Shown: positions 1-64,000 of the stretch, in pieces | Numbering within the stretch: position 1 is the stretch's first letter | Layout: every line of letters begins with the position of its first letter | Origin: Jiella pacifica | Lineage (GTDB): Bacteria; Pseudomonadota; Alphaproteobacteria; Rhizobiales; Rhizobiaceae | Length of the DNA stretch: 64,000 nt | Assembly (NCBI RefSeq): GCF_010500815.1 | Contig: NZ_JAAAMG010000003.1 | Location: 186,001-250,000, forward strand | Direction of reading: 5' to 3' | Made by a program: the position numbers and the translations under genes | Notes under the pieces: model-generated | Told to the model about the DNA's origin: nothing | Database searches by the model: none | The model's input: only the letters and a program-made list of their open reading frames with translations

Positions 1-189
1 ATCATGAAGACGCCGAATGGCGAGAACCCGCTGGTCCATGGCGCGACGCCGATCCTCGGCGTCGACGTGTGGGAGCATTCCTACTACATCGACTATCGCA
101 ACGCCCGGCCGAAGTACCTCTCGGCCTTCGTCGACAACCTCGTCAACTGGGACTACGTCCTCGAATGCTACGAGAAGGCGGCCGGCTGA
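1..189 (+). CDS. sodB: Superoxide dismutase [Fe/Mn], C-terminal part (gene runs in from the left)
   Basis: Only the last 62 or so codons are present; the frame is open from base 1, so the true start lies outside the window. The fragment carries the C-terminal signature of Fe/Mn superoxide dismutase: the metal-binding DVWEH motif followed by YYIDYRNARPKY and a VNWDYV tail. In this family the Asp and His of DxWEH ligate the catalytic iron or manganese that dismutes superoxide to oxygen and peroxide in the cytoplasm. A strong hairpin terminator follows the stop. The metal cannot be decided from this fragment. Confidence 0.93.
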   Translation: MMKTPNGENPLVHGATPILGVDVWEHSYYIDYRNARPKYLSAFVDNLVNWDYVLECYEKAAG

Positions 190-544
190 GGCTGCTGCCG
201 GCGGGGCAGGTCCCGCAGCTTTCCTGATGTCGCAACGGCTCCGGCGTTATCGCCGGGGCCGTTTTCGCTTCACAGGACGGGTTTGAAGGGGAAGGCGGAT
301 CGTTCGTCTCTGGCATCGCGTCCCCACGGAATGTCTCGGTCGAAAGACGTCGGTGGCGCCGGGGCAGACGCAGAGAAACGTTCCTGACTGTCTGCCCCCC
401 ATGACCGACGCAGGCGCCCGTCCGGATCCGGACAAGCGTTCGTGAGCCGGCTCTTCGTCCTTCCCCCGTTGCCGCAGACTGGAAGACTTCCAAATTCTGC
501 CACGGTGCCGCAGATGACGCGGTGTAGCCGAGGAGCTTCCAGAC
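190..544. other. Intergenic stretch sodB - cytochrome c'
   Basis: It holds the sodB terminator (234-267) and presumably the promoter of the cytochrome gene. I see no convincing gene in it on either strand. Confidence 0.6.
234..267 (+). terminator. Rho-independent terminator after sodB
   Basis: A 13-bp stem (AACGGCTCCGGCG paired with CGCCGGGGCCGTT, one G-U pair) with a TTAT loop ends in a T-rich run at 262-265. It sits 45 bases after the sodB stop, so it very probably ends that transcript. Confidence 0.8.
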
Positions 545-1009
545 ATGACGAACAGACGCCCTTTCAGCCTCGCCGTCCTCGCCCTTTGCGGCGCTGCGGT
601 GCTCGCCGTCCCGGCGCTCGCGCAAAATCTCGACGCGATCGAAAAGCGCCAGCAGCTGATGAAGGACAACGGCAAGGCCGCCAAGGCGGCCGGCGCGATT
701 CTGAAGGGTGAGGCCGAATTCTCGCCGGACAAGGCGACGGAGATCTTCACGCAGATGCACGAGATCTCGGTGAAGTTCGGCGACTATTTCCCGGAGGATT
801 CCAAGACCGGCGGCAAGACCGAGGCCGCGCCCGCCATCTGGGAAAAGCCGGAGGCGTTCAAGGCCGCCCTCGCCAAATATCAGGAAGACACCCAGGCAGC
901 GGTCGACGCCGCGCCGCAGGACGTCGACACCTTCAAGCAGGCCTTCGGCATGGTCGCGCAGAACTGCAAGGGCTGCCACGAGGACTTCCGCATCGACACG
1001 GACAACTAA
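545..1009 (+). CDS. Cytochrome c' (class II c-type cytochrome)
   Basis: A 154-residue protein with an N-terminal signal peptide of about 26 residues ending in VPALAQ, which exports it to the periplasm. The rest is helical and charged, and the single haem-binding motif CKGCH lies close to the C-terminus at about residues 141-145, the hallmark position for cytochrome c'. Family members form four-helix bundles with five-coordinate haem that bind NO and CO and are linked to protection from nitrosative stress. There is no obvious redox partner beside it; it stands alone between two non-coding stretches. The N-terminal residues QNLDAIEKRQQLMK match the usual start of the mature domain. Confidence 0.92.
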   Translation: MTNRRPFSLAVLALCGAAVLAVPALAQNLDAIEKRQQLMKDNGKAAKAAGAILKGEAEFSPDKATEIFTQMHEISVKFGDYFPEDSKTGGKTEAAPAIWEKPEAFKAALAKYQEDTQAAVDAAPQDVDTFKQAFGMVAQNCKGCHEDFRIDTDN

Positions 1010-1366
1010 ACCTGTCGTTCATTGGAAGGTGACGTGCCCTGCACCGTCAGCTTCGATGGGCCGGGTCCGGCCCATCGATCGGTCGCCGTTCCCATCGTCC
1101 GTGATCGACCCGCTCCTGAACCGCCCATTCTCTCGAACCGCCCATCGACGTCCCTGACGGCGGCTCGTACCCACTCTGACCGTCGTCCTTCGCTTCGCTG
1201 GTTTCACCGCGCATCACCGCTCATTCGGGTCACGGCGTCGACCGCGAGGTCTGCGATGGGCTGCGAGGGGGCATACCTCCTACCCTGCGGGCAGTCGCTT
1301 TCCGATTGAAGGTAATTTTCGCTTATAGTATCTCAGGTGAACCGTTCCTCCCTGAGAGTGTGGGTG
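1010..1366. other. Intergenic stretch with inverted repeat, no gene seen
   Basis: Besides the inverted repeat at 1053-1078 it contains an AT-richer patch around 1310-1335, just before the Hint-domain gene, that may hold its promoter. No coding signal was found on either strand. Confidence 0.5.
1053..1078. repeat. Perfect 12-bp inverted repeat downstream of cytochrome c'
   Basis: TCGATGGGCCGG and its reverse complement are separated by only GT. It starts 44 bases after the cytochrome stop. No T-run follows, so it may be a Rho-independent-like stem, an mRNA 3' stabiliser or an operator. Confidence 0.5.
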
Positions 1367-2320
1367 ATGGCCGAGACCAAACCAATCTACTTGGCTGCCG
1401 CGATCGTCAATCCGGATGGATCCTTCACCGCGTCCACGGGCATCGCCTGGTACACCGTCAGCGACAATGTCCAGGAGGACGCGACCGACTCCCTCACGCA
1501 GCTGGGTGACGTCGCCGACGAGTCCTTCGTCGCCGTCTCGGCGTCCGATACCGCCTTCACCTTCACCTATGTCGCAGCGACGGCCAACGGCGACGGGTTC
1601 ATCGGCAAGTTCACCGGGAACGGGAAATACTATCTCTTTCAATATTACTCCGATTACCCGTCCGGTCAGGCCATTTCGGTGCTCGACCAACCCTTCACCA
1701 TCCAGTGTTTCACGACGGGCACCAAAATTGCGACGGCGCGCGGCGAGGTTCCCGTCGAGCGATTGCTTGTCGGCGACATGGCCGTGACCGCCGGTGCGGC
1801 GGAGCGTCCCATTCTCTGGATCGGCCGGCGGACGATCGACTGCACCGGTGAAAACGCCCACAGGGCTCCCGTCCGGGTCCGGGCAGGGGCCTTCGGCGCA
1901 GGCGTTCCAAAGCGCGACGTGTTCGTGTCGCCCGGCCATCCCGTGCTGGTGAGGCAGGGGGATGTCGAGGTGCTCGTCCCGATCATGAATCTGATCAACG
2001 GCACGACCATCGAGCGGACGTCGATGCCATCCGTGACCTACTGGCATGTCGAACTCGACCAGCACGACATCCTGCTTGCCGACGGCCTGCCGGCCGAAAG
2101 CTTCTTCGACATGGGCTCGCGCGGCTGGTTCGACGACGATCTCGACGACGTGCTTGCCGATCCCGATCTGATCCCCTCTGGCCAGCACGGCCGCTGCCGG
2201 GAAATCGCCGTCGACGGTCCGCTGATCGAAGCCGAGCGTCGACGTCTCGCCGATCTTTTCTATGCCGACCTCGCCGCCCAATGCGCCTGGCCGACCGCCG
2301 GGCAATATGCGACCTCGTGA
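1367..2320 (+). CDS. Hint (Hedgehog/intein)-domain protein
   Basis: About 317 residues from the ATG at 1367; an in-frame GTG at 1337 would add ten residues, but MAETKPIY looks like the natural N-terminus. Residues 1-110 are a Thr/Ser-rich, beta-like segment with no recognised family. From about residue 112 comes a Hint_2-type domain: the candidate nucleophile Cys in CFTTGT, then the VERLLVGD turn, SPGHPVLV, the segment YWHVELDQHDILLADGLPAE and a short tail. In known Hint domains the Cys begins an N-S acyl shift leading to self-cleavage. Many alphaproteobacterial members are secreted, but no classical signal peptide is seen here. The substrate or partner is unknown. The gene stands alone. Confidence 0.85.
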   Translation: MAETKPIYLAAAIVNPDGSFTASTGIAWYTVSDNVQEDATDSLTQLGDVADESFVAVSASDTAFTFTYVAATANGDGFIGKFTGNGKYYLFQYYSDYPSGQAISVLDQPFTIQCFTTGTKIATARGEVPVERLLVGDMAVTAGAAERPILWIGRRTIDCTGENAHRAPVRVRAGAFGAGVPKRDVFVSPGHPVLVRQGDVEVLVPIMNLINGTTIERTSMPSVTYWHVELDQHDILLADGLPAESFFDMGSRGWFDDDLDDVLADPDLIPSGQHGRCREIAVDGPLIEAERRRLADLFYADLAAQCAWPTAGQYATS

Positions 2321-2383
2321 CATCATGAGCCGGGAGGCGGGGTCGTTCTGCGCGGTGGTAACTCAAGGCCAAAGATCCGAAGA

Positions 2384-2406
2384 CGGCCGCAATCCTCTTG
2401 CGGCCG
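2384..2406. terminator. Hairpin between convergent genes
   Basis: CGGCCGCAA - TCCTC - TTGCGGCCG forms a perfect 9-bp stem midway between the Hint gene (plus) and the lipoprotein gene (minus). It could serve both directions. No long T-run is present. Confidence 0.55.
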
Positions 2407-2490
2407 CGCGTCGATGGCGGGGGCTTTGGGGCCGCGCTCGCCTGCACGGCCGCCAACTTCCGGTCGCGCCGTGCGCTGAAAGTGGCGTGC

Positions 2491-2895
2491 TCAGCCGCAG
2501 CGGACGCTGGTGATTCTGTTTTCGTCGTTGGTGTCGAGGTTCAGGCGGCCGGGAAGGAATTCCTGAGTGACCGGCTGGTTGGGGAAGAGGATGCGCACCT
2601 CCTCGGCCCCCGTCGCCTCCTTGGCCCGGTCGGCCGTGACGCTGGTGGCGAGTTCGCCGACGACGAAGCTCGCGGCGGAGGCATTGCAGCTGCCGCCCGT
2701 TCCGCCGAGCGCGGCGCCCTGTCCTGCCGGTGGTGCGACACTGCCGCCCGGTTGCCCGCCGAGCGTCGAACTGCCGGCAGGGGAAAGCGGCGCTCCGGCG
2801 GTGGGCAGCGGTGCGGGACGCCGGTCCGTGCTCGAACAGGCGCCGCTCGCAAGGGCGATCATGATGATGGCGGCGGTGGCTAGTGGCTTCGGCAT
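2491..2895 (-). CDS. Putative lipoprotein, peptidase inhibitor I78 family
   Basis: 134 residues. The N-terminus is a lipoprotein signal with lipobox ASGAC (Cys about residue 20), followed by a Pro/Gly/Ala/Ser-rich linker of about 45 residues. The C-terminal 65 residues match the I78 inhibitor pattern: a buried Cys (GGSCNA), the acidic/aliphatic helix SFVVGELATSV, then RILFPNQPVTQEFLPGRLN and a final ITSVRCG. Members inhibit secreted serine peptidases; here the protein would be anchored in the inner or outer membrane facing the periplasm. It is monocistronic and converges with the Hint gene. Confidence 0.8.
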   Translation of the reverse strand: MPKPLATAAIIMIALASGACSSTDRRPAPLPTAGAPLSPAGSSTLGGQPGGSVAPPAGQGAALGGTGGSCNASAASFVVGELATSVTADRAKEATGAEEVRILFPNQPVTQEFLPGRLNLDTNDENRITSVRCG

Positions 2896-3075
2896 GGGGC
2901 CTCTCCTGTCGCTTCGCGTGCTTGCGTCTTCATCTCGTCTTCATGTCGCCGCGGGTGGCAGCTCGGCGGCCCGGTCGGTCCGGCTCGAGCGATCCGGTTC
3001 GATCGTTCCGGCAAACCTCTGCAACTACGGACGTCATGGTCTAGCCGCGAACCGGGCAATTGTTCCGGTCGCGCG

Positions 3076-3774
3076 TCAGTTTCGTCTCGCATCCGGCGAC
3101 AGCAGGATCTGCGGCATCCGCGCAGGTTCCTCCTCGTCGGGCGGCAACTGCGCCCGCCGGCGATGGGCGGCCTGGCCGTTGACCATCCTCACCTCGCCGT
3201 TCAGCACCATCCTCAAGGCGTGCGGATAGAGCCGGTGCTCGGCCCGCAGCAGCCGCTCGGCCAGCATCTCGGCGGTGTCGCCCGGTTCGACGGCGATCGC
3301 CGCCTGGGCGATGATCGGCCCCTCGTCCATGCGCTCGGTCACGTAATGGACCGTGCAGCCATGGATGCGCATGCCGGCGGCAAGCGCCCGGGCATGGGTG
3401 TCGAGACCGGGAAACAACGGCAGGAGGGACGGATGGATGTTGATCATCCGGCCCTCGAAGCGGCGCACGAAGTCGTCCGTCAGGAGCCGCATGTAGCCGG
3501 CGAGGCAGATCACGTCCGGCTGCGCCGCCTCAAGCACGTCGAGGACGGCACGCTCGTGGGCCTCGCGGCTCTCATAGGCCTTCTGGTCGATGGCGTGGGC
3601 GGCGATGCCGTGGCGCCTGGCCATCTCGAGGCCGCCGGCATCCGGCCGATTGGCGATCACCAGCACCACCTCGCCCGGAAAGTCCGGATCCATGCAGGCG
3701 GCGATGATCGCCCTCATGTTGGAACCGCGGCCCGAGATCAGCACCGCGATGCGCTTGCGTCCGGTCCGGCTCAT
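3076..3774 (-). CDS. purN: Phosphoribosylglycinamide formyltransferase PurN
   Basis: 232 residues. It transfers a formyl group from 10-formyl-THF to GAR in step 3 of purine synthesis. Diagnostic motifs are the N-terminal [11 protein letters not shown] phosphate loop, LAGYMRLL, the catalytic Asn-His region [18 protein letters not shown] and the [14 protein letters not shown] segment. The last 30 or so residues are a basic, non-conserved tail. Its ATG overlaps the stop of purM by four bases (ATGA), so the two are translationally coupled in a purM-purN operon read leftward. Confidence 0.97.
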
Positions 3775-4841
3775 CGCGCCGACGGCTCGCCGGTGAAGAC
3801 GACACCTTCGCCGTCCCGCGGCACCAGCCGGCCGAGCGAGACGACGCTCTCGCCGGCACCCTGCAGCATGGCGGCGGCGGTGGCCGCGTCGGCTTCAGTG
3901 ACGACGACGATCATGCCGACGCCGCAATTGAAGGTGCGCAGCATCTCCGGCGTGGCGATGCCGCCCGTTCGTTGCAGCCAGGAAAACACCGGCGGCATGG
4001 CGAGGGCGGCAAGATCGATCTCGGCGGCGAGATGGTCCGGCAGGACGCGCGGGATGTTTTCCGTGAAGCCGCCGCCGGTGATGTGGGCGAGCGCCTTGAT
4101 GCCGGCGCCGCCCCGGATCGCCTGAAGCAGTGGCTTGACGTAGATCCGGGTCGGCTCGAGCAGCGACTCGCCGAGGCTGCGGCCGGCCTCGAAGGGGGCG
4201 GGTGCGTCGTAGGCAAGGCCGCTCGTCTCGACGATGCGCCGGACCAGCGAATAGCCGTTGGAGTGAATGCCCGAGGAGGCAAGGCCGAGGATCACGTCGC
4301 CGGCGGCCAGCAGCTCCGTCTGCGGCAGCAGGCCGCCGCGCTCTGCGGCGCCAACGGCAAAGCCGGCGAGATCGTAGTCGCCCTTCGCGTAGAGGCCCGG
4401 CATCTCCGCCGTCTCGCCGCCCAGAAGCGCGCAGCCGGCGATCCGGCAGCCTTCCGCGATGCCCTTGACGATCGCGGCGCCTTCCGCCGGATCGAGGCGG
4501 CCGGTGGCGTAATAGTCCAGGAAGAGCAGCGGCTCGGCGCCCTGGACGACCAGGTCGTTGACGCACATGGCGACGAGATCGATGCCGATCGTCTCGTGCC
4601 GGCCGGTCTCGATGGCGATCTTCACCTTGGTGCCGACGCCGTCATTCGCCGCGACCAGGATCGGATCGGCAAAGCCCGCCGCCTTGAGGTCGAACAGGCC
4701 GCCGAAGCCGCCGATCTCGCCGTCCGCGCCGGACCGCGCCGTCGAACGCACGAAGGGCTTGATCCGCCGGACCATGTCGTTGCCCGCATCGATATCGACG
4801 CCGGCGTCGCGATAGGTCAATGAATTGCGCTTGTCTGCCAT
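3771..4841 (-). CDS. purM: Phosphoribosylformylglycinamidine cyclo-ligase PurM (AIR synthetase)
   Basis: 356 residues from the ATG at 4841 ([20 protein letters not shown]), a typical PurM start; the upstream open frame is not homologous. It converts FGAM to AIR with ATP. Conserved blocks include the Gly-rich FGGLFDL, the VGTKVKIA nucleotide region, [25 protein letters not shown] and the late [15 protein letters not shown]. It is the first gene of the purM-purN unit and is divergent from the CDP-alcohol transferase, with about 260 bases of shared upstream region. No purine riboswitch was recognised there. Confidence 0.97.
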
Positions 4842-5104
4842 CTCGCTCCGCGCCCCTTTGGACGGGAGTTGACACGATCGAAAGCTGCGAGCAAGACCCG
4901 CAGGATGGTCCAGGCTCTCGCAAGCAGTGTTTTGGCAGTGGCTCCAAGGGCCCGCCCGCTGTCGCGGCCGGCGGGAATGCCCGCTCTGCAAGGGTGGTCG
5001 ACGCCGCGGCGGGCGGTGCCGGAGGGGGCGGCGCAGCGGGTGAGGACGCAGCGGTCGAGGGTGCTGCGGCAGGCGGCGAACGATCACCCGTACCGAGGCG
5101 CCCG

Positions 5105-5662
5105 ATGACCATCCCGAACCTCATCTCGATCGCCCGACTGTTCGCCGTCCCGGTGATGATCTGGGCGCTGATCGACGGCCGATTCGGCCTCGCCTTCGTC
5201 ATCTTCGTCGTCGCCGGCATATCCGATGCGGTCGACGGCGCCATCGCCCGGCATTTCGACCAGCAGTCGACGCTCGGCCTCTATCTCGACCCGATCGCCG
5301 ACAAGGCGCTGCTCGCCGCCGTCTTCATCAGCCTCGGCGTCCTCGGGCGGCTGCCTGACTGGCTGGCCATCGCGGTGGTCAGCCGCGACGTGCTGATCGT
5401 CTCGGCCTTCCTGCTCTCCTATGTCATGGGATGGCCGATGGAGGTGCGCCCGCTCTTCGTCTCCAAGGCGACCACGGCGGCGCAGATCGTTCTGGCCGCC
5501 ACCGTTCTCGGCGAAGCGGCGTTCGGGATCGACCTCGGACTTGTCACCGATATTCTTCTCGTCGTGACGCTGATCTTGACCGTCGCCTCCGCGGTTGCCT
5601 ATCTCCTCGACTGGCTCCGGCACATGGCCTCGCCAGGCGGGCCTGAACGCCGGAACGGCTAG
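5105..5662 (+). CDS. CDP-alcohol phosphatidyltransferase family protein (PgsA-like)
   Basis: 185 residues. The ATG at 5105 ([16 protein letters not shown]) is chosen because it gives the usual family N-terminus. The protein has about five to six membrane helices and the full CDP-alcohol signature D-x2-D-G-x2-A-R-x8-G-x3-D-x3-D, seen as [11 protein letters not shown] followed by [11 protein letters not shown]. Such enzymes displace CMP from CDP-diacylglycerol with an alcohol, making phosphatidylglycerol phosphate or cardiolipin. The length is closest to PgsA-type proteins and too short for phosphatidylcholine synthase. It heads a plus-strand run with the AI-2E permease, hda and ppk. Confidence 0.9.
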
Positions 5663-5837
5663 AACGCAAAGACGGCGAGTGGAGCGGGTTCAAGATTCGT
5701 CGCATCCGCCCGGGAGCTTGGCGAGACCTTCGACTTCGAGCCCGCATGCCGCCATATGTCCGACGAATGTCCTGCGGATCCGCCAGTCGGGCAGGCATTC
5801 CCTCTCACGAACTCTCCAGATCAGGACACCAGGACCC

Positions 5838-7007
5838 ATGACCGACCAGAGCGCGCTGATCAAGCGTCAGGTTCTGTTCTGGAGCGTCGCGGCCTTCGTG
5901 GCGGTGCTGCTGCTCTGGCTGTTTTCCGGCATTCTCCTGCCATTCGTCCTCGGCATGGTGATCGCCTATTTCCTCGATCCGGTGGCCGACTGGCTGGAGC
6001 GGCGCGGGGTTTCGCGGCTCTGGGCGACGGTTCTCATTCTCGGCCTGTTCGTGCTGATCTTTGCCGGCGTTCTCGTCATTCTCGTGCCGGTGATCGCCAA
6101 CCAGATCGGCGGCCTCGCCACTCGCGTCCCCGAATATGTGGACCGGATCCAGACGATCATCGAGAGCATCCGCTCGAGCTCGATCGGATGGCTGTTGCCG
6201 GAGGGCGAGGCGAACCTGAAGCAGGATCTCGCAACTCTCTTCAGTGAGGGATCGGGGATCATCTCGTCCTTCATCGCCTCGCTCTGGTCGTCGTCGCTCG
6301 CCGTCGTCAATTTCGTCTCGCTCTTCGTCGTGACGCCGGTCGTCGCCTTCTACATGCTGCTCGACTGGGACCGGATGGTCGACAAGATCGACGACTGGGT
6401 GCCACGCCAGCACGTCGGCACGGTGCGGCGCCTGTTCCGCGACATCGACCGCTCCGTCGCCGGCTTCCTGCGCGGGCAGGGGAGCCTGTGCCTCATCCTC
6501 GGCACCTTCTACGGCGTCAGCCTGTCGCTCGTCGGGTTGAATTTCGGGCTGCTCATCGGCCTCTTCGCCGGCCTGGTCTCCTTCATTCCCTATGTCGGCT
6601 CGATCAGTGGCCTGTTGCTTTCGGTCGGTGTCGCGCTGGTGCAGTTCTGGCCGGAATGGCCGTGGATCGTCGCCGTCGCGGCGATCTTCTTCGTCGGCCA
6701 GTTCTTCGAGGGCAACATCCTGCAGCCCAAGCTGGTCGGCGCCTCCGTCGGGCTGCATCCGGTCTGGCTGATGTTCGCGCTGCTCGCCTTCGGCGCGATG
6801 TTCGGTTTCGTCGGGCTCCTGATCGCGGTTCCCTCGGCGGCCGCCGTCGGCGTCCTCGTCCGTTTCGCCCTCACCCAATATCTGCAGAGCGCCATGTATT
6901 TCGGCCGCGAGCCGACCCATGAGGAGGCGGTGATGATCGACAACGACATCGTACCGCCGGCTATTCCCGGGCGGCCCGGCTCCGCCGGCGTCGACCGGCC
7001 GGTCTGA
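5838..7007 (+). CDS. AI-2E family transporter (PerM-like)
   Basis: 389 residues from the ATG at 5838 (MTDQSALIKRQVLFWSV). Layout is two N-terminal helices, a helical cytoplasmic/periplasmic segment rich in charged residues (about 65-160), then six or so membrane helices. Family motifs are present in the C-terminal half: SFIPYVGSISG, GNILQPKLVGASVGLHP and FGFVGLLIAVP. The family includes the TqsA autoinducer-2 exporter, but most members have unknown or ion-transport roles. It sits 8 bases upstream of hda, a neighbourhood common in rhizobia. Confidence 0.9.
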   Translation: MTDQSALIKRQVLFWSVAAFVAVLLLWLFSGILLPFVLGMVIAYFLDPVADWLERRGVSRLWATVLILGLFVLIFAGVLVILVPVIANQIGGLATRVPEYVDRIQTIIESIRSSSIGWLLPEGEANLKQDLATLFSEGSGIISSFIASLWSSSLAVVNFVSLFVVTPVVAFYMLLDWDRMVDKIDDWVPRQHVGTVRRLFRDIDRSVAGFLRGQGSLCLILGTFYGVSLSLVGLNFGLLIGLFAGLVSFIPYVGSISGLLLSVGVALVQFWPEWPWIVAVAAIFFVGQFFEGNILQPKLVGASVGLHPVWLMFALLAFGAMFGFVGLLIAVPSAAAVGVLVRFALTQYLQSAMYFGREPTHEEAVMIDNDIVPPAIPGRPGSAGVDRPV

Positions 7008-7015
7008 GGCGGACG

Positions 7016-7684
7016 ATGGCGAGGCAACTGCCGCTCGATCTTCCGCACAGCCCCTCCCATTCGCGTGACGATCTCGTCCTGTCGGCGGCCAACCGCCTGG
7101 CTGTCGAGGCGGTGGACGCCTGGCCGTCCTGGCCGCATCCGGTGCTCTTCGTCTCGGGTCCGCCGGGCTCCGGCAAAAGCCATCTCGCCGCGGTCTGGGC
7201 CGGGCAGGCGGGGGCCGTCGCTGCGGGCCGCGACGCCGTCGGATCGATCCTGTCGCAGCGCGATTTTCGTGTCGTCGTCGACGACGTCGATCGTGGCAAC
7301 CTCGACGAGCCGGCGCTGTTCGCTTTGGTCAATGCCGCCCGGCTCGGCGGCGGGTCGCTGCTTCTGACCAGCCGGATCGCGCCGTCGGCGATCCCGTTCG
7401 CGACGCCCGACCTGCGCTCGCGTCTCGCCGCCGCGACGACCGCCCGCCTCGGAGCGCCCGACGACGCGCTGCTTACCGGGGTCCTGGCAAAGCTCTTCGC
7501 CGATCGGCAGATCGAGGTCGAGGCGGCGGCGCTGGGCTATCTCGTCGCCCGGATGGAACGCTCGCTCGACGCGGCCCGGCAAATCGTCGCGGCGATCGAC
7601 CGGGAGGCGCTGGCCGAAAAACGGCGGGTCACGCGGCCGTTGCTGCGCCGCGTTCTGGAGCAGGGGGGCTGGCATACGGGCTGA
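7016..7684 (+). CDS. hdaA: DnaA-related regulatory inactivation protein Hda (HdaA)
   Basis: 222 residues. It is a short DnaA-like AAA+ protein without the DnaA DNA-binding domain. The N-terminal [10 protein letters not shown] carries a clamp-binding QLPLDL motif, as in E. coli Hda. The Walker [10 protein letters not shown] follows at about 45-53, and a DDVDRGN segment stands at the Walker B position. In family members the protein binds the DNA-loaded beta clamp and stimulates hydrolysis of DnaA-ATP, preventing re-initiation. It lies directly after the AI-2E permease and 64 bases before ppk. Confidence 0.92.
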
Positions 7685-7748
7685 TCGCCATGTCATGAAA
7701 CCGTCTTGCCCGATGGTTAGGCGAGGGGCAGATGAAGGGGATGAGACG

Positions 7749-10247
7749 ATGAGCGACGAGGACGGCACCCGCACCCCGGAGAGCCCGGCAGAGACCTCGG
7801 CGGAGGGGACGCCGGCGAGCGAAGCCTCGCAGCCCGAGGCCCCCGCCAAGCGGGCCCCGCGGCGCCAGCGATCGGCCCCTGCCGCCAGCCGCACCCGCAC
7901 TCGCACCCGGACCTCCGCCGCCGCCGCATCCAAGGCGAAACAGGCCGAGCCCGACGCCGACAGGCGCTCGGCAGCCGTGGCCATCAACATCGAGCCGGCC
8001 ATGCACGAGACGACGGATCCGACCGCGGCGCTGGTCTCCGAAGCCGCGATGATCCTCGCCGACGTTCCCGCAGCGAATCAGCAGTCCGACAGGCCGGCCG
8101 GCGGCGACGCCGAACTGCCGGCGGACCGCTACATCAACCGCGAACTGTCCTGGCTGCAATTCAATCGCCGGGTTCTCGAAGAATCCCAGAACGAATCCCA
8201 TCCGCTGCTGGAGCGGGTGCGGTTCCTGTCGATCTCGGCCGACAATCTCGACGAGTTCTTCATGGTGCGCGTCGCCGGCCTCGCCGGGCAGGTGCGCGAG
8301 AAGGTGCCGGTGCGCTCGATCGACGGGATGACCCCGCAGGAACAGCTCGACCGGATCCTTGAGGCGGTCAGCGAGCTGCAGAGCGAGCAGCAGGCCTCCC
8401 TCGCCGGGCTGATGAAGGCGCTGCGGGCCGAGAAGATCATGATCGTCGGCGCCGGTGACCTCAAGGGCGAGGACCGCGCCTGGCTGCAGCGCGTCTTCGA
8501 GGAACGGATCTTCCCGATCCTGACGCCGCTGTCGGTCGATCCGGCCCATCCGTTTCCCTTCATCCCCAATCTCGGCTTCTCGATCGCCCTCTCCCTGGTG
8601 CGCGAGCGTGATTCCGCCGGCATGAACGCGCTGCTGCGTCTGCCGGTCGCCCTGCAGCGCTTCATCGAGATGCCGGTGACGGATGCGGGTGTCGCGCGGC
8701 TCGTGCCGATCGAGAGCGTCGTCGCCCTGTTCATCGGCAAGCTCTTCCCAGGTTACCGGGTCAAGGGATCCGGCACCTTCCGCATCATCCGCGATAGCGA
8801 CATCGAGGTCGAGGAAGAGGCCGAAGACCTCGTGCGGCTGTTCGAGAGCGCCTTGAAGCGCCGCCGGCGGGGTTCGGTCATCCGCATCGAGTTCGATTCG
8901 GTGATGCCGGAGACCCTGCGCAACTTCGTCGCCGCCGAATTGGAAGTGCCGGAAGCGCGCATCTCGGTGATGGACGGCATGCTGGCGCTCGATTCCATGT
9001 CGCAGCTGTGCAAGCTGCCGCGCGACGATCTGAAGTTCCCTCCCTACATCCCGCGCTTCCCCGAGCGGATCCGGGAGCATAACGGCGACTGTTTCGCGGC
9101 GATCCGGGAAAAGGACATCATCGTCCACCACCCGTACGAATCCTTCGACGTGGTCGTCCAGTTCGTCCGCCAGGCGGCGGCAGATCCCAACGTCATCGCC
9201 ATCAAGCAGACGCTCTACCGCACCTCGAACGACTCGCCGATCGTCCGCGCCCTGATCGACGCCGCCGAGGCCGGCAAATCGGTGACGGCCCTGATCGAGC
9301 TGAAGGCGCGCTTCGACGAGGAGGCGAACATCCGCTGGGCCCGCGACATGGAGCGGGCGGGCGTCCAGGTGGTGTTCGGCTTCATCGAGAAGAAGACCCA
9401 TGCCAAGCTGTCGCTGATCATCCGGCGGGAGGAGGGGCGGCTCGTCAGCTTCTGCCACATCGGCACCGGCAACTATCATCCGATCACCGCGAAGATCTAC
9501 ACGGACCTGTCCTACTTCACGGCCGATCCGGGCATCGCCCACGACGTCGGTCTCGTCTTCAACTACATCACCGGTTATGCCGAGCCTTCCGAGGTGAAGC
9601 GGCTCGCCGTCTCGCCGGTGACGATGCGTTCGAAGATCATCGGCCACATCGAGGACGAGATCGCCCATGTGAAGGCCGGACGGCCGGGCCAGATCTGGAT
9701 GAAGATGAATTCGCTGGTCGATGGCGCGGTGATCGACGCACTCTACCGGGCGAGCCAGGCGGGCGTCGAGATCGATCTCGTGGTGCGGGGCATCTGCTGC
9801 CTGAAGCCGCGGGTGCCGGGCTTGTCCGACAACATCCGCGTCAAGTCGATCGTCGGCCGCTTCCTCGAGCACAGCCGGATCTTCTGCTACGGCAACGGCC
9901 ACGGTCTGCCATCGGAACAGGCGATCGTCTATCTCGGCTCGGCCGACATGATGCCGCGCAATCTCGATCGGCGGGTCGAGGTGCTGGTGCCGATCACCAA
10001 CCCGACGGTCCACAGCCAGGTCTTGTCGCAGATCATGCTGGGCAATATCCTTGACAATCAGCAGAGCTGGTCGGTAGCTGCGGACGGGTCATCGCGCCGC
10101 ATCGTCGCGTCGCCGGGGGAACAGCCGTTCAATGCCCAACGTTACTTCATGACCAACCCGAGCTTGTCGGGCCGGGGCAAAGCGCTGAAGACGGATGCTC
10201 CAAGACTCATCGCAAGACAAAAGGCCGAGCACGGCCGCTTTGACTGA
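7749..10247 (+). CDS. ppk1: Polyphosphate kinase 1
   Basis: 832 residues from the ATG at 7749, which has AAGGGG eight bases upstream; an in-frame ATG at 7695 lacks such a site. The first 120 residues are a low-complexity Ala/Pro/Arg/Thr-rich extension not found in E. coli Ppk. The conserved enzyme begins at [20 protein letters not shown]. Later blocks include [12 protein letters not shown], the HHPYESFD segment carrying the phosphorylated His region, [18 protein letters not shown] with the second catalytic His, and [16 protein letters not shown]. It reversibly makes polyphosphate from ATP. Its 3' end overlaps the start of ppx. Confidence 0.96.
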
Positions 10248-11754
10248 GCTTCCCGCTCTCGGTCGCTTGCCTGGAATGAAGCCGGTCGCAGTCATCGACA
10301 TCGGCTCCAATTCCGTCCGTCTGGTGATCTACGAGGGTCTGGCGCGCTCGCTGACGGTGCTGTTCAACGAGAAGGTCCTGAGCGGTCTCGGCAAGGGGCT
10401 GGCCCAGTCCGGCCGGCTCGATGGCCAGGCGGTGGAAAGCGCCCTTGCGGCGCTGCGCCGCTTCGCCCTGCTCGCCAAGCAGGCGGGCGTCGAGGACGTC
10501 TATCCGATCGCCACGGCTGCCGCCCGCGAGGCGCAGAACGGGCCGGACTTCATCAAGGCGGCCGAGGCCGCGCTCGGTCGCGGGATCACCATCCTATCGG
10601 GGTCCGACGAGGCCGACGGGGCGGCCCATGGCGTGCTGGCCGGCTTCCACCGGCCCGAGGGCATCGTCGGCGACCTCGGCGGTGGCAGCCTCGAACTGAT
10701 CGAACTGACGGTGGAGGGCCTCGGCACCGGCATCACGACGCCGCTCGGCGGGCTTCGTCTGCGCGATCTGTCCGGCGGCGACCTCGCCAAGGCCCAGAGC
10801 ATCGCCGACAGCCACATCTCCTCCTCGAGCCTCGCCGGCAGGGGAGTGGGCCGGCCGTTCTACGCCGTCGGCGGCACCTGGCGGAACCTCGCCAAGCTTC
10901 ACATGGAGCAGCAGGGCTACCCGCTGCACGTGATGCACGCCTATGAGATCCCGACGGCGGGGCTCGACGGCTTCCTCGATGCCGTGGTCAAATCCGATCC
11001 GGAAAAGCTGCCCGGCATCGCGGCGGTTTCGAAGTCCCGGCGGGCGCTTCTCGCCTTCGGTGCCGTGACGCTGCGAAGCGTCATCCGCTTCGTCGAACCG
11101 GACAGGATCGTTCTGTCGGCCCTCGGCCTCCGGGAGGGGTTCCTCTACGCCAAGCTGAGCGAGGAGGAGCGCGCCAAGGACCCGCTACTCGAAAGCGCCC
11201 TGGAACTCGCCATCCTGCGGTCACGCTCGCCTCAGCATGCGCGCGAGCTGGTCGACTGGAGCCGCCGCAGCTTCGAGGCGCTTGGCATCGACGAGACCCC
11301 GGAGGAGGAGCGCTTGCGCATCGCCGCCTGTCTTCTCGCCGACATCGGCTGGCGCGCCCATCCGGACTATCGCGGCAAGCAGGCGCTGTCGATCATCGCC
11401 CATGCGGCGATGCCGGCGGTGGATCACCGCGGCCGGGCCTTTCTCGGCCTCACCAATTTCTACCGCCACGAGGGCAGCCTCGAACAGCAGCACATTCCCG
11501 AGCTGGAAACGCTTGCCGGCGACCGTCTGCTCAGGCGCGCCCAGATCCTCGCCCTCCTGTTCCGTGTGACCTACCTGTTGACCGCGTCGATGCCCGGCGT
11601 CCTCGACCAGTTCAAATGGGTGCAGGATCCACGCGGCGGCTTCACTCTGGCGATCCCGCCAGCTCTCGCCGATCTCATCGGCGAGCGGCCGGAAGGCCGG
11701 CTGCAGCAGTTCGCCAAGGTCGCCGGCCAGGCGCTGCGGATCGAGGCGCGCTGA
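10195..11754 (+). CDS. ppx: Exopolyphosphatase / Ppx-GppA phosphatase
   Basis: 519 residues if begun at the ATG at 10195, inside ppk1; the ATG at 10276 ([17 protein letters not shown]) gives the conserved N-terminus directly and is an equally good choice. ASKHA-fold motifs are [51 protein letters not shown] and [10 protein letters not shown]. The C-terminal third is an HD-like helical domain. It hydrolyses terminal phosphates of polyphosphate, and related proteins also hydrolyse pppGpp. The overlap with ppk1 ties synthesis and degradation of polyphosphate into one transcript. Confidence 0.94.
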
Positions 11755-11806
11755 AGCCAGGCGTCATGGTAAGCGCCGAGACGATGTCGGAACGAAAGGC
11801 TGCGTG

Positions 11807-12307
11807 ATGCAGACGATCGAGCTTTCCCCGACCGACACGATCCCCAACAACCCGTTGCCGCTTGTCGTCCTGCCGGGTGCGATCGCACCCGAGGCGGCAG
11901 AGCCCGAAGCCGTGATGGCGCGCCTTCAGCAGAACGGCTGGCAGGGCACCTGGGTCTACACCGTCTTCGACTATTGGCACTACCACGCCGAGGGCCACGA
12001 GGTTCTCGCCTGCGTCTCCGGCGAGGCGGTCATCGGCTTCGGCGGCGACGGCGACGGCGGAGCCGAGATCGCGATGAAGCCCGGCGACGTGGTGATCATT
12101 CCGGCCGGGGTCGGCCACAAGCGGCTGTCCGGCGGCGACGGCTTCCAGGTCGTGGGTGCATACCCGCCCGGCCAGAGCGGCGCCATCACCAAGGCGGGCG
12201 GCATGGCGATCGACGAGGCCGAGCGAAAGATCGCGACCTTGACGCTGCCGGATCGCGATCCCGTCAGCGGTGAGGCGCCCGGGGCGCTCGCCGCCTGGCG
12301 CGACTGA
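11807..12307 (+). CDS. Cupin-domain protein (YjlB-like)
   Basis: 166 residues from the ATG at 11807. The centre is a single small beta-barrel: HYHAEGHEVLACVSGEAVIGFGG is cupin motif 1 with two His and a Glu, and PGDVVIIPAGVGHKRL is motif 2 with the last His, so the metal-binding set H-H-E-H looks complete. The end QVVGAYPPGQSG is typical of YjlB-like cupins. The reaction is unknown. It lies 52 bases after ppx on the same strand and may be co-transcribed. Confidence 0.8.
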   Translation: MQTIELSPTDTIPNNPLPLVVLPGAIAPEAAEPEAVMARLQQNGWQGTWVYTVFDYWHYHAEGHEVLACVSGEAVIGFGGDGDGGAEIAMKPGDVVIIPAGVGHKRLSGGDGFQVVGAYPPGQSGAITKAGGMAIDEAERKIATLTLPDRDPVSGEAPGALAAWRD

Positions 12308-12533
12308 GGATCGGGGCGGCTTCGAGACCGCGGGCCCGGACTTTGCGGCGGCGGCCCGGTGCGCGGCAGGCGGAGCGGGACCGTATCGACGGCCGAGCAC
12401 CGGTCCGTCCGGCAGATCGTGGAAATAACTGACGGGAACGGCCAGTTTTTGCCGCTTCGCCCTTCCGCTTGGCGGCGAAGGATGAAATAGAGGGGGCCTC
12501 CGTGAACTCCCAGCCGCAAGTCAGTCCAGCCTC

Positions 12534-14345
12534 ATGTCCGTCGTCGATTCTCCCGTTTCTTCCGCTGCGACCACCGCATCGGAGGCGGAGGCGCCGCCCG
12601 AGCGGGAGGTGACGCTGAAGGTCATGCTGGTTCTTGCGCTCGTCGTCGGCATCGTCGCGGGCGTCGGTGCGATCTTCTTCAAATATCTGATCGCGGTCAT
12701 CTACAACCTCGCCTTCTACGGCGTCTTCACCCTCCACCTCGATCCGAACGCCTACGGGCCGCCAAGCCCGTGGGGCGCCGGCATTATCCTCGTTCCGGTG
12801 ATCGGCGGCCTCGTCGTCGTCTGGCTGGTGCGAAGCTTCGCGCCGGAGGCCAAGGGCCACGGCGTGCCGGAGGTGATGTTCGCGATCTACCACCAGAACG
12901 GCAACGTCCGCGGCGTCGTCGCCCTGGTGAAGTCGCTGGCCTCGGCGATCTCGATCGGCACCGGCGCCTCGGTCGGCCGCGAGGGGCCGATCATCCAGAT
13001 CGGCTCGTCCTTCGGTTCGACCTTCGCCCGGGCGCTGAACCTCGTCCAGCATCAGAAGATCACGCTTTTGTCGGCCGGCGCCGGCGCCGGCATCGCGGCG
13101 ACCTTCAACACCCCGCTCGGCGGCGTCCTGTTCGCCTCGGAAGTGTTGCTCCCGGAGGTCTCCACCCGCACCTTCCTGCCCGTCGTCGTGGCGACGGCGA
13201 CGTCGACCTATGTCTACCGCGCCGTGATGGGTGTCGAATCGGCCTTCGTGGTGCCCTTCGACGGGCTCGCCCAGGGGCATGTCGTCAACGGCGCGGAACT
13301 GCTTCTGGCAGCGCTTCTCGGCGTCCTCATGGGGCTGGCGGCCTGGGCCTTCGTCAAACTGCTCGCCAAAGCCGAGGACGTGTTCGAGGAATCGGGCATC
13401 AACCCCTATCTGCAGAACGTCATCGGCATGCTCTCCGTCGGCCTCCTCGGCTACGGCTTCCTGCAGTTCACCGGCCATTACCACGTCTACAGCGTCGGTT
13501 ATTCGACCATCCAGGACGTTCTCAGCGGCGGCATGACCACCGCCTGGCTGCTCTTGCTGCTGTTCGTCGGCAAGCTCTTCGCCACCTGCCTCAGCCTCGG
13601 CTCGGGGGCCTCCGGCGGCATCTTCTCGCCGAGCCTGTTCATGGGCGCGACGCTCGGCGGGGCGGTCGGGGTGGTCGGCGAGGCACTGCTTCCGGGCGCC
13701 GGCATCACGCCGACGACCTTCGCCATCATCGGCATGGGGGCCATGGTCGGCGGCGCCACCTCGGCGGCGATGACGGCGATCGTGATGATCTTCGAGATGA
13801 CGCGGGACTACGAGATCATCCTGCCGCTGGTGCTCTCCGTCGCGCTGGCGATCGGCGTTCGCCGGGCGCTGACCACCGCCGACATCTACACGATCAAGCT
13901 GCGCAACCGCGGCAAGCCGATCCCGACCGATCGCACCACCAACATGTTCCTGGTGCGCCAGGCGAGCGAGGTGATGTATCGCGACTTCGTCGTCCTGCCC
14001 GGCTCGATGACTGTCACCGAGGCGCTGAAGCAGATCGAGGTCCACAAGACCCGCGTCATCACCACCGACGGCACCCGCATCACCGGCTTCGTGCGCTTCG
14101 GCACGATCGCCTATCAGGCCGATCGCTTCGCTCGGCAGACGCTCGGCGACATCGCCTCGTCGGAGTTCATCATCGCGTCCAACGGCAACAACCTCAACAC
14201 CGTGATCACCCGGATGAACCGGCGGGGCCGAACCTATGCGATCGTCGTGCGCGAGAGCCGCGGTCTGCCCCGGCCGGAGGACATCGTCGGGATCATCGGT
14301 CGCGAGGAGATCGCCAACGCGCTGGTGCGCAACCATTACGGCTGA
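12534..14345 (+). CDS. clcA: ClC-family chloride channel/transporter with C-terminal CBS pair
   Basis: 603 residues. The ClC core has the three anion-path signatures: GHGVPE at the GSGIP position, GASVGREGPIIQ with the gating Glu, and LGSGASGGIFSPSLFMGA. About 10-12 hydrophobic helices span residues 25-445. After residue 455 comes a soluble part with two CBS-like repeats (VMYRDFVVLPGSMTVTEAL and LGDIASSEFIIAS), which in relatives bind adenine nucleotides. The gating Glu predicts a Cl-/H+ antiporter or channel in the inner membrane. A strong terminator follows at 14433. Confidence 0.93.
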   Translation: MSVVDSPVSSAATTASEAEAPPEREVTLKVMLVLALVVGIVAGVGAIFFKYLIAVIYNLAFYGVFTLHLDPNAYGPPSPWGAGIILVPVIGGLVVVWLVRSFAPEAKGHGVPEVMFAIYHQNGNVRGVVALVKSLASAISIGTGASVGREGPIIQIGSSFGSTFARALNLVQHQKITLLSAGAGAGIAATFNTPLGGVLFASEVLLPEVSTRTFLPVVVATATSTYVYRAVMGVESAFVVPFDGLAQGHVVNGAELLLAALLGVLMGLAAWAFVKLLAKAEDVFEESGINPYLQNVIGMLSVGLLGYGFLQFTGHYHVYSVGYSTIQDVLSGGMTTAWLLLLLFVGKLFATCLSLGSGASGGIFSPSLFMGATLGGAVGVVGEALLPGAGITPTTFAIIGMGAMVGGATSAAMTAIVMIFEMTRDYEIILPLVLSVALAIGVRRALTTADIYTIKLRNRGKPIPTDRTTNMFLVRQASEVMYRDFVVLPGSMTVTEALKQIEVHKTRVITTDGTRITGFVRFGTIAYQADRFARQTLGDIASSEFIIASNGNNLNTVITRMNRRGRTYAIVVRESRGLPRPEDIVGIIGREEIANALVRNHYG

Positions 14346-14432
14346 CGGCGGCGGCGAGCCTGAAACGGCGGCCGCTGCTTCCGGCTCCCGCTGCTTCCGG
14401 CTCGAAGTCACGGCACCGGAACGTCGCATCGA

Positions 14433-14470
14433 AAAGGCCCCTGAGATCGTCACCGATCTTCGGGGCCTTT
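14433..14470 (+). terminator. Rho-independent terminator after ClC gene
   Basis: AAAGGCCCC (then GATC) pairs with GATC and GGGGCCTTT across a short loop, and the right arm ends in TTT. It sits about 90 bases after the ClC stop, between that gene and the convergent methyltransferase, so it may act in both directions. Confidence 0.8.
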
Positions 14471-14581
14471 GCATTCACGTCTCGCGGAACCAAGCCGGAG
14501 AGGTGATCGCGCTGCGGCCGGCGGAGCGGCGAAACTCTAAAGGCCGCGCTTTTCCGGAGCCGACTTACGAGCGCCGGCGCG

Positions 14582-15628
14582 TCACTTCCGCCGCAGCGTC
14601 CCGTAGACGATGTTCCGGTTCTCGCCGTAAAAAACGTCGCAATCGAACTGATTGCGATCGACGCTCATGTTGATGATCTCCCACATGTCGTCGGCCGAGC
14701 GCAGGATCAGCTGCCAGTCCATGAAGGTTTCCATATAGCCGTCTGAGGTCACCTCGTCGCTGAAATTGGCGAACAGGAACTGCCCCCCCGGGCGCAGGAA
14801 CTCGGCCAGGCGCTGCAGGAGCTTCACAGCGATCTTCTGCTGCAGATAGTCGTAGAGCCCCGACGCGTAGACGAGATCGAACTGGCCGAGATCGTATGAG
14901 CGCTTGAGCAAGCCGAGCACCGAGCCGATCATCGGTTCGACCACCGCTCCGCCGACGTCCCGGGTCATGGTGCCGACGCTGACAGGATCCTGGTCGAGCG
15001 CCACCCAGCGCTTGATCCGATTGGCGGAAAGGCTCCGGCAGATCTGCGCCTCGCGCAGATGGCCGGCGGCCACGGCCAGGATCTCCGCCGTCCCGCCGGT
15101 GCGCTCCGCCGTCTCGTCGACGGTGCGTGCGAGGATCTCACAGCGTTCGCGACCGGCCGCGCAGGCCGGATCGTTGACCGTACACGCGTAGATTTCCTTG
15201 CCGAGCGCCGACGCTTCGCCGATATGCTCGTTCATGCTCGGGTGCTTGTAATAGATATCGAGAAGGCTGGCGTCTCCCGAATAGCCTCGCGGCTTGGTGA
15301 ACGACCAGTGCGTCAGCGGATCCTGGAACAGGAACTGCCCGACGGCGTGATTTTGGACGAACGGCACCAGCTTCTGCCAAACTGCCGTAGAGGAGGATCC
15401 GCGCACGCGGTGCAAATCGGCCACGAGCTTGGGGACGATTTTGACAGCTGGGGTGCTTTTCTCGAAGCTCTGCCGAGCAAGCTCAAGAATAATTGAAAGT
15501 TGACCAGCCGCTTCACGGAGATCGTCGTCCCCAGCCGCTTCAATCGCATCGAGGGAATGACGGTTGAAGAGCTCATTGGTGATAAGGCTATGTTCGTCGA
15601 AATTGACCAAAGACTTTGCTGCGACCAT
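14582..15628 (-). CDS. PhcB-like class I SAM-dependent methyltransferase
   Basis: 348 residues from the ATG at 15628, which is preceded by GGAGAG; nine in-frame codons upstream look untranslated. The N-terminal 90 residues are helical, then comes FTKPRGYSGDASLLDIYY, a signature of the PhcB / extracellular-factor methyltransferase group, followed by a Rossmann SAM domain (AEILAVAAGHLREAQ, VALDQDP, FDLVYASGLYDYL, LRPGGQFLFANF). PhcB of Ralstonia makes a 3-hydroxy fatty acid methyl ester quorum signal, but homologues are widespread and mostly uncharacterised, so a signalling role is only a possibility. It is divergent from the GGDEF-EAL gene across 242 AT-richer bases. Confidence 0.78.
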   Translation of the reverse strand: MVAAKSLVNFDEHSLITNELFNRHSLDAIEAAGDDDLREAAGQLSIILELARQSFEKSTPAVKIVPKLVADLHRVRGSSSTAVWQKLVPFVQNHAVGQFLFQDPLTHWSFTKPRGYSGDASLLDIYYKHPSMNEHIGEASALGKEIYACTVNDPACAAGRERCEILARTVDETAERTGGTAEILAVAAGHLREAQICRSLSANRIKRWVALDQDPVSVGTMTRDVGGAVVEPMIGSVLGLLKRSYDLGQFDLVYASGLYDYLQQKIAVKLLQRLAEFLRPGGQFLFANFSDEVTSDGYMETFMDWQLILRSADDMWEIINMSVDRNQFDCDVFYGENRNIVYGTLRRK

Positions 15629-15870
15629 GGTGGCTCTCCAAAACGGCAAGGGCACAATTGATTAAAACTTGAATTACATATTTAAGGAAGCATTAATATG
15701 GAAAATGGTTAAAATCGTCCCAACGAGGCGCGACCCCTCCGGCCGTTCAACGGTCGGTAAGGTTCGCTCGTTATGATCAGCCTGACTGGTGACAGTCGTC
15801 GCTCGCGCGGGCGGTCGCGCCGATATCGGCCTTTGCGACTTTCCTCTCTGGAAGACAAAAGGCGATCTGA

Positions 15871-17862
15871 ATGATCCAAGACGAGGAGGAACTTCGCAAC
15901 AAGGTCGAGTTGGCCCTTTCTCAGCGGCGGTGGGGGCGAGCCCTTCCGATCCTCTATCGGGAGTTCGAGGAGAGCAATGATCTGGTCGACCGCAAATCGG
16001 TGCGGTTCGGCATGCGAGCGGCTGTGGCCTGCTTTCTGCTTTTCGGCTGCTTCGATTTGTGGCTGTTTCCGGACGTCGGGCTCTACGGCGTTCTGACGCG
16101 GATGACGGTTGGTCTCGGGTTCCTGGCCATCGTCGAATGGCAGGTCTCGCACGAGCGCAGCATGCGCACCATCAATGCCACCTGCGCATCAAGTCTCGCT
16201 GTGGCGGCGCTTTGCTGGCTGTTGGTCGTCAGTCACACCAGCCACCAGACGAACTTTGCGAACTTCATGGTGTTCGGTACGGTATTCGTCCTCAGTTCCA
16301 GCTTGTTCTTCCGGATCCGGTTCTCGGTCGCTGCCTCGAGTTCGACGCTGATCACCTTGTTGTTTGCGTTTGCAGCGGTCAACGCCGATGTCGATGTCAG
16401 CTTCAAGGTCATTCTCGTCGTCTTCTTCTTCAACTTTCTCGGGCTTGCACTGTATCTGTCCTGGCAGCTGGCGGCCGAGCGATACGTCACATTCCTCAAT
16501 GCGACGCGCGCGCAACTCAACGAGATGGCCGACCGCGAGAAGGGGCTGCAGCTCGCCCGCATCGCCAACACCGACCATTTGACGGGGCTGAAGAATCGCC
16601 GCGCCGCCGTCCAGGAATACGACTCATTCCGCGAACGCTGGCTGCGGGACGGCAAGGCGATCGGCGTGCTTCTCGTCGACGTCGACCACTTCAAGGCCTA
16701 TAACGACCATTACGGCCACCAGTCGGGCGATCGTTGTCTGATCGATGTCGGGCACGCCCTGCAGGCCGCAGCCGCGAAGGCGGGCGGAATACTCGGCCGT
16801 TACGGCGGTGAGGAATTCCTCGCCTTCACGCATGTTTCCGATACCGACGAGCTGTATCAGTTTGCAGAGTCGCTTCGCAAAGCCGTCGAGGCGCTCGCCT
16901 TGCCGCATTCCCAGCGACGCGACAGCAGCAATGTTGTGACCGTCAGCATCGGCGCGAGCATCACCCGCACCGACGCCAATTCCCATCTCGACCGGATGTG
17001 CAGCGAGGCCGACAACGCGCTTTACTCGGCCAAGGCGAACGGCCGGAACGGCACCCATGTCTTCGATGCGGAAGCCTCGCTGACCGACAACGAAGACCGC
17101 AACCTGGCGGTCATTCTGGAACAGGCGGTGGAGCGCGATCACCTTTCCCTCGTCTACCAGCCGATCGTCGACGTCGAGCGGGGCGGGGTCCACGCGGTGG
17201 AGACCTTGATGCGCTTGCGGGGCCCGGACGGCGTGGCGATCTCGCCGGCGATCTTCATCCCGGTCGCCGAGCGGACCGGCGCGATCATCCAGCTGGGTCG
17301 CTGGGCGATCCGCACCGCCTGTTCCGAGATCCTCGCCGCCGGTGTCGCCAAGAAGGTGTCGGTGAACGTCTCGCCGGTCCAGCTTCGCGAGGCCAGTTTC
17401 GCGCTGTTCGTCGCCGGTGTCCTCACCGAAATGAAGCTGGCTCCCTCGGCTCTCGCGCTCGAGATCACCGAAGGATTCGACATCGCGTCCGATTCGAAGG
17501 TCCTGCAGACCGTGTCGGCGCTGCAAAGGATCGGCGTCGAGATCTGGCTGGACGACTTCGGCACCGGCTATGCGGGATTGTCCTGGCTGCAGGCGGTCGA
17601 GTTCACCCTGGTGAAGATCGACCAGCGCTTCCTGCACAATTGCGAGACCGAGGAGGGGGCGAAGTTCCTGCAGGACATTCTGCAGCTCGTCAGGAATCGC
17701 GGCCTGTCGGTCGTCCTCGAAGGTGTCGAGACGCAGGAGCAGATGGACTACATCAAGAAAGCGAACGTTCCCTTCGCTCAGGGCTTCTACCTCGGCCGAC
17801 CGGCACCCGTCGAAGGCCCGCTGGCAGCCCCGGGGATCGTGCACGCCACCAGGATGGGCTGA
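15871..17862 (+). CDS. Membrane-bound GGDEF-EAL protein (c-di-GMP turnover)
   Basis: 663 residues. After a short cytoplasmic helix, about six membrane segments fill residues 50-210 as a sensor. The GGDEF domain (about 225-400) keeps the active-site loop RYGGEEF near residue 311 and FDHFK-like DVDHFKAYND; no RxxD inhibitory site was seen just before the loop. The EAL domain (about 410-655) keeps NVSP, LEITEG, LDDFGTGYAGLSWL, KIDQRF, EGVET and AQGFYLGRP, but the signature EAL itself reads ETL (about residue 443). It could make and break c-di-GMP; the net activity cannot be told. It is divergent from the PhcB-like gene. Confidence 0.93.
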   Translation: MIQDEEELRNKVELALSQRRWGRALPILYREFEESNDLVDRKSVRFGMRAAVACFLLFGCFDLWLFPDVGLYGVLTRMTVGLGFLAIVEWQVSHERSMRTINATCASSLAVAALCWLLVVSHTSHQTNFANFMVFGTVFVLSSSLFFRIRFSVAASSSTLITLLFAFAAVNADVDVSFKVILVVFFFNFLGLALYLSWQLAAERYVTFLNATRAQLNEMADREKGLQLARIANTDHLTGLKNRRAAVQEYDSFRERWLRDGKAIGVLLVDVDHFKAYNDHYGHQSGDRCLIDVGHALQAAAAKAGGILGRYGGEEFLAFTHVSDTDELYQFAESLRKAVEALALPHSQRRDSSNVVTVSIGASITRTDANSHLDRMCSEADNALYSAKANGRNGTHVFDAEASLTDNEDRNLAVILEQAVERDHLSLVYQPIVDVERGGVHAVETLMRLRGPDGVAISPAIFIPVAERTGAIIQLGRWAIRTACSEILAAGVAKKVSVNVSPVQLREASFALFVAGVLTEMKLAPSALALEITEGFDIASDSKVLQTVSALQRIGVEIWLDDFGTGYAGLSWLQAVEFTLVKIDQRFLHNCETEEGAKFLQDILQLVRNRGLSVVLEGVETQEQMDYIKKANVPFAQGFYLGRPAPVEGPLAAPGIVHATRMG

Positions 17863-18608
17863 CCGACCTCGGCCTCGGCAGCCGCGCCGACGCCACGGCC
17901 GGCAAAGGGGGCTCCCGAACGCCGGCCAGTGTTCCGGCGACAGCAAGACATCGACGCCGGAGCCTTCTCGCAGCTTCCGTCTTGCGGTCGGCAACCGGGC
18001 CCGTCTCGGCTTGCGCAGCGAAGCACCGCTTCATGAGTAGGCCGGCACGTCCAAGCGAAGATCGAGCCCCTTTCGAGCGTGACGCGACCGAGGCAGCCTT
18101 TTATCGCTCGGCGGCCGCGTTGCATCGGGCGCTGCTGCGGCTTGCCGCGTGGCGTGGACGAGCGCTTCGCGCCTTTCCGAACACTGGCAGCGTTCCGCTG
18201 GCGACGCGGCACTGGGGAAGGGTGCCAGCGGCCGGATTGCGCCGCCGCGGCTCACCCGGCTTCGAGGGCGCCCTCGTCCCCTGCGGGCGCGAGTGGCGAG
18301 AGTGGCCCCCGGGATCGCCGGAGCGGCAAGGCTTCGCGGCGCGTGGAAAGACCGTGTCACGAGTGGGCACGCTGAGACGTTCGGCGGCAGACTCCGTCGC
18401 GGTCGGCGTTGCCGAGCCAGAGGCATGGCGAAATCGCGGCATCATACCCGGAGCAAGCGCGTCGGCTCTCTCGATCTCAGCCGCCGTTCCGGTTCGCTCG
18501 CGGCGGAAAACCAGGTCGGTGGTGCCATGCCTGCGGGCTACGCCGTCGTTCACGAGGCCTGCGGCGGCGATCCTCACCCTCGTGAGGATCGCCATCCGGG
18601 ATCGGCGG
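17863..18608. other. Non-coding or unrecognised stretch of about 750 bases
   Basis: Several open frames cross this GC-rich stretch on both strands, but all are Arg/Ala/Pro-rich without any family motif or good ribosome site. The only clear structure is the hairpin at 18566-18593. Confidence 0.5.
18566..18593 (-). terminator. Perfect 12-bp hairpin downstream of chemoreceptor gene
   Basis: GGCGATCCTCAC and GTGAGGATCGCC flank a CCTC loop, 15 bases beyond the stop of the chemoreceptor (which is read leftward). There is no T-run, so it is a terminator-like or 3'-stabilising stem. Confidence 0.55.
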
Positions 18609-21121
<2,513 letters not shown>

Positions 21122-22936
21122 ATGGCGAAAATGCGAAACGACAGTGGGATCGAACGCTTCGAGGCGGCGGCGCCGAGGCTCGTCGACGTCGCCATGGGCC
21201 GCGCCAAGGCCGATCTCGTCGTCCGGAACGCCCGCTGGGTGAACGTCCATTCCGGCGAGATCATTCCCGGAACCGACATCGCCGTCGTCGCCGGCCGCTT
21301 CGCCTATTGCGGGCCCGACGCCTCCCACGCGATCGGGCCCGGCACCGAGGTCGTCGATGCGGCGGGGCGCTACGTCGTGCCGGGGCTCTGCGACGCGCAT
21401 ATGCATGTCGAGAGTTCCATGGTGACGGTGACCGAATTCTGCCGCGCGGTCATTCCCCACGGCACGACGTCGATGTTCGTCGATCCGCACGAGATCGCCA
21501 ACGTCCTCGGCCTCGAGGGCGTCAGGCTGATGCATGACGAGGCGGCGAAGCAGCCGGTCAACGTCTGGGTACAGATGCCGTCCTGCGTGCCCTCGGCCCC
21601 GGGGCTGGAGGAGGGCGGCGCCACGCTCGGTCCGAAGGAGGTCGCCGAGGCGATGGGCTGGCCGTTGATCATCGGTCTCGGTGAGGTGATGAATTTTCCC
21701 GGCGTCGCCGCCAACGATCCGACCATGGTCGGCGAAATCGCCGCGACCCGCGCGGCCGGCAAGACCGTCGGCGGCCACTTTGCCTCGCCCGATCTCGGTC
21801 TCGCCTTCCACGGCTACGTGGCGGGCGGCGCCGAGGACGACCACGAAGGCACGCGGATGGAGGATGCGGCCGCGCGGGTGCGCCAGGGCATGAAGGCGAT
21901 GCTGCGGCTCGGCTCGGCCTGGTACGACGTCGCCGCGCAGGTCAAGGCGATCACCGAGATGGGCCTTGATTCCCGCCACTTCATTCTCTGCACCGACGAC
22001 TGCCATTCCGGCACGCTGGTGCGCGACGGCCACATGAACCGGGTGGTGCGCCATGCGATCGCGCAGGGGCTGAGGCCGATGACGGCGATCCAGATGGCGA
22101 CCGTCAACACCGCCGAGCATTTCAAGCTGGAGCGCGAGATCGGCTCGGTGACACCGGGCCGCCGCGCCGACTTCCTGATCGTTTCCGACCTTGCCGAATT
22201 CTCGATCGACGCCGTCTACGGCCGCGGGGTTCGCCTCGCCTCGGCAGGCCGGCTCGAGGCGGACATGCCGGCCCATGCCTATCCGAAGAGCGCGATCGAC
22301 ACGGTGAAGCTCGGGCGCGAACTCGTCGCCGAGGACTTCCGGGTGAAGGCGCCCGAGGGCGACGCGAACAGCGCCGAGGTGCGGGTTATCGGCGTCGTCG
22401 AGAACCAGGCGCCGACCCGGGCGATGACGGCGCATGTGCCGGTCGAGAACGGCATTGTCATGCCCGATCCGGACGCCGACGTCTGCCGCATCGCGCTCGT
22501 CGAGCGGCACCGGGCGAGCGGTGCGCTCACCAATGGCTTCGTCTCGGGCTTCGGCTATCGCGGGCACTGCGCCATGGCCTCGACCGTCGCTCATGACAGC
22601 CACCACATGATCGTCGTCGGAACCAGCGACACGGACATGGCACTCGCCGCCAATCGTCTCGGCGAGGTCGGAGGCGGCGTGGTGTTCTTCGCCGACGGCG
22701 AGGAGAAGGCACTGATCGAGATGCCCATTGCGGGCCTGATGTCGAACGAGCGGGCCGAGATCGTCGCCGCCAAGGCGGATCGGCTGATCGCCGCGATGGG
22801 CGCAGCCGGCTGCGGCCTCAACAACGCCTACATGCAGCACTCGCTGCTGGCGCTGGTGGTCATTCCGGCCCTGCGCATTTCGGACAAGGGCATCGTCGAC
22901 AGCGAGAACTTTCGGATCGTCGACCTGTTCGTTTGA
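21122..22936 (+). CDS. ade: Adenine deaminase
   Basis: 604 residues, the usual length for the Ade family of amidohydrolases. It deaminates adenine to hypoxanthine in purine salvage. The metal-binding start of the barrel is GLCDAHMHVESSMV, followed by GTTSMFVDPHEIANVLG, the conserved loop MPSCVPSAPGLEEGG, and the catalytic segment FILCTDDCHSGTLVRDGHMN. The C-terminal half has the family blocks GFGYRGHCAMASTVAHDSHH and GLNNAYMQHSLLAL. An ATG at 21122 follows a GGGGAACG site. It is a single gene. Confidence 0.96.
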   Translation: MAKMRNDSGIERFEAAAPRLVDVAMGRAKADLVVRNARWVNVHSGEIIPGTDIAVVAGRFAYCGPDASHAIGPGTEVVDAAGRYVVPGLCDAHMHVESSMVTVTEFCRAVIPHGTTSMFVDPHEIANVLGLEGVRLMHDEAAKQPVNVWVQMPSCVPSAPGLEEGGATLGPKEVAEAMGWPLIIGLGEVMNFPGVAANDPTMVGEIAATRAAGKTVGGHFASPDLGLAFHGYVAGGAEDDHEGTRMEDAAARVRQGMKAMLRLGSAWYDVAAQVKAITEMGLDSRHFILCTDDCHSGTLVRDGHMNRVVRHAIAQGLRPMTAIQMATVNTAEHFKLEREIGSVTPGRRADFLIVSDLAEFSIDAVYGRGVRLASAGRLEADMPAHAYPKSAIDTVKLGRELVAEDFRVKAPEGDANSAEVRVIGVVENQAPTRAMTAHVPVENGIVMPDPDADVCRIALVERHRASGALTNGFVSGFGYRGHCAMASTVAHDSHHMIVVGTSDTDMALAANRLGEVGGGVVFFADGEEKALIEMPIAGLMSNERAEIVAAKADRLIAAMGAAGCGLNNAYMQHSLLALVVIPALRISDKGIVDSENFRIVDLFV

Positions 22937-23857
22937 GGTGGCCGCCTTTTCCGCGCGGTGGCGGCGAGGCCGGTGGCGATGACGGCGCCAGGCGAAGGCG
23001 GACGCCTGGCGTCGACCGGGCGCTTTCCCGGATTTCAGGGAGAGGATCGCCGCTTGCATCGCCGCGCGTCGCGGAAACGAAACAAAGGCGGCGGCTCCGA
23101 CGATTTGGGGCGTTGATCGTCGGAGCCGTCCATCCCGGATCGCAGCGGCATGCGTTCCGGGCAGATTTGTGCAGCCTTTGACTTCGTATGCGGCATCCTG
23201 GGCGGATGTGGTGGCTGCGATGGGAGAAGGTTAGCCCCGCCATGTTTCGCGGCGATGGCGCCGCAGCCTCGCCATTGTTTCGTCATTGTTACGGCAACGG
23301 TCAGACGCTGATGAACGCCGGTGAAGTGCCGGAAGGGCGCTGCCGAAGGTCGAACGCCGTTTGGTCTCGCTCCTTCCTGTCATGAAGACTCTCGGGGCGC
23401 GCCCCCGCTTGGGCTGGGTTATTCGCCGGAGGACGCGTCGGCGGCCTGGTCCTCGGCTCCAGACCCGTCCGGCGGGCGAGGCTTTGACAAATCGGTCGTG
23501 CTGGCGCATCAACCGCCGCGACGATATTCGGCTTTCGCCCGAGGAAAGGAGCGCCTGCGATGACGGTTGGTCGGTTCGCGAACGAGGTTTCGCTCCAGAT
23601 CATCATCGCGCTCATTTCGATTATCGGCGCCGGCGCCGCTCGGGCCGACGGTTCGTTCACGAACTGATCGCCCGGCCGCGACCGGCCGTCCCGCGCAGCG
23701 CCTCCGACCGCTTCGCCGACGATTTCACGCAATTTTCCGCCGCGCCTAGCGCGGCATTGCTCCGGTCCCGGTGCGTCCCACCGCCCCGCCATCAACCAGC
23801 GTGAGGCGCCGCAGCCCCGAAGCGGCCGACCGGACGAGACGAAAGACGAGACGATCC
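22937..23857. other. About 920 bases with no recognised gene except one small ORF
   Basis: No conserved protein is seen. Open frames such as 23301-23795 (minus) and 23361-23804 (plus) are Arg-rich shadows. One short frame at 23560-23667 has an unusually good ribosome site and is listed separately. Confidence 0.5.
23560..23667 (+). CDS. Candidate 35-residue small hydrophobic protein
   Basis: A 36-codon frame begins 9 bases after GAGGAAAGGAG, one of the best Shine-Dalgarno sequences in this part of the window. The peptide has a charged N-terminus (MTVGRFANEV), a hydrophobic stretch SLQIIIALISIIGAGAA, and an end ARADGSFTN that resembles a signal peptidase site. It could be a small membrane or secreted peptide, or chance. 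No family is recognised. Confidence 0.35.
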   Translation: MTVGRFANEVSLQIIIALISIIGAGAARADGSFTN

Positions 23858-25117
23858 ATGACCGAGACCGATTTCACCGCTCGCGTCGCTGCAGCCGAAG
23901 AAGCGCTGCGCGACCTGTTCCCTGCCACGCCGTTGCAGCTCAACGAGCATCTGTCGAAGAAATACGGTGCCCGCATCTTCCTGAAGCGCGAAGACCTGAC
24001 GCCGGTGCGCTCCTACAAGATCCGCGGCGCCTTCAACTTCATGCGCAAGACGATGGCGGCGGGCAGCGCGAGCAGCAAGTTCTGCTGCGCCTCGGCCGGC
24101 AATCACGCCCAGGGCTTCGCCTTCGCCTGCAAGCATTTCGGCGTGAAGGGCCGGGTGTTCATGCCGGTGACGACGCCGCAGCAGAAGATCGAGAAGACCC
24201 GCGTCTTCGGCGGTGCGGCCATCGAGATCGAACTCACCGGCGACTTCTTCGACGACTGCTATGCGGCGGCCAAGACCTATTCGCTGGCCGAGGGTGCCGA
24301 ATTCGTGCCGCCCTTCGATCACGAGGACATCGTCGAGGGCCAGGCGAGCGTCGCCCGGGAGATCCGCGAGCAGTTGGCGGGCGAGACGCTCGACCTCGTC
24401 GTCATGCCGGTCGGCGGCGGCGGCCTCGCCTCGGGCATGACGCGCTTCTTCGCCGAGGAGCCTGGCAGCCCGCCGGCCTTCAAGTTCGTCGAGCCGCTCG
24501 GTGCGCCGAGCCTTCGCACCAGCCTCGAAAACGGCGAACTCACCCGCATGCCGCAGGTCGACGGTTTCGTCGACGGGGCCGCGGTCGCCCAGATCGGCAC
24601 CATCCCCTTCGAGGCGCTGCGGCGCTTCCGGCCCGACGACGTGGTGCTGGCGCCGGAAGGCCGGCTCTGCAACACCATGCTCGAAATGCTCAATCTCGAG
24701 GGCATCGTGCTGGAGCCGGCCGGAGCGCTCGCGATCGATGCCCTCGAAAGCCTGAAGGACGAGGTTCACGGCAAGACCGTCGTACTTGTCGTCTCGGGCG
24801 GCAATTTCGACTTCGAGCGCCTGCCGGACGTCAAGGAGCGGGCGCTCCGCTTCACCGGGCTGAAGAAGTATTTCATCCTCCGGCTCGCCCAGCGTCCAGG
24901 CGCGCTGAAGGACTTCCTCAACCTTCTCGGGCCGGACGACGACATCGCCCGCTTCGAATATCTGAAGAAGTCCGCCCGCGACTTCGGCTCGATCCTGCTC
25001 GGCATCGAGACCCGCGACCCGGCGAACTTCCCGGCCCTGCTCGCTCGGTTCGAGGCCGGCGGCATTCGCTATCAGGACATCACCGAGGATCAGATCGTCG
25101 CCGATCTTCTGATCTGA
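23858..25117 (+). CDS. ilvA: Threonine ammonia-lyase (threonine dehydratase)
   Basis: 419 residues from the ATG at 23858 (MTETDFTARVAAAEEAL). A PLP enzyme of the tryptophan synthase beta fold that converts threonine to 2-oxobutanoate and ammonia. The PLP lysine is in SYKIRGAFNFM, the phosphate loop is PVGGGGLASGM, and CASAGNHAQGFAFAC is typical. The C-terminal 85 residues form a single ACT-like regulatory domain (YFILRLAQRPGALKDFLNLLG), as in the shorter Ilv-type enzymes, so isoleucine feedback is plausible. The 3' end overlaps the convergent PAS-GGDEF gene by 28 bases. Confidence 0.95.
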   Translation: MTETDFTARVAAAEEALRDLFPATPLQLNEHLSKKYGARIFLKREDLTPVRSYKIRGAFNFMRKTMAAGSASSKFCCASAGNHAQGFAFACKHFGVKGRVFMPVTTPQQKIEKTRVFGGAAIEIELTGDFFDDCYAAAKTYSLAEGAEFVPPFDHEDIVEGQASVAREIREQLAGETLDLVVMPVGGGGLASGMTRFFAEEPGSPPAFKFVEPLGAPSLRTSLENGELTRMPQVDGFVDGAAVAQIGTIPFEALRRFRPDDVVLAPEGRLCNTMLEMLNLEGIVLEPAGALAIDALESLKDEVHGKTVVLVVSGGNFDFERLPDVKERALRFTGLKKYFILRLAQRPGALKDFLNLLGPDDDIARFEYLKKSARDFGSILLGIETRDPANFPALLARFEAGGIRYQDITEDQIVADLLI

Positions 25118-26499
25118 CGCGCGGCGGCGCTTTCGGGCTCCGGTCCGAAAAGCTCGTCGCCGGGCAAGATCCGGAACACCGCGAAGGGCTCGTTCGCGCG
25201 CGGATCGACCGCATCGGCGACATGGTTGCGACCGAGCCGCTTGGCCGTATAGAGCCCCCGGTCCGCCGCTGTGACGAGTTCGGTCGCGGTGTGGAAGCGC
25301 TCGTCGCGGCCGGCCTCGAAGGTCACGTGCCCGAGGCTGGCGGTGACGGTGCCCCAGCCGGTGTTGCCGGGATGGTCGATGCCGAGGCCCTGGACGGCGG
25401 CACGCACGGCTTCGGCGATCCGTGCCGCTTCGAGGCGGGTCGTGTTTGGCAGCAGGACGGCGAATTCCTCGCCGCCATAGCGGGCCACCAGACTCTCGGG
25501 ATGTCGCACGCTCCGCTCGACCGCCTTCGCCACCCTGCGCAGGCAGCGATCGCCGATCTGGTGGCCGTAGATGTCGTTGAACGACTTGAAGTGATCGACG
25601 TCGAGAAAAATGAGCGAGATCGGTTCACGGCCCCGCTTGAAGTCGTCCAGAGCCGCGGCGAGCGCCAGATCGAACCCGCGCCGGTTGGATATACCCGTCA
25701 GCGGATCGAGCAGGGCGAGGCGCTCGGCTTCGGCGTTCTGATGCATTCGTTCGGTGATGTCGGTGGCGATCTTCACCACCTTCGTCGGCCGGCCGGTAGC
25801 GGCATCGACGACTGGGTTGTAGCTCGCCTGCAGCCAGATCGTCCGTCCGGATCTGGCAAGACGGGGAAATTCCGCCTGAACGAATTCGCCGGCTCGAAGC
25901 CGGTTCCAAAAGGCGCCGTAGCTTGGGCTTTCGACGATTTCGGCTGCGACGAATTCGCGATGATTGCGCCCGAGAAGCTCGTCGACGTCGTAGCCGAGCA
26001 GGGAGGCGAAATTGGCATTGGCGGCGATGATCGTGCCGTCCATGGCAAATTCCACCATCGCGGTCGAGCGGGAGATCGCCGCCAGGATGTTCTCGTGATT
26101 GGTCGCCTGTCGCCGTTTTGCCGTCACGTTCGTGGCGATCAGCCGGATTGCCGTCACCTTCCCGTCCTCGGAGAGGACTGGATCGTAGCTGCCCTGCAGC
26201 CAGAGTTCCTGGCCGTTGCGGGTCATCCGGCGCAGCTCCCGCTGGACGACTTCGCCCGAGCGCAGAAGCTCCCATAGGGCGTGATACTGCGGGTCGTCGC
26301 GATCCTCGGGCCAGAGCAGCATCGCTTCCGGACGGCCGAGAACGTCCTCCCTTTCATACTGGGTCAGCCGGAGGAACTCGTCGCAGGCGGAAAGAAGCCT
26401 ACCGTCGGGATCGAACTCGACCCGGGCGGCGGGGAGCGGCTTGATGTCGTGCGAGGGGCCGTCCTGCGGGGCCGCCGCGTCCCTCAGATCGTTGTCCAT
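25090..26499 (-). CDS. PAS-PAS-GGDEF diguanylate cyclase
   Basis: 469 residues from the ATG at 26499; an in-frame GTG six bases upstream is the alternative, and GAGGA precedes both. No membrane helices are seen. Two PAS/PAC units occupy about 25-130 and 140-255; both contain the same run LWLQGSYDPV / IWLQASYNPV, typical of aerotaxis-like PAS domains. The GGDEF domain (about 265-430) has the loop RYGGEEF near residue 344, DVDHFKSFNDIYGH and the YTAKRLGRN end. It should make c-di-GMP from GTP in response to a PAS-sensed signal. No RxxD inhibitory site was noticed. The tail overlaps ilvA end-to-end. Confidence 0.93.
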   Translation of the reverse strand: MDNDLRDAAAPQDGPSHDIKPLPAARVEFDPDGRLLSACDEFLRLTQYEREDVLGRPEAMLLWPEDRDDPQYHALWELLRSGEVVQRELRRMTRNGQELWLQGSYDPVLSEDGKVTAIRLIATNVTAKRRQATNHENILAAISRSTAMVEFAMDGTIIAANANFASLLGYDVDELLGRNHREFVAAEIVESPSYGAFWNRLRAGEFVQAEFPRLARSGRTIWLQASYNPVVDAATGRPTKVVKIATDITERMHQNAEAERLALLDPLTGISNRRGFDLALAAALDDFKRGREPISLIFLDVDHFKSFNDIYGHQIGDRCLRRVAKAVERSVRHPESLVARYGGEEFAVLLPNTTRLEAARIAEAVRAAVQGLGIDHPGNTGWGTVTASLGHVTFEAGRDERFHTATELVTAADRGLYTAKRLGRNHVADAVDPRANEPFAVFRILPGDELFGPEPESAAARQIRRSATI

Positions 26500-26693
26500 G
26501 TGCACGCATCCTCGCTGTCCTCAGCAAAAAGCCGGAGACGCTTCCGAAGGTTGCGTCGCGAGACGGGACATTGACCACAGTCGGTCAATGAAAGGTAAAG
26601 AAAATCGACGGCAAGCAGGCCTTCCACCGCGATCATGGTCGTGCGGCTGCGGCGCGACGATAGGACTTTGAAGATCAATGGCTTTCTTCGATG

Positions 26694-28463
26694 TCACTCG
26701 CCTCGAGCGACACCCTCGCGGCGCGGATCGGCGCCGCCTTCGAGGCCCTGCGGTGTCAGTGCGATGGCATGGATGCCGGAGTTGAGGTCGGTCTCCTTGA
26801 CGGTGAAGCCGACGTCGCGCAATGCATCCGATAGTTGTGTCGCGCCGGTGCCGGCCTCGATCTCGAAGGGGCCGAACCGGTTGACGAGATGCGGCAGGTT
26901 CGCCGCCTCCTGGACGTTCATGTTCCAGTCGAGGACGGCGATCAGCGCCTGTGCGACATAGCCGATGATCTGGCTGCCGCCCGGCGAGCCGACGGCAAGG
27001 ACCGGCTTGCCCTCGCGCATGACGATCGTCGGTGCCATCGAGGAGCGTGGCCGCTTGCCCGGCGCGACGGCATTGGCGATGGCGTGGCCCGCCTCGTCAT
27101 GGGTCTCGAAGGAAAAGTCGGTCAGCTCGTTGTTGAGCAGGAACCCGCCGACCATCAGCCGCGAGCCGAAGCCGTTCTCGATCGTCGTCGTCATCGAGAC
27201 GACGTTGCCGGCGCCGTCGACGATGGCAAAATGGCTGGTCGAGGGAAGCTCGATGGCGGTGTCGTCACCGAGCAGCATCGCATGGTCCCAGGGCGGCGTG
27301 CCGGGCTGGACCTGATCCTCGGTCATGGCTTTCTCCCCTTGGAGAAGCTTCGAGCGCTCGGCGAGATAGTCCGCGTCGAGGAGACCCTTCATCGGCATCG
27401 GCACGTAATCGACGTCGGCCATGTAGCGGCCGCGATCGGCGAAGGCGAGGCGCGAGGCGTCGCCGATCAGCCGCCAGGCCTTCGCGCTCTCCGGCCCGAG
27501 CGCAGCTAAGTCGAAGGGTTCGATCAGGCCGAGGATCTGGCCGACGGTGAGCGCCCCCGATGACGGCGGGCCCATGCCGCAGACCTCGTGGACGCGGTAC
27601 GTGATGCAGACCGGTTCGCGCTCGACGATGCGGTAATTCTGAAGGTCCGAGAGAGCGAGGCGGCCGGGATTTCCCTCCGCCTCCTGCACGGTGGAGACGA
27701 TCGCCTCGGCGAGCGGGCCGTCGTAGAAGGCCTCGGCGCCCGCTTCGGCGATGGTCCGGAGCGTTTCGGCGAAGGCCTCGTTCTTCAGGACGCTCCCGGC
27801 CTTCAGCGGCTCGCCTTCGCTGTCGAAGAAATAGTCCCGCGTGCCGGAAAAGCGCTTCAGCCGCTGGGCGTCCTCGGAAACGAGTTGCTCGAGTCGCGGC
27901 GACACTTCGAAGCCTGTGCGCGCGAGGTCGATCGCCGGCTGGACGACGCTCTCCCAGTCGAGCGCGCCGAAGCGCTCGTGGGTGTCGTAGAGAAGGCGGA
28001 GCGTTCCGGGCGTTCCGACGGAGCGGCCGCCGACCACCGCGTCGTAGAATGTCAGCGGATCGCCGGCCTCGTCGAGGAAGAGCGTCGGGCCGGCGGCTGC
28101 CGGCGCCGTCTCGCGGCCGTCGAAGGTGGTGAGGTGGCCGGCCTTGGCGTCGAAATAGACGAGGAACGCGCCGCCGCCGATGCCGGAGGACTGCGGCTCG
28201 ACCAGATTGAGGACGAGCTGGACCGTCACCATCGCGTCGATGGCGTTGCCGCCCTTTTTCAGAATGGCGACACCGGCCTCGGCGGCCAGCGGATTGGCGG
28301 CCGCGACCATGAACTTCTTGGCCCTGGCGGGCTCGGCGGTCGCCGACCGCATGCCGCTGGCGGCTTCCGGCTGAACGCTGTCCGCCGCCTGCTGGGCTAA
28401 GGCCGTGGTGGTGACGAGGAAGCCGGCGAGGACGGCGGCGAGGGTCGAGCGAATTGGCGTCAC
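26694..28463 (-). CDS. ggt: Gamma-glutamyltransferase precursor
   Basis: 589 residues from the GTG at 28463 (GAAGGAG seven bases upstream); this start yields a normal signal peptide MTPIRSTLAAVLAGFLVTTT ending near ALAQ. The enzyme cleaves gamma-glutamyl bonds, mainly of glutathione, in the periplasm. Motifs are ANPLAAEAGVAILKKGGNA, SSGIGGGAF, the autocatalytic processing site TSHFAIVD with the nucleophile Thr at about residue 409, SMTTTIENGFGSRL and PGKRPRSSMAPTIV with the binding Arg/Ser. The maturation Thr is followed by Ser rather than the second Thr of E. coli. It is a single gene. Confidence 0.95.
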   Translation of the reverse strand: MTPIRSTLAAVLAGFLVTTTALAQQAADSVQPEAASGMRSATAEPARAKKFMVAAANPLAAEAGVAILKKGGNAIDAMVTVQLVLNLVEPQSSGIGGGAFLVYFDAKAGHLTTFDGRETAPAAAGPTLFLDEAGDPLTFYDAVVGGRSVGTPGTLRLLYDTHERFGALDWESVVQPAIDLARTGFEVSPRLEQLVSEDAQRLKRFSGTRDYFFDSEGEPLKAGSVLKNEAFAETLRTIAEAGAEAFYDGPLAEAIVSTVQEAEGNPGRLALSDLQNYRIVEREPVCITYRVHEVCGMGPPSSGALTVGQILGLIEPFDLAALGPESAKAWRLIGDASRLAFADRGRYMADVDYVPMPMKGLLDADYLAERSKLLQGEKAMTEDQVQPGTPPWDHAMLLGDDTAIELPSTSHFAIVDGAGNVVSMTTTIENGFGSRLMVGGFLLNNELTDFSFETHDEAGHAIANAVAPGKRPRSSMAPTIVMREGKPVLAVGSPGGSQIIGYVAQALIAVLDWNMNVQEAANLPHLVNRFGPFEIEAGTGATQLSDALRDVGFTVKETDLNSGIHAIALTPQGLEGGADPRREGVARGE

Positions 28464-28557
28464 GTGCGGCTCCTTCGCGGTTGCCCGAAAGAAGCTAGGG
28501 CCGGATGGCGCGGGCGGAAGCTCGCCGACGCATCGATCCGCCCGGTCGGCCATTCGA

Positions 28558-28848
28558 TCAGGACCTGCGGTGATCCAGCCACTCTCGAAGAGCGTCGGCA
28601 GCTTTCGATTGCCAGTCCGGCCCTGTCGCGCGAAGGGCATTGGCGAGGTCCTGGTCGACACTCAGGCTGATCTCTTCGCGAGCGGGGACGGTCGCGGTGG
28701 CGTAGGTTTGCGTGAGGGTTCCCCTCGCGGGACGGATGATCTTGTCGCCGATGGCGTATTCCGCGCGGTCGAGTTGCTCCTCGGTCAGTTCAATTCCGTC
28801 ATCCGGGTCGAACCAGTCTTGGTCGGACTTTTCGGGCTTCCCGTTCAT
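28558..28848 (-). CDS. brnA: BrnA-type antitoxin
   Basis: 96 residues. Acidic N-terminus (DQDWFDPDDGIELTEEQLDRAE) and a C-terminal ribbon-helix-helix-like region (EEISLSVDQDLANALRA, WQSKAADALREWLDHR), the usual BrnA layout. In characterised pairs BrnA binds BrnT and represses their shared promoter. Its ATG lies inside the 3' end of brnT (50-base overlap), inside the codons that would otherwise encode the conserved BrnT KANERE segment, the normal arrangement for this family. Confidence 0.8.
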   Translation of the reverse strand: MNGKPEKSDQDWFDPDDGIELTEEQLDRAEYAIGDKIIRPARGTLTQTYATATVPAREEISLSVDQDLANALRATGPDWQSKAADALREWLDHRRS

Positions 28849-29080
28849 GGCAGTGCCTCATCGAAATTACGTGGCGCGCCGGTGGCCGCGGTGTCCAGAC
28901 GATCATGACGAGACGGTTCTCGAACAGGCCATAGGTTTGAAACCGCGTTTCTCCGTAGTCGCGCCTGTCGTCTGCAATCGTCAATGTCGGGCCTTCGAAG
29001 ATCAGTGCCGCATCTTCGAAGTCCAGTCCTCGTGCGTTCAAAGTTGTCGACCGCTTCGCGGCATCATACGAGACTTTCAT
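28799..29080 (-). CDS. brnT: BrnT-type toxin (RelE-fold ribonuclease)
   Basis: 93 residues from the ATG at 29080; an in-frame ATG at 29110 lies further inside the RND gene and is less likely. It matches BrnT in order: [21 protein letters not shown], a FEDAALIFEG helix, the acidic-to-aromatic strand DDRRDYGETRFQTYGL, RLVMIVWTPR and the HVISMRHCHEREARK end. In BrnT this fold cleaves mRNA. The usual KAN triplet before ERE reads HCH, and the tail VRPRLVRPG extends beyond the common end. The start overlaps the end of the RND pump gene by 17 bases. Confidence 0.78.
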   Translation of the reverse strand: MKVSYDAAKRSTTLNARGLDFEDAALIFEGPTLTIADDRRDYGETRFQTYGLFENRLVMIVWTPRPPARHVISMRHCHEREARKVRPRLVRPG

Positions 29081-32000
29081 TGGTGCCGTTTGCCGGGTCA
29101 GTTTCGGCATTCAGCGTAGTCACGGCTCTCTCCTTCGGCAATAGCTTGCCCAGCCAGCGCCCCAGCACCCGCTCCAGGTCGTCCATGAGCGTATAGATCA
29201 CCGGCACGTAGACGAGCGACAGAAGCGTCGAGGAGACGAGGCCGCCGATCACGGCGATCGCCATCGGCGCCCGGGTCTCTGCGTCGGCGCCCAGGCCGAG
29301 CGCCAGCGGCGCCATGCCGGCGGCCATGGCGATCGAGGTCATGACGATCGGCCGGGCGCGCTTTTTCGCCGCGTCCATCAGGGCGCCGTACCGGTCCTGG
29401 CCGCCGCGGCGCGCGACGATGGCGTATTCGACGAGGAGGATCGAGTTCTTCGCCGCGATGCCCATCAAGAGGAGGACGCCGATCAGGACCGAGATCGCCA
29501 CCGCCGAATCCGTCAGCCACAGGAAGCCGAAGGCGCCGCCGATCGACAGGGGCAGGGCCGTCAGGATGGTGACCGGCTGCAGGAAGGAATTGAACAGCAG
29601 CGCCAGCGTCGCGAACATCAGGAGGACGCCGGTCGCCATCGCCATCACGAAGCCGGAAAACATCTCGTTCATCCGCTTGGTGTCGCCCTGGGCCTTTTCG
29701 TAGATGCCGTCCGGCAGGGTCTTCATGGCGGGGAGGGCGGCGATCGCCTGTTGCGCCTCGCCCAGCGTCAGGCCGGAGAGTTCCGCCTCGACGCTGGCGG
29801 TGCGGTCGCCGCCGTAATGGGTGATCGTCGTCGGCCCGGCGCCGAACTCGAAGCTGGCGATGGCCCCGAGCGGCACCGTGCCGGAGGTGCCGGCGATCTT
29901 CAGCGCCTCGATCCGGGTAAGATCGCCCCTGGCGTCGTCGGTCAGGGTCGGCACGATATAGACCTGCCGGTCGCCGAGGCTGTATTTGGCGAGCGCCGCG
30001 TCGTTGGCGCCGATGGTGGCGACAGACAGCAGCCTGGCGACGTCGCTGGCGGTGATGCCGAGTTCGGCCATGCGCTGCTTGTCCGGCTTGACGACGAGTT
30101 CGGGCTTGGCCGCCGCCGCGTCCGAGATCGGGTTGAGAAGGCCCGGCACCGCGCGCATCTCGGCGGCGAGTTGGTTGGCGGTCTCGGAGAGCTTCTCGCT
30201 ATCCGCCCCGGCAAGCGTGATCTTGACCTTCGAGCCCGACTGGTTGTCGGCGCCGAACTGGATCCTGGCGCCGGCAATGCCGTCGAAGACGTCGGCGAGA
30301 CGCTTCTCGAATTCCTGCTGGGAGACGTCCCGCTGATCGCGGGCGACGAGATTGGCGGTCACCGTCGCCGAATTGACGCTCGCCGTGGTGCTTCGCTGCG
30401 GGCCGCCGCCGCCTTCGGATGCCGTGCCGATCGAGGCGAAGACGCTTGCGACCTCCGGCTGCTTTTGCAGGATTTCGCCGACCTGTCGCACCACCGCATC
30501 GGTATCGTCCAGCGTCGAGCCGGGAACGAGTTCGACCGAGACGAGGGAGCGGCCGCGATCGGAGGCCGGCATGAACTCGGTCGGAAGGCCGACCGCGACA
30601 TAAACGGAGCCGGCGAAGAAGGCGATGCCGAGAAGCGCTGTCAGCCAGCGGAACCGCAGGGCATGGCGCAACACGGCAAGATAGGCCGGCACCCAGCGCG
30701 GCGCGTCGTCTTCGGAGTGGCCGCTTCCGGCCTTGACCAGATAGGCGCCCATCAGCGGCGTCAAAAGCCGGGCGACGATCAGCGAAAAGAGCACCGAGAC
30801 GCAGACGGCGATGGCGAAGGAGACGAAGAGCTGGCCCGGAATGCCGGGCATGAAGGCAACGGGCACGAACACGGCGATGATCGTCGCCGTCGTCGCGACG
30901 ACCGCAAGGCCGATCTCGTCGGCCGCCTCGATCGCCGCCTGATAGGCGCTCTTGCCGCTTTCGCGCATGTGCCGGACGATGTTCTCGATCTCGACGATGG
31001 CATCGTCGACGAGGATGCCGACGACCAGCGAGAGGGCGAGCAGCGTGATGTTGTTGAGCGACAGATCGAGCCACTCCATCACGAAGAAGGTCGGGACCAG
31101 CGACATCGGCAGGGCCGTCGCGGCGACGAGTGTGGCGCGCAGATCGCGCAGGAACAGGAATACCACGGCGACCGCAAGCAGCGCACCGAGCCACAGCGCC
31201 TCGATCGCCGCGTCGTAGCTCTCCTGGACAAAGTCCGAGGAGGAGGTGACCTCGGAAAAGCTCACCGCGGCGTTCTTCGCGCCGATCGTCTTCACGGCTT
31301 CTCGCACCGCCTCGGTGACGCCGATCTGGCTCGAACCCTTGGCGCTGTAGACCTGGAAGGCGACGACTTCCTTGCCGTCCAGCCGGGCCCGGTTGCGCGG
31401 GTCTTCCCAGCCGTCGACGATCTCGCCGAGATCGGCGAGCCGGACGGACTTGCCGGAGCCGATGGCGATCGGCGTGTCGGCGAGTTCGGCGATCGAGCCG
31501 GCGCTGCCGAGGGTGCGCACCGACTGCTCGGTGCCGCCGATGATCGTGCGCCCGCCGGCCTGATTGAGGTTCTGGGCGGCGAGCGCCGTCGTCACCGCGC
31601 CGACGGTGGTGCCGTAGGAGTCAATCCGGGTCGGATCGAGCTTGACCAGGATCGCCCGGTTGACGCCGCCCGAGCGCTCGATCTTCGAGACGCCCTCGAC
31701 GCCGAGGAGCGACTTGGAGAGGGCGTCGTCGACATACCAGGACAATTCGTCCGGGCTCATGCCGGGCGCATCGACGACATAGGTGAGGATGGCGTTGTCG
31801 CCGACGTTGACCCGCGAGACGATCGGCGTTTCCGCAGCGTCGGGCAGCTGGCTCTGGATGCCGTCGATGGCGTTCTGGACGTCGTCCGTCGCCTCGATCA
31901 GGTTGGTGCCGAGCTGGAACTCGATCGCGGTGACCGAGGCCCCCTCGCTGATCGTCGAGGTGACGCTTTCGACGTTGGCGATCGACGCGACGGCGTTTTC

Positions 32001-32204
32001 GACGAGGTCGGTGACCTGGGTCTCGATCTCCGTCGGCGAGGCGCCGGTCTGGGTGATCGTCACCCGGACCATCGGAAAGTCGATGTCCGGCATGTTGTTG
32101 ATGCGCAGCTGCGTGAAGCCCCACATGCCGGCGATCGCCAGCGCCAGGAACAGCACGATGGTCGGCAGCGGGTGGCGGATCGCCCAGGCGGAGATGTTGC
32201 TCAC
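29064..32204 (-). CDS. RND efflux transporter, inner-membrane permease
   Basis: 1046 residues, full length for the AcrB/MexB-like HAE1 family. The start [26 protein letters not shown] is the first membrane helix of twelve. Conserved blocks include the periplasmic porter repeats, the proton-relay helix 4 with [20 protein letters not shown] (two adjacent Asp), and late helices containing [14 protein letters not shown]. It should export drugs, solvents or other small molecules together with the adaptor encoded upstream and an outer membrane channel not present here. It overlaps the adaptor gene by four bases (ATGA), so both form one operon. brnT/brnA follow immediately. Confidence 0.96.
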
Positions 32205-33361
32205 TGGGACTCTCCTTCCGTCGCTGCCTGCTCGGTGACGAGCCGCACCTTGTTGCCGTCCTGGAGGAAGCCGGCGCCGCTGGTCACCACCCGGTCGCCG
32301 GGGGCGAGATCGCCGGCGACCGCGACGCGGCCCTCGCTGCGCAGGCCGACCTCGACCGGCACCGCGGCGACGGTGTCGTCGGCGCCGACGCGGAAGACCG
32401 CCGTCTTGCCCTCCTGCCAGGTGAGCGCCTTATCGGCGACCGTCAGGCTCTCGGCGCCACCCATCGAAATCTCGGCGGTGACGAACATGCCGGCCTTCAG
32501 CCCCGTCCCTTCCGGCAGCGGGATCACGGCGAGGGCGAGATGGGTGTCGATGTCGACGACTTCGTCGATCGAGGCCAGCTTGGCGTCGATCCGGCTCCCA
32601 TCGGGCGCGGTGACGACCGCTTCGCTCCCCGGCTGGAGGGTGGAGACGGTATGTTCGGGCAGGTCGATCCGCGCCTCCAGCGCGCCATTCTCCTGAATGC
32701 GGGCGATCTCGGTGGAGGCCTGGACGATGATGCCGGGAACCGCCGGCCGCGCCGAGACGATGCCGGCGAAAGGCGCACGGATTTCGGTGCGCCGAAGCTG
32801 GACTTCGAGGGTCTTGCGGGCGGCTTGGGTCTGGGCGAGGGCGGCGCGGGCCGTGGCGACAGTGGTGGCGTTCTGCTCGGCGGTCTCACGTGAGACGGTG
32901 CCCGACTCGACGAGGCGCTGGCTGCGCTCGCTGGTCGAGACGGCATTGGCGAGCGTTGCCTCGGCGCTGTCGATCGCCGCGTCCTGCTCGGCCAGCTGGG
33001 CCTTGAGGAGGGCATCGTCGAGCCGCGCGATCACCTGCCCCTCTTCGACACGATCGCCCTGCTTCACCATAACGTCGGTGAGACGCAGGCCGCTCGCTTC
33101 CGATCCGACGATGACCTCGCGATGAGCCATGACGACGCCGTTGCCGACGATCGTCCGGCCGAGGGTGTCGCGGCGCACGGTGTCCGTGGTGACGGTAAGG
33201 TTCGCCGGCTGGCTCTGCGGGCTCGTGATCACAGCAGGGGTGCTGGCCGCGGCCTCCCGCTCGCCGTTCTTCCGGGAAAAGTCGATCGAGCCGGCCAGCA
33301 CGACGAGGCCCGCCAGGATCACGACGGACAAAAGGCTCCATCTGCTCGCAAGGAATCTCAT
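32201..33361 (-). CDS. RND efflux periplasmic adaptor (membrane fusion protein)
   Basis: 386 residues from the ATG at 33361 (MRFLASRWSLLSVVILAGLVVLAG), a single N-terminal membrane anchor. Then come the beta-barrel/lipoyl halves (GNGVVMAHREVIVGSEASG, RIQENGALEARIDLPE), a helical hairpin (ALLKAQLAEQDAAIDSAEATL to AQTQAARKTLEVQL) and the final VVTSGAGFLQDGNKVRLV strand. It joins the RND permease to an outer membrane channel. No TetR or other regulator is adjacent, and no outer membrane factor is in the window. Confidence 0.94.
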   Translation of the reverse strand: MRFLASRWSLLSVVILAGLVVLAGSIDFSRKNGEREAAASTPAVITSPQSQPANLTVTTDTVRRDTLGRTIVGNGVVMAHREVIVGSEASGLRLTDVMVKQGDRVEEGQVIARLDDALLKAQLAEQDAAIDSAEATLANAVSTSERSQRLVESGTVSRETAEQNATTVATARAALAQTQAARKTLEVQLRRTEIRAPFAGIVSARPAVPGIIVQASTEIARIQENGALEARIDLPEHTVSTLQPGSEAVVTAPDGSRIDAKLASIDEVVDIDTHLALAVIPLPEGTGLKAGMFVTAEISMGGAESLTVADKALTWQEGKTAVFRVGADDTVAAVPVEVGLRSEGRVAVAGDLAPGDRVVTSGAGFLQDGNKVRLVTEQAATEGESQ

Positions 33362-33556
33362 CGGCGCACATACTCGTCGGCATCTTCGGGACACCACCGA
33401 AGATAGATGTTCGGGCCCGCTGCTTCCATGCGCGGCCGGTATCGATGTGTAACGAAGGGTGTCAGCCGGGCCTCGAGGGACGGCGAGGAGAGGCTGTGCC
33501 GGCGGCGGATCGTCGGCGAAGGACCGATCCAGCGAGGCACCCGTAGCGGGCGCCTC

Positions 33557-35209
33557 TCAGAACAGCGTGCCCTGGCCCTCGACAACGGGCTTCGTCCGCG
33601 GCTTGCGCGGTTTCGCCGGGGCGGGCCTGGGGCCGGGCTGCTCGGTGCCGCCGGGCCCGAGATCGCCGGAGGCTGGCCCGGCGGAGCGGGGCGAGGGGGA
33701 CGCCTCGCCGTCGGTGACCACCGCCCCGCGCCTCTGGCGTCCGGCGAATTCCAGCGTCACCGCCATGCCGGCGGAGAGTTCGTCCGCCCGCGTCAAGGCA
33801 TGCTCCGCCTCGTCGCGGACGATTGCGTAGCCGCGCTCCAGGACGTTCAGCGGCGACAGGCTGGAGGCGAGCCGCCAGGCGGTCTCGACCCGCTGGCGCC
33901 GGCGGGCCCGCTCCTGCGCCTCGGTCCGTTCCAGCCGCTCCGACAGCTGGACGAGCGACAGTCGTGCCGCCTCGCTGCGGGCCCGCAGCGTGTGCGGCTT
34001 CAGGTCCGCTGCCACCCGGTCGAACCGCCGCCGCGCCGCATCGAGCCGCACCCGCATGCCGTGGTCGGCATGGACGGCGTGGTGGCGCAGCGTCGCCCGC
34101 TTGTCCCGGAGCGCGGCGTCGAGCGTCGCGGGGACGAGCCGCGCCGAGGCGCCGGCGAACAGCCGCCGCTTTTCGCCGACGGCATGGCGGAGATTGCCGC
34201 CGAGCCCCGTCGTCGCCTCGTCGAGCCGTCTGCGGGGCTGTTCGAGCAGCGCGTCGATGCCCGGCATCGCCCTGGCGAGGGCGGCAAGGCCCTTCTTTTC
34301 CTGGTCGAGCCGGCGGGACACCGCCCCCGACAGCCGCGCATTGTGGCTGGCGATCTGCGCCAGCAGTTCCGCGCGCACCGGCACGGCCATCTCCGCGGCG
34401 CCCGTCGGCGTCGGCGCCCGGACGTCGGCGGCGTGGTCGATCAGCGTCCAGTCGGTCTCGTGGCCGACCGCCGAGATCAGCGGGATCGCCGATCCTGCCG
34501 CCGCCCGCACCACCGCCTCGTCGTTGAAGCCCCAGAGGTCTTCGAGGCTGCCGCCGCCGCGCGCGACGATGACGACGTCGGGCCGCGGGATCTTGCCGCC
34601 GGCCTCGATGGCGTTGAAGCCTTCGATCGCTGCCGAGACCTCCGCCCCGCTCGTCTCGCCCTGCACCCGGACCGGCCAGACCAGCACATGCACCGGAAAG
34701 CGGTCGGAGATGCGGTGGACGATGTCGCGGATGACGGCGCCGGTCGGCGAAGTGACGACGCCGATGACCCGCGGCAGGAAGGGCAGTCGGCGCTTACGCT
34801 CGCTCGCGAACAGCCCTTCGGCTTCCAGTTTCAGCCGCCGCTCGTTGAGGAGCGCCATCAGGGCGCCGGCGCCAGCCGGCTCGATCGCCTCGATCACCAC
34901 CTGGTATTTCGACGAGTTTGGATAGGTGGTCAGCCGCCCCGTAGCGATGACCTCGAGGCCTTCCTCCGGCTTGAAGGCGAGCTTGGCAAAGCTCGTGCGC
35001 CAGATCACCGCGTCGATCCGTGCCTTGTCGTCCTTCAGGGTGAAATAGGCGTGCCCCGAAGAATGCGGCCCGCGATAGCCGGAGACCTCGCCGCGGATGC
35101 GCACATGGCCGAAGGTCTCCTCGACGGTGCGCTTCAGCGCGCCGGAGATTTCCGACACCGTATATTCGGCGACGTTGCTCTGCGGGATCGATTCGGACAC
35201 GAGGCTCAT
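33557..35209 (-). CDS. xseA: Exodeoxyribonuclease VII large subunit
   Basis: 550 residues from the ATG at 35209 ([26 protein letters not shown]), the standard XseA start. An N-terminal OB fold ([25 protein letters not shown]) is followed by the catalytic region with [33 protein letters not shown] and [28 protein letters not shown], then a long Arg/Ala-rich coiled coil and a C-terminal beta segment. With XseB it degrades single-stranded DNA to oligonucleotides. The last 60 residues are a Pro/Gly-rich extension. xseB is not in the window. Confidence 0.96.
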
Positions 35210-35375
35210 GGGCCCCAGTGTGGGGCGAGGCCGTGCGGCGGGCAAGTCTCGGCAAGCGCAAAGCCACGGCATCGAGGTTGCGGAAAGGGATCACGGCCTC
35301 GCGTTTTGCCCGCCGCCACCGAGATCGTTAGGAGGGTAACGAGGTCCGCGGAGATGGACCCCGGGAGGATAAGCC

Positions 35376-36158
35376 ATGCCGCCAAAACGTCTGCCGATCG
35401 TGGCCGCCGCCACCTTCGTTCTCGCGGCCTTGATGCCAATGCCGCTCTTCGCGCAAGGCATGTTGAGCGGGCTCGACATGACCTCGCCGCGGATGACGAA
35501 GGCCGAGATGAGCCGGACCGAGGTCGAGGCGCTGATCGCAGCGGCCGGCCAGGGCAAGCCGATCGATTTGTCCCGCAAGGCGCTCAACGGTCTCGATCTT
35601 TCCGGCCTGAATCTCGCCGGCGCCGATCTGACGGCAGCCACGGTGAACGGCACCGATTTCTCCGGTGCGGATCTTTCCGGCGCCAAGCTCGATCAGGTCT
35701 GGGGGCTGAAGGCCGACTTCACCGACGCCGATCTTGCCGGCGCAAATCTCTTCCAGGCGCAATTGATGGACGCGAACTTCAGCGGCGCGAATCTGTCGAA
35801 GACGCGCCTCGTCGCCGATCTCTCACGCGCCAGTCTGGTCGGCGCGAATCTTAAGGGCGCCGACCTTTCCGCCGACATGCGCAACCAGTCGATGGGTATG
35901 ATGCGCGGCACCCTCAATTCGGCCGACCTGACCGGGGCCGATCTTTCCGGCGCCAACCTGTCGCGGGCGGCGGCGGAATTCGCCGATTTCTCCGGCGCAA
36001 ATCTCCAGGGCGTCGACCTGCGGCGCGCCGAACTCGCCGGAGCGAAATTCGACGGTGCCAATGGCGAAGGCGCCGATTTCACCGACGCCGATCTTCGCTC
36101 GGCGGCGCTGGGCGGTCTCCTCGGTGCCTCGAAGAACCTTCGAACCGGCACGAAATAG
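35376..36158 (+). CDS. Exported pentapeptide-repeat protein
   Basis: 260 residues. A signal peptide (MPPKRLPIVAAATFVLAALM to about LFAQ) precedes a short helical spacer and then about 30 pentapeptide repeats of the form A(D/N)LSG from residue 65 to 250 (for example GADLSGAKL and GANLSRAAA). The repeats fold into a right-handed square beta-helix. Family members include gyrase protectors, but most exported ones have unknown functions, and no catalytic domain is attached. The repeated sequence also leaves an imperfect tandem DNA pattern. Divergent from xseA. Confidence 0.9.
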   Translation: MPPKRLPIVAAATFVLAALMPMPLFAQGMLSGLDMTSPRMTKAEMSRTEVEALIAAAGQGKPIDLSRKALNGLDLSGLNLAGADLTAATVNGTDFSGADLSGAKLDQVWGLKADFTDADLAGANLFQAQLMDANFSGANLSKTRLVADLSRASLVGANLKGADLSADMRNQSMGMMRGTLNSADLTGADLSGANLSRAAAEFADFSGANLQGVDLRRAELAGAKFDGANGEGADFTDADLRSAALGGLLGASKNLRTGTK

Positions 36159-36211
36159 CGGGTCGGCCGCCAGCGCCGTCGGCCCGCCACGCCCATACCT
36201 CGGTGGCCTTC

Positions 36212-37171
36212 CTACTCCGCGGCAATGCCCGCCCGGACGGGCCTCGGCCGCTGCGGGCGCACCAGCCGGGTATCGGGAAGGTGCGAGGGCTTGGCCGTCA
36301 TCTCCGACGGCGGCAGGTTCGCGAGGCTGTCGCGGATGTGATCGACGAGGGCGGAGACCACCGGGCTTTCCGCGTTGCGCGCCCGAATGACGCCGATTTC
36401 GTTGTCCTGCAGCAGCGGAAAGCCTTCCGCCTCGCCGAGCACCCGCATGCCGGGCCGCAAGGCGCATTCCGGCAGGACGCCGACGGCGAGCCCGGCGAGC
36501 ACCGCCGAGGCGACGATCTGCGCCGACCAGGACGAGAACAGCACCTTGTAGCGCCGCCCCGAGTCGTCGAGCGCCTTCAGCCCCTCGGCGCGCCAACAGC
36601 AGTTCGGCCGGCCGAGCGCCAGCGGCAGCACCTCTTCCTCGTGCACGTCGTGGGCCGCCGAGGTCATGAAATGCAGAGGCTCGCGCCGGACGATTTCCGG
36701 CACTACCTGGCTGATCGCGCAATCTGCGACGAGGGCGACGTCGAGCCGGCCCTTGTCGACATGATCGGCGAGATTGGACGACGGCTCGCAGGCGATCTGC
36801 AGTTCGACCAGGGGATTGGAGCGGGTGAAGCGGGCGAGGATCTCCGGCAGGAAGCGCTCGGCGTAATCGTCCGGCAGGCCGATCCGCACATGGCCCTGCA
36901 TCGCCTGCTGATCGAAGGCCGACAGGGTTTCCTGGCTGAGGGTCAGCATCCGCCGCGCATAGGCGAGGAGGCGGGAGCCCGCATCGGTGAGCAGAATGGA
37001 TCGGCCGTTGCGTTCGAACAGCGAGGTGCCGAGCCGCTCCTCGAGCCGGCGGATCTGCATCGACACGGCGGACTGGGTCTTGAAGACGTCCTCGGCCGCC
37101 TTGGTGAAGCTGCCGGTGTCGACGATGGCGACGAAGGTACGGAGCTGGTCGAGATCGAGCGGAGAGACCAT
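36212..37171 (-). CDS. LysR-family transcriptional regulator (LrhA-like)
   Basis: 319 residues from the ATG at 37171 (MVSPLDLDQLRTFVAIVDTG); a GTG nine bases upstream is possible. The N-terminal winged helix reads GSFTKAAEDVFKTQSAVSMQIRRLEERLGT, followed by the linker helix and a type-2 periplasmic-binding-like effector domain (GHVRIGLPDDYAERFLP). The sequence style is that of the LrhA/HexA subgroup. It is divergent from a DUF1127 gene, the pair sharing 182 bases that contain a dyad at 37208-37219. LysR proteins usually control such a divergent neighbour. Confidence 0.92.
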   Translation of the reverse strand: MVSPLDLDQLRTFVAIVDTGSFTKAAEDVFKTQSAVSMQIRRLEERLGTSLFERNGRSILLTDAGSRLLAYARRMLTLSQETLSAFDQQAMQGHVRIGLPDDYAERFLPEILARFTRSNPLVELQIACEPSSNLADHVDKGRLDVALVADCAISQVVPEIVRREPLHFMTSAAHDVHEEEVLPLALGRPNCCWRAEGLKALDDSGRRYKVLFSSWSAQIVASAVLAGLAVGVLPECALRPGMRVLGEAEGFPLLQDNEIGVIRARNAESPVVSALVDHIRDSLANLPPSEMTAKPSHLPDTRLVRPQRPRPVRAGIAAE

Positions 37172-37207
37172 TAGGGTCACCTATGAACGAAACTGATCTC
37201 ACACATT

Positions 37208-37219
37208 ACGAACATTCGT
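37208..37219. promoter_or_regulatory. Candidate LysR operator in divergent promoter region
   Basis: ACGAA-CA-TTCGT is a perfect dyad located between the LysR gene and the divergent DUF1127 gene, in an AT-richer stretch. It is the right size and place for a LysR-type box. Binding is an inference. Confidence 0.4.
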
Positions 37220-37353
37220 TGGTGTGATCAATGTCACAGACGTAAGGTGATCAAGTCAGGAACAATTCGGGGGTCGCTGCTGCCCATCGCATCACGCGAT
37301 GGGAAGAGCGGCCCCGCTTTTTCCCGACGATGGCTGCGAAAGGAGATCAAGCC

Positions 37354-37632
37354 ATGACGATCACTGCGAGACAGACGACCACCCATCCCGCCGCCGGACG
37401 CCTCGTGGCCGGTACCCGCGTCTTCGCCACCGCCGCCCGCGCGATCGTCAAAACCATGATCAACCGCCGGCGGGTCCATCGGCTCGCCGACATGCCGGAC
37501 TATGTGCTGAAGGACATCGGCATCCGGCGCGACGACATTTCCGTCGCCCTTGGCGCCGAGTGGCGCGAGGATCCGAGCTACAAGCTGGCGCTCATCGCGG
37601 CGCAGCGGCGCCGCGGCACCCTGGAAGGCTGA
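37354..37632 (+). CDS. DUF1127 (YjiS-like) small protein
   Basis: 92 residues from the ATG at 37354, preceded by AAAGGAGAT. The C-terminal half carries the DUF1127 core: RRRVHRLADMPDYVLKDIGIRRDDI, i.e. the Arg-rich helix followed by L-x-D-x-P-D-x-L-L-x-D-I-G-x-R-R. In several alphaproteobacteria short DUF1127 proteins affect RNA turnover and phosphate or carbon metabolism. The N-terminal 40 residues are basic and Ala/Thr-rich. Divergent from and probably controlled by the LysR gene. Confidence 0.88.
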   Translation: MTITARQTTTHPAAGRLVAGTRVFATAARAIVKTMINRRRVHRLADMPDYVLKDIGIRRDDISVALGAEWREDPSYKLALIAAQRRRGTLEG

Positions 37633-37683
37633 CCCCCCGAAGCCCGGCGGCAATCCGCCCCGCCGGCCATCGATGCCCTTCCA

Positions 37684-37714
37684 TGCGGCCGGCCATTCCC
37701 CCTGGCCGGCCGCA
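37684..37714. terminator. Bidirectional hairpin terminator
   Basis: TGCGGCCGGCCA and TGGCCGGCCGCA form a perfect 12-bp stem around a TTCCCCC loop. It lies between two convergent genes (DUF1127 and the CNNM-type gene), so it can serve both. There is no T-run. Confidence 0.6.
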
Positions 37715-37786
37715 ACCGTTTGCGGCGCTGCTGGAAGGTGTCCGGCCGGCCTCTTGCAGCCAGCGGCAGGCTCGGAAGCGACCGAC

Positions 37787-39115
37787 TCAAGCCTCGGTCT
37801 CGGCCGCTTCCTCATTCTCGTCTTCCGGCCGGGTCAGCCGCGTGAACAACAGCTTGTCGATGCGGCGCCCGTCGAGATCGACGACCTCGATCTCGAAATC
37901 GGCATATTGAATCCGCTCGCCGATCTCCGGAATATGTCCGAACTGGTCGAGCACCAGGCCCGCGACGGTCTCGTATTCGCGCTCGACCGGAAAGGAGAGC
38001 TCCTCGATCTTCAGCGCCAGCCGGTCGACCGCCATCGAGCCGTCGACCAGCCAGGACCCGTCCTTGCGCAGGAACGCTTCGGGCACCTCGTCCTCGTTGC
38101 CCTCGGGCAGCGAGCCGGCGATGGCGGCCAGAATGTCCTGCGGCGTCGCGATGCCTTCGAAAGAGCCGTACTCGTCGAGGACGATCGCCATGTGCACCCC
38201 ATGGGCGCGAAACCGTTCGAGCAGCTTCAGAATCGGCATGCTTTCATTGACGTAGAGCGGCTGGCGCATGATTTCGCCGAGTGCGACCTTGCCGCTGACA
38301 TGCTGCTGTTCGAGGATGTCCTTGGTCTGGACGATACCGACGACCGCATCCTCGTCGGTATCGAGCACCGGATAGCGCGAGTGGCCGGTCTTCACCATTT
38401 CGCCCATCGATTCCTCGGCCGGGTCGCCGGCGTCGAGCCAGTCGACGTCGGGGCGCGGGACCATGATCGAGCGGACGTTGCGGTCGGCGATCGAGATCAC
38501 GCCTTCCAACATCTCGCGCTCTTTCTCCTTGAAGACGCCGGTCTCGGTTCCCTCGGCGATCATCGCCCGGACGTCCTCTTCCGTCACCTTGTCGCTCTCG
38601 TCCTCGGTCAGGCCGAAGATGGCGGTCAAAGTTCGCGTCGAGATTTCGAGAAGGGCGACCAGTGGCCGGCCTATCATCGCCACCAGCCGCATCGTCGGCG
38701 CGACGAAGCAGGCCACGGCCTCCGGCCGCGACAGGGCGAAGCGCTTCGGCGCCAGTTCGCCGACGACCAGCGAGAAATAGGTGATGACGACGACGACGAG
38801 GACGAAGGCGAGATCGTCCGCGACCGGGCCGACGACCGGCCAGTCGACCATGACCTCGGCCAGCGGACCGGCGAAGACCGACCCGCCGAAGGCGCCGGCG
38901 AAAATGCCGACGAGGGTGATGCCGATCTGCACCGAGGAGAGGAAGGTGGTGGGATTCTGGGCCAGCTTCAGTGCCGCCTTCGCGCCGTGCCGGCGCTTTC
39001 GCGACATCTGTTCGAGCCGGCTCTTTCGCGCCGAAACGATCGCGAGTTCCGACATCGCGAAGAAGCCGTTGAGGACGATCAGGGCGAAGACGATGGCGGC
39101 GTTGACGAAGAGCAA
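37787..39115 (-). CDS. CNNM/CorC-family membrane protein (hemolysin-like TlyC)
   Basis: 442 residues with a TTG start at 39115 (AGGA seven bases upstream), which puts the first residues LLFVNAAIVFALIVLNGFFAMSELAIVSARKSR exactly where the family begins; no ATG fits better. The layout is a DUF21/CNNM membrane domain with three to four helices (to about 195), a CBS pair (VPRPDVDWLDAGD, GIVQTKDIL, LDEYGSFEGIATPQDIL; about 210-340) and a C-terminal CorC_HlyC domain (DGSWLVDGSMAVDRL). Relatives transport or sense Mg2+ or Co2+; haemolysis is not expected from this class. Confidence 0.92.
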   Translation of the reverse strand: MLFVNAAIVFALIVLNGFFAMSELAIVSARKSRLEQMSRKRRHGAKAALKLAQNPTTFLSSVQIGITLVGIFAGAFGGSVFAGPLAEVMVDWPVVGPVADDLAFVLVVVVITYFSLVVGELAPKRFALSRPEAVACFVAPTMRLVAMIGRPLVALLEISTRTLTAIFGLTEDESDKVTEEDVRAMIAEGTETGVFKEKEREMLEGVISIADRNVRSIMVPRPDVDWLDAGDPAEESMGEMVKTGHSRYPVLDTDEDAVVGIVQTKDILEQQHVSGKVALGEIMRQPLYVNESMPILKLLERFRAHGVHMAIVLDEYGSFEGIATPQDILAAIAGSLPEGNEDEVPEAFLRKDGSWLVDGSMAVDRLALKIEELSFPVEREYETVAGLVLDQFGHIPEIGERIQYADFEIEVVDLDGRRIDKLLFTRLTRPEDENEEAAETEA

Positions 39116-39673
39116 GGGTAATCCTGAACTAACGGGGTCGCCCAAGCGGTATTGGCTTTCGCCGGTTTCCGAGGGACGCAAAGAAGCGGATATATAGGCG
39201 CGCTGCGGCAGGCGACAGAGGGCATCGCAGCGAGTGCTACGGGACCGGTGATGCTTCGCGCACCGGCATGCCTGCTTGCCGGGCCGGCCGGTCTCGCCGC
39301 CCAAGGGCAACCGCGACGACCTCGCCGCAGTTCCTTCAGTCGGTCGTGGCAAGACAAGATGATTGAAAAAATATATGGTTAATTTTTTCAACTTTAGAAT
39401 TTGAGACGATTGTTCGCGATGAATGGACTTGCCCAGAGTAATGTTGCGAATTTAATACAGGAGTTCTGCGAAAAATATCGTAGGGTTATCCTGGTGGTTC
39501 ATCAAAGTGCCAATCAAACTTGATGACGTTGAATGCCCTGCGAGCTGGCAGTGCTTTGGGTGTCGGCCCGTGACGGTTTCACGCGAAGGCCTGATGTATT
39601 CATCACCGGGTTACATGAGTAAATGCGCCTAAGAAGAATTAAGATCAGCTGGAGAGAAATGAGGATTCAGCAA
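39116..39673. other. AT-rich intergenic region before the outer membrane protein gene
   Basis: About 560 bases, much more AT-rich than its neighbours from 39355 to 39660, with a strong inverted repeat at 39363-39391. A 34-codon open frame at 39419-39523 has no ribosome site and is not supported. The stretch probably holds a long, regulated 5' region of the omp gene. Confidence 0.5.
39363..39391. repeat. AT-rich inverted repeat
   Basis: TTGAAAAAAT and ATTTTTTCAA, exact reverse complements of ten bases, flank nine bases. As RNA on the plus strand it ends in a U-rich arm; it could be a terminator for upstream antisense or leftward transcription, or a DNA-binding site. It sits about 250-310 bases upstream of the omp gene. 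Confidence 0.55.
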
Positions 39674-40357
39674 ATGAGACGGATGCTATTTGCAACCATA
39701 ATCGGTTGTTCTGCCGCCTCGGCCGCCAACGCTGCCGATGTCGTATCCTACGAACCCGCGCCCCCGGTTGCTCCGGTGGCGAGCGTCTACGACTGGTCGG
39801 GCCTTTATATCGGCGCGCAAGGCGGGTGGGGCTGGGGCGACTCCAATGTCGACGACAATGGACTTTCCAGCCTCGACACCACCTTCGACATCGACGGCGG
39901 CTTTCTCGGCGGCGTGGTCGGCGCTCAGTGGCAGTATGGTTCGGTGGTCCTCGGCGTCGAGGGCGAAATGAACTGGTCCGACATTAGCGGAACCGACGAA
40001 GTCCAACCCGGAAACGTCATCGGCACCGACATCAACTGGTTCGGCTCGGCCAATGCCAAGCTCGGCTATGCATGGGACAGGGTCCTGCTCTACGGCACGG
40101 GCGGTATCGCCTTCGCCAATATCGATACGAGCCAGGACGCTCTCGGTACTTCTTTCTCGGAGGACGAGAACCACGTCGGGTGGACCGTCGGCGCAGGCCT
40201 CGACTACGCAGTGACCGATGCGATCATCGTCGGTGCGCAGTACCGCTACTACGACTTCGGCGAATCCGATTACCTGTCGCGAAACGCGACCTTTACGGAC
40301 CGCGATCAGGACGTCGACCTGCACACCGTGTCGGCCCACGTCAGCTACAAATTCTGA
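39674..40357 (+). CDS. Outer membrane beta-barrel protein (Omp25/Omp31-like)
   Basis: 227 residues from the ATG at 39674 (AGGA eight bases upstream); the ATG at 39659 with GGAGAG close by would add five residues. The signal peptide MRRMLFATIIGCSAASAANA is followed by a short Pro/Val linker and the family entry YDWSGLYIGAQGGWGWGDS. Alternating beta strands fill the rest (FLGGVVGAQWQYGSVVLGVEGE, GSANAKLGYAWDRVLLYGTGG, YAVTDAIIVGAQYRYYDFG) and the C-terminal residue is the aromatic Phe of VSAHVSYKF, needed for BAM assembly. Abundant in rhizobial and Brucella outer membranes. A terminator follows. Confidence 0.93.
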   Translation: MRRMLFATIIGCSAASAANAADVVSYEPAPPVAPVASVYDWSGLYIGAQGGWGWGDSNVDDNGLSSLDTTFDIDGGFLGGVVGAQWQYGSVVLGVEGEMNWSDISGTDEVQPGNVIGTDINWFGSANAKLGYAWDRVLLYGTGGIAFANIDTSQDALGTSFSEDENHVGWTVGAGLDYAVTDAIIVGAQYRYYDFGESDYLSRNATFTDRDQDVDLHTVSAHVSYKF

Positions 40358-40407
40358 CGCAATAGCCTTTCGACCCAAGTCCTGGATGGACCGTTGGAAA
40401 TAAAAAT

Positions 40408-40440
40408 GGCCGGAGCTTCTGGGCTCCGGCCGTTTCCTTT
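40408..40440 (+). terminator. Rho-independent terminator after omp gene
   Basis: GGCCGGAGC pairs with GCTCCGGCC (9 bp, loop TTCTGG), followed by GTTTCCTTT and preceded by AAAAA, so it can act for both the omp gene and the convergent DUF937-like gene. Confidence 0.75.
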
Positions 40441-40492
40441 CGAGAGGGTCGGGAAATGATCCTCGAGTAAGCTTTCCCACGTCCGCAGGGTA

Positions 40493-41464
40493 TCAGCCGT
40501 CTTTCGTCTCCACTTTGCCGGCCGCAAGCGGGGAAAAAATCGCCATCATCCGCCGCGCATAGTCCCTATGGTAGGCCAGTGCCGCTTCCGCAATGGTTTC
40601 GTCCACGGCGGCCGGCGATGCGTCACCCTCGGCTTTCGAAGCGGAAGCGGGTGTCGAGTGAACGTTGCCGGCGGGCGCCGCGTTCGCCGATGGACCGCCG
40701 GCCGATGGAGACGTTCCGGGCGCAAAACCGCGGGCAAACTCCTCCATCAAGGTGGGATAGAGCGAGAAGAACGCCTTGCCGGCTTGCTCGTCGGGCTTGC
40801 CCGCCGCCGGCTTGGGGGGCTTGGCCTTGGGCGCCGTTTCGGGCGGAAGCCAGGGCACCGTGCCGGTGAGCGCGTCGGAAAAGAGCCGGGCGAGATAATC
40901 CGAACCGGGCAGTTGCGGCGGCGCGCGGCGGGATGCTTCGCTCGACGGCCGGCCCATCGCTTCGACGGCGTTGGCGCTACGCCTCAGCATCTCGGCCATC
41001 GCGCCAGGATAGTCGCCCTCGGCGAGTTCCTTCGGTTGGCCACGGGTCAGATTGGCCATCATCATCCGCAGCATCGTGCCGATGGTCATGACCGACACGT
41101 TGCGGATCATCATTTCGACCGTGTCCGGCGCGACGCCGCTCGCCACCGACACGTGGCGCGCCACGCTTGAGACGAGATCCTTCGAACCGAACAGCGCGTT
41201 GGACAGATCGCGGCCGAGCGGACTGTTGGTCGCACCGACCGACAGATCAGAAGCCTCGCTCTTGACGAAGGGTTGGTAGTGACGGGAGATCTCGCTCCAG
41301 GCGCCCGGTACGATCATCGCCCGCTGCAGGGCCAGCGCGAAGGCCGGGGCGAGCGCCGTCATCGTCTTGCGCAGCTCTTCGTGACTGAGCTTGAAGGTGT
41401 CGGCGAGCCGGTCGGCCGCGACGCCCGAGTCGCTCGCCGTCAGCCAGTCGAAAAAGTCCGTCAT
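40493..41464 (-). CDS. DUF937-like protein
   Basis: 323 residues from the ATG at 41464 (MTDFFDWLTASDSGVAADRLA); an ATG at 41491 is an alternative. The first 150 residues resemble DUF937 (YidB-like) proteins: FKLSHEELRKTMTALAPAFALAL, then PLGRDLSNALFGSKDLVSSVARHV and the Met-rich MMIRNVSVMTIGTMLRMMM. The second half contains a Pro/Lys/Ala-rich linker and a helical end (AFFSLYPTLMEEFARGF) resembling the closing segment of phasin-like proteins. The function is unknown; no membrane helices or signal peptide are evident. Confidence 0.6.
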   Translation of the reverse strand: MTDFFDWLTASDSGVAADRLADTFKLSHEELRKTMTALAPAFALALQRAMIVPGAWSEISRHYQPFVKSEASDLSVGATNSPLGRDLSNALFGSKDLVSSVARHVSVASGVAPDTVEMMIRNVSVMTIGTMLRMMMANLTRGQPKELAEGDYPGAMAEMLRRSANAVEAMGRPSSEASRRAPPQLPGSDYLARLFSDALTGTVPWLPPETAPKAKPPKPAAGKPDEQAGKAFFSLYPTLMEEFARGFAPGTSPSAGGPSANAAPAGNVHSTPASASKAEGDASPAAVDETIAEAALAYHRDYARRMMAIFSPLAAGKVETKDG

Positions 41465-41732
41465 GGTCGGCCCTGCCGGCTGGATGCCCATCCACTCGAC
41501 GGTTCGATGCTATCGCATCTCCGCCGAAAGCAAAATCAGTGCGTGACTGATCGCGGAAGAATAGGGCGGTCGGCGGGAATGCGTAGTGAGAAAGGGGCGA
41601 TTTCACGCCGGAATGCGATTTCGCCGGCGATAGGCTCCCTGGCGGCGAAGCTCCCTCGGAGCGGCGGAGGCCGTCCGATGCCCGGCGGACCGGGGAGGCG
41701 GCGCCGGGCCGCCGGCCGGCGAGACGGCGCGC

Positions 41733-43106
41733 TCAGTAGGACAGATGCTTGAACAGCCGCGGCATCGAGCGCTCCCACTGACCCTCATAGAGCCGCACCA
41801 GCTCTTCGGCGGAGGTGGTGCCTCTGGCGACCACTTCCTCCAGCGGGGCGAGGAAAAAGCTCTCGTCGTTGCCCTCCTCGTTGAGCCGGCCGCGCGCCTT
41901 CAGCCCCTTGCTGGCGAGCTCGACCGTGGCCCGGGCGAGTTCGAGCACGACGCCGTCACGGAATTTCGTGCGGAAACCATCCCGAGGAACGGCGTCCCGC
42001 ATCGCCTGGACTTCCTCGAAGCTCCAGTCGGCAGTCATATCGTCGACCGCCTGGAGTGTCGCCGGATCGTAGAGCAGGCCGACCCAATAGGCCGGCAGGG
42101 CGCAGATGCGCCGCCACGGCCCGCCGTCGGCGCCGCGCATTTCGAGGAAGCGCTTCAGCCGGACGTCCGGAAAGAGCGTCGACAGATGGTTGGTCCAGTC
42201 GCCCATCTGCGGCTCGGGATCGTCGATCTCGCCCTTCAGCGCGCCATCCATGAACTGACGGAAGGTCACATGCGTCGCGTCGTGATAGCGGCCGTTCCGG
42301 GTGACGAAATACATCGGAATGTCGAGCGCCCACTCGGCGTAGTGGCGATAGGTGAAGTCCTCCTCGAAAACGAAGGGCAGGAGCCCCGAACGCTGGTTGT
42401 CGACGTCCTTCCAGACCTCCGAGCGCCAGGAGACGAGGCCGTTGGGCTTGCCTTCGGTGAAGGGCGAATGGGCGAACAGCGCCGAGGCGACCGGCTGCAG
42501 CTTCATGCCGACGCGCATCTTGCGGCGCATGTCGGCCTCGTCGGAAAAGTCGAGATTGACCTGGATCGTCGCCGTCCGCAGCATCATGTCGAGGCCGCGG
42601 GTGCCGACCTTGGGCATGTAGCGGCGCATGATGTCGTAGCGCGATTTCGGCATGATCGGCGTTTCGGCGAGCGTCCAGGAGGGCGAGGAACCGATGCCGA
42701 GAAAGCCGATGCCGAGCTCCTTGGCGACAGCCCGGACCTCGGCGAGATGGGCGTTGGATTCCCGGCAGGTCGCGTGGATCGTCTCGAGCGGCGCGCCGGA
42801 GAGCTCGAATTGGCCGCCGGGCTCCAGCGAGATGGCGCCCATTCCCTCTTCGCTGTAGAGGCCGATCAGCCGTCCGTCGTCGACGATCGGCTCCCAGCCG
42901 GAGAGCGAGCGCATGCCGTCGAGTATAGCGCGAATGCCGCGCTCACCGTCGTAGGGAACGGGAGAGAGATCGTCGACATAATAGCCGAACTTCTCGTGCT
43001 CGGTGCCGATGCGGAAGTTTTCGGCCGGCTTCTCGCCGCCCTTCATATGCCCGACGAGATCGTCCATCGACGAAATGGGGGCCAGATCGGTCGTATCGCG
43101 CGCCAT
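41733..43106 (-). CDS. gshA: Glutamate-cysteine ligase, plant/alphaproteobacterial type
   Basis: 457 residues from the ATG at 43106 (MARDTTDLAPISSMDDL). It ligates glutamate and cysteine in the first step of glutathione synthesis. The GCS2-type fold is marked by RIGTEHEKFGY, the Arg/Asn SLEPGGQFELSGAPLETIH block, LGIGSSPSWT, RTATIQVNLDFSDEADM and MRGADGG. The group differs from E. coli GshA. Together with the ggt gene at 26.7 kb it gives both ends of glutathione turnover. It lies 144 bases downstream of rsmE on the same strand. Confidence 0.95.
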   Translation of the reverse strand: MARDTTDLAPISSMDDLVGHMKGGEKPAENFRIGTEHEKFGYYVDDLSPVPYDGERGIRAILDGMRSLSGWEPIVDDGRLIGLYSEEGMGAISLEPGGQFELSGAPLETIHATCRESNAHLAEVRAVAKELGIGFLGIGSSPSWTLAETPIMPKSRYDIMRRYMPKVGTRGLDMMLRTATIQVNLDFSDEADMRRKMRVGMKLQPVASALFAHSPFTEGKPNGLVSWRSEVWKDVDNQRSGLLPFVFEEDFTYRHYAEWALDIPMYFVTRNGRYHDATHVTFRQFMDGALKGEIDDPEPQMGDWTNHLSTLFPDVRLKRFLEMRGADGGPWRRICALPAYWVGLLYDPATLQAVDDMTADWSFEEVQAMRDAVPRDGFRTKFRDGVVLELARATVELASKGLKARGRLNEEGNDESFFLAPLEEVVARGTTSAEELVRLYEGQWERSMPRLFKHLSY

Positions 43107-43250
43107 TGTTCTCGTTCCATTCGTTGCGCAAGCGCCGTCCCTCCGGCGCGCGGAACCCGCCATTCCACGAATCGCGTGGTGCCCCGAATTTGCCGAGGGC
43201 GCAAGATTGGATCGGTTGACGGTGCGGCCAGTGGGCGAAGGGCGGCTCGC

Positions 43251-44000
43251 TCAGGAGACACATTTCCAGTCCCCGATTGCCGCCTGCACCACCGCCAGTG
43301 CCGCGACGGCGGCGGTGTCGGCCCTGAGGATCCGGGGTCCGAGGGAGATTGCGGTGACGCCCGTCTCGGCATGAAGCCGTGTCCGCTCTTCGGTGGAAAA
43401 CCCGCCCTCGGGGCCGATCATGAGCGACAGCGGTCCCTTTTCCAGGCGGCGAAGCGTCTCGATCGGGCTCTCGGCGTCCTCGCGCTCGTCGCAGAAGATG
43501 AACGGCCCGCGCGGCAGATAGGCCTGAAGCGCCGCGTCGAACTTCATCGGCTCGCGGCATTCCGGGATCGACAGGATGCCGCACTGCTCGGCCGCCTCGA
43601 TCGCGTTCGCCCGCATGCGCTCGACATTCACCCGGCTTGCCTGGACGTGCTGGGTCATCACCGGCTGCAGGATGCCGGCGCCCATCTCGACGGCCTTCTG
43701 CACCATGTAGTCGAGCCGGGCGTGCTTCAGCGGCGCGAAGAGATAGGCGAGCGTCGGGGCGGGCGTCTGCGGACGCAGCCGCTCCTCGGCGACAAGATCG
43801 GCCTTCTTCTTCGCCGTCCTTGCGATGTGGCAGCGCCATTCGCCGTCGCGGCCGTTGAACGCGAGGACGTTTGCGCCGTCGGCAAGCCGCATCACGGCGA
43901 GAAGATAGTTCGCCTGGGTCGCATCGAGGGAAACCGTACCGCCCGCGGTCAGGGCGTCCGCGACGAAGAGCCTGGGGCTGTTGAAGTCGTAGTCGGGCAT
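43251..44000 (-). CDS. rsmE: 16S rRNA (uracil-1498-N3)-methyltransferase
   Basis: 249 residues from the ATG at 44000 (MPDYDFNSPRLFVADAL). An N-terminal PUA-like domain (YLLAVMRLADGANVLAFNGRDGEW) is followed by a SPOUT/TrmD-fold methyltransferase with the deep trefoil knot: LMIGPEGGFSTEE and ISLGPRILRADTAAVAALAV are the SAM-binding loops. It methylates U1498 of 16S rRNA in the 30S subunit. The gene order rsmE-gshA on one strand is a frequent arrangement in rhizobia. Confidence 0.95.
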   Translation of the reverse strand: MPDYDFNSPRLFVADALTAGGTVSLDATQANYLLAVMRLADGANVLAFNGRDGEWRCHIARTAKKKADLVAEERLRPQTPAPTLAYLFAPLKHARLDYMVQKAVEMGAGILQPVMTQHVQASRVNVERMRANAIEAAEQCGILSIPECREPMKFDAALQAYLPRGPFIFCDEREDAESPIETLRRLEKGPLSLMIGPEGGFSTEERTRLHAETGVTAISLGPRILRADTAAVAALAVVQAAIGDWKCVS

Positions 44001-44086
44001 TTCGTCTCGCTTCCTCTCGCACCGCAACCTAAGGCGCGGCGCGCCGTTGTCGCCGCAATCATCCATTCATTCGAAAGGGACGTTTC

Positions 44087-44884
44087 ATGGATTTGCAGAT
44101 CCGAAACAAGGTCGCGCTGATCACCGGGGCGACGGGTGGCATGGGCTTTGCCACCGCCAAGATCCTCGCCGAGGAGGGGGTGAAGCTCGTCCTTTCCGAT
44201 TTGAAGATCGACCAACTGGAAAAAGATGCGAAAGCGCTTCCGACCGAGGTGCTGTGCATCGCAGCCGACGTCACGGACCAGTCCGCCGTCGACACGCTCG
44301 CCCGCCAGGGTCGTGAAAAATTCGGCGCGATCGACATCGTCGTCCACACGTCCGGCATCACCGGCGCAAAGGGCGACCCGCTGGAAATGACCGACGAGGA
44401 CTATCTGGAGGCCTGGCAGATCGACTTCATGTCCGCCGTGCGCATGGCCCGCGCGACCTTCCCGGCGATGCGCGAGAAGGGCTGGGGCCGCTTCGTCTGC
44501 ATCACCTCGGAAAACGCCGTCCAGCCCTATTGGGAAGAGGCGACCTACAACACCGCCAAGGCGGCGCTCGCCGCCTTCGTCAAGAACCTCTCCTACGAGG
44601 AGGCCAAGTACGGGATCCTGTGCAACACCGTCTCGCCGGCCTTCATCGAGACCGACATGACCGACGGGATGATGGAAAAGCGCGCCAAGGAAATGGGCGT
44701 CTCCTTCGACGAAGCCGTGGAAAGCTTCCTCGACGAGGAGCGACCGGGCATCGCGCTGAAGCGACGCGGCCGTGTCGAGGAAGTCGCGGCGGCGATCGCG
44801 CTGGTCGTCTCGGAGCGTGGTTCCTTCATCAACGGCGCCAACCTTCGCGTCGACGGCGGCTCGGTCCAGGCCGTACAGAACTGA
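44087..44884 (+). CDS. Short-chain dehydrogenase/reductase (SDR)
   Basis: 265 residues; AAAGGGA stands seven bases before the ATG. The classical SDR elements are all present: cofactor loop TGATGGMG, the DVT element AADVTD, catalytic Ser in CITSENA, and YNTAKAA giving Tyr-x3-Lys. The expected NNAG after beta-4 is VHTSGITG. The C-terminal INGANLRVDGG closes the cofactor site. It is most like the 3-oxoacyl-ACP reductase/dehydrogenase group, but the substrate cannot be inferred. It is divergent from rsmE and ends before putA. Confidence 0.88.
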   Translation: MDLQIRNKVALITGATGGMGFATAKILAEEGVKLVLSDLKIDQLEKDAKALPTEVLCIAADVTDQSAVDTLARQGREKFGAIDIVVHTSGITGAKGDPLEMTDEDYLEAWQIDFMSAVRMARATFPAMREKGWGRFVCITSENAVQPYWEEATYNTAKAALAAFVKNLSYEEAKYGILCNTVSPAFIETDMTDGMMEKRAKEMGVSFDEAVESFLDEERPGIALKRRGRVEEVAAAIALVVSERGSFINGANLRVDGGSVQAVQN

Positions 44885-44999
44885 CGAAGGCCCGATCGAA
44901 AGTGGGCGGAGATGCCCGCGGAACGCCGGCATTCCGGCGACGCGCCGGGGAGCGGGGCACCCGTCAACGAGACGAGCGCCCGCTCTTCCCGTGCTCCGA

Positions 45000-47900
45000 T
45001 CAGCCGCCGGAGAGCAGTTCGGCATTGCCGCCGGTGGCGGTCGTGTCTACGCACAGATGGCGTTCGTGCACCACATGCGCCCGATCGGGCCTTGCCGTGA
45101 TCAACGGGACGATCGGGCCATCGCGCGATGCCAGCGCCTTGGCGTAGGCCTTCGCCTGCCCCTCGTCGCCCCACCACAACACGCCGGAGAAGCCTTCGAG
45201 ATCGACGAGCCGCTCGGGCGCCAGATCACCCTCGACCGCAACGGCGCTGCCGCCGAGCGCCTCGACCGCTGCCACCTGTTCCAATGCCGTTTCCATGCCC
45301 GGGCCGAGGCACAGCGCCGGTGGGCGGCTGTAATAGGCGAGGCGGTTGAGTTCGCCGGTCGGTCCGGGCATGAGCCGGTCCTCGAGCCGACGCTCGGCCG
45401 CAGCGTTCGACAGCGCGGCCTCCGGCTTGGCGTCGCCGGCGCCGGAGCCCGGGGCGGCGTCCGCCCCCGCCGGCGCGGGGTCCGGCGCGAAGAAGCGCGG
45501 CAGATAGAGCGGGCCGCCGGCCTTCGGCCCCGTGCCTGAAAGTCCTTCGCCCCCGAAAGGCTGAGAGCCGACCACGGCGCCGATCTGGTTGCGGTTGACG
45601 TAGATGTTGCCGACCCGGATCGCCTCGGCGATCTGCTGGACACGGCTGTCGATGCGGGTATGGAGACCGAAGGTGAGGCCGAAGCCGCGCGAATTGATCG
45701 CCTCGACGACGCGATCGAGCTCCCTCGCCTTGAAGGTCGCGACATGCAGGACGGGGCCGAAGATCTCGCGCTCCAGATCGGCGATCCCGTCGACCCGCAG
45801 CATCGTCGGCGGGACGAAGAATCCGCCTCCAGGCACGTCGACCTGATGCAGCACGGCATTGGCATTGTTGGCGATGTAGGCCGCGATCTCGTCGCAGGCA
45901 TCCGCATCGATCACCGGGCCCACATCCGTCGGCAGGAGCCAAGGATCGCCGATCACGAGCTCGTCCATCGCGCCCTTGATCATCTCGATCACATGCGGAG
46001 CGGTGTCCTCCTGCAGGTAGAGGCAGCGCAGGGCAGAGCACCGCTGCCCGGCCGACTGGAAAGACGAGGCGACGACGTCGCGTACCGCCTGCTCGGTCAA
46101 AGCGGTCGAGTCGACGATCATCGCGTTGAGACCGCCGGTCTCGGCGATCAAGGGCGTTCCCGGCGCCAGGTTCTCGGCTATCGTGCGCGCGATGCGCTGC
46201 GCGGTGTCGGTCGAGCCGGTGAAGACGACGCCCTTCACCCGCGGATCGGCGGTGATCGCCTGGCCGACGACGGAGCCGCGCCCCGTCAGAAGCTGAAGGG
46301 CGCTCTTCGGGATGCCGGCTTCATGCAGAAGCTCGACCGCCTTGAAGGCGACGAGCGGCGTCTGCTCCGCCGGTTTGCACAAAACGGCATTGCCGGCCAT
46401 AAGCGCGGCGGAGATCTGGCCGGTGAAGATCGCCAGCGGGAAGTTCCACGGGCTGATCGCCGCGATGATGCCGCGCGGACCGCGCGACACGTCTTCGCCT
46501 TCCCTCGCATAGTAGCGCAGGAAGTCGACCGCCTCGCGCAGCTCTCCCACCGCATCGGGCAGCGTCTTGCCGGCCTCTTTCGCCAGGATCGCGAACAGGA
46601 TGCCGAAATTCTCCTCGAAGAGGTCGGCGGCCCGCTCGAGGACGGCGGCCCGCTCCGGTGCCGGCGCGTCCCAGACCCGCGCGTCGGCCAGCGCCCGCGC
46701 CACCGTCGCCGGATCCGCCTCGACGACCGTGCCGACGACTTCCCCGGTCGCGGGGTTGGTCACCGGCTTTTCAGCACCCGATGGATCGGACACCGTCAGC
46801 GGATGGGCCGTCTGCAAGGGCTTGGTGCGTTCGGTCTCGATCGCGGCGAGAACGCCCCGGTCGGACAGATCGAAGCCCTTGGAGTTGCGCCGCTTCTCCC
46901 CGAAGATCGCGGCGGGCGCGCGAAGGGCCGAGGGCGCCTTGGCGGTGCTCAGGGCCTCGAACGGATCGCGGGCGATCTTCGTCGCCGGCACGGCCTTGTC
47001 GACGATCTGGTGCACGAAGGAGGAATTGGCGCCGTTTTCGAGGAGGCGCCGCACGAGATAGGCGAGGAGATCGCGATGTGCGCCGACCGGCGCGTAGATG
47101 CGGCACTTGCCCCCGGTCTCCTTCAAGACGATGTCGTGGAGGCCCTCACCCATGCCATGCAGCCGCTGGAACTCGTAAGGCCGCCCTTCGGCCAATTCCA
47201 GGATGGCCGCGACGGTGTGCGCATTGTGCGTGGCAAATTGCGGGAAGATCCGGTCGCCCATGCCGAACAGTTTCTTGGCCAGGCAGATATAGGAGACGTC
47301 GGTCGCAGGCTTCGAGGTGAACAGCGCGAAATCGGGCATGCCGTTGACCTGGGCGAGCTTCATCTCGGTGTCCCAGTAGGCGCCCTTCACCAGCCGCACA
47401 TTGATCTTGCGGTCGTGGCGGCGTGTCATCTCGTAGAGCGCGTCGATTGCCGGTCCGGCGCGCTTGCCATAGGCCTGCACCACGACGCCGAATCCGTCCC
47501 AGCCCGCGAGCCCGGGGTCGGAAAGGACCGCCTCGATCACCTTGAACGACAGCGCCAGCCGATCCTGCTCCTCGGCGTCGATGTGAAGCGCGATGCCGGC
47601 TTGGCTCGCCTGGCGGGACAGCCGCAGGACGACGGGCACCAGCTCGGCCATGACACGGTCTTCCTGGGCGACCTCGTACCGCGGATGGAGAGCCGACAGC
47701 TTGATCGAGATGCCCGGATTGTCGACGATCTTCTCATGGGTCGCGGCCTTGCCGACGGCGGCGATGGCGTTGGCGTATTCCCGGGCATAGCGCTTCGCAT
47801 CCGCTTCGGTTCGCGCCGCCTCTCCCAGCATGTCGAAGGAATGGGTATAGCCCTGGCGCTCGCGGATCTTGCCGCGCTCCAGCGCGCCCTCGATCGTCTC

Positions 47901-48428
47901 GCCGAGGACGAACTGGCGGCCCATCTCCTTCATGGCACGGCCGACGGCGGTGCGGATGACCGGCTCCCCGAGGCGGCGGATCGCGCCGCGCAGCACGCCC
48001 GCCATTCCCGGCTGCCGATCGTCGAGCACCTTGCCCGTCAGCATCAGCGCCCAGGTAGAGGCGTTGACCAGCGACGAGGCGGCGGCGCCGGAATGCTTGT
48101 TCCACTCCGACGGCGCGATCTTGTCCTCGATCAGCGCGTCCATGGTGAAATTGTCCGGCACCCGCAGCATCGCCTCGGCGAGGCACATCAGCGCCACACC
48201 CTCGCGCGTCGACAATCCGTACTCCGCCAGGAAGTGCTCCATCAGCGTCGGCGGGGCCTCGGTCCGGATCCGCTCGACGAGAACGGCGGCACGATCGCTG
48301 ATCCGCCGCCGGATCGCGGCGTCGAGATCGGCTTCGGCGATCAGCGCCTCCAGCAAGGGGCGTTCCGGCGCGAACTTCGCAGAGAAATCGAGGGCAGGAA
48401 AATCACAGGCGGCCACGCAGATCTCCAT
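45000..48428 (-). CDS. putA: Bifunctional proline dehydrogenase / P5C dehydrogenase PutA
   Basis: 1142 residues. It oxidises proline to glutamate through P5C, with FAD on the first and NAD+ on the second active site, channelling the intermediate. The PRODH barrel covers about 60-470 (YEFQRLHGMGEGLHD, NVRLVKGAYWDTEMK). The aldehyde dehydrogenase part covers about 555-985 with SPWNFPLAIFTGQ, the general-base Glu in AETGGLNAM and the catalytic Cys797 in SAGQRCSA, then a C-terminal extension after an Ala/Pro-rich linker. There is no N-terminal ribbon-helix-helix, so it is the non-regulatory form. The gene is divergent from an Lrp-family regulator with 100 bases between them. Confidence 0.97.
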   Translation of the reverse strand: MEICVAACDFPALDFSAKFAPERPLLEALIAEADLDAAIRRRISDRAAVLVERIRTEAPPTLMEHFLAEYGLSTREGVALMCLAEAMLRVPDNFTMDALIEDKIAPSEWNKHSGAAASSLVNASTWALMLTGKVLDDRQPGMAGVLRGAIRRLGEPVIRTAVGRAMKEMGRQFVLGETIEGALERGKIRERQGYTHSFDMLGEAARTEADAKRYAREYANAIAAVGKAATHEKIVDNPGISIKLSALHPRYEVAQEDRVMAELVPVVLRLSRQASQAGIALHIDAEEQDRLALSFKVIEAVLSDPGLAGWDGFGVVVQAYGKRAGPAIDALYEMTRRHDRKINVRLVKGAYWDTEMKLAQVNGMPDFALFTSKPATDVSYICLAKKLFGMGDRIFPQFATHNAHTVAAILELAEGRPYEFQRLHGMGEGLHDIVLKETGGKCRIYAPVGAHRDLLAYLVRRLLENGANSSFVHQIVDKAVPATKIARDPFEALSTAKAPSALRAPAAIFGEKRRNSKGFDLSDRGVLAAIETERTKPLQTAHPLTVSDPSGAEKPVTNPATGEVVGTVVEADPATVARALADARVWDAPAPERAAVLERAADLFEENFGILFAILAKEAGKTLPDAVGELREAVDFLRYYAREGEDVSRGPRGIIAAISPWNFPLAIFTGQISAALMAGNAVLCKPAEQTPLVAFKAVELLHEAGIPKSALQLLTGRGSVVGQAITADPRVKGVVFTGSTDTAQRIARTIAENLAPGTPLIAETGGLNAMIVDSTALTEQAVRDVVASSFQSAGQRCSALRCLYLQEDTAPHVIEMIKGAMDELVIGDPWLLPTDVGPVIDADACDEIAAYIANNANAVLHQVDVPGGGFFVPPTMLRVDGIADLEREIFGPVLHVATFKARELDRVVEAINSRGFGLTFGLHTRIDSRVQQIAEAIRVGNIYVNRNQIGAVVGSQPFGGEGLSGTGPKAGGPLYLPRFFAPDPAPAGADAAPGSGAGDAKPEAALSNAAAERRLEDRLMPGPTGELNRLAYYSRPPALCLGPGMETALEQVAAVEALGGSAVAVEGDLAPERLVDLEGFSGVLWWGDEGQAKAYAKALASRDGPIVPLITARPDRAHVVHERHLCVDTTATGGNAELLSGG

Positions 48429-48530
48429 CGCGACGTTGCTCGACCTGATATACCGCGACAGGATTAGCCGGATCGCTCAAACATGCGCGTTGGCATGGAC
48501 GGAAAGACCAAAATTTCGAAGGCTTTTAGG

Positions 48531-48995
48531 ATGAACGACACTCTGGACGCCATCGACCGCAAGATTCTCGAAGCGCTGGTCATCAACGCCCGGATATCGA
48601 TCGCGGAATTGTCGAAGAAGGTGGGCCTGTCGAAGACGCCCGTCTCCCTGCGGATCAAGCGCATGGAGGACATCGGTCTGATCACCGGCTACCGGGCGAT
48701 CCTCTCGCCGCTCAAGCTGGGCCTGCAGCACGTCACCTATGTCGAGGTGCGTGTGTCCGACACGCGGCAGAAGGCGCTCGAAGCGTTCAACGCGGCCGTT
48801 CGCCTGATTCCCGAAGTGGAAGAATGCTACATGATCGCCGGCGGATTCGACTACCAGATCAAGCTGCGTTCGCGCGACATGGCCCACTACCGGCAGGTGA
48901 TGGCGGAGAAGATCTCCGCCTTGCCCTATCTCAGCTCCACCGCCAGCTACGTGGCAATGGAAGCGGTGGTCGAGGACAGTCCGGGAAGCTTTTGA
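48531..48995 (+). CDS. putR: Lrp/AsnC-family regulator, probable PutR
   Basis: 154 residues from the ATG at 48531 (AAGG eight bases upstream); in-frame ATGs at 48483 and 48495 are possible. An N-terminal helix-turn-helix reads DRKILEALVINARISIAELSKKVGLSKTPVSLRIKRME, followed by the RAM ligand-binding ferredoxin-like domain (YVEVRVSD, EVEECYMIAGGFDYQIKLR). In other alphaproteobacteria PutR activates putA in response to proline and is encoded divergently, as here. That parallel, not a direct motif, supports the assignment. Confidence 0.88.
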   Translation: MNDTLDAIDRKILEALVINARISIAELSKKVGLSKTPVSLRIKRMEDIGLITGYRAILSPLKLGLQHVTYVEVRVSDTRQKALEAFNAAVRLIPEVEECYMIAGGFDYQIKLRSRDMAHYRQVMAEKISALPYLSSTASYVAMEAVVEDSPGSF

Positions 48996-49103
48996 AGCTC
49001 TGAAGCGTTCCGGGTTTTCCGGAGGAGCGGGATCGAAATCGAACGTCACACTGCGTGGAGAGCGCTCTCTCAAGGAGATCGGCTTTCCGCGGGCGGCCGG
49101 GTG

Positions 49104-49664
49104 TTAGAAGCTTGGCGGCGTGCAGGCGCTGACGACCTCGCAGGGGTTCGATCCGACACAGCGGAAACGGTGCGGCCTTCGGCTCTCGAAATAGTAGGCG
49201 TCGCCGGGGCCGAGGATGCGGCGCTCGTCGTCGACGGTGACCTCGAGCCGTCCCGACAGGATGACGCCGCCTTCCTCGCCCTCGTGGGACAGCGGCACCT
49301 TTCCCGTGTCGGCGCCGGGTTGATAGCACTCCTTCAGGATCTGCAGCGCCCGGCCGAAGAGGCTCTCGCCGACCTGACGATAGGAGATTGCCCCCTTGCC
49401 GATCTCCACCAGTTCCTCCGCCTGATAGAAGACCCGCTGCGGCCGCTCCGGTTCGAAGGCGAAGAATTCGGCGAGGCCGATCGGCAACCCGTCCAGGATG
49501 CGCTTCAGCGCGCCGACCGACGGGTTCGTCGCGTTCGCCTCGATCAGCGAGATGGTCGAATTGGTGACGCCCGCCTTCTTCGCGAGCTGGCGCTGCGACA
49601 GCCCGCGCGCCATGCGCAGATACCGCAGCCTGCCGCCCACATCCACCATCGCCCCATCGCTCAT
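49104..49664 (-). CDS. XRE-cupin transcriptional regulator (PuuR-like)
   Basis: 186 residues from the ATG at 49664, with AGGAG ten bases upstream. An N-terminal HTH_3 (RLRYLRMARGLSQRQLAKKAGVTNSTISLIE) is followed by a C-terminal cupin (HEGEEGGVILSGRLEVTV, LGPGDAYYFESRRPHRFRC). This fusion is typical of regulators that sense amines or amino acids. It is divergent from the omega-aminotransferase/ald pair across 142 bases, making that pair its likely target. The cupin keeps His/Glu residues of motif 1. Confidence 0.88.
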   Translation of the reverse strand: MSDGAMVDVGGRLRYLRMARGLSQRQLAKKAGVTNSTISLIEANATNPSVGALKRILDGLPIGLAEFFAFEPERPQRVFYQAEELVEIGKGAISYRQVGESLFGRALQILKECYQPGADTGKVPLSHEGEEGGVILSGRLEVTVDDERRILGPGDAYYFESRRPHRFRCVGSNPCEVVSACTPPSF

Positions 49665-49806
49665 GTCGCCCGTTTCTCCTGTTCGAAATCCGCAACACTT
49701 CGCCATCGTGGCCCATCTTCGTCAATCCGTTGCAGACGAAAAGAAAAGGACTTGTTTGCGACCTCGATCGAGCGCTTCCTTTCGGCATCACTCTCAGAGG
49801 TCCCCG

Positions 49807-51144
49807 ATGAACCTTCACGCCAAGCCCAACGTCCCGGTGCTCGACAGCTACTGGATGCCTTTCACCGCGAACCGGCAATTCAAGAAGGCGCCTCGACTTT
49901 TTGCCTCGGCGCAAGGCATGCACTACACCGACGTCGATGGTCGGACGGTCCTCGACGGAACTGCCGGCCTTTGGTGTGTGAATGCCGGTCATGGCAGGCG
50001 TCAGATCGCCGAAGCGGTCGAACGCCAGCTCACCACGCTCGATTATGCTCCGTCCTTCCAGATGGGCCACACCATCGCCTTCGACTTCGCCGAGCGCCTG
50101 GCGGCGATCGCCCCGGGGCCGGAAGGCGCCAAGCTCGATCGCATCTTCTTCACCGGCTCGGGCTCGGAGTCGGTCGACACCGCCCTCAAGATCGCGGTCG
50201 CCTACCAGCGCGCCATCGGCCAGGGCACGCGGACGCGCCTCATCGGGCGTGAGCGGGGCTATCACGGCGTCGGCTTCGGCGGCATCTCGGTCGGCGGTCT
50301 CGTCAACAACCGCCGCGTCTTCCCACAGCTTCCCGGCACCGATCACCTGCGCCACACCTTCGATCCCGTCCGCAACGGCTTCGTGAAGGGCCAGCCCGAG
50401 CACGGGGCCGAACTCGCCGACGATCTCGAGCGCCTCGTCGCCCTCCACGGCGCCGAAACGATCGCGGCCTGCATCGTCGAGCCCGTCGCCGGCTCGACCG
50501 GCGTTCTGCCGCCCCCAAAGGGGTATCTCGAGCGTCTCCGATCGATCTGCGACCGCCATGGCATCCTTCTGATCTTCGACGAAGTCATCACCGGCTTCGG
50601 CCGCCTCGGCGCGCCCTTCGCCACCGATTTCTTCGGGGTCGTGCCCGACATCGTCACCACGGCGAAGGGCCTGACCAACGGCGCGCTGCCGATGGGCGCC
50701 GTCTTTGCCAGCCGGAAGGTCCATGACGCGCTGATGCAGGGGCCCGAAGGGGCCATCGAGCTGTTTCACGGCTACACCTATTCGGGTCATCCCGCCGCCT
50801 GCGCCGCCGGCATCGCCACGCTGGACATCTACGAGAGCGAGGGTCTTCTCGGCCGGGCGAAGCAGATCCAGGCCGAGTGGGACGCGGCGATCCATTCCCT
50901 GAAGGGCCTGCCGCACATCACCGACATCCGCACGATCGGCCTCATCGCCGGAATCGAGCTCGACTCGCGGGAAGGGGCGCCCGGCACCCGCGCCTACGAC
51001 GTCTTCGTCGATTGCTTCGCCAAGGGACTTCTCATTCGCGTGACGGGCGACATCATCGCCCTGTCGCCGCCGCTCATCGTCGAGCGCGGACAGATCGGCG
51101 AGATCGTCGAGATCCTCGGCGCCGCCATCGAAGCCGCTGCCTGA
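49807..51144 (+). CDS. Class III omega-aminotransferase (beta-alanine/amine:pyruvate type)
   Basis: 445 residues from the ATG at 49807 (MNLHAKPNVPVLDSYWMPFTANRQFK). The sequence tracks beta-alanine:pyruvate aminotransferase closely: YWMPFTANR near the start, LSTLDYSP-like LTTLDYAPSFQMGH, IFFTGSGSESVDTALKIA, GRERGYHGVGFGG, FDEVITGFGRLG and the PLP lysine in TTAKGLTNGALPMGAV. It moves the amino group of an omega-amine (beta-alanine, taurine-like or a putrescine derivative) to pyruvate. The alanine dehydrogenase gene follows 34 bases later. Confidence 0.9.
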   Translation: MNLHAKPNVPVLDSYWMPFTANRQFKKAPRLFASAQGMHYTDVDGRTVLDGTAGLWCVNAGHGRRQIAEAVERQLTTLDYAPSFQMGHTIAFDFAERLAAIAPGPEGAKLDRIFFTGSGSESVDTALKIAVAYQRAIGQGTRTRLIGRERGYHGVGFGGISVGGLVNNRRVFPQLPGTDHLRHTFDPVRNGFVKGQPEHGAELADDLERLVALHGAETIAACIVEPVAGSTGVLPPPKGYLERLRSICDRHGILLIFDEVITGFGRLGAPFATDFFGVVPDIVTTAKGLTNGALPMGAVFASRKVHDALMQGPEGAIELFHGYTYSGHPAACAAGIATLDIYESEGLLGRAKQIQAEWDAAIHSLKGLPHITDIRTIGLIAGIELDSREGAPGTRAYDVFVDCFAKGLLIRVTGDIIALSPPLIVERGQIGEIVEILGAAIEAAA

Positions 51145-51178
51145 CGCGGCACTGCAACACGACTGCTGGAGACAAAGC

Positions 51179-52288
51179 ATGCGCATCGGCGTTCCGAAGG
51201 AAATCAAGAACAACGAATACCGCGTCGGCATGACGCCGGGAGCGGTCGCCGAGCTCGTCCATCGTGGCCATCAGGTGGTTGTGGAGACGAATGCCGGAGC
51301 CGGCATCGGGCTCGACGACGACAGCTACCGGACCGCCGGCGCTACGATCGCCGGCCATGTCGACGAGGTCTTCGCCTGCGAGATGATCGTCAAGGTCAAG
51401 GAGCCGCTCGCCGAGGAGAGGAAGCGTCTCAAGGCTGGCCAGATTCTCTTCACCTACCTCCATCTCGCCCCGGACCTTCCCCAGACTGAAGATCTCGTCG
51501 CCTCGGGAGCGGTCGCGATCGCTTACGAGACGGTCACCTCGCCGACCGGTTCGTTGCCGCTCCTCGTCCCGATGTCGGAGGTCGCAGGCCGGCTCGCGCC
51601 GCAGGTCGGGGCGCACTCGCTGGAAAAGTCACAAGGGGGCCGCGGCGTCCTTCTCGGCGGTGTGCCGGGCGTGCCGGGGGCCAATGTCGTCGTCCTCGGC
51701 GGCGGCGTATCGGGCACCCATGCGGCGACGATCGCCGTCGGCATGGGCGCAGATGTCACCGTGGTCGACCGTTCGGCCGAGACCTTGAAGCGGCTCTCGT
51801 CCCACTTCGGCGCCCGGATCCGTACGCAGTTCTCGACCCGCACGGCGATCGAGGATCTGGTCGGGGAGGCCGACCTCGTCATCGGCACCGTCCTCATTCC
51901 GGGCGCAGCGGCGCCCAAGCTCGTGACGAAACAGATGGTGAGCGGCATGAAGCCCGGCAGTGTCATCGTCGACGTCGCAATCGACCAGGGCGGCTGCGTC
52001 GAGACGTCCCGCGCCACGACCCACGCCGATCCGACCTACGTCATCGACGACGTCGTCCACTATTGCGTCGCCAACATGCCCGGCGCGGTCGCCCGCACCT
52101 CCACCTTCGCCCTCGGCAATGTGACACTGCCATTCATCGTCGCACTCGCCGACAAAGGATGGCGCCAGGCACTCCGCGACGATGCGCATCTGCGCAACGG
52201 CCTCAATGTCTGCGAGGGGCGCGTGACCTGCGCGCCGGTCGCCGAGGCGCACGGCATGGAAGCCGTCGATCCGGGAACCTTCCTGTAG
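51179..52288 (+). CDS. ald: Alanine dehydrogenase
   Basis: 369 residues, the standard length. The start MRIGVPKEIKNNEYRVGMTP carries the substrate Arg, and the Lys of IVKVKEPL and the His of YLHLAPD are the known catalytic pair positions. The NAD+ fold is GANVVVLGGGVSGTHAATIA. The C-terminal half has VDVAIDQGGCVETS and YCVANMPGAVARTST. It oxidises alanine to pyruvate and ammonia with NAD+. Next to an alanine-forming aminotransferase it would regenerate pyruvate. Confidence 0.96.
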   Translation: MRIGVPKEIKNNEYRVGMTPGAVAELVHRGHQVVVETNAGAGIGLDDDSYRTAGATIAGHVDEVFACEMIVKVKEPLAEERKRLKAGQILFTYLHLAPDLPQTEDLVASGAVAIAYETVTSPTGSLPLLVPMSEVAGRLAPQVGAHSLEKSQGGRGVLLGGVPGVPGANVVVLGGGVSGTHAATIAVGMGADVTVVDRSAETLKRLSSHFGARIRTQFSTRTAIEDLVGEADLVIGTVLIPGAAAPKLVTKQMVSGMKPGSVIVDVAIDQGGCVETSRATTHADPTYVIDDVVHYCVANMPGAVARTSTFALGNVTLPFIVALADKGWRQALRDDAHLRNGLNVCEGRVTCAPVAEAHGMEAVDPGTFL

Positions 52289-52852
52289 AAATTCTCCCGG
52301 ATCGGCTGCGTCGGGGCCGGCAGCCTCGGTCTTCGAGCGCGTGCCGAGCGGGGTGCACGCGCTCGTCGTTGCGGTCAGCAAGAGACTTCCGAAGGAAGGA
52401 TCGATGCGGTCGTTTGAACAGGCTCCCATATTCGCATCGGTGAACGGCCCGCAGCTTTGCGCGGCCGCCGGCGGCGGCTGGTCCGGGAGCAAGACGGGGC
52501 ACGACGTTCGGCGAGGCGAAGAGGGGTCGTTTCTCGCGGTCTTGTTTCGTCAACCAAATCGCCGAAAAGAAGCAAATTTATTGAATTGCGCGAGATGAAT
52601 TGCCGGATGTACGCTTTTCACACAGGCGAAAGGCGGGTTCTCCGAGGATCCCTTGCGGGTCACCGTCAAGATCGTGGTCGACGGCGTGTCCCTCGAACTC
52701 GATTTTGCCGGAAGCGCGGCCCCGACCAAGGGCACATCAACTCGCGCCTGTGCGCATTGAAGGCCGAGATGCTTCCCGTCCGTCTCGACAAATCGTTCGG
52801 ACGGGCATCCATCTCCGCACGAGCCCACCTGCCGATGGGCCGGCGTCGCCGC
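52289..52852. other. Intergenic stretch with a gene remnant
   Basis: Mostly unassigned. A 64-codon open frame at 52404-52598 has a good AAGGAAGGA site but no recognisable product (MRSFEQAPIFASVNGPQLCA start). A stretch at 52632-52800 reads like a broken hydantoinase-B-type gene, listed separately. Confidence 0.5.
52632..52800 (+). pseudogene. Fragment of a hydantoinase B/oxoprolinase-type gene
   Basis: Frame 3 at 52632-52757 reads GGFSEDPLRVTVKIVVDGVS then LELDFAGSAAPTKG before reaching a stop. This resembles the segment of N-methylhydantoinase B where an acidic-basic strand is followed by L-x-V-D-F-x-G-S/T-x-P-Q-x-x-G. The expected continuation (GHINSRLCALKAEMLPV) is in another frame from about 52735, so a frameshift has broken it. 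No start and no other part of the gene is present. The assignment rests on memory of the family pattern and is moderate. Confidence 0.42.
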
Positions 52853-53608
52853 TCAAGTGGCGGTGCTGTCGACGATCAGCACCGGACGCCCGCGAGAGCA
52901 GCGCTCGACACGCCCGTCGACACGGTAGACTTCACGGAGCATTTCGGCCGTGATCACCTCGCTGGTCGGTCCGGCCGCCTGCATCGCGCCATTGGCGACG
53001 ACGATCGTGTTGTCGCAATAGCGCAGGGCGTGGTTGAGATCGTGCAAGGCAATCAGCACCGCCATTCCTGAGGCGCGCGCCCGGCGCTGCATGAAGGCGA
53101 GCACCTCGATCTGGCGGTAGAGATCGAGCGCCGATGTGGGCTCGTCCATCAGGAGCACTTCCGGCCGGCGCACGAGCGCCTGCGCGATGGCGACGAGCTG
53201 GCGCTGACCTCCCGACAATTCGCCGAGGCCCCGAAACGCCAGATCATGAAGATCGAGCGCGGCCAGGATCTGATCTATCTCTGCCAGTTCCCCATCGCTG
53301 ACGCGCCAGCCCGAACCCTGCTTGGCAGCCAGGAGCACGGATTCGTAGACGGTCAGGACAGCATTGCCACCGGTATCCTGTGGCATGTAGCGGACGGCGT
53401 CCCGGCCCCGCGCCGTCTCCGTGAGATGGACCGTGCCCGGCCCTTTGATCAGGCCGGCGATGCGCTTGAAGAGGGTGGATTTTCCGGCCGCGTTCGGACC
53501 GATCACCGCCGTCAGCGCGCCGCCCTCCAGGATGGGCGTCGAGAAGCCGGACAGGACCGTGCGGCGACCATAGGCAGCGCCCAGATCGTCCAGTGCAATG
53601 GCTACCAT
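52853..53608 (-). CDS. ABC transporter ATP-binding protein (FecE/FepC type)
   Basis: 251 residues from the ATG at 53608; a longer open frame upstream overlaps the permease and is not real. Motifs are Walker A GPNAAGKST, Q-loop MPQDTGGN, signature LSGGQRQL, Walker B VLLMDEPTSALDL and the H-loop HDLNHAL. It belongs to the iron-siderophore/B12/haem importer class. Its start overlaps the permease stop by 7 bases. It is the last gene of the SBP-permease-ATPase operon. Confidence 0.94.
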   Translation of the reverse strand: MVAIALDDLGAAYGRRTVLSGFSTPILEGGALTAVIGPNAAGKSTLFKRIAGLIKGPGTVHLTETARGRDAVRYMPQDTGGNAVLTVYESVLLAAKQGSGWRVSDGELAEIDQILAALDLHDLAFRGLGELSGGQRQLVAIAQALVRRPEVLLMDEPTSALDLYRQIEVLAFMQRRARASGMAVLIALHDLNHALRYCDNTIVVANGAMQAAGPTSEVITAEMLREVYRVDGRVERCSRGRPVLIVDSTAT

Positions 53609-54669
53609 GCGCGCCTCCGGCTGCTGAAGATCAGCACGAAGAAGAACGGAACGCCGACGAGCGCCGTGATCACGCCGATCGGCAGGATGGCGCCCGGCAG
53701 AAGCGTCTTGGAGACGACGGAGGTCACCGACAGAAGAAGCGCGCCGCAAAGAACCGAAGCCGGCAGGAAGAAGCGCTGGTCCTCGCCGACGAGCATGCGG
53801 GCGATATGCGGGCCGACCAGCCCGATGAAGCCGATCGTGCCGACGAAGGAGACGGGAATGGCGGCAAGAAGGCTGACGGTCATCATGGTGGACAGGCGCA
53901 GGCGCCGGACGTTGACGCCGAAGCTCGCCGCCTTGTCCTCGCCGAGCCGCAGCGCCGTCAGCGCCCAGGCCTGCCGGGCGAACAACGGGACGGTGACCGC
54001 CAGCACCGCCGCGGTGATCGCCACCTTCGGCCAGGTCGCCTTGGTCAGGCTGCCCATCGTCCAGAAGACGACGGCCGCCAGCGCCTGTTCCGAGGCAAGA
54101 TATTGCAGCAGCGAGAGAAGCGCGTTGAAGGTGAACACCAGGGCGATGCCGAGGAGAACGATGGTCTCGACCGTGACGCCGCGCATGGTCGAGGCGAAAT
54201 GGATGAAGAGCGCCGCGATCATCGCCATCGCGAAGGCGTTGATCGGCACCATGTAGTTCACCGCAATCGGCACGAGTGCCGTCCCGGCCACCAGGGCCAG
54301 CGCCGCCCCGAACGAAGCAGCAGCCGAAATGCCGAGGGTGAAGGGGCTGGCCAGCGGATTGGCGAGAATGGTCTGCATCTGCGCGCCGGCGACCGACAGC
54401 GAGGCCCCGACCGTCACCGCCATCAGCGCGATCGGCATGCGAATGTCCCAAACGACGACCCGGAGCTGGTCGCTCACGGCATCGGCGTCAAACATCGCCC
54501 TCAGAACCTCGGCGATCGTGTAGTTCGCCGGGCCGAGGGCCATGTCGACGCACACGCTCGCAAACAGCGCGAAGCTCAGCCCTGCAAGGAGAAAGATGCG
54601 CCGAAGGGCGAGACCGCGATAGCGGTCCCGACCTTCCTGGACGCTCGCCCTGGCCGCGACGCTGGTCAT
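53602..54669 (-). CDS. FecCD-family ABC permease
   Basis: 355 residues from the ATG at 54669 (MTSVAARASVQEGRDRYRG). About ten membrane helices. Family blocks are LRVVVWDIRMPIALMAVTVGASLSVAGAQMQ, NPLASPFTLGISAAASFGA, LRLGEDKAASFGVNVRRLR, the EAA-like cytoplasmic loop SFVGTIGFIGLVGPHIARMLVGED, and LPIGVITALVGVPFFFVLI. Only one permease gene is present, so it probably works as a homodimer. Four-base overlap with the binding protein gene (ATGA). Confidence 0.94.
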   Translation of the reverse strand: MTSVAARASVQEGRDRYRGLALRRIFLLAGLSFALFASVCVDMALGPANYTIAEVLRAMFDADAVSDQLRVVVWDIRMPIALMAVTVGASLSVAGAQMQTILANPLASPFTLGISAAASFGAALALVAGTALVPIAVNYMVPINAFAMAMIAALFIHFASTMRGVTVETIVLLGIALVFTFNALLSLLQYLASEQALAAVVFWTMGSLTKATWPKVAITAAVLAVTVPLFARQAWALTALRLGEDKAASFGVNVRRLRLSTMMTVSLLAAIPVSFVGTIGFIGLVGPHIARMLVGEDQRFFLPASVLCGALLLSVTSVVSKTLLPGAILPIGVITALVGVPFFFVLIFSSRRRAW

Positions 54670-55799
54670 TCTGGCTCGGACAGCGAGACGAAGTAGCCGG
54701 ACTTGTATTCGATCGGCAGGAAGCGGGCGTGGAGTTCCCGGAAGGTCGCGTCCGGGTCGAGGTCCTCGAACAGGTCGGGATGCAGCCACTTGGCCATCTC
54801 CTGGATCGCCACGAACTGATAGGGATTGTTGTAGAACTGATGCCAGATCGCGTGCACCTTCCCGTTCTCGACGGCCTTGATCCCGGTGAAGGCGGGTCGC
54901 TTGGTCAGGGCTTCCAGCTTGCGGTGCGCTTCCGCCTCGTCCGCTCCATAGCCGACGCCGACCCAGTTACCGCCCGGGACGTAGCCCTCCCAGTTCCCGC
55001 CGGTGACGATGACTTGATCCGGGTTGGAGGCGATGATCTGCTCCGGATTCACGGTTCCGAAGGTTCCAGGGATGATATCCTTCGCCATGTTGATGCCGCC
55101 GGCGATTTCGACCATCTTGCCGAAGTTCTCGTCGCCGAAGGACATGCAGCAATCGTCGGAATAGCCGCCGGCGCGCTCCATGAAGACGAGCGGGCGTTCG
55201 GGTTTCTCGCGCTCCAGGACGTCGGTCACCGCGGCGATGCTCTTCTGGCGGAAGGCGATGAAGTCTTCGGCGACCTGTTCCTTTCCGAAGAGCTTGCCGA
55301 TCAGGCGCATGGACGGCTCGGTGTTGACCATCGGCTTCTCCCGAAAGTCGACGTAGACGAGCGGAATGCCGACCTTCTCCAAGGTCTCGATGTAGCCCGC
55401 CTCTTCGGTCGCGGTCTTGGCATCGACATTCATCAGGATCACGTCGGGATCGAGCGAGACGGCCTGCTCCACATCGAACGTGCCATCCTTCATGCCACCG
55501 AAGGTCGGCAGGTCGGCGACCTGAGGATAGAGCGAGCGATAGGCCTCGTAGGATTCGGGGTCGGCCTTCGGCAGATCGTCGCGCCAGCCCACGATCCGGC
55601 CGAAGGGCGCATCGCGATCGAGAGCGGCCACGAAATAGATCTGGCGGCCTTCGCCCAGGATGACGCGCTCGACCGGCGTCTCCACCTCGACTTTGCGCCC
55701 GGTGACGTCGGTGACGGTGACCGTCTCGGCGTGACCTCGAGCGACCGTCAAGACGAGAAATGATGCTGCAACAGCCACGAGATGGGTTAGGGCCCGCAT
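54666..55799 (-). CDS. Iron/siderophore-type ABC substrate-binding protein (FecB class)
   Basis: 377 residues from the ATG at 55799, with AGGGGATC upstream; an ATG at 55844 would add 15 residues before the signal peptide. The signal MRALTHLVAVAASFLVLTVA is followed by VTVTDVTGRKVEVETPVERV, the normal opening of class III binding proteins for iron chelates, haem or cobalamin. Later blocks are SLDPDVILMNV, VDFREKPMVN and GYVPGGNWVGVGYG. The substrate cannot be named; no TonB receptor is adjacent. It heads the operon and is divergent from a methyltransferase gene. Confidence 0.9.
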   Translation of the reverse strand: MRALTHLVAVAASFLVLTVARGHAETVTVTDVTGRKVEVETPVERVILGEGRQIYFVAALDRDAPFGRIVGWRDDLPKADPESYEAYRSLYPQVADLPTFGGMKDGTFDVEQAVSLDPDVILMNVDAKTATEEAGYIETLEKVGIPLVYVDFREKPMVNTEPSMRLIGKLFGKEQVAEDFIAFRQKSIAAVTDVLEREKPERPLVFMERAGGYSDDCCMSFGDENFGKMVEIAGGINMAKDIIPGTFGTVNPEQIIASNPDQVIVTGGNWEGYVPGGNWVGVGYGADEAEAHRKLEALTKRPAFTGIKAVENGKVHAIWHQFYNNPYQFVAIQEMAKWLHPDLFEDLDPDATFRELHARFLPIEYKSGYFVSLSEPE

Positions 55800-55895
55800 G
55801 GTCTTGATCCCCTGAATGACGAACGAAGCCCTCTTGGAATTCATGAGTAGTTCGGTCAAGAAATATCTTTTAGAGGCAATCCAGAAAGGGCAGGC

Positions 55896-56699
55896 ATGAG
55901 CGCGGGAACAGGCGGGGCAAACTACGGCTTGCGTGACGAAATCCGCGAGTTCTGGTCGGAACGGGCGGAAACGTTCGACCAGTTCCCCGGGCACGAAATC
56001 TTCACCGAGCAGGAGCGCCGCGCCTGGCACGCGCTCTTCGAACGCCATCTCGGCGAGGCCGGTGGCCGCAGCGCGCTGGATCTTGCGAGCGGGACGGGTG
56101 TCGTCTCCCATCTCCTCGACGATCTCGGCTTCGACGTCACCGGGCTCGACTGGTCGGAGGCGATGCTGGAGCGGGCGGCCTCCAAGGCGGCCTCGCGCGG
56201 GCGACGGATCACCTTCCGGCTCGGTGATGCCGAGCGCATTCTCGAGACGGATGGCAGTATCGACGTGGTCGTCACCCGCCACCTCGTCTGGACGCTGGTC
56301 GACCCGAAGATCGCTTTTTCGGAGTGGCTCAGGGTGCTCAAGCCCGGCGGGACGCTGCTCGTCATCGACGGCGACTTCGTCAGCCAAGGACCGCTCGAGC
56401 GACTGATCGCGAGGCTCGAGCGGCTCGTACAGCGGCGCGGGGGCGCGCCCGGTCCCGCCTTGCCGGGCGATCTCGCCGAGCGCCACCGCAGCATTCTCTC
56501 GCGGGTGCATTTCAAGGACGGCGCCCGCGCCGACGAGGTCGCGCGGATGCTCACAGAAGCCGGTTTCGCCGATGTGGTGATCGATCGTCGGCTCGGGCCG
56601 ATCCACCGGGCACAGGCCCGGGCCATGCCGCTCGTCAAAGGCCTCGCCCGCCAGATCCAACACCGCTATGCGATCCGCGCCGCCAAGCCGGGCGGCTGA
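55896..56699 (+). CDS. Class I SAM-dependent methyltransferase, divergent from the iron transporter
   Basis: 267 residues. The Rossmann motifs are ALDLASGTGVVSHLL (motif I), VTGLDWSEAML (acidic ribose-binding Asp), FRLGDAERI, and LKPGGTLLVIDGD; the C-terminal part is basic and likely binds the acceptor. The N-terminus FWSERAETFDQFPGHEIF is typical of UbiE/BioC-like enzymes. The substrate is unknown. Its position back-to-back with a siderophore-type importer suggests modification of the imported or an intracellular chelator, but this is inference. Its stop is at the junction with the recombinase remnant. Confidence 0.8.
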   Translation: MSAGTGGANYGLRDEIREFWSERAETFDQFPGHEIFTEQERRAWHALFERHLGEAGGRSALDLASGTGVVSHLLDDLGFDVTGLDWSEAMLERAASKAASRGRRITFRLGDAERILETDGSIDVVVTRHLVWTLVDPKIAFSEWLRVLKPGGTLLVIDGDFVSQGPLERLIARLERLVQRRGGAPGPALPGDLAERHRSILSRVHFKDGARADEVARMLTEAGFADVVIDRRLGPIHRAQARAMPLVKGLARQIQHRYAIRAAKPGG

Positions 56700-56702
56700 G
56701 GG

Positions 56703-57102
56703 CGCCGTCCGGCAGGGTCCGTGGATAGCGCAACCGCACCAGCTTGCGGGCCAGATCGGGCCGATCGAGCGTATGGACGAGGAAGAAGCGCAGGGCAGAG
56801 ACGACGGCGTTCATCGTCGGCACGCCGACACCGCCCTCCTGCATGGCGACCTGAAAGCGGCGCAGATCCTCGGTGCTAGCCGTATCGGCCGAGCGTTCGA
56901 GAAAGGCGGCAAGGCGGCCAATATCACCCAGATAGTTGCGCTGCGTCTCCCGGGAGAAACGCCTCATGGTCATGTCGTCGATCAGTCGCTGGCGCAGCGG
57001 GCTGATCGGAGCGAGGGAAACTGAAGGCTCGTCATGGGAAGGCTCCGTTCGGTTGAAGGAGCCTGGATCGTCCGCCCGCACTGGGCAACGCTCAACCAGC
57101 AC
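56703..57102 (-). pseudogene. Truncated tyrosine recombinase, N-terminal core-binding domain only
   Basis: The frame encodes ISPLRQRLIDDMTMRRFSRE, then NYLGDIGRLAAFLERSADTA, EDLRRFQVAMQE and NAVVSALRFFLVHTLDRPDL. This is the SAM-like, DNA-binding domain typical of recombinases that accompany IS91-like elements. The similarity stops near the words VRLRYPRTLPDG at about 56713; the catalytic domain with R-H-R-Y is absent, and what follows is out-of-frame Gly/Arg-rich sequence. No good start codon lies just before the domain (an ATG at 57035 is in another frame). It is a remnant. Confidence 0.7.
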
Positions 57103-57321
57103 ATCGCGCTCGTATCATTCCGCAAACGATGAAGCCGCCGCCATCGCGCGCGCGGGTTCCCGAAACTCGATGTTCGTCAGAGGTTTGGCGCCCGCGCTTG
57201 GGGCGGACAAGGCGTTTTGTGGCGGTGAGAGAGGGACTGTCCGGCATATTGAAATGGCGCGTTGTTTCTCATACAGATCAGTGCTTTCAATGCCTAATGT
57301 TGGTCGGAGAGATTGGTCTGA

Positions 57322-58695
57322 ATGGCGAGAAGCAGCAGCGAACGCTTCCTCAAGAGGCGTGGTGACAAGTACCAGTTTCGTCGTGAAATCCCTGTCGCGC
57401 TTCGCGACCATTTCGACGGCAAGACCGCAATTATCCAGCCGCTGCAAACGTCTGACACGAAGGTCGCCAAGAGGCGCCGCGACGAGTTTGTCAGAGAAAC
57501 GGATCGACTGTTCGAGGAAGCCCGCAACGGGCGGCTTTCGAAGCCGATGGGGCGTGTGGAAGAAATCGCCGATCGGTGGAAAGAGGAGATCGCAGCGTAC
57601 CAGAACGACCCGATCGCTTGGTCCGCCAAAGCGGGCGTAGTCGTCGATCGGGAAGAGGACGTACTTAGCCCGCACGATGTCATAGAGTACGAAATCGAGA
57701 GCATTGGCACTGAGCAAGGCGAAGTCGCGAAGGGGCGCTTTCTCGACCGCCTGCACAATCGCACCACAGTTGAAGAGCACGTCGAGACATATCTCTCAGA
57801 ACTCGACCTGAAGCCGAAGACCATCCAAGGGCGGCGGGCGGATATCTTGCTCTTTGCCGCATGGGCCACAAAGCGAGGATCGACGGTTCGGACGATCGAC
57901 AGGCGGGCCGCTGCGGATTTCTTCGCCGAGGTCCTGCTGCAGATGAACCGCAAGACCGCCGAGACGAAGTTCTCGAATATCAAAGCCTACTGGCGATGGT
58001 TGATCGAGCGAGACTTCTATCTCGAAGACAGCCCATGGGAGCGCCTTCGGTTCCCCTAGCGGCGAAATTCGAGCGCCGCGAAAGGCCCGGACGCCGAGCG
58101 GGAATTCACAGACGACCAAATCCGGCAACTCTTCAACCGGCTATCGAAAGCGGGCGGCAAAAACGCGTCTCGCCTTGGCGACGCCATGCGAGTTGCCGCA
58201 CTCTCAGGAATGCGGATCGAGGAAATCTGTCGGCTAACTGTAGAGGATTGCCGAGGCGGTAACTTCACGATCCGGGAGGGGAAGACTGCTGCCGCCTCTC
58301 GTACATTCCCAATTCACTCGGCGCTGGTCCCTCTCGTGGAGAGGCGTTGTGAAGGGAAGGCGGACGACGAGCGCCTGTTCTCGGACGTCAGGGGAAGGGG
58401 CGTCTCCCTCTCGGACCCCCTCAGCAAACAATTCGGACGCTTCATTCGGGCTGTTGGCGCCGCGGACATCCGGGAAGGGCATCGCCGGTCTAAGGTCAAT
58501 TTTCACTCCTTCCGGCGGCGGTTCGTCCAGAACGCAATCAGGGCAGAGATTCCCCAGCACGTCGTGTCATGGGTCGTTGGACATGCCGAGGGCCGGGACG
58601 GTATCACACTCGGCGTCTATAACCGGGGAGGGCCATCGGAGGCGCAAATGCGGTCTTGTGTCGAGGCCGTGCGGTTGCCGGAGGGGGTCGCTTAG
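57322..58695 (+). pseudogene. int: Phage-type tyrosine recombinase/integrase with an in-frame TAG
   Basis: The ATG at 57322 (GGAGAG ten bases upstream) opens a frame of 245 codons ending in TAG at 58057-58059, and the same frame continues without another stop to TGA at 58693-58695: 457 codons in all. The first part contains an Arg-rich arm-binding start (KRRGDKYQFRREIPVALRDHF) and the core-binding domain (TVEEHVETYLSELDLKPKTIQG). The second part starts EFTDDQIRQLFNRLSK and has the catalytic set: Arg in SGMRIEEIC, His-x2-Arg in HSFRRRFVQ, His in VGHAEG and Tyr in LGVYNRG. A single nonsense change inactivates it, unless the TAG is suppressed. Confidence 0.85.
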
Positions 58696-58725
58696 GGCCC
58701 ACTCCTCGCGCTCGTCAGCGGCCCG

Positions 58726-61632
58726 TCAGTCGCCCTTCTGTGCCGCCGCTCGCTCCTGATTGAGGGCGAAGAGGCGGGCGAGGACTTCGTCGTCGGAGAG
58801 ATCAGCGGGCCACCCGTAGGCAGCCGCAACGGCGGCGTCGAGCGCCTTGTGGGCATTGTCAAGCCATGCCGGCCGCTCGTTATAGAGGTTCGTCAGCGTC
58901 CGCTTCTTGAGGATCGCGGCGGCTTCCTCGTCCACTGGTAGGATGCGATCGGGGAAGCCGGGAACGACCTCGGGCTCGCGGCGGATGAGATCCGCGGGAT
59001 TGAGCCAACTCTCGCGAAGCTCATTCAGGCGAGCGGCAGCTTTCGCGATGGCGATGGAGCGGGGATCGTCGGCGTAGTCGGCAGCAAGGATGTCCGGGGT
59101 GAGCCCTTCGGGAAACGGAAAGGTCTCGAAGCCTTGAGAGGGCGTATATTGTGGATCGTTACCGACCCCATGCCATCCCCCCAAGCGCAGAGACCAAAGC
59201 TCGTGGAAACGAGAGTGCAGAATTCCGAACGCCGTATCGTCGTCGCGTGAGATCGCAACAAGGCGGCTATCTGGCAGCAAGCGCCCGGGTGCCCAGACGA
59301 AAATACGGTGCTTTGACACTCTCGGTGTTATAATAATTCGCGAAAGCGGAGCTGTGGCCTTCTTCAGATCGCTGCCTGAGCGACCAAGCCGCCACCAGTT
59401 TCGCCTCCGTTGCTCATCGCGGTTGGCTTCTCGGACAGGACGAACATGAATTCGAACGTGCTCGAAGGGCTTCTCATATAGAGAGGCGGCTTCAGCCGAC
59501 AGATCGCCAAAGTCGATGATCCACCTATGTGACGGCCTTCGAGCGATATCCATACCGTTTGCCCAAGGGCGAAGGACGTCAGAATTCGGCTTTCCGTGAG
59601 GGTTGTATCCTCCAAGCAGCCATTCACGCGCCTGCAGTTCCGAAACCTCGAACGATCCGACTTTGACCGGGCCTTGGAAGGCGGTCGCGGCGTTCGTCTT
59701 GATGCGCATGGCCTTCGTCAGATCGATGGCCGTACCGGTGAGATCAGCATTGATATGCTCAACCGGCAGACCGTTTAGATGCGGCGTCTCATCCTTCAGC
59801 CTTGACCCAAAGGCCACAAGCGAAACCCGAACCGCCGCCCCTTCGACCGTCCATGGTTCGTCAGCCCATGCAGATACGAAGCCAATGTGCTCCGCTATGC
59901 GGTCCATGACATGACGGTTTGCTCCGCCGCGTATGGAGTTGGTCGTGACCAGTCCGGCCCTCCTCGCTTGTCCCGAGGTTATTGCCTCTGCGGCCTTCGA
60001 CAGCCAATAGACTACTAGATCGCCTTCGGCAGGGACGCGGTCTCGATATAGCCTGAATAGCTGCTCGATGAGTTCGTCGCCAAGCTCCGAGCGCATGATC
60101 TTTCCGCCGAGAAACGGCGGGTTGCCTATGATGGCGTCTACCCTCGGCCAATCGGCTTCAACAGCACCCCCTCCCGCAATGGATATTAGCGCGTCCCGAC
60201 ATTCGATGGTCTCCAGAGGTTTCAGGATGGGATTAGCTGAGGCGGCGAACCCATTCCGAAGCATCCACTGGATTTCACCGATCCAGACAGACACCCGCGC
60301 CAGTTCGGCCGCATAGGGGTTGATCTCGATTCCCTTGACGACCTCCGGCCCAATCTGCGGGAATCGGCGGGGCAGGCCAAGGGCCTCGGCTTCCACCTGC
60401 GCCCGGTGCTCCAGGTCCTTCAGGGCACGAAGAGCGAGATAGAGGAAATTGCCGGAGCCGCAGGCGGGATCGAGAACGCGGTAATCGGCGAGCCGCTGGA
60501 GATATTTATCAAGTATGGCCTGAGCATCATTTTTTGATTTTGTAGCCTGAGCTTGCATAATGCTGCCCGCCCGCCCTCGAACGCGCTCGGAATTGCCTTG
60601 GAGCAAATTGGCCCGCGAAAGGAGTCTTGCAATATTTCCCTTCGCCGCCTCCCATTCAGCCGTCAGCGGCTCCACGATAACCGGATTGATGATCATCATG
60701 ATCTTGTCGCGGTCGGTATAGTGCGCCCCGAGTTGGCTGCGCTTGTCCGGGTCGAGACCACGTTCAAAGAGAGTGCCGAGGATCGAGGGATCGATGTCGC
60801 CCCAATACTGGACGGCAGCCCGATGGACGATTCCCAGCTCTTCCTTCGTCAGCGCGAACACAAGGTCGTCGTCAAACAGGCCGCCGTTGAACCATGCGAC
60901 TTTTTCGAAATCGATCCGACCACCGCTCTTCATCGCGACGAACAGTTTGCGAGCGAAGTCCTCGAACTGTTCAGGCTCCTCGAGGGCTCGCTCGATCATC
61001 TTGGTGAAGATGCCGTTGGGCAGAAGCTTCACGTCCTCGGCGAACATGCAGAAGACGAGGCGATTGATGAAATGCGCTACCTCTTCGGGCTTGTGGCCGC
61101 GCGAGCGCAGCGACTTCGCCAGCTCGGCGAACTCCCCCGCGACCTCTTCAGTCAGCTCCTGCCGGGTCTTCTTGGGGCGGAGGAGGTCGGGCTCACTGAA
61201 GGCCCATTTCAGCCACTGGCGTTTCTCGGCGTCCTCCAGATCGACGATTGGAATGACGTACTTCTTGGAGACCGAGTTGGTCCAATTGGTGTGAATGCGG
61301 ATCGTCGTGCCGATGTCGGAGACGATGAGGAGGGGCGGATTGTCGAGGGCGACGGCGTACCGCTGGAGCTGCGCAAAGGCGGCGTCGAGGTTTGAATGGG
61401 TGCCTTTGTATTCCCAGCCGAAATGATCGCGCTTGAAGACATCGGCGAACCCCCGGCCGCCAGTGGTCTTCGTGGCGCCAACCTCGAAGCCGTAGTCCTC
61501 CCCCGACGGATCGACCTCGGCCGGTGTCGGTTCATTCAAAAGGCGGCAGAGATCGAGAAAATGCTCCTGCGCCGCCGCTCGCTCCTTCAGCTTGGAGTTG
61601 GACCACTTCTTGATGAACTCGTGCGGCGTCAT
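58726..61632 (-). CDS. Type IIG/IIL (MmeI-like) fused restriction endonuclease-DNA methyltransferase
   Basis: 968 residues from the ATG at 61632 (MTPHEFIKKWSNSKLKERAA); upstream open codons are not conserved. An N-terminal nuclease domain has D64 ... E74-Y-K76 in GFADVFKRDHFGWEYKG, a PD-(D/E)xK arrangement. A helical spacer follows (about 170-370). The gamma-class adenine methyltransferase has motif I DPACGSGNF (388-396) and motif IV NPPF (504-507). The C-terminal 350 residues are the presumed target-recognition part. Such enzymes cut and methylate from a single chain and need no separate modification gene. Some DISARM DrmMI proteins look similar, but no other DISARM gene is present. The gene ends 30 bases from the integrase stop. 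Confidence 0.85.
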   Translation of the reverse strand: MTPHEFIKKWSNSKLKERAAAQEHFLDLCRLLNEPTPAEVDPSGEDYGFEVGATKTTGGRGFADVFKRDHFGWEYKGTHSNLDAAFAQLQRYAVALDNPPLLIVSDIGTTIRIHTNWTNSVSKKYVIPIVDLEDAEKRQWLKWAFSEPDLLRPKKTRQELTEEVAGEFAELAKSLRSRGHKPEEVAHFINRLVFCMFAEDVKLLPNGIFTKMIERALEEPEQFEDFARKLFVAMKSGGRIDFEKVAWFNGGLFDDDLVFALTKEELGIVHRAAVQYWGDIDPSILGTLFERGLDPDKRSQLGAHYTDRDKIMMIINPVIVEPLTAEWEAAKGNIARLLSRANLLQGNSERVRGRAGSIMQAQATKSKNDAQAILDKYLQRLADYRVLDPACGSGNFLYLALRALKDLEHRAQVEAEALGLPRRFPQIGPEVVKGIEINPYAAELARVSVWIGEIQWMLRNGFAASANPILKPLETIECRDALISIAGGGAVEADWPRVDAIIGNPPFLGGKIMRSELGDELIEQLFRLYRDRVPAEGDLVVYWLSKAAEAITSGQARRAGLVTTNSIRGGANRHVMDRIAEHIGFVSAWADEPWTVEGAAVRVSLVAFGSRLKDETPHLNGLPVEHINADLTGTAIDLTKAMRIKTNAATAFQGPVKVGSFEVSELQAREWLLGGYNPHGKPNSDVLRPWANGMDIARRPSHRWIIDFGDLSAEAASLYEKPFEHVRIHVRPVREANRDEQRRRNWWRLGRSGSDLKKATAPLSRIIITPRVSKHRIFVWAPGRLLPDSRLVAISRDDDTAFGILHSRFHELWSLRLGGWHGVGNDPQYTPSQGFETFPFPEGLTPDILAADYADDPRSIAIAKAAARLNELRESWLNPADLIRREPEVVPGFPDRILPVDEEAAAILKKRTLTNLYNERPAWLDNAHKALDAAVAAAYGWPADLSDDEVLARLFALNQERAAAQKGD

Positions 61633-61844
61633 AGGCGGGAGCGCTTCTCTGCATGATACTCCCAATAATGGACGCAGAAAGAAAAGCGATTTGGCAAGCG
61701 CTAATTCGCGCCACCGTTGAGCTGGACTCAATCGCCGCAGGCTTGAGTGGTCGACCGCCGAGACCTTGTCCCGGCGGCCTTGGCACCGCCAAACGGCTGC
61801 GCCGTCAAGCAGATGCATCGACGCCATCGTCTAACGGCTAGCCG

Positions 61845-61937
61845 TCAGCAGCAGCGCCAGTGACCGCACACGTACTCCAGTCGTCCAAAGCGGACGCGGC
61901 AGTACGGGGCAACCCAGTGGCAACACCGAGTAACCAT
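61845..61937 (-). CDS. 30-residue Cys/His-rich mini-protein
   Basis: A 31-codon frame with a near-ideal Shine-Dalgarno AAAGGAGG five bases before its ATG. The peptide has six Cys (5, 6, 13, 24, 29, 30), two His (7, 26) and two Trp (8, 27), arranged almost symmetrically: CCHW near the start and CGHWRCC at the end, joined by an Arg/aromatic centre (YCRVRFGRLEYV). This spacing could bind zinc or form disulfides. No family is recognised with certainty. It lies upstream of the restriction-modification gene on the same strand, 212 bases away. Confidence 0.45.
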   Translation of the reverse strand: MVTRCCHWVAPYCRVRFGRLEYVCGHWRCC

Positions 61938-61942
61938 GCGTG

Positions 61943-61958
61943 CCTCCTTTAAAGGAGG
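61943..61958. promoter_or_regulatory. Perfect 16-bp palindrome that contains the mini-ORF Shine-Dalgarno
   Basis: CCTCCTTTAAAGGAGG reads the same on both strands. In the leftward mRNA its second half is the ribosome site of the mini-ORF and its first half is the complementary CCTCC, so a 6-bp hairpin with a UUAA loop could mask the site. It could also be a dimeric repressor operator. Confidence 0.5.
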
Positions 61959-62233
61959 ACTCTTGAACCAATAAGAGACTTGCGCTAAAATTACGCGGAA
62001 CGGGAAGCGCAGTTTCCCTTCTCCCCGCTGACTGAGTCTCAAAATCCTCAGCGGGACCGGAATCGGCTCCCTTAGGTGCGGCAAACACCTCTGGGGGCCG
62101 TTCTATTTCCGGCGGCTCAATATTTCCGTAGCCGATTCCTTTCGTTCATTCAAGTGCGCCTGAATGGACCGTGACACCTTCCCCAGAAACTTGTAATGAA
62201 CAGCATGGATCGGAACAACGGGGGAACTTCCGA

Positions 62234-62806
62234 ATGTCGGACGCTGCTGTTGAGAATGCTCGTCGCCAGCGAGAAGAGCTCGCCCAACGTGTCAACGAAA
62301 CCCAGCAAAAACTGGACGACTGGCGACGCAGGATAGACCGAATTGACCGGTTTCTGGCGGATTGGGAGGTGTTCGCCGCAGGCTCGTCTCCAAGCGAGAT
62401 GGGAGACACTGTGGGCGCCGTGGCATCTGCGAACAATGAGCGGACGAAACAAGCGCGACGGAACTCTTCAAAGGAGGACGTCGCCAAAATGTCTCGTGCC
62501 GTCATCGAAGATGAAGGGCGCCCCGTGCCCCGGAATGAGCTTCACGATGCTCTCACCAAAGCCGGTCTTCGAGTCGAGGGAGCCGACCCGGAGGGTGTCC
62601 TGAATACGATGCTGTGGCGCACACGCGAGGAACACGGCGTCATTCATCTGCGAAATGTCGGATACTGGTTGCGCGAAAGGGAGTGGCCTGAAGCTTCATA
62701 CTATCCGGAACATGACGGTCTTTTGGGTGCTGAGGATGACGCTCCCGAGGCTTCCCACGGTTCAGATAGTTCAGAGGAGCAGACCTGTACTTCGATCAAA
62801 GAGTGA
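62234..62806 (+). CDS. Coiled-coil / winged-helix protein of the accessory region
   Basis: 190 residues from the ATG at 62234 (GGGGGAAC upstream); in-frame ATG codons up to 62171 are less likely. Residues 1-50 form an amphipathic coiled coil (ENARRQREELAQRVNETQQKL, DDWRRRIDRIDRFLADWEVF). Residues about 95-160 look like a small winged helix: RPVPRNELHDALTKAGLRVE, GVLNTMLWRTREEHGVIHLR, VGYWLRE. The tail is Glu/Ser-rich. No enzyme motif is seen, so a DNA-binding or protein-protein adaptor role is likely. Similar HTH proteins occur in phages and defence islands. Its 3' end overlaps the convergent BRO gene by 106 bases. Confidence 0.6.
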   Translation: MSDAAVENARRQREELAQRVNETQQKLDDWRRRIDRIDRFLADWEVFAAGSSPSEMGDTVGAVASANNERTKQARRNSSKEDVAKMSRAVIEDEGRPVPRNELHDALTKAGLRVEGADPEGVLNTMLWRTREEHGVIHLRNVGYWLREREWPEASYYPEHDGLLGAEDDAPEASHGSDSSEEQTCTSIKE

Positions 62807-63198
62807 AATTCATTCGGAATGAATAAGATGGCGGTCGTTTTCCGTCCGTCCTTGCGGATCGCCGGTAGGACCTCCTTCGTCACCCAATCCTGGAAGGCTT
62901 TCGCCTCCGGCTTGTCGGAGCGCATGACGAGCTTGTAGAGGCCGCTTTCGGAGATGAGGGAGTAGTGGCTGGACCTCCGACCGACCCCCTCGAACAGATC
63001 GCGGGGGTCCTCCCCTCGCCGGACGACAAATTTCTCGTCGGACCCGATGGCCTTGAGGTATCTGGCGGAACCGTCATTGCCGATCTTGAAGCCGAGAGAC
63101 CGGCAAACATCAGCCGCGACGAACCACGGTTCGCCGTCCCGGTCGATGACCCGCAGACCGTTGCCGTTGAAGTCGAAGGGGGAGAGATTGGTCTTCAT
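62701..63198 (-). CDS. BRO-N domain protein (phage antirepressor-like)
   Basis: 165 residues from the ATG at 63198, with AGGGGAAC eight bases upstream. Residues 5-115 match the BRO N-terminal DNA-binding domain: FDFNGNGLRVIDRDGEPWFVAADVCRSLGF, YSLISESGLYKLVMRSDKPEAKAFQDWVTKEVLPAIRKDG. The rest (TTAILFIPNEFHSL onward) is not a recognised antirepressor domain and runs antisense through the end of the winged-helix gene, so the C-terminus may be truncated or fused. BRO proteins are a marker of phages and prophages. Confidence 0.85.
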   Translation of the reverse strand: MKTNLSPFDFNGNGLRVIDRDGEPWFVAADVCRSLGFKIGNDGSARYLKAIGSDEKFVVRRGEDPRDLFEGVGRRSSHYSLISESGLYKLVMRSDKPEAKAFQDWVTKEVLPAIRKDGRKTTAILFIPNEFHSLIEVQVCSSELSEPWEASGASSSAPKRPSCSG

Positions 63199-63209
63199 GT
63201 AGGTTCCCC

Positions 63210-63422
63210 TTACTGGTTGACGAACGGGATCGTGCCGCCGGGCACCATGGTCGTCGGAAGCTGTCCGTTCCAACGCTCGGCGCGGATCAGCTCGACCACC
63301 TGCGGGTTGTCCCGGAGGGCCTTGCCGCGGGCGTCGATCACTGCCGCCTCGGCGTCACCCTTGAGCCGGGTTGCCTCGGCCGCAGCCTGCGCTTCGGCAC
63401 GGACGCTGTCCGCCTTCGCCTG
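63210..63422 (-). pseudogene. C-terminal remnant of an SPFH/band-7 (prohibitin-like) protein
   Basis: Seventy codons read QAKADSVRAEAQAAAEATRL, then GDAEAAVIDARGKAL and NPQVVELIRAERWNGQLPTT, and end in MVPGGTIPFVNQ and a TAA stop. That is the typical closing helix and WNG-x-LP tail of phage and bacterial SPFH proteins. Upstream of about 63425 the pattern ends abruptly in unrelated codons, and no start or SPFH domain is present. It is a truncated gene left by a deletion or insertion. It lies 12 bases upstream of the BRO start on the same strand. Confidence 0.65.
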
Positions 63423-63519
63423 CGTAAACCCACCACGTAGCGCACAGGCGAAAGTTGTGCTTGTATATCGTTCTCGGGCGACTCAAGCACAAGCTTGACA
63501 TGATGACAGCCTAAGAGCG

Positions 63520-63771
63520 ATGTCTGGAGTTGAGATGCGTTATATTTTGCATGGACCACTAGGGGTTTTGTTTCTTTTTGCTGGACCAATCACATACATA
63601 ATAGGTGTCATCGACACATGGCAAGGTAACGCGTCTGTACTCGTCAAGATATTGATAGCTTTATCGATAGACGCGTTCCTTGCAATGATTTGGCCAGTCA
63701 CATGGACGTTGTGGATGATTATGTATTTCCTTGGAAAGGATAGCCCGATTTCAACAGTGTTGGGACTTTAA
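63520..63771 (+). CDS. Small membrane protein of unknown function
   Basis: 83 residues (or 78 from the ATG at 63535). Two to three hydrophobic segments: GPLGVLFLFAGPITYIIGVI, VLVKILIALSIDAFLAMIW and TWTLWMIMYFLG. The gene and its flanks (about 63430-63780) are far more AT-rich than the rest of the window, a sign of foreign origin. It interrupts the place where the rest of the SPFH gene would be expected. No homologue is recognised. Confidence 0.55.
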   Translation: MSGVEMRYILHGPLGVLFLFAGPITYIIGVIDTWQGNASVLVKILIALSIDAFLAMIWPVTWTLWMIMYFLGKDSPISTVLGL

Positions 63772-63944
63772 GAAGTTTGCAGAGCGCTTCAAAAATACCA
63801 GAAAAATTCGAGGCGCCCCCCTCGACGACGAGAATGCAAAAGTCCCCCCCCCGGTCCCCCCTCTCGCAAGCCAGACGCGGCCTGGCGCGGATGCCGTGCC
63901 GGCTTAGAACGGCTCCTCTCACCGGCAACATCTTGGGTACTCGG

Positions 63945-64000
63945 ATGACGTACGACCGCGAAGCGATGCGACAGGCCGAAGAGGCGGCAGCCAGGCGCTT
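63945..64000 (+). CDS. Start of a possible gene cut by the window edge
   Basis: An ATG at 63945 opens a frame MTYDREAMRQAEEAAARR to the edge. It is helical and charged, but too short to identify, and no good ribosome site is seen. Confidence 0.25.
   Translation, partial: MTYDREAMRQAEEAAARR

Follow-up and report, generated by a model that had tools for sequence, protein, structure and literature searches.

A micro-protein family of phages, plasmids and IS1595-family transposons with inverted repeats at the translation start in one clade, read from a 30-codon gene of Jiella pacifica

The stretch of Jiella pacifica DNA analyzed here, 64,000 nucleotides in length and referred to below as the window, carries on its minus strand at 61845-61937 a 30-codon micro-protein gene, which ORF reading and a profile match placed in PHROG 21154 and in a subclade that we call CH..RCC. 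The encoded peptide, MVTRCCHWVAPYCRVRFGRLEYVCGHWRCC, has six Cys in 30 residues. Its AGGAGG ribosome-binding site (61943-61948, minus strand) lies 5 nt 5' of the ATG and forms the 3' arm of a perfect 16-bp palindrome, CCTCCTTTAAAGGAGG (61943-61958, minus strand), confirming the earlier note, which had placed the ribosome site inside such a palindrome. Read as RNA, the palindrome gives a stem of 6 bp closed by a TTAA loop, in which the Shine-Dalgarno (SD) sequence is paired. Directly upstream of the hairpin is TTCAA (61963-61967, minus strand), the CAA of which is invariant at this place in 21 aligned leaders. A divergent non-coding region of 296 nt (61938-62233) separates the peptide gene from a winged-helix-like regulator gene of 190 aa (62234-62806, plus strand), and the other neighbor of the peptide is a Type IIG (MmeI-like) restriction-modification gene. 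The end of the regulator gene is overlapped by the C-terminal part of a Bro-N antirepressor gene (62701-63273) in which Pfam found the Bro-N domain only, as if it were truncated at the edge of the module. A tyrosine integrase gene was also observed that appears to be divided between two frames, 57322-58059 and 58186-58695; it is likely the broken integrase of the island.

Taken alone, the peptide and the palindrome are modest features, and it is comparison with relatives that lifts them above chance. When every start codon is counted, the window has 906 ORFs of 20-45 aa, and two of these contain at least six Cys. The palindrome by itself is unremarkable, since the window holds four perfect palindromes of at least 16 bp and about two are expected from base composition, and within one mismatch it is a single copy in the 5.77-Mb genome. 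Rfam gave nothing in 61000-63200 of the window at E<=1, nor in ten loci at gathering thresholds, and a terminator scan of 61640-62260 found none. A promoter scan gave one site (0.2 expected), TTGAAC-17-TAAAAT at 61963-61991 on the plus strand, which points at the regulator gene and shares bases with the TTCAA stretch in the leader of the peptide. TAGAATCGCA was considered as a -10 box and rejected, since in several leaders it turned out to form the 3' strand of the repeat that lies upstream. A convergent ORF (61653-61841, plus strand) was likewise considered as a partner of the peptide and treated as spurious, its best tblastn match elsewhere in the peptide loci having an E of 0.14 and Pfam giving none.

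The PHROG 21154 profile matched the window peptide with E=2.2e-5 (residues 9-29 on profile positions 23-43 of 47). Of four relatives it matched three at 1e-9 to 6e-7, the fourth, the broken L005, reaching E 0.16. AMBK_50 of Salmonella phage Oslo, whose gene is likened to a VT2-Sakai protein in the phage record, is a profile match too. PHROG 21154 is a phage protein family labelled as of unknown function. Tblastn of the peptide against phages, which the earlier note had suggested, found relatives on phages and plasmids; the matches were weak and several were whole tiny ORFs with one core, while L007 and L008 were judged to be chance matches outside the family. Pfam and NCBIfam gave no family for the window peptide, a Pfam search of four relatives gave a single meaningless match (E 0.17), a PDB sequence search gave no match at E<=1, and PADLOC-DB gave no match for the window peptide.

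Related peptides were found in 17 of 199 genomes of the GTDB family of the window (8.5%; PHROG profile, E<=0.01), in 30 of 397 genomes of the order (7.6%; 20-member profile, E<=0.01, the weakest probably chance) and in 14 of 398 genomes of the phylum (3.5%; 40-member profile, E<=0.001), percentages that rest on different E thresholds. No close relative was found in the nine other genomes of the genus that were searched, and one of them (G004) has a distant one. Relatives include peptides of Bosea lupini, Methylocystis, Pleomorphomonas, Rhodoblastus, Brucella, Novacetimonas and Methylovulum. With a single Xanthomonas query, 148 of 72,556 plasmid records gave a match at E<=10, the identity being 60% or higher in 106 of these, and 58 of the 60 plasmid matches listed have no annotated gene at the site in the gene table used, which is incomplete. 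Among 5,426 E. coli genomes, 232 contain DNA that is 80-90% identical to the phage Oslo copy, and the Sakai copy lies between cI and N of prophage Sp5, where no gene is annotated. The family spans plasmids, lambdoid prophages and IS1595-family transposons and is mostly unannotated. PHROGs comprise phage proteins; to these the present analysis adds members on transposons and plasmids, as well as the CH..RCC subclade, the regulator and the leader. Some plasmid copies (L116, L117, L118 and L121) lie near defence-like genes, namely DUF3800 with a kinase, an AAA ATPase with an integrase and hsdR, multiubiquitin/ThiF, and another AAA ATPase. In one genome of the order (L052) the micro-protein core lies inside larger ORFs, in two open frames; a 269-aa protein there has the same domain toward its C-terminus (PHROG 21154, E=3e-4).

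For the comparisons that follow, 70 members were curated by hand and sorted into the clade of the window peptide (group A, 36 members), a CxWP group (W, 17), a tail group (Q, 11) and six others; group A includes a near-duplicate pair, L081 and L082. Left out of the 70 were near-identical Brucella copies, second copies per genome, second matches without a locus, the two chance matches, L010 (a copy of L006), L009 (start broken), L044, L050, L051 and L053-L057 (weak or unread), and the large protein of L052; L116-L123 and L127-L136 were later finds or were not added. The three groups were drawn by peptide type after some leaders had been read by eye, and start codons were picked by SD spacing, both of which could favour group A.

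Several lines of evidence identified the Cys-rich ORF as a real mini-gene, as the earlier note had proposed. In 13 non-overlapping pairs of members, 72, 44 and 182 differences fell at codon positions 1, 2 and 3, so that 182 of 298 were at the third. Eight residues (Y, R, R, G, E, V, H and R) do not vary among 20 sequences, which come from a phage and from both alpha- and gammaproteobacteria. They form the core of the family, Y-x-R-x-R-x-G-x-x-E-x-V-x-x-H-x-R, which the window peptide fits in its strict form and which fits 69 of the 70 curated members when Y/H, G/N and H/Y are allowed. The third-position excess and the conserved core ruled out a spurious ORF. Frames are kept across divergent copies, so that the loss of frame in relatives raised in the earlier note as a reason for doubt did not tell against the gene; among the frames that were read two looked broken, L005 at its end and L009 at its start. 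We regard both the family identity and the coding status as well supported.

The symmetric Cys/His layout described in the earlier note is present in the window peptide and is not general in the family. In the subclade of the window peptide C-H stands close to the start and R-C-C at the end, a layout that fits 15 of the 70 members in a looser pattern. Cys is absent from 12 of the 70, and the MVW subfamily (25-27 residues) begins after the position of the first CH, directly at the core. Since other subclades start at the core or have no Cys, the layout is a trait of the subclade, and a zinc site would at most be a feature of the CH..RCC peptides and not of the family, with metal binding putative. 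The suggestion of a zinc-binding peptide therefore stands at most for that subclade.

A related reading makes the peptide a zinc-binding control peptide of the Type IIG restriction gene. In its favour are the adjacency of the two genes in the window and the invariance of CH and RCC (CC) in an initial alignment of eight CH..RCC members, themselves selected for this layout. A further member of the subclade, L058, has RH and RSC instead, and the Cys-less members count against this reading as well. When the restriction gene was searched against the peptide loci by tblastn, the only match outside the window's own copies was a partial one (L119). In Bosea lupini (L079) the regulator and the peptide are kept together between mutL-like and rsmD-like ORFs (the names are our reading), where neither a restriction gene nor, as in the window, a transposase was found. 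We consider a control peptide of the restriction module, one of the roles put forward in the earlier note, next to untenable.

By contrast, the winged-helix-like neighbor proved to be a true partner of the peptide. Tblastn found homologues of the regulator divergent upstream of the peptide in 16 of the 70 members, the window included, and in the 8 of these 16 in which the match reaches the start of the gene the distance between the two is 277-321 nt. When ORFs were called mechanically and clustered by single linkage, the divergent gene was of family 1 in 18 and of family 2 in 14 of the 70 members; a regulator of one or the other family is divergent upstream in 29 of the 36 members of the clade of the window peptide. 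The winged-helix label comes, for family 1, from weak HARE-HTH matches (E 0.0065 and 0.087) below the Pfam cut-off and, for family 2, from one PADLOC CARF-associated match (E 7e-5) together with our own reading. Other PADLOC-DB matches of the regulators were weak (LmuB, E 0.0012-0.012; JetD, 0.02). With these qualifications, the peptide gene lies between a restriction-modification gene and a winged-helix gene just as had been described.

Many peptide loci were matched in tblastn by the IS1595 transposase (PF12762, DDE_Tnp_IS1595). Such a transposase lies in the flank of roughly 1-3 kb in 25 of the 70 curated members, comprising 18 of 36 in the clade of the window peptide, 7 of 17 in the CxWP group, and none of the 11 in the tail group or of the six others. 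It is convergent with the peptide in 16 of the 25 and on the same strand, upstream or downstream, in nine; the convergent match ends 228-354 nt from the peptide start in 14 members and further away in two that are partial (L005 and L100). PF12762 gave 47 matches in 19 of 27 peptide-bearing genomes, which were our choice among 45, and 13 of the 27 have a match no further than about 1 kb from the peptide, compared with well under one expected by chance.

Eleven elements of 2,159-3,457 bp are enclosed by terminal inverted repeats of 24-30 bp that contain both the peptide and the transposase, and in ten of them (all but L110) there is also a regulator of family 1 or 2. The first type of repeat is GGGACCTATATACGTGyktGACCC, and some elements carry a second type. 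Exact 8-bp target duplications flank six of the 11 (L086, L089, L060, L090, L018 and L091), and we regard these six as bona fide transposons with the peptide inside; the complete L090 element is 2,249 bp. The 8-bp flanks are one base off in L093 and L042 and show no match or are unreadable in L082, L100 and L110; L042 and L100 have one weak end with 7 mismatches in 24. Among nine further members checked for the first repeat type, one end was found in L105, L096 and L081 and neither end in L017, L019, L005, L049, L058 and L080.

No IS1595 transposase was found by tblastn near the window peptide, and the two IS1595 (PF12762) matches of its own genome lie on other contigs, with no recognisable peptide in the stretches examined. 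The first type of terminal repeat is absent from the window at three or fewer mismatches, the best site in 59000-64000 having 9 mismatches in 24; the second type was not found at the window locus when about 1.5 kb around the peptide was scanned for exact 11-base matches. A transposon home is demonstrated for relatives and inferred for the window, where the module would be the surviving cargo of an IS1595 transposon, peptide and regulator, minus the transposase and the ends. Family identity together with the link of the window's clade to IS1595 transposons is, in our judgement, very probable. In 45 of the 70 members the flank of roughly 1-3 kb has no IS1595 transposase, so the peptide can hardly serve transposition alone.

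IS1595-family transposons with extra genes have been described, and PMC5704250 presents MTnSag1 and tISCpe8 as examples. These resemble the elements studied here in their DDE_Tnp_IS1595 transposase, inverted repeats (25 bp there, 24-30 bp here) and 8-bp duplications, but their cargo serves resistance or mobilisation, whereas here it is a micro-protein and a winged-helix-like gene with inverted repeats over the start. In the literature on IS1595 passenger genes and insertion-sequence micropeptides (including PMC7371123 and PMC5704250) the module is undescribed as far as titles and the beginnings of abstracts go, subscription papers lying mostly outside this coverage.

A small gene with a hidden ribosome site on mobile elements also brings to mind a toxin-like addiction factor of the transposon, silenced by the leader and the regulator, and the persistence of the module where the flank has no transposase (the window and L079) would fit such a role. 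The peptide is not hydrophobic as type I toxins typically are, however, nor did the window peptide match anything in PADLOC-DB, Pfam or NCBIfam; we regard a toxin as unlikely.

The clade of the window peptide differs from two sister groups in the base pairing of its leaders. RNAalifold on a MAFFT alignment of 21 leaders found no structure, a result that we put down to stems and loops of differing length, and an arm-swap test was used instead. Over the 36 leaders the pairing of each arm with its own partner was -10.86, compared with -8.38 for swapped partners, and none of 20,000 permutations was as low. This was also none for the 15 CH..RCC members alone, and the result was unchanged without L005, L082 and L093. 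In the sister groups 5% (CxWP) and 87% (tail group) of permutations were as low. A control within the gene and shifts of 15, 30 or 60 nt showed nothing, the signals at 75 and 90 nt were weak (686 and 239 of 20,000) and are unexplained, and a shift of 45 nt gave a second strong signal (0 of 20,000).

We take the signal at 45 nt as a second repeat because a repeat is located there. It pairs -90..-71 with -50..-31 (z -10.5), along with neighbouring windows over about -100..-30, and 27 of the 36 leaders rank their own partner among the top three. In the leader of the window peptide itself, own pairing at this repeat was not better than swapped (-17.2 vs -17.3). The CxWP group has a weaker repeat at a similar place (z -4.1). 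A third, weaker covarying pairing in the group A leaders, of -130..-111 with -100..-81 (z -5.1), would compete with the second repeat and is possibly an alternative fold.

Folding of the leaders gave a similar picture at the ribosome site. SD pairing in the 36 leaders of the clade exceeded that of dinucleotide shuffles (mean 0.77 vs 0.65), with 11 of the 36 at p<0.05 and a Fisher value of 1.4e-6. In the sister groups p<0.05 was reached by 1 of 15 CxWP leaders (two more lacking an SD) and none of 10 tail-group leaders (one lacking an SD), and in the mixed rest by 2 of 5 (one more lacking an SD). The leader of the window peptide alone was not above its shuffles (p=0.49). The SD stems comprise 35 distinct arm pairs in 36 leaders, with 213 Watson-Crick and 29 G-U pairs, and in 27 of the 36 they cover at least 3 of the 5 SD bases. 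The earlier suggestion that the palindrome folds the SD against its own complement therefore stands as a covarying feature of the clade, and it is for the window leader taken alone that it did not exceed shuffles. What the clade conserves at the ribosome site is the inverted repeat as such, be it as an RNA hairpin or as a DNA repeat; a hairpin is well supported for the clade and moderately for the window.

Action at the level of RNA is less than demonstrated, because sense and antisense leader folds are equally stable and there is no excess of G-U over A-C. The same two observations fit a different reading, of a kind that the earlier note had also raised, in which the divergent winged-helix-like protein would use the inverted repeats as DNA operators. 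Every element would then keep a dyad that suits its own diverging regulator, and the ribosome site would merely overlap a half-site. The presence of the divergent regulator about 300 nt away in many relatives and the spacerless palindrome of the window would also agree with operators. However, loops of 3-26 nt in the best Watson-Crick stems at the ribosome site (stems chosen mechanically) and an almost complete lack of shared arm pairs would be unusual for an operator, and we hold this reading to be possible but not probable. SD-sequestering leaders precede the transposase genes of IS10, IS50 and IS200, where a hairpin likewise lies over the ribosome site of an element gene; the difference is that here the gene is a passenger micro-gene.

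AlphaFold2, given 40 family sequences, predicted a four-strand sheet for the peptide (residues 6-9, 12-16, 19-23 and 26-29) with confidence (mean pLDDT 90, pTM 0.39). In a Foldseek search of the PDB the arm region of IHF beta had the highest probability shown (0.66, E 3.4) and CutA came first by E, none being significant. VIA-align also placed IHF first (Z 2.3-2.4; rmsd 1.4 over 30 residues, IHF beta residues 48-79). The strand order and length of the model thus resemble this part of IHF beta in a match that is not significant, but no sequence relation of the peptide to IHF/HU is apparent and its model is without helices. In a viral fold library, H0092 of phage VT2-Sa was the top match (probability 0.97, E 0.5), followed by phage proteins of 261-263 aa and by some HU-like proteins, none of them significant by E.

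In 19 of the 70 members the peptide ends in a Q-L-x-[L/F]-x-[F/L] tail, including QLTLFS and QLSLPL, and L108 is modelled with its tail, predicted at low confidence, outside the folded core. According to PMC4549789, QLxLF at transposase C-termini is a beta-binding motif. These tails could make the peptide a tether to the replication fork through the beta sliding clamp, with tail-less members having lost or outsourced the tethering. Most of the tails have F where the consensus has L, and the window peptide has no tail and no beta-clamp-like QLxLF motif at its C-terminus; clamp binding is putative, and as a general account of the family we find it improbable. By eye, a short inverted repeat was seen just after the stop codon in L011, L012, L031, L037, L041, L062, L076, L077 and L108, of the tail group; the swap test applied to this downstream region gave a weak result, with a best z of -2.5 among 44 windows.

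With slightly better than even confidence, we favour the view that the window gene encodes a cargo micro-protein of an IS1595 transposon, a basic beta-sheet whose translation is gated and which acts on nucleic acid or on the regulator for the element. The repeat would act in the mRNA, hiding the SD so that little peptide is made, and synthesis would rise when the structure opens or the regulator alters transcription. The peptide would fold as a small basic beta-sheet, bind nucleic acid or the regulator, and serve the element, probably by acting on that element's expression or transposition. A peptide of this length can be made by synthesis, which makes a direct test of its function possible.

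The family is too small for routine annotation, and most copies are unannotated where annotation is visible. It links transposons, prophages and plasmids, and in it the base pairing of the start region is kept while the letters change. A wider proposal, which we consider decidedly unlikely, is that a beta-sheet protein of 25-45 residues, a covarying silencing leader and a divergent regulator together form a clamp-coupled accessory of IS1595 elements, prophages and plasmids, in which tail-less peptides such as that of the window would be the nucleic-acid-binding half. If this were true, the accessory system would couple the element to the replication fork of its host through the clamp-binding tails.
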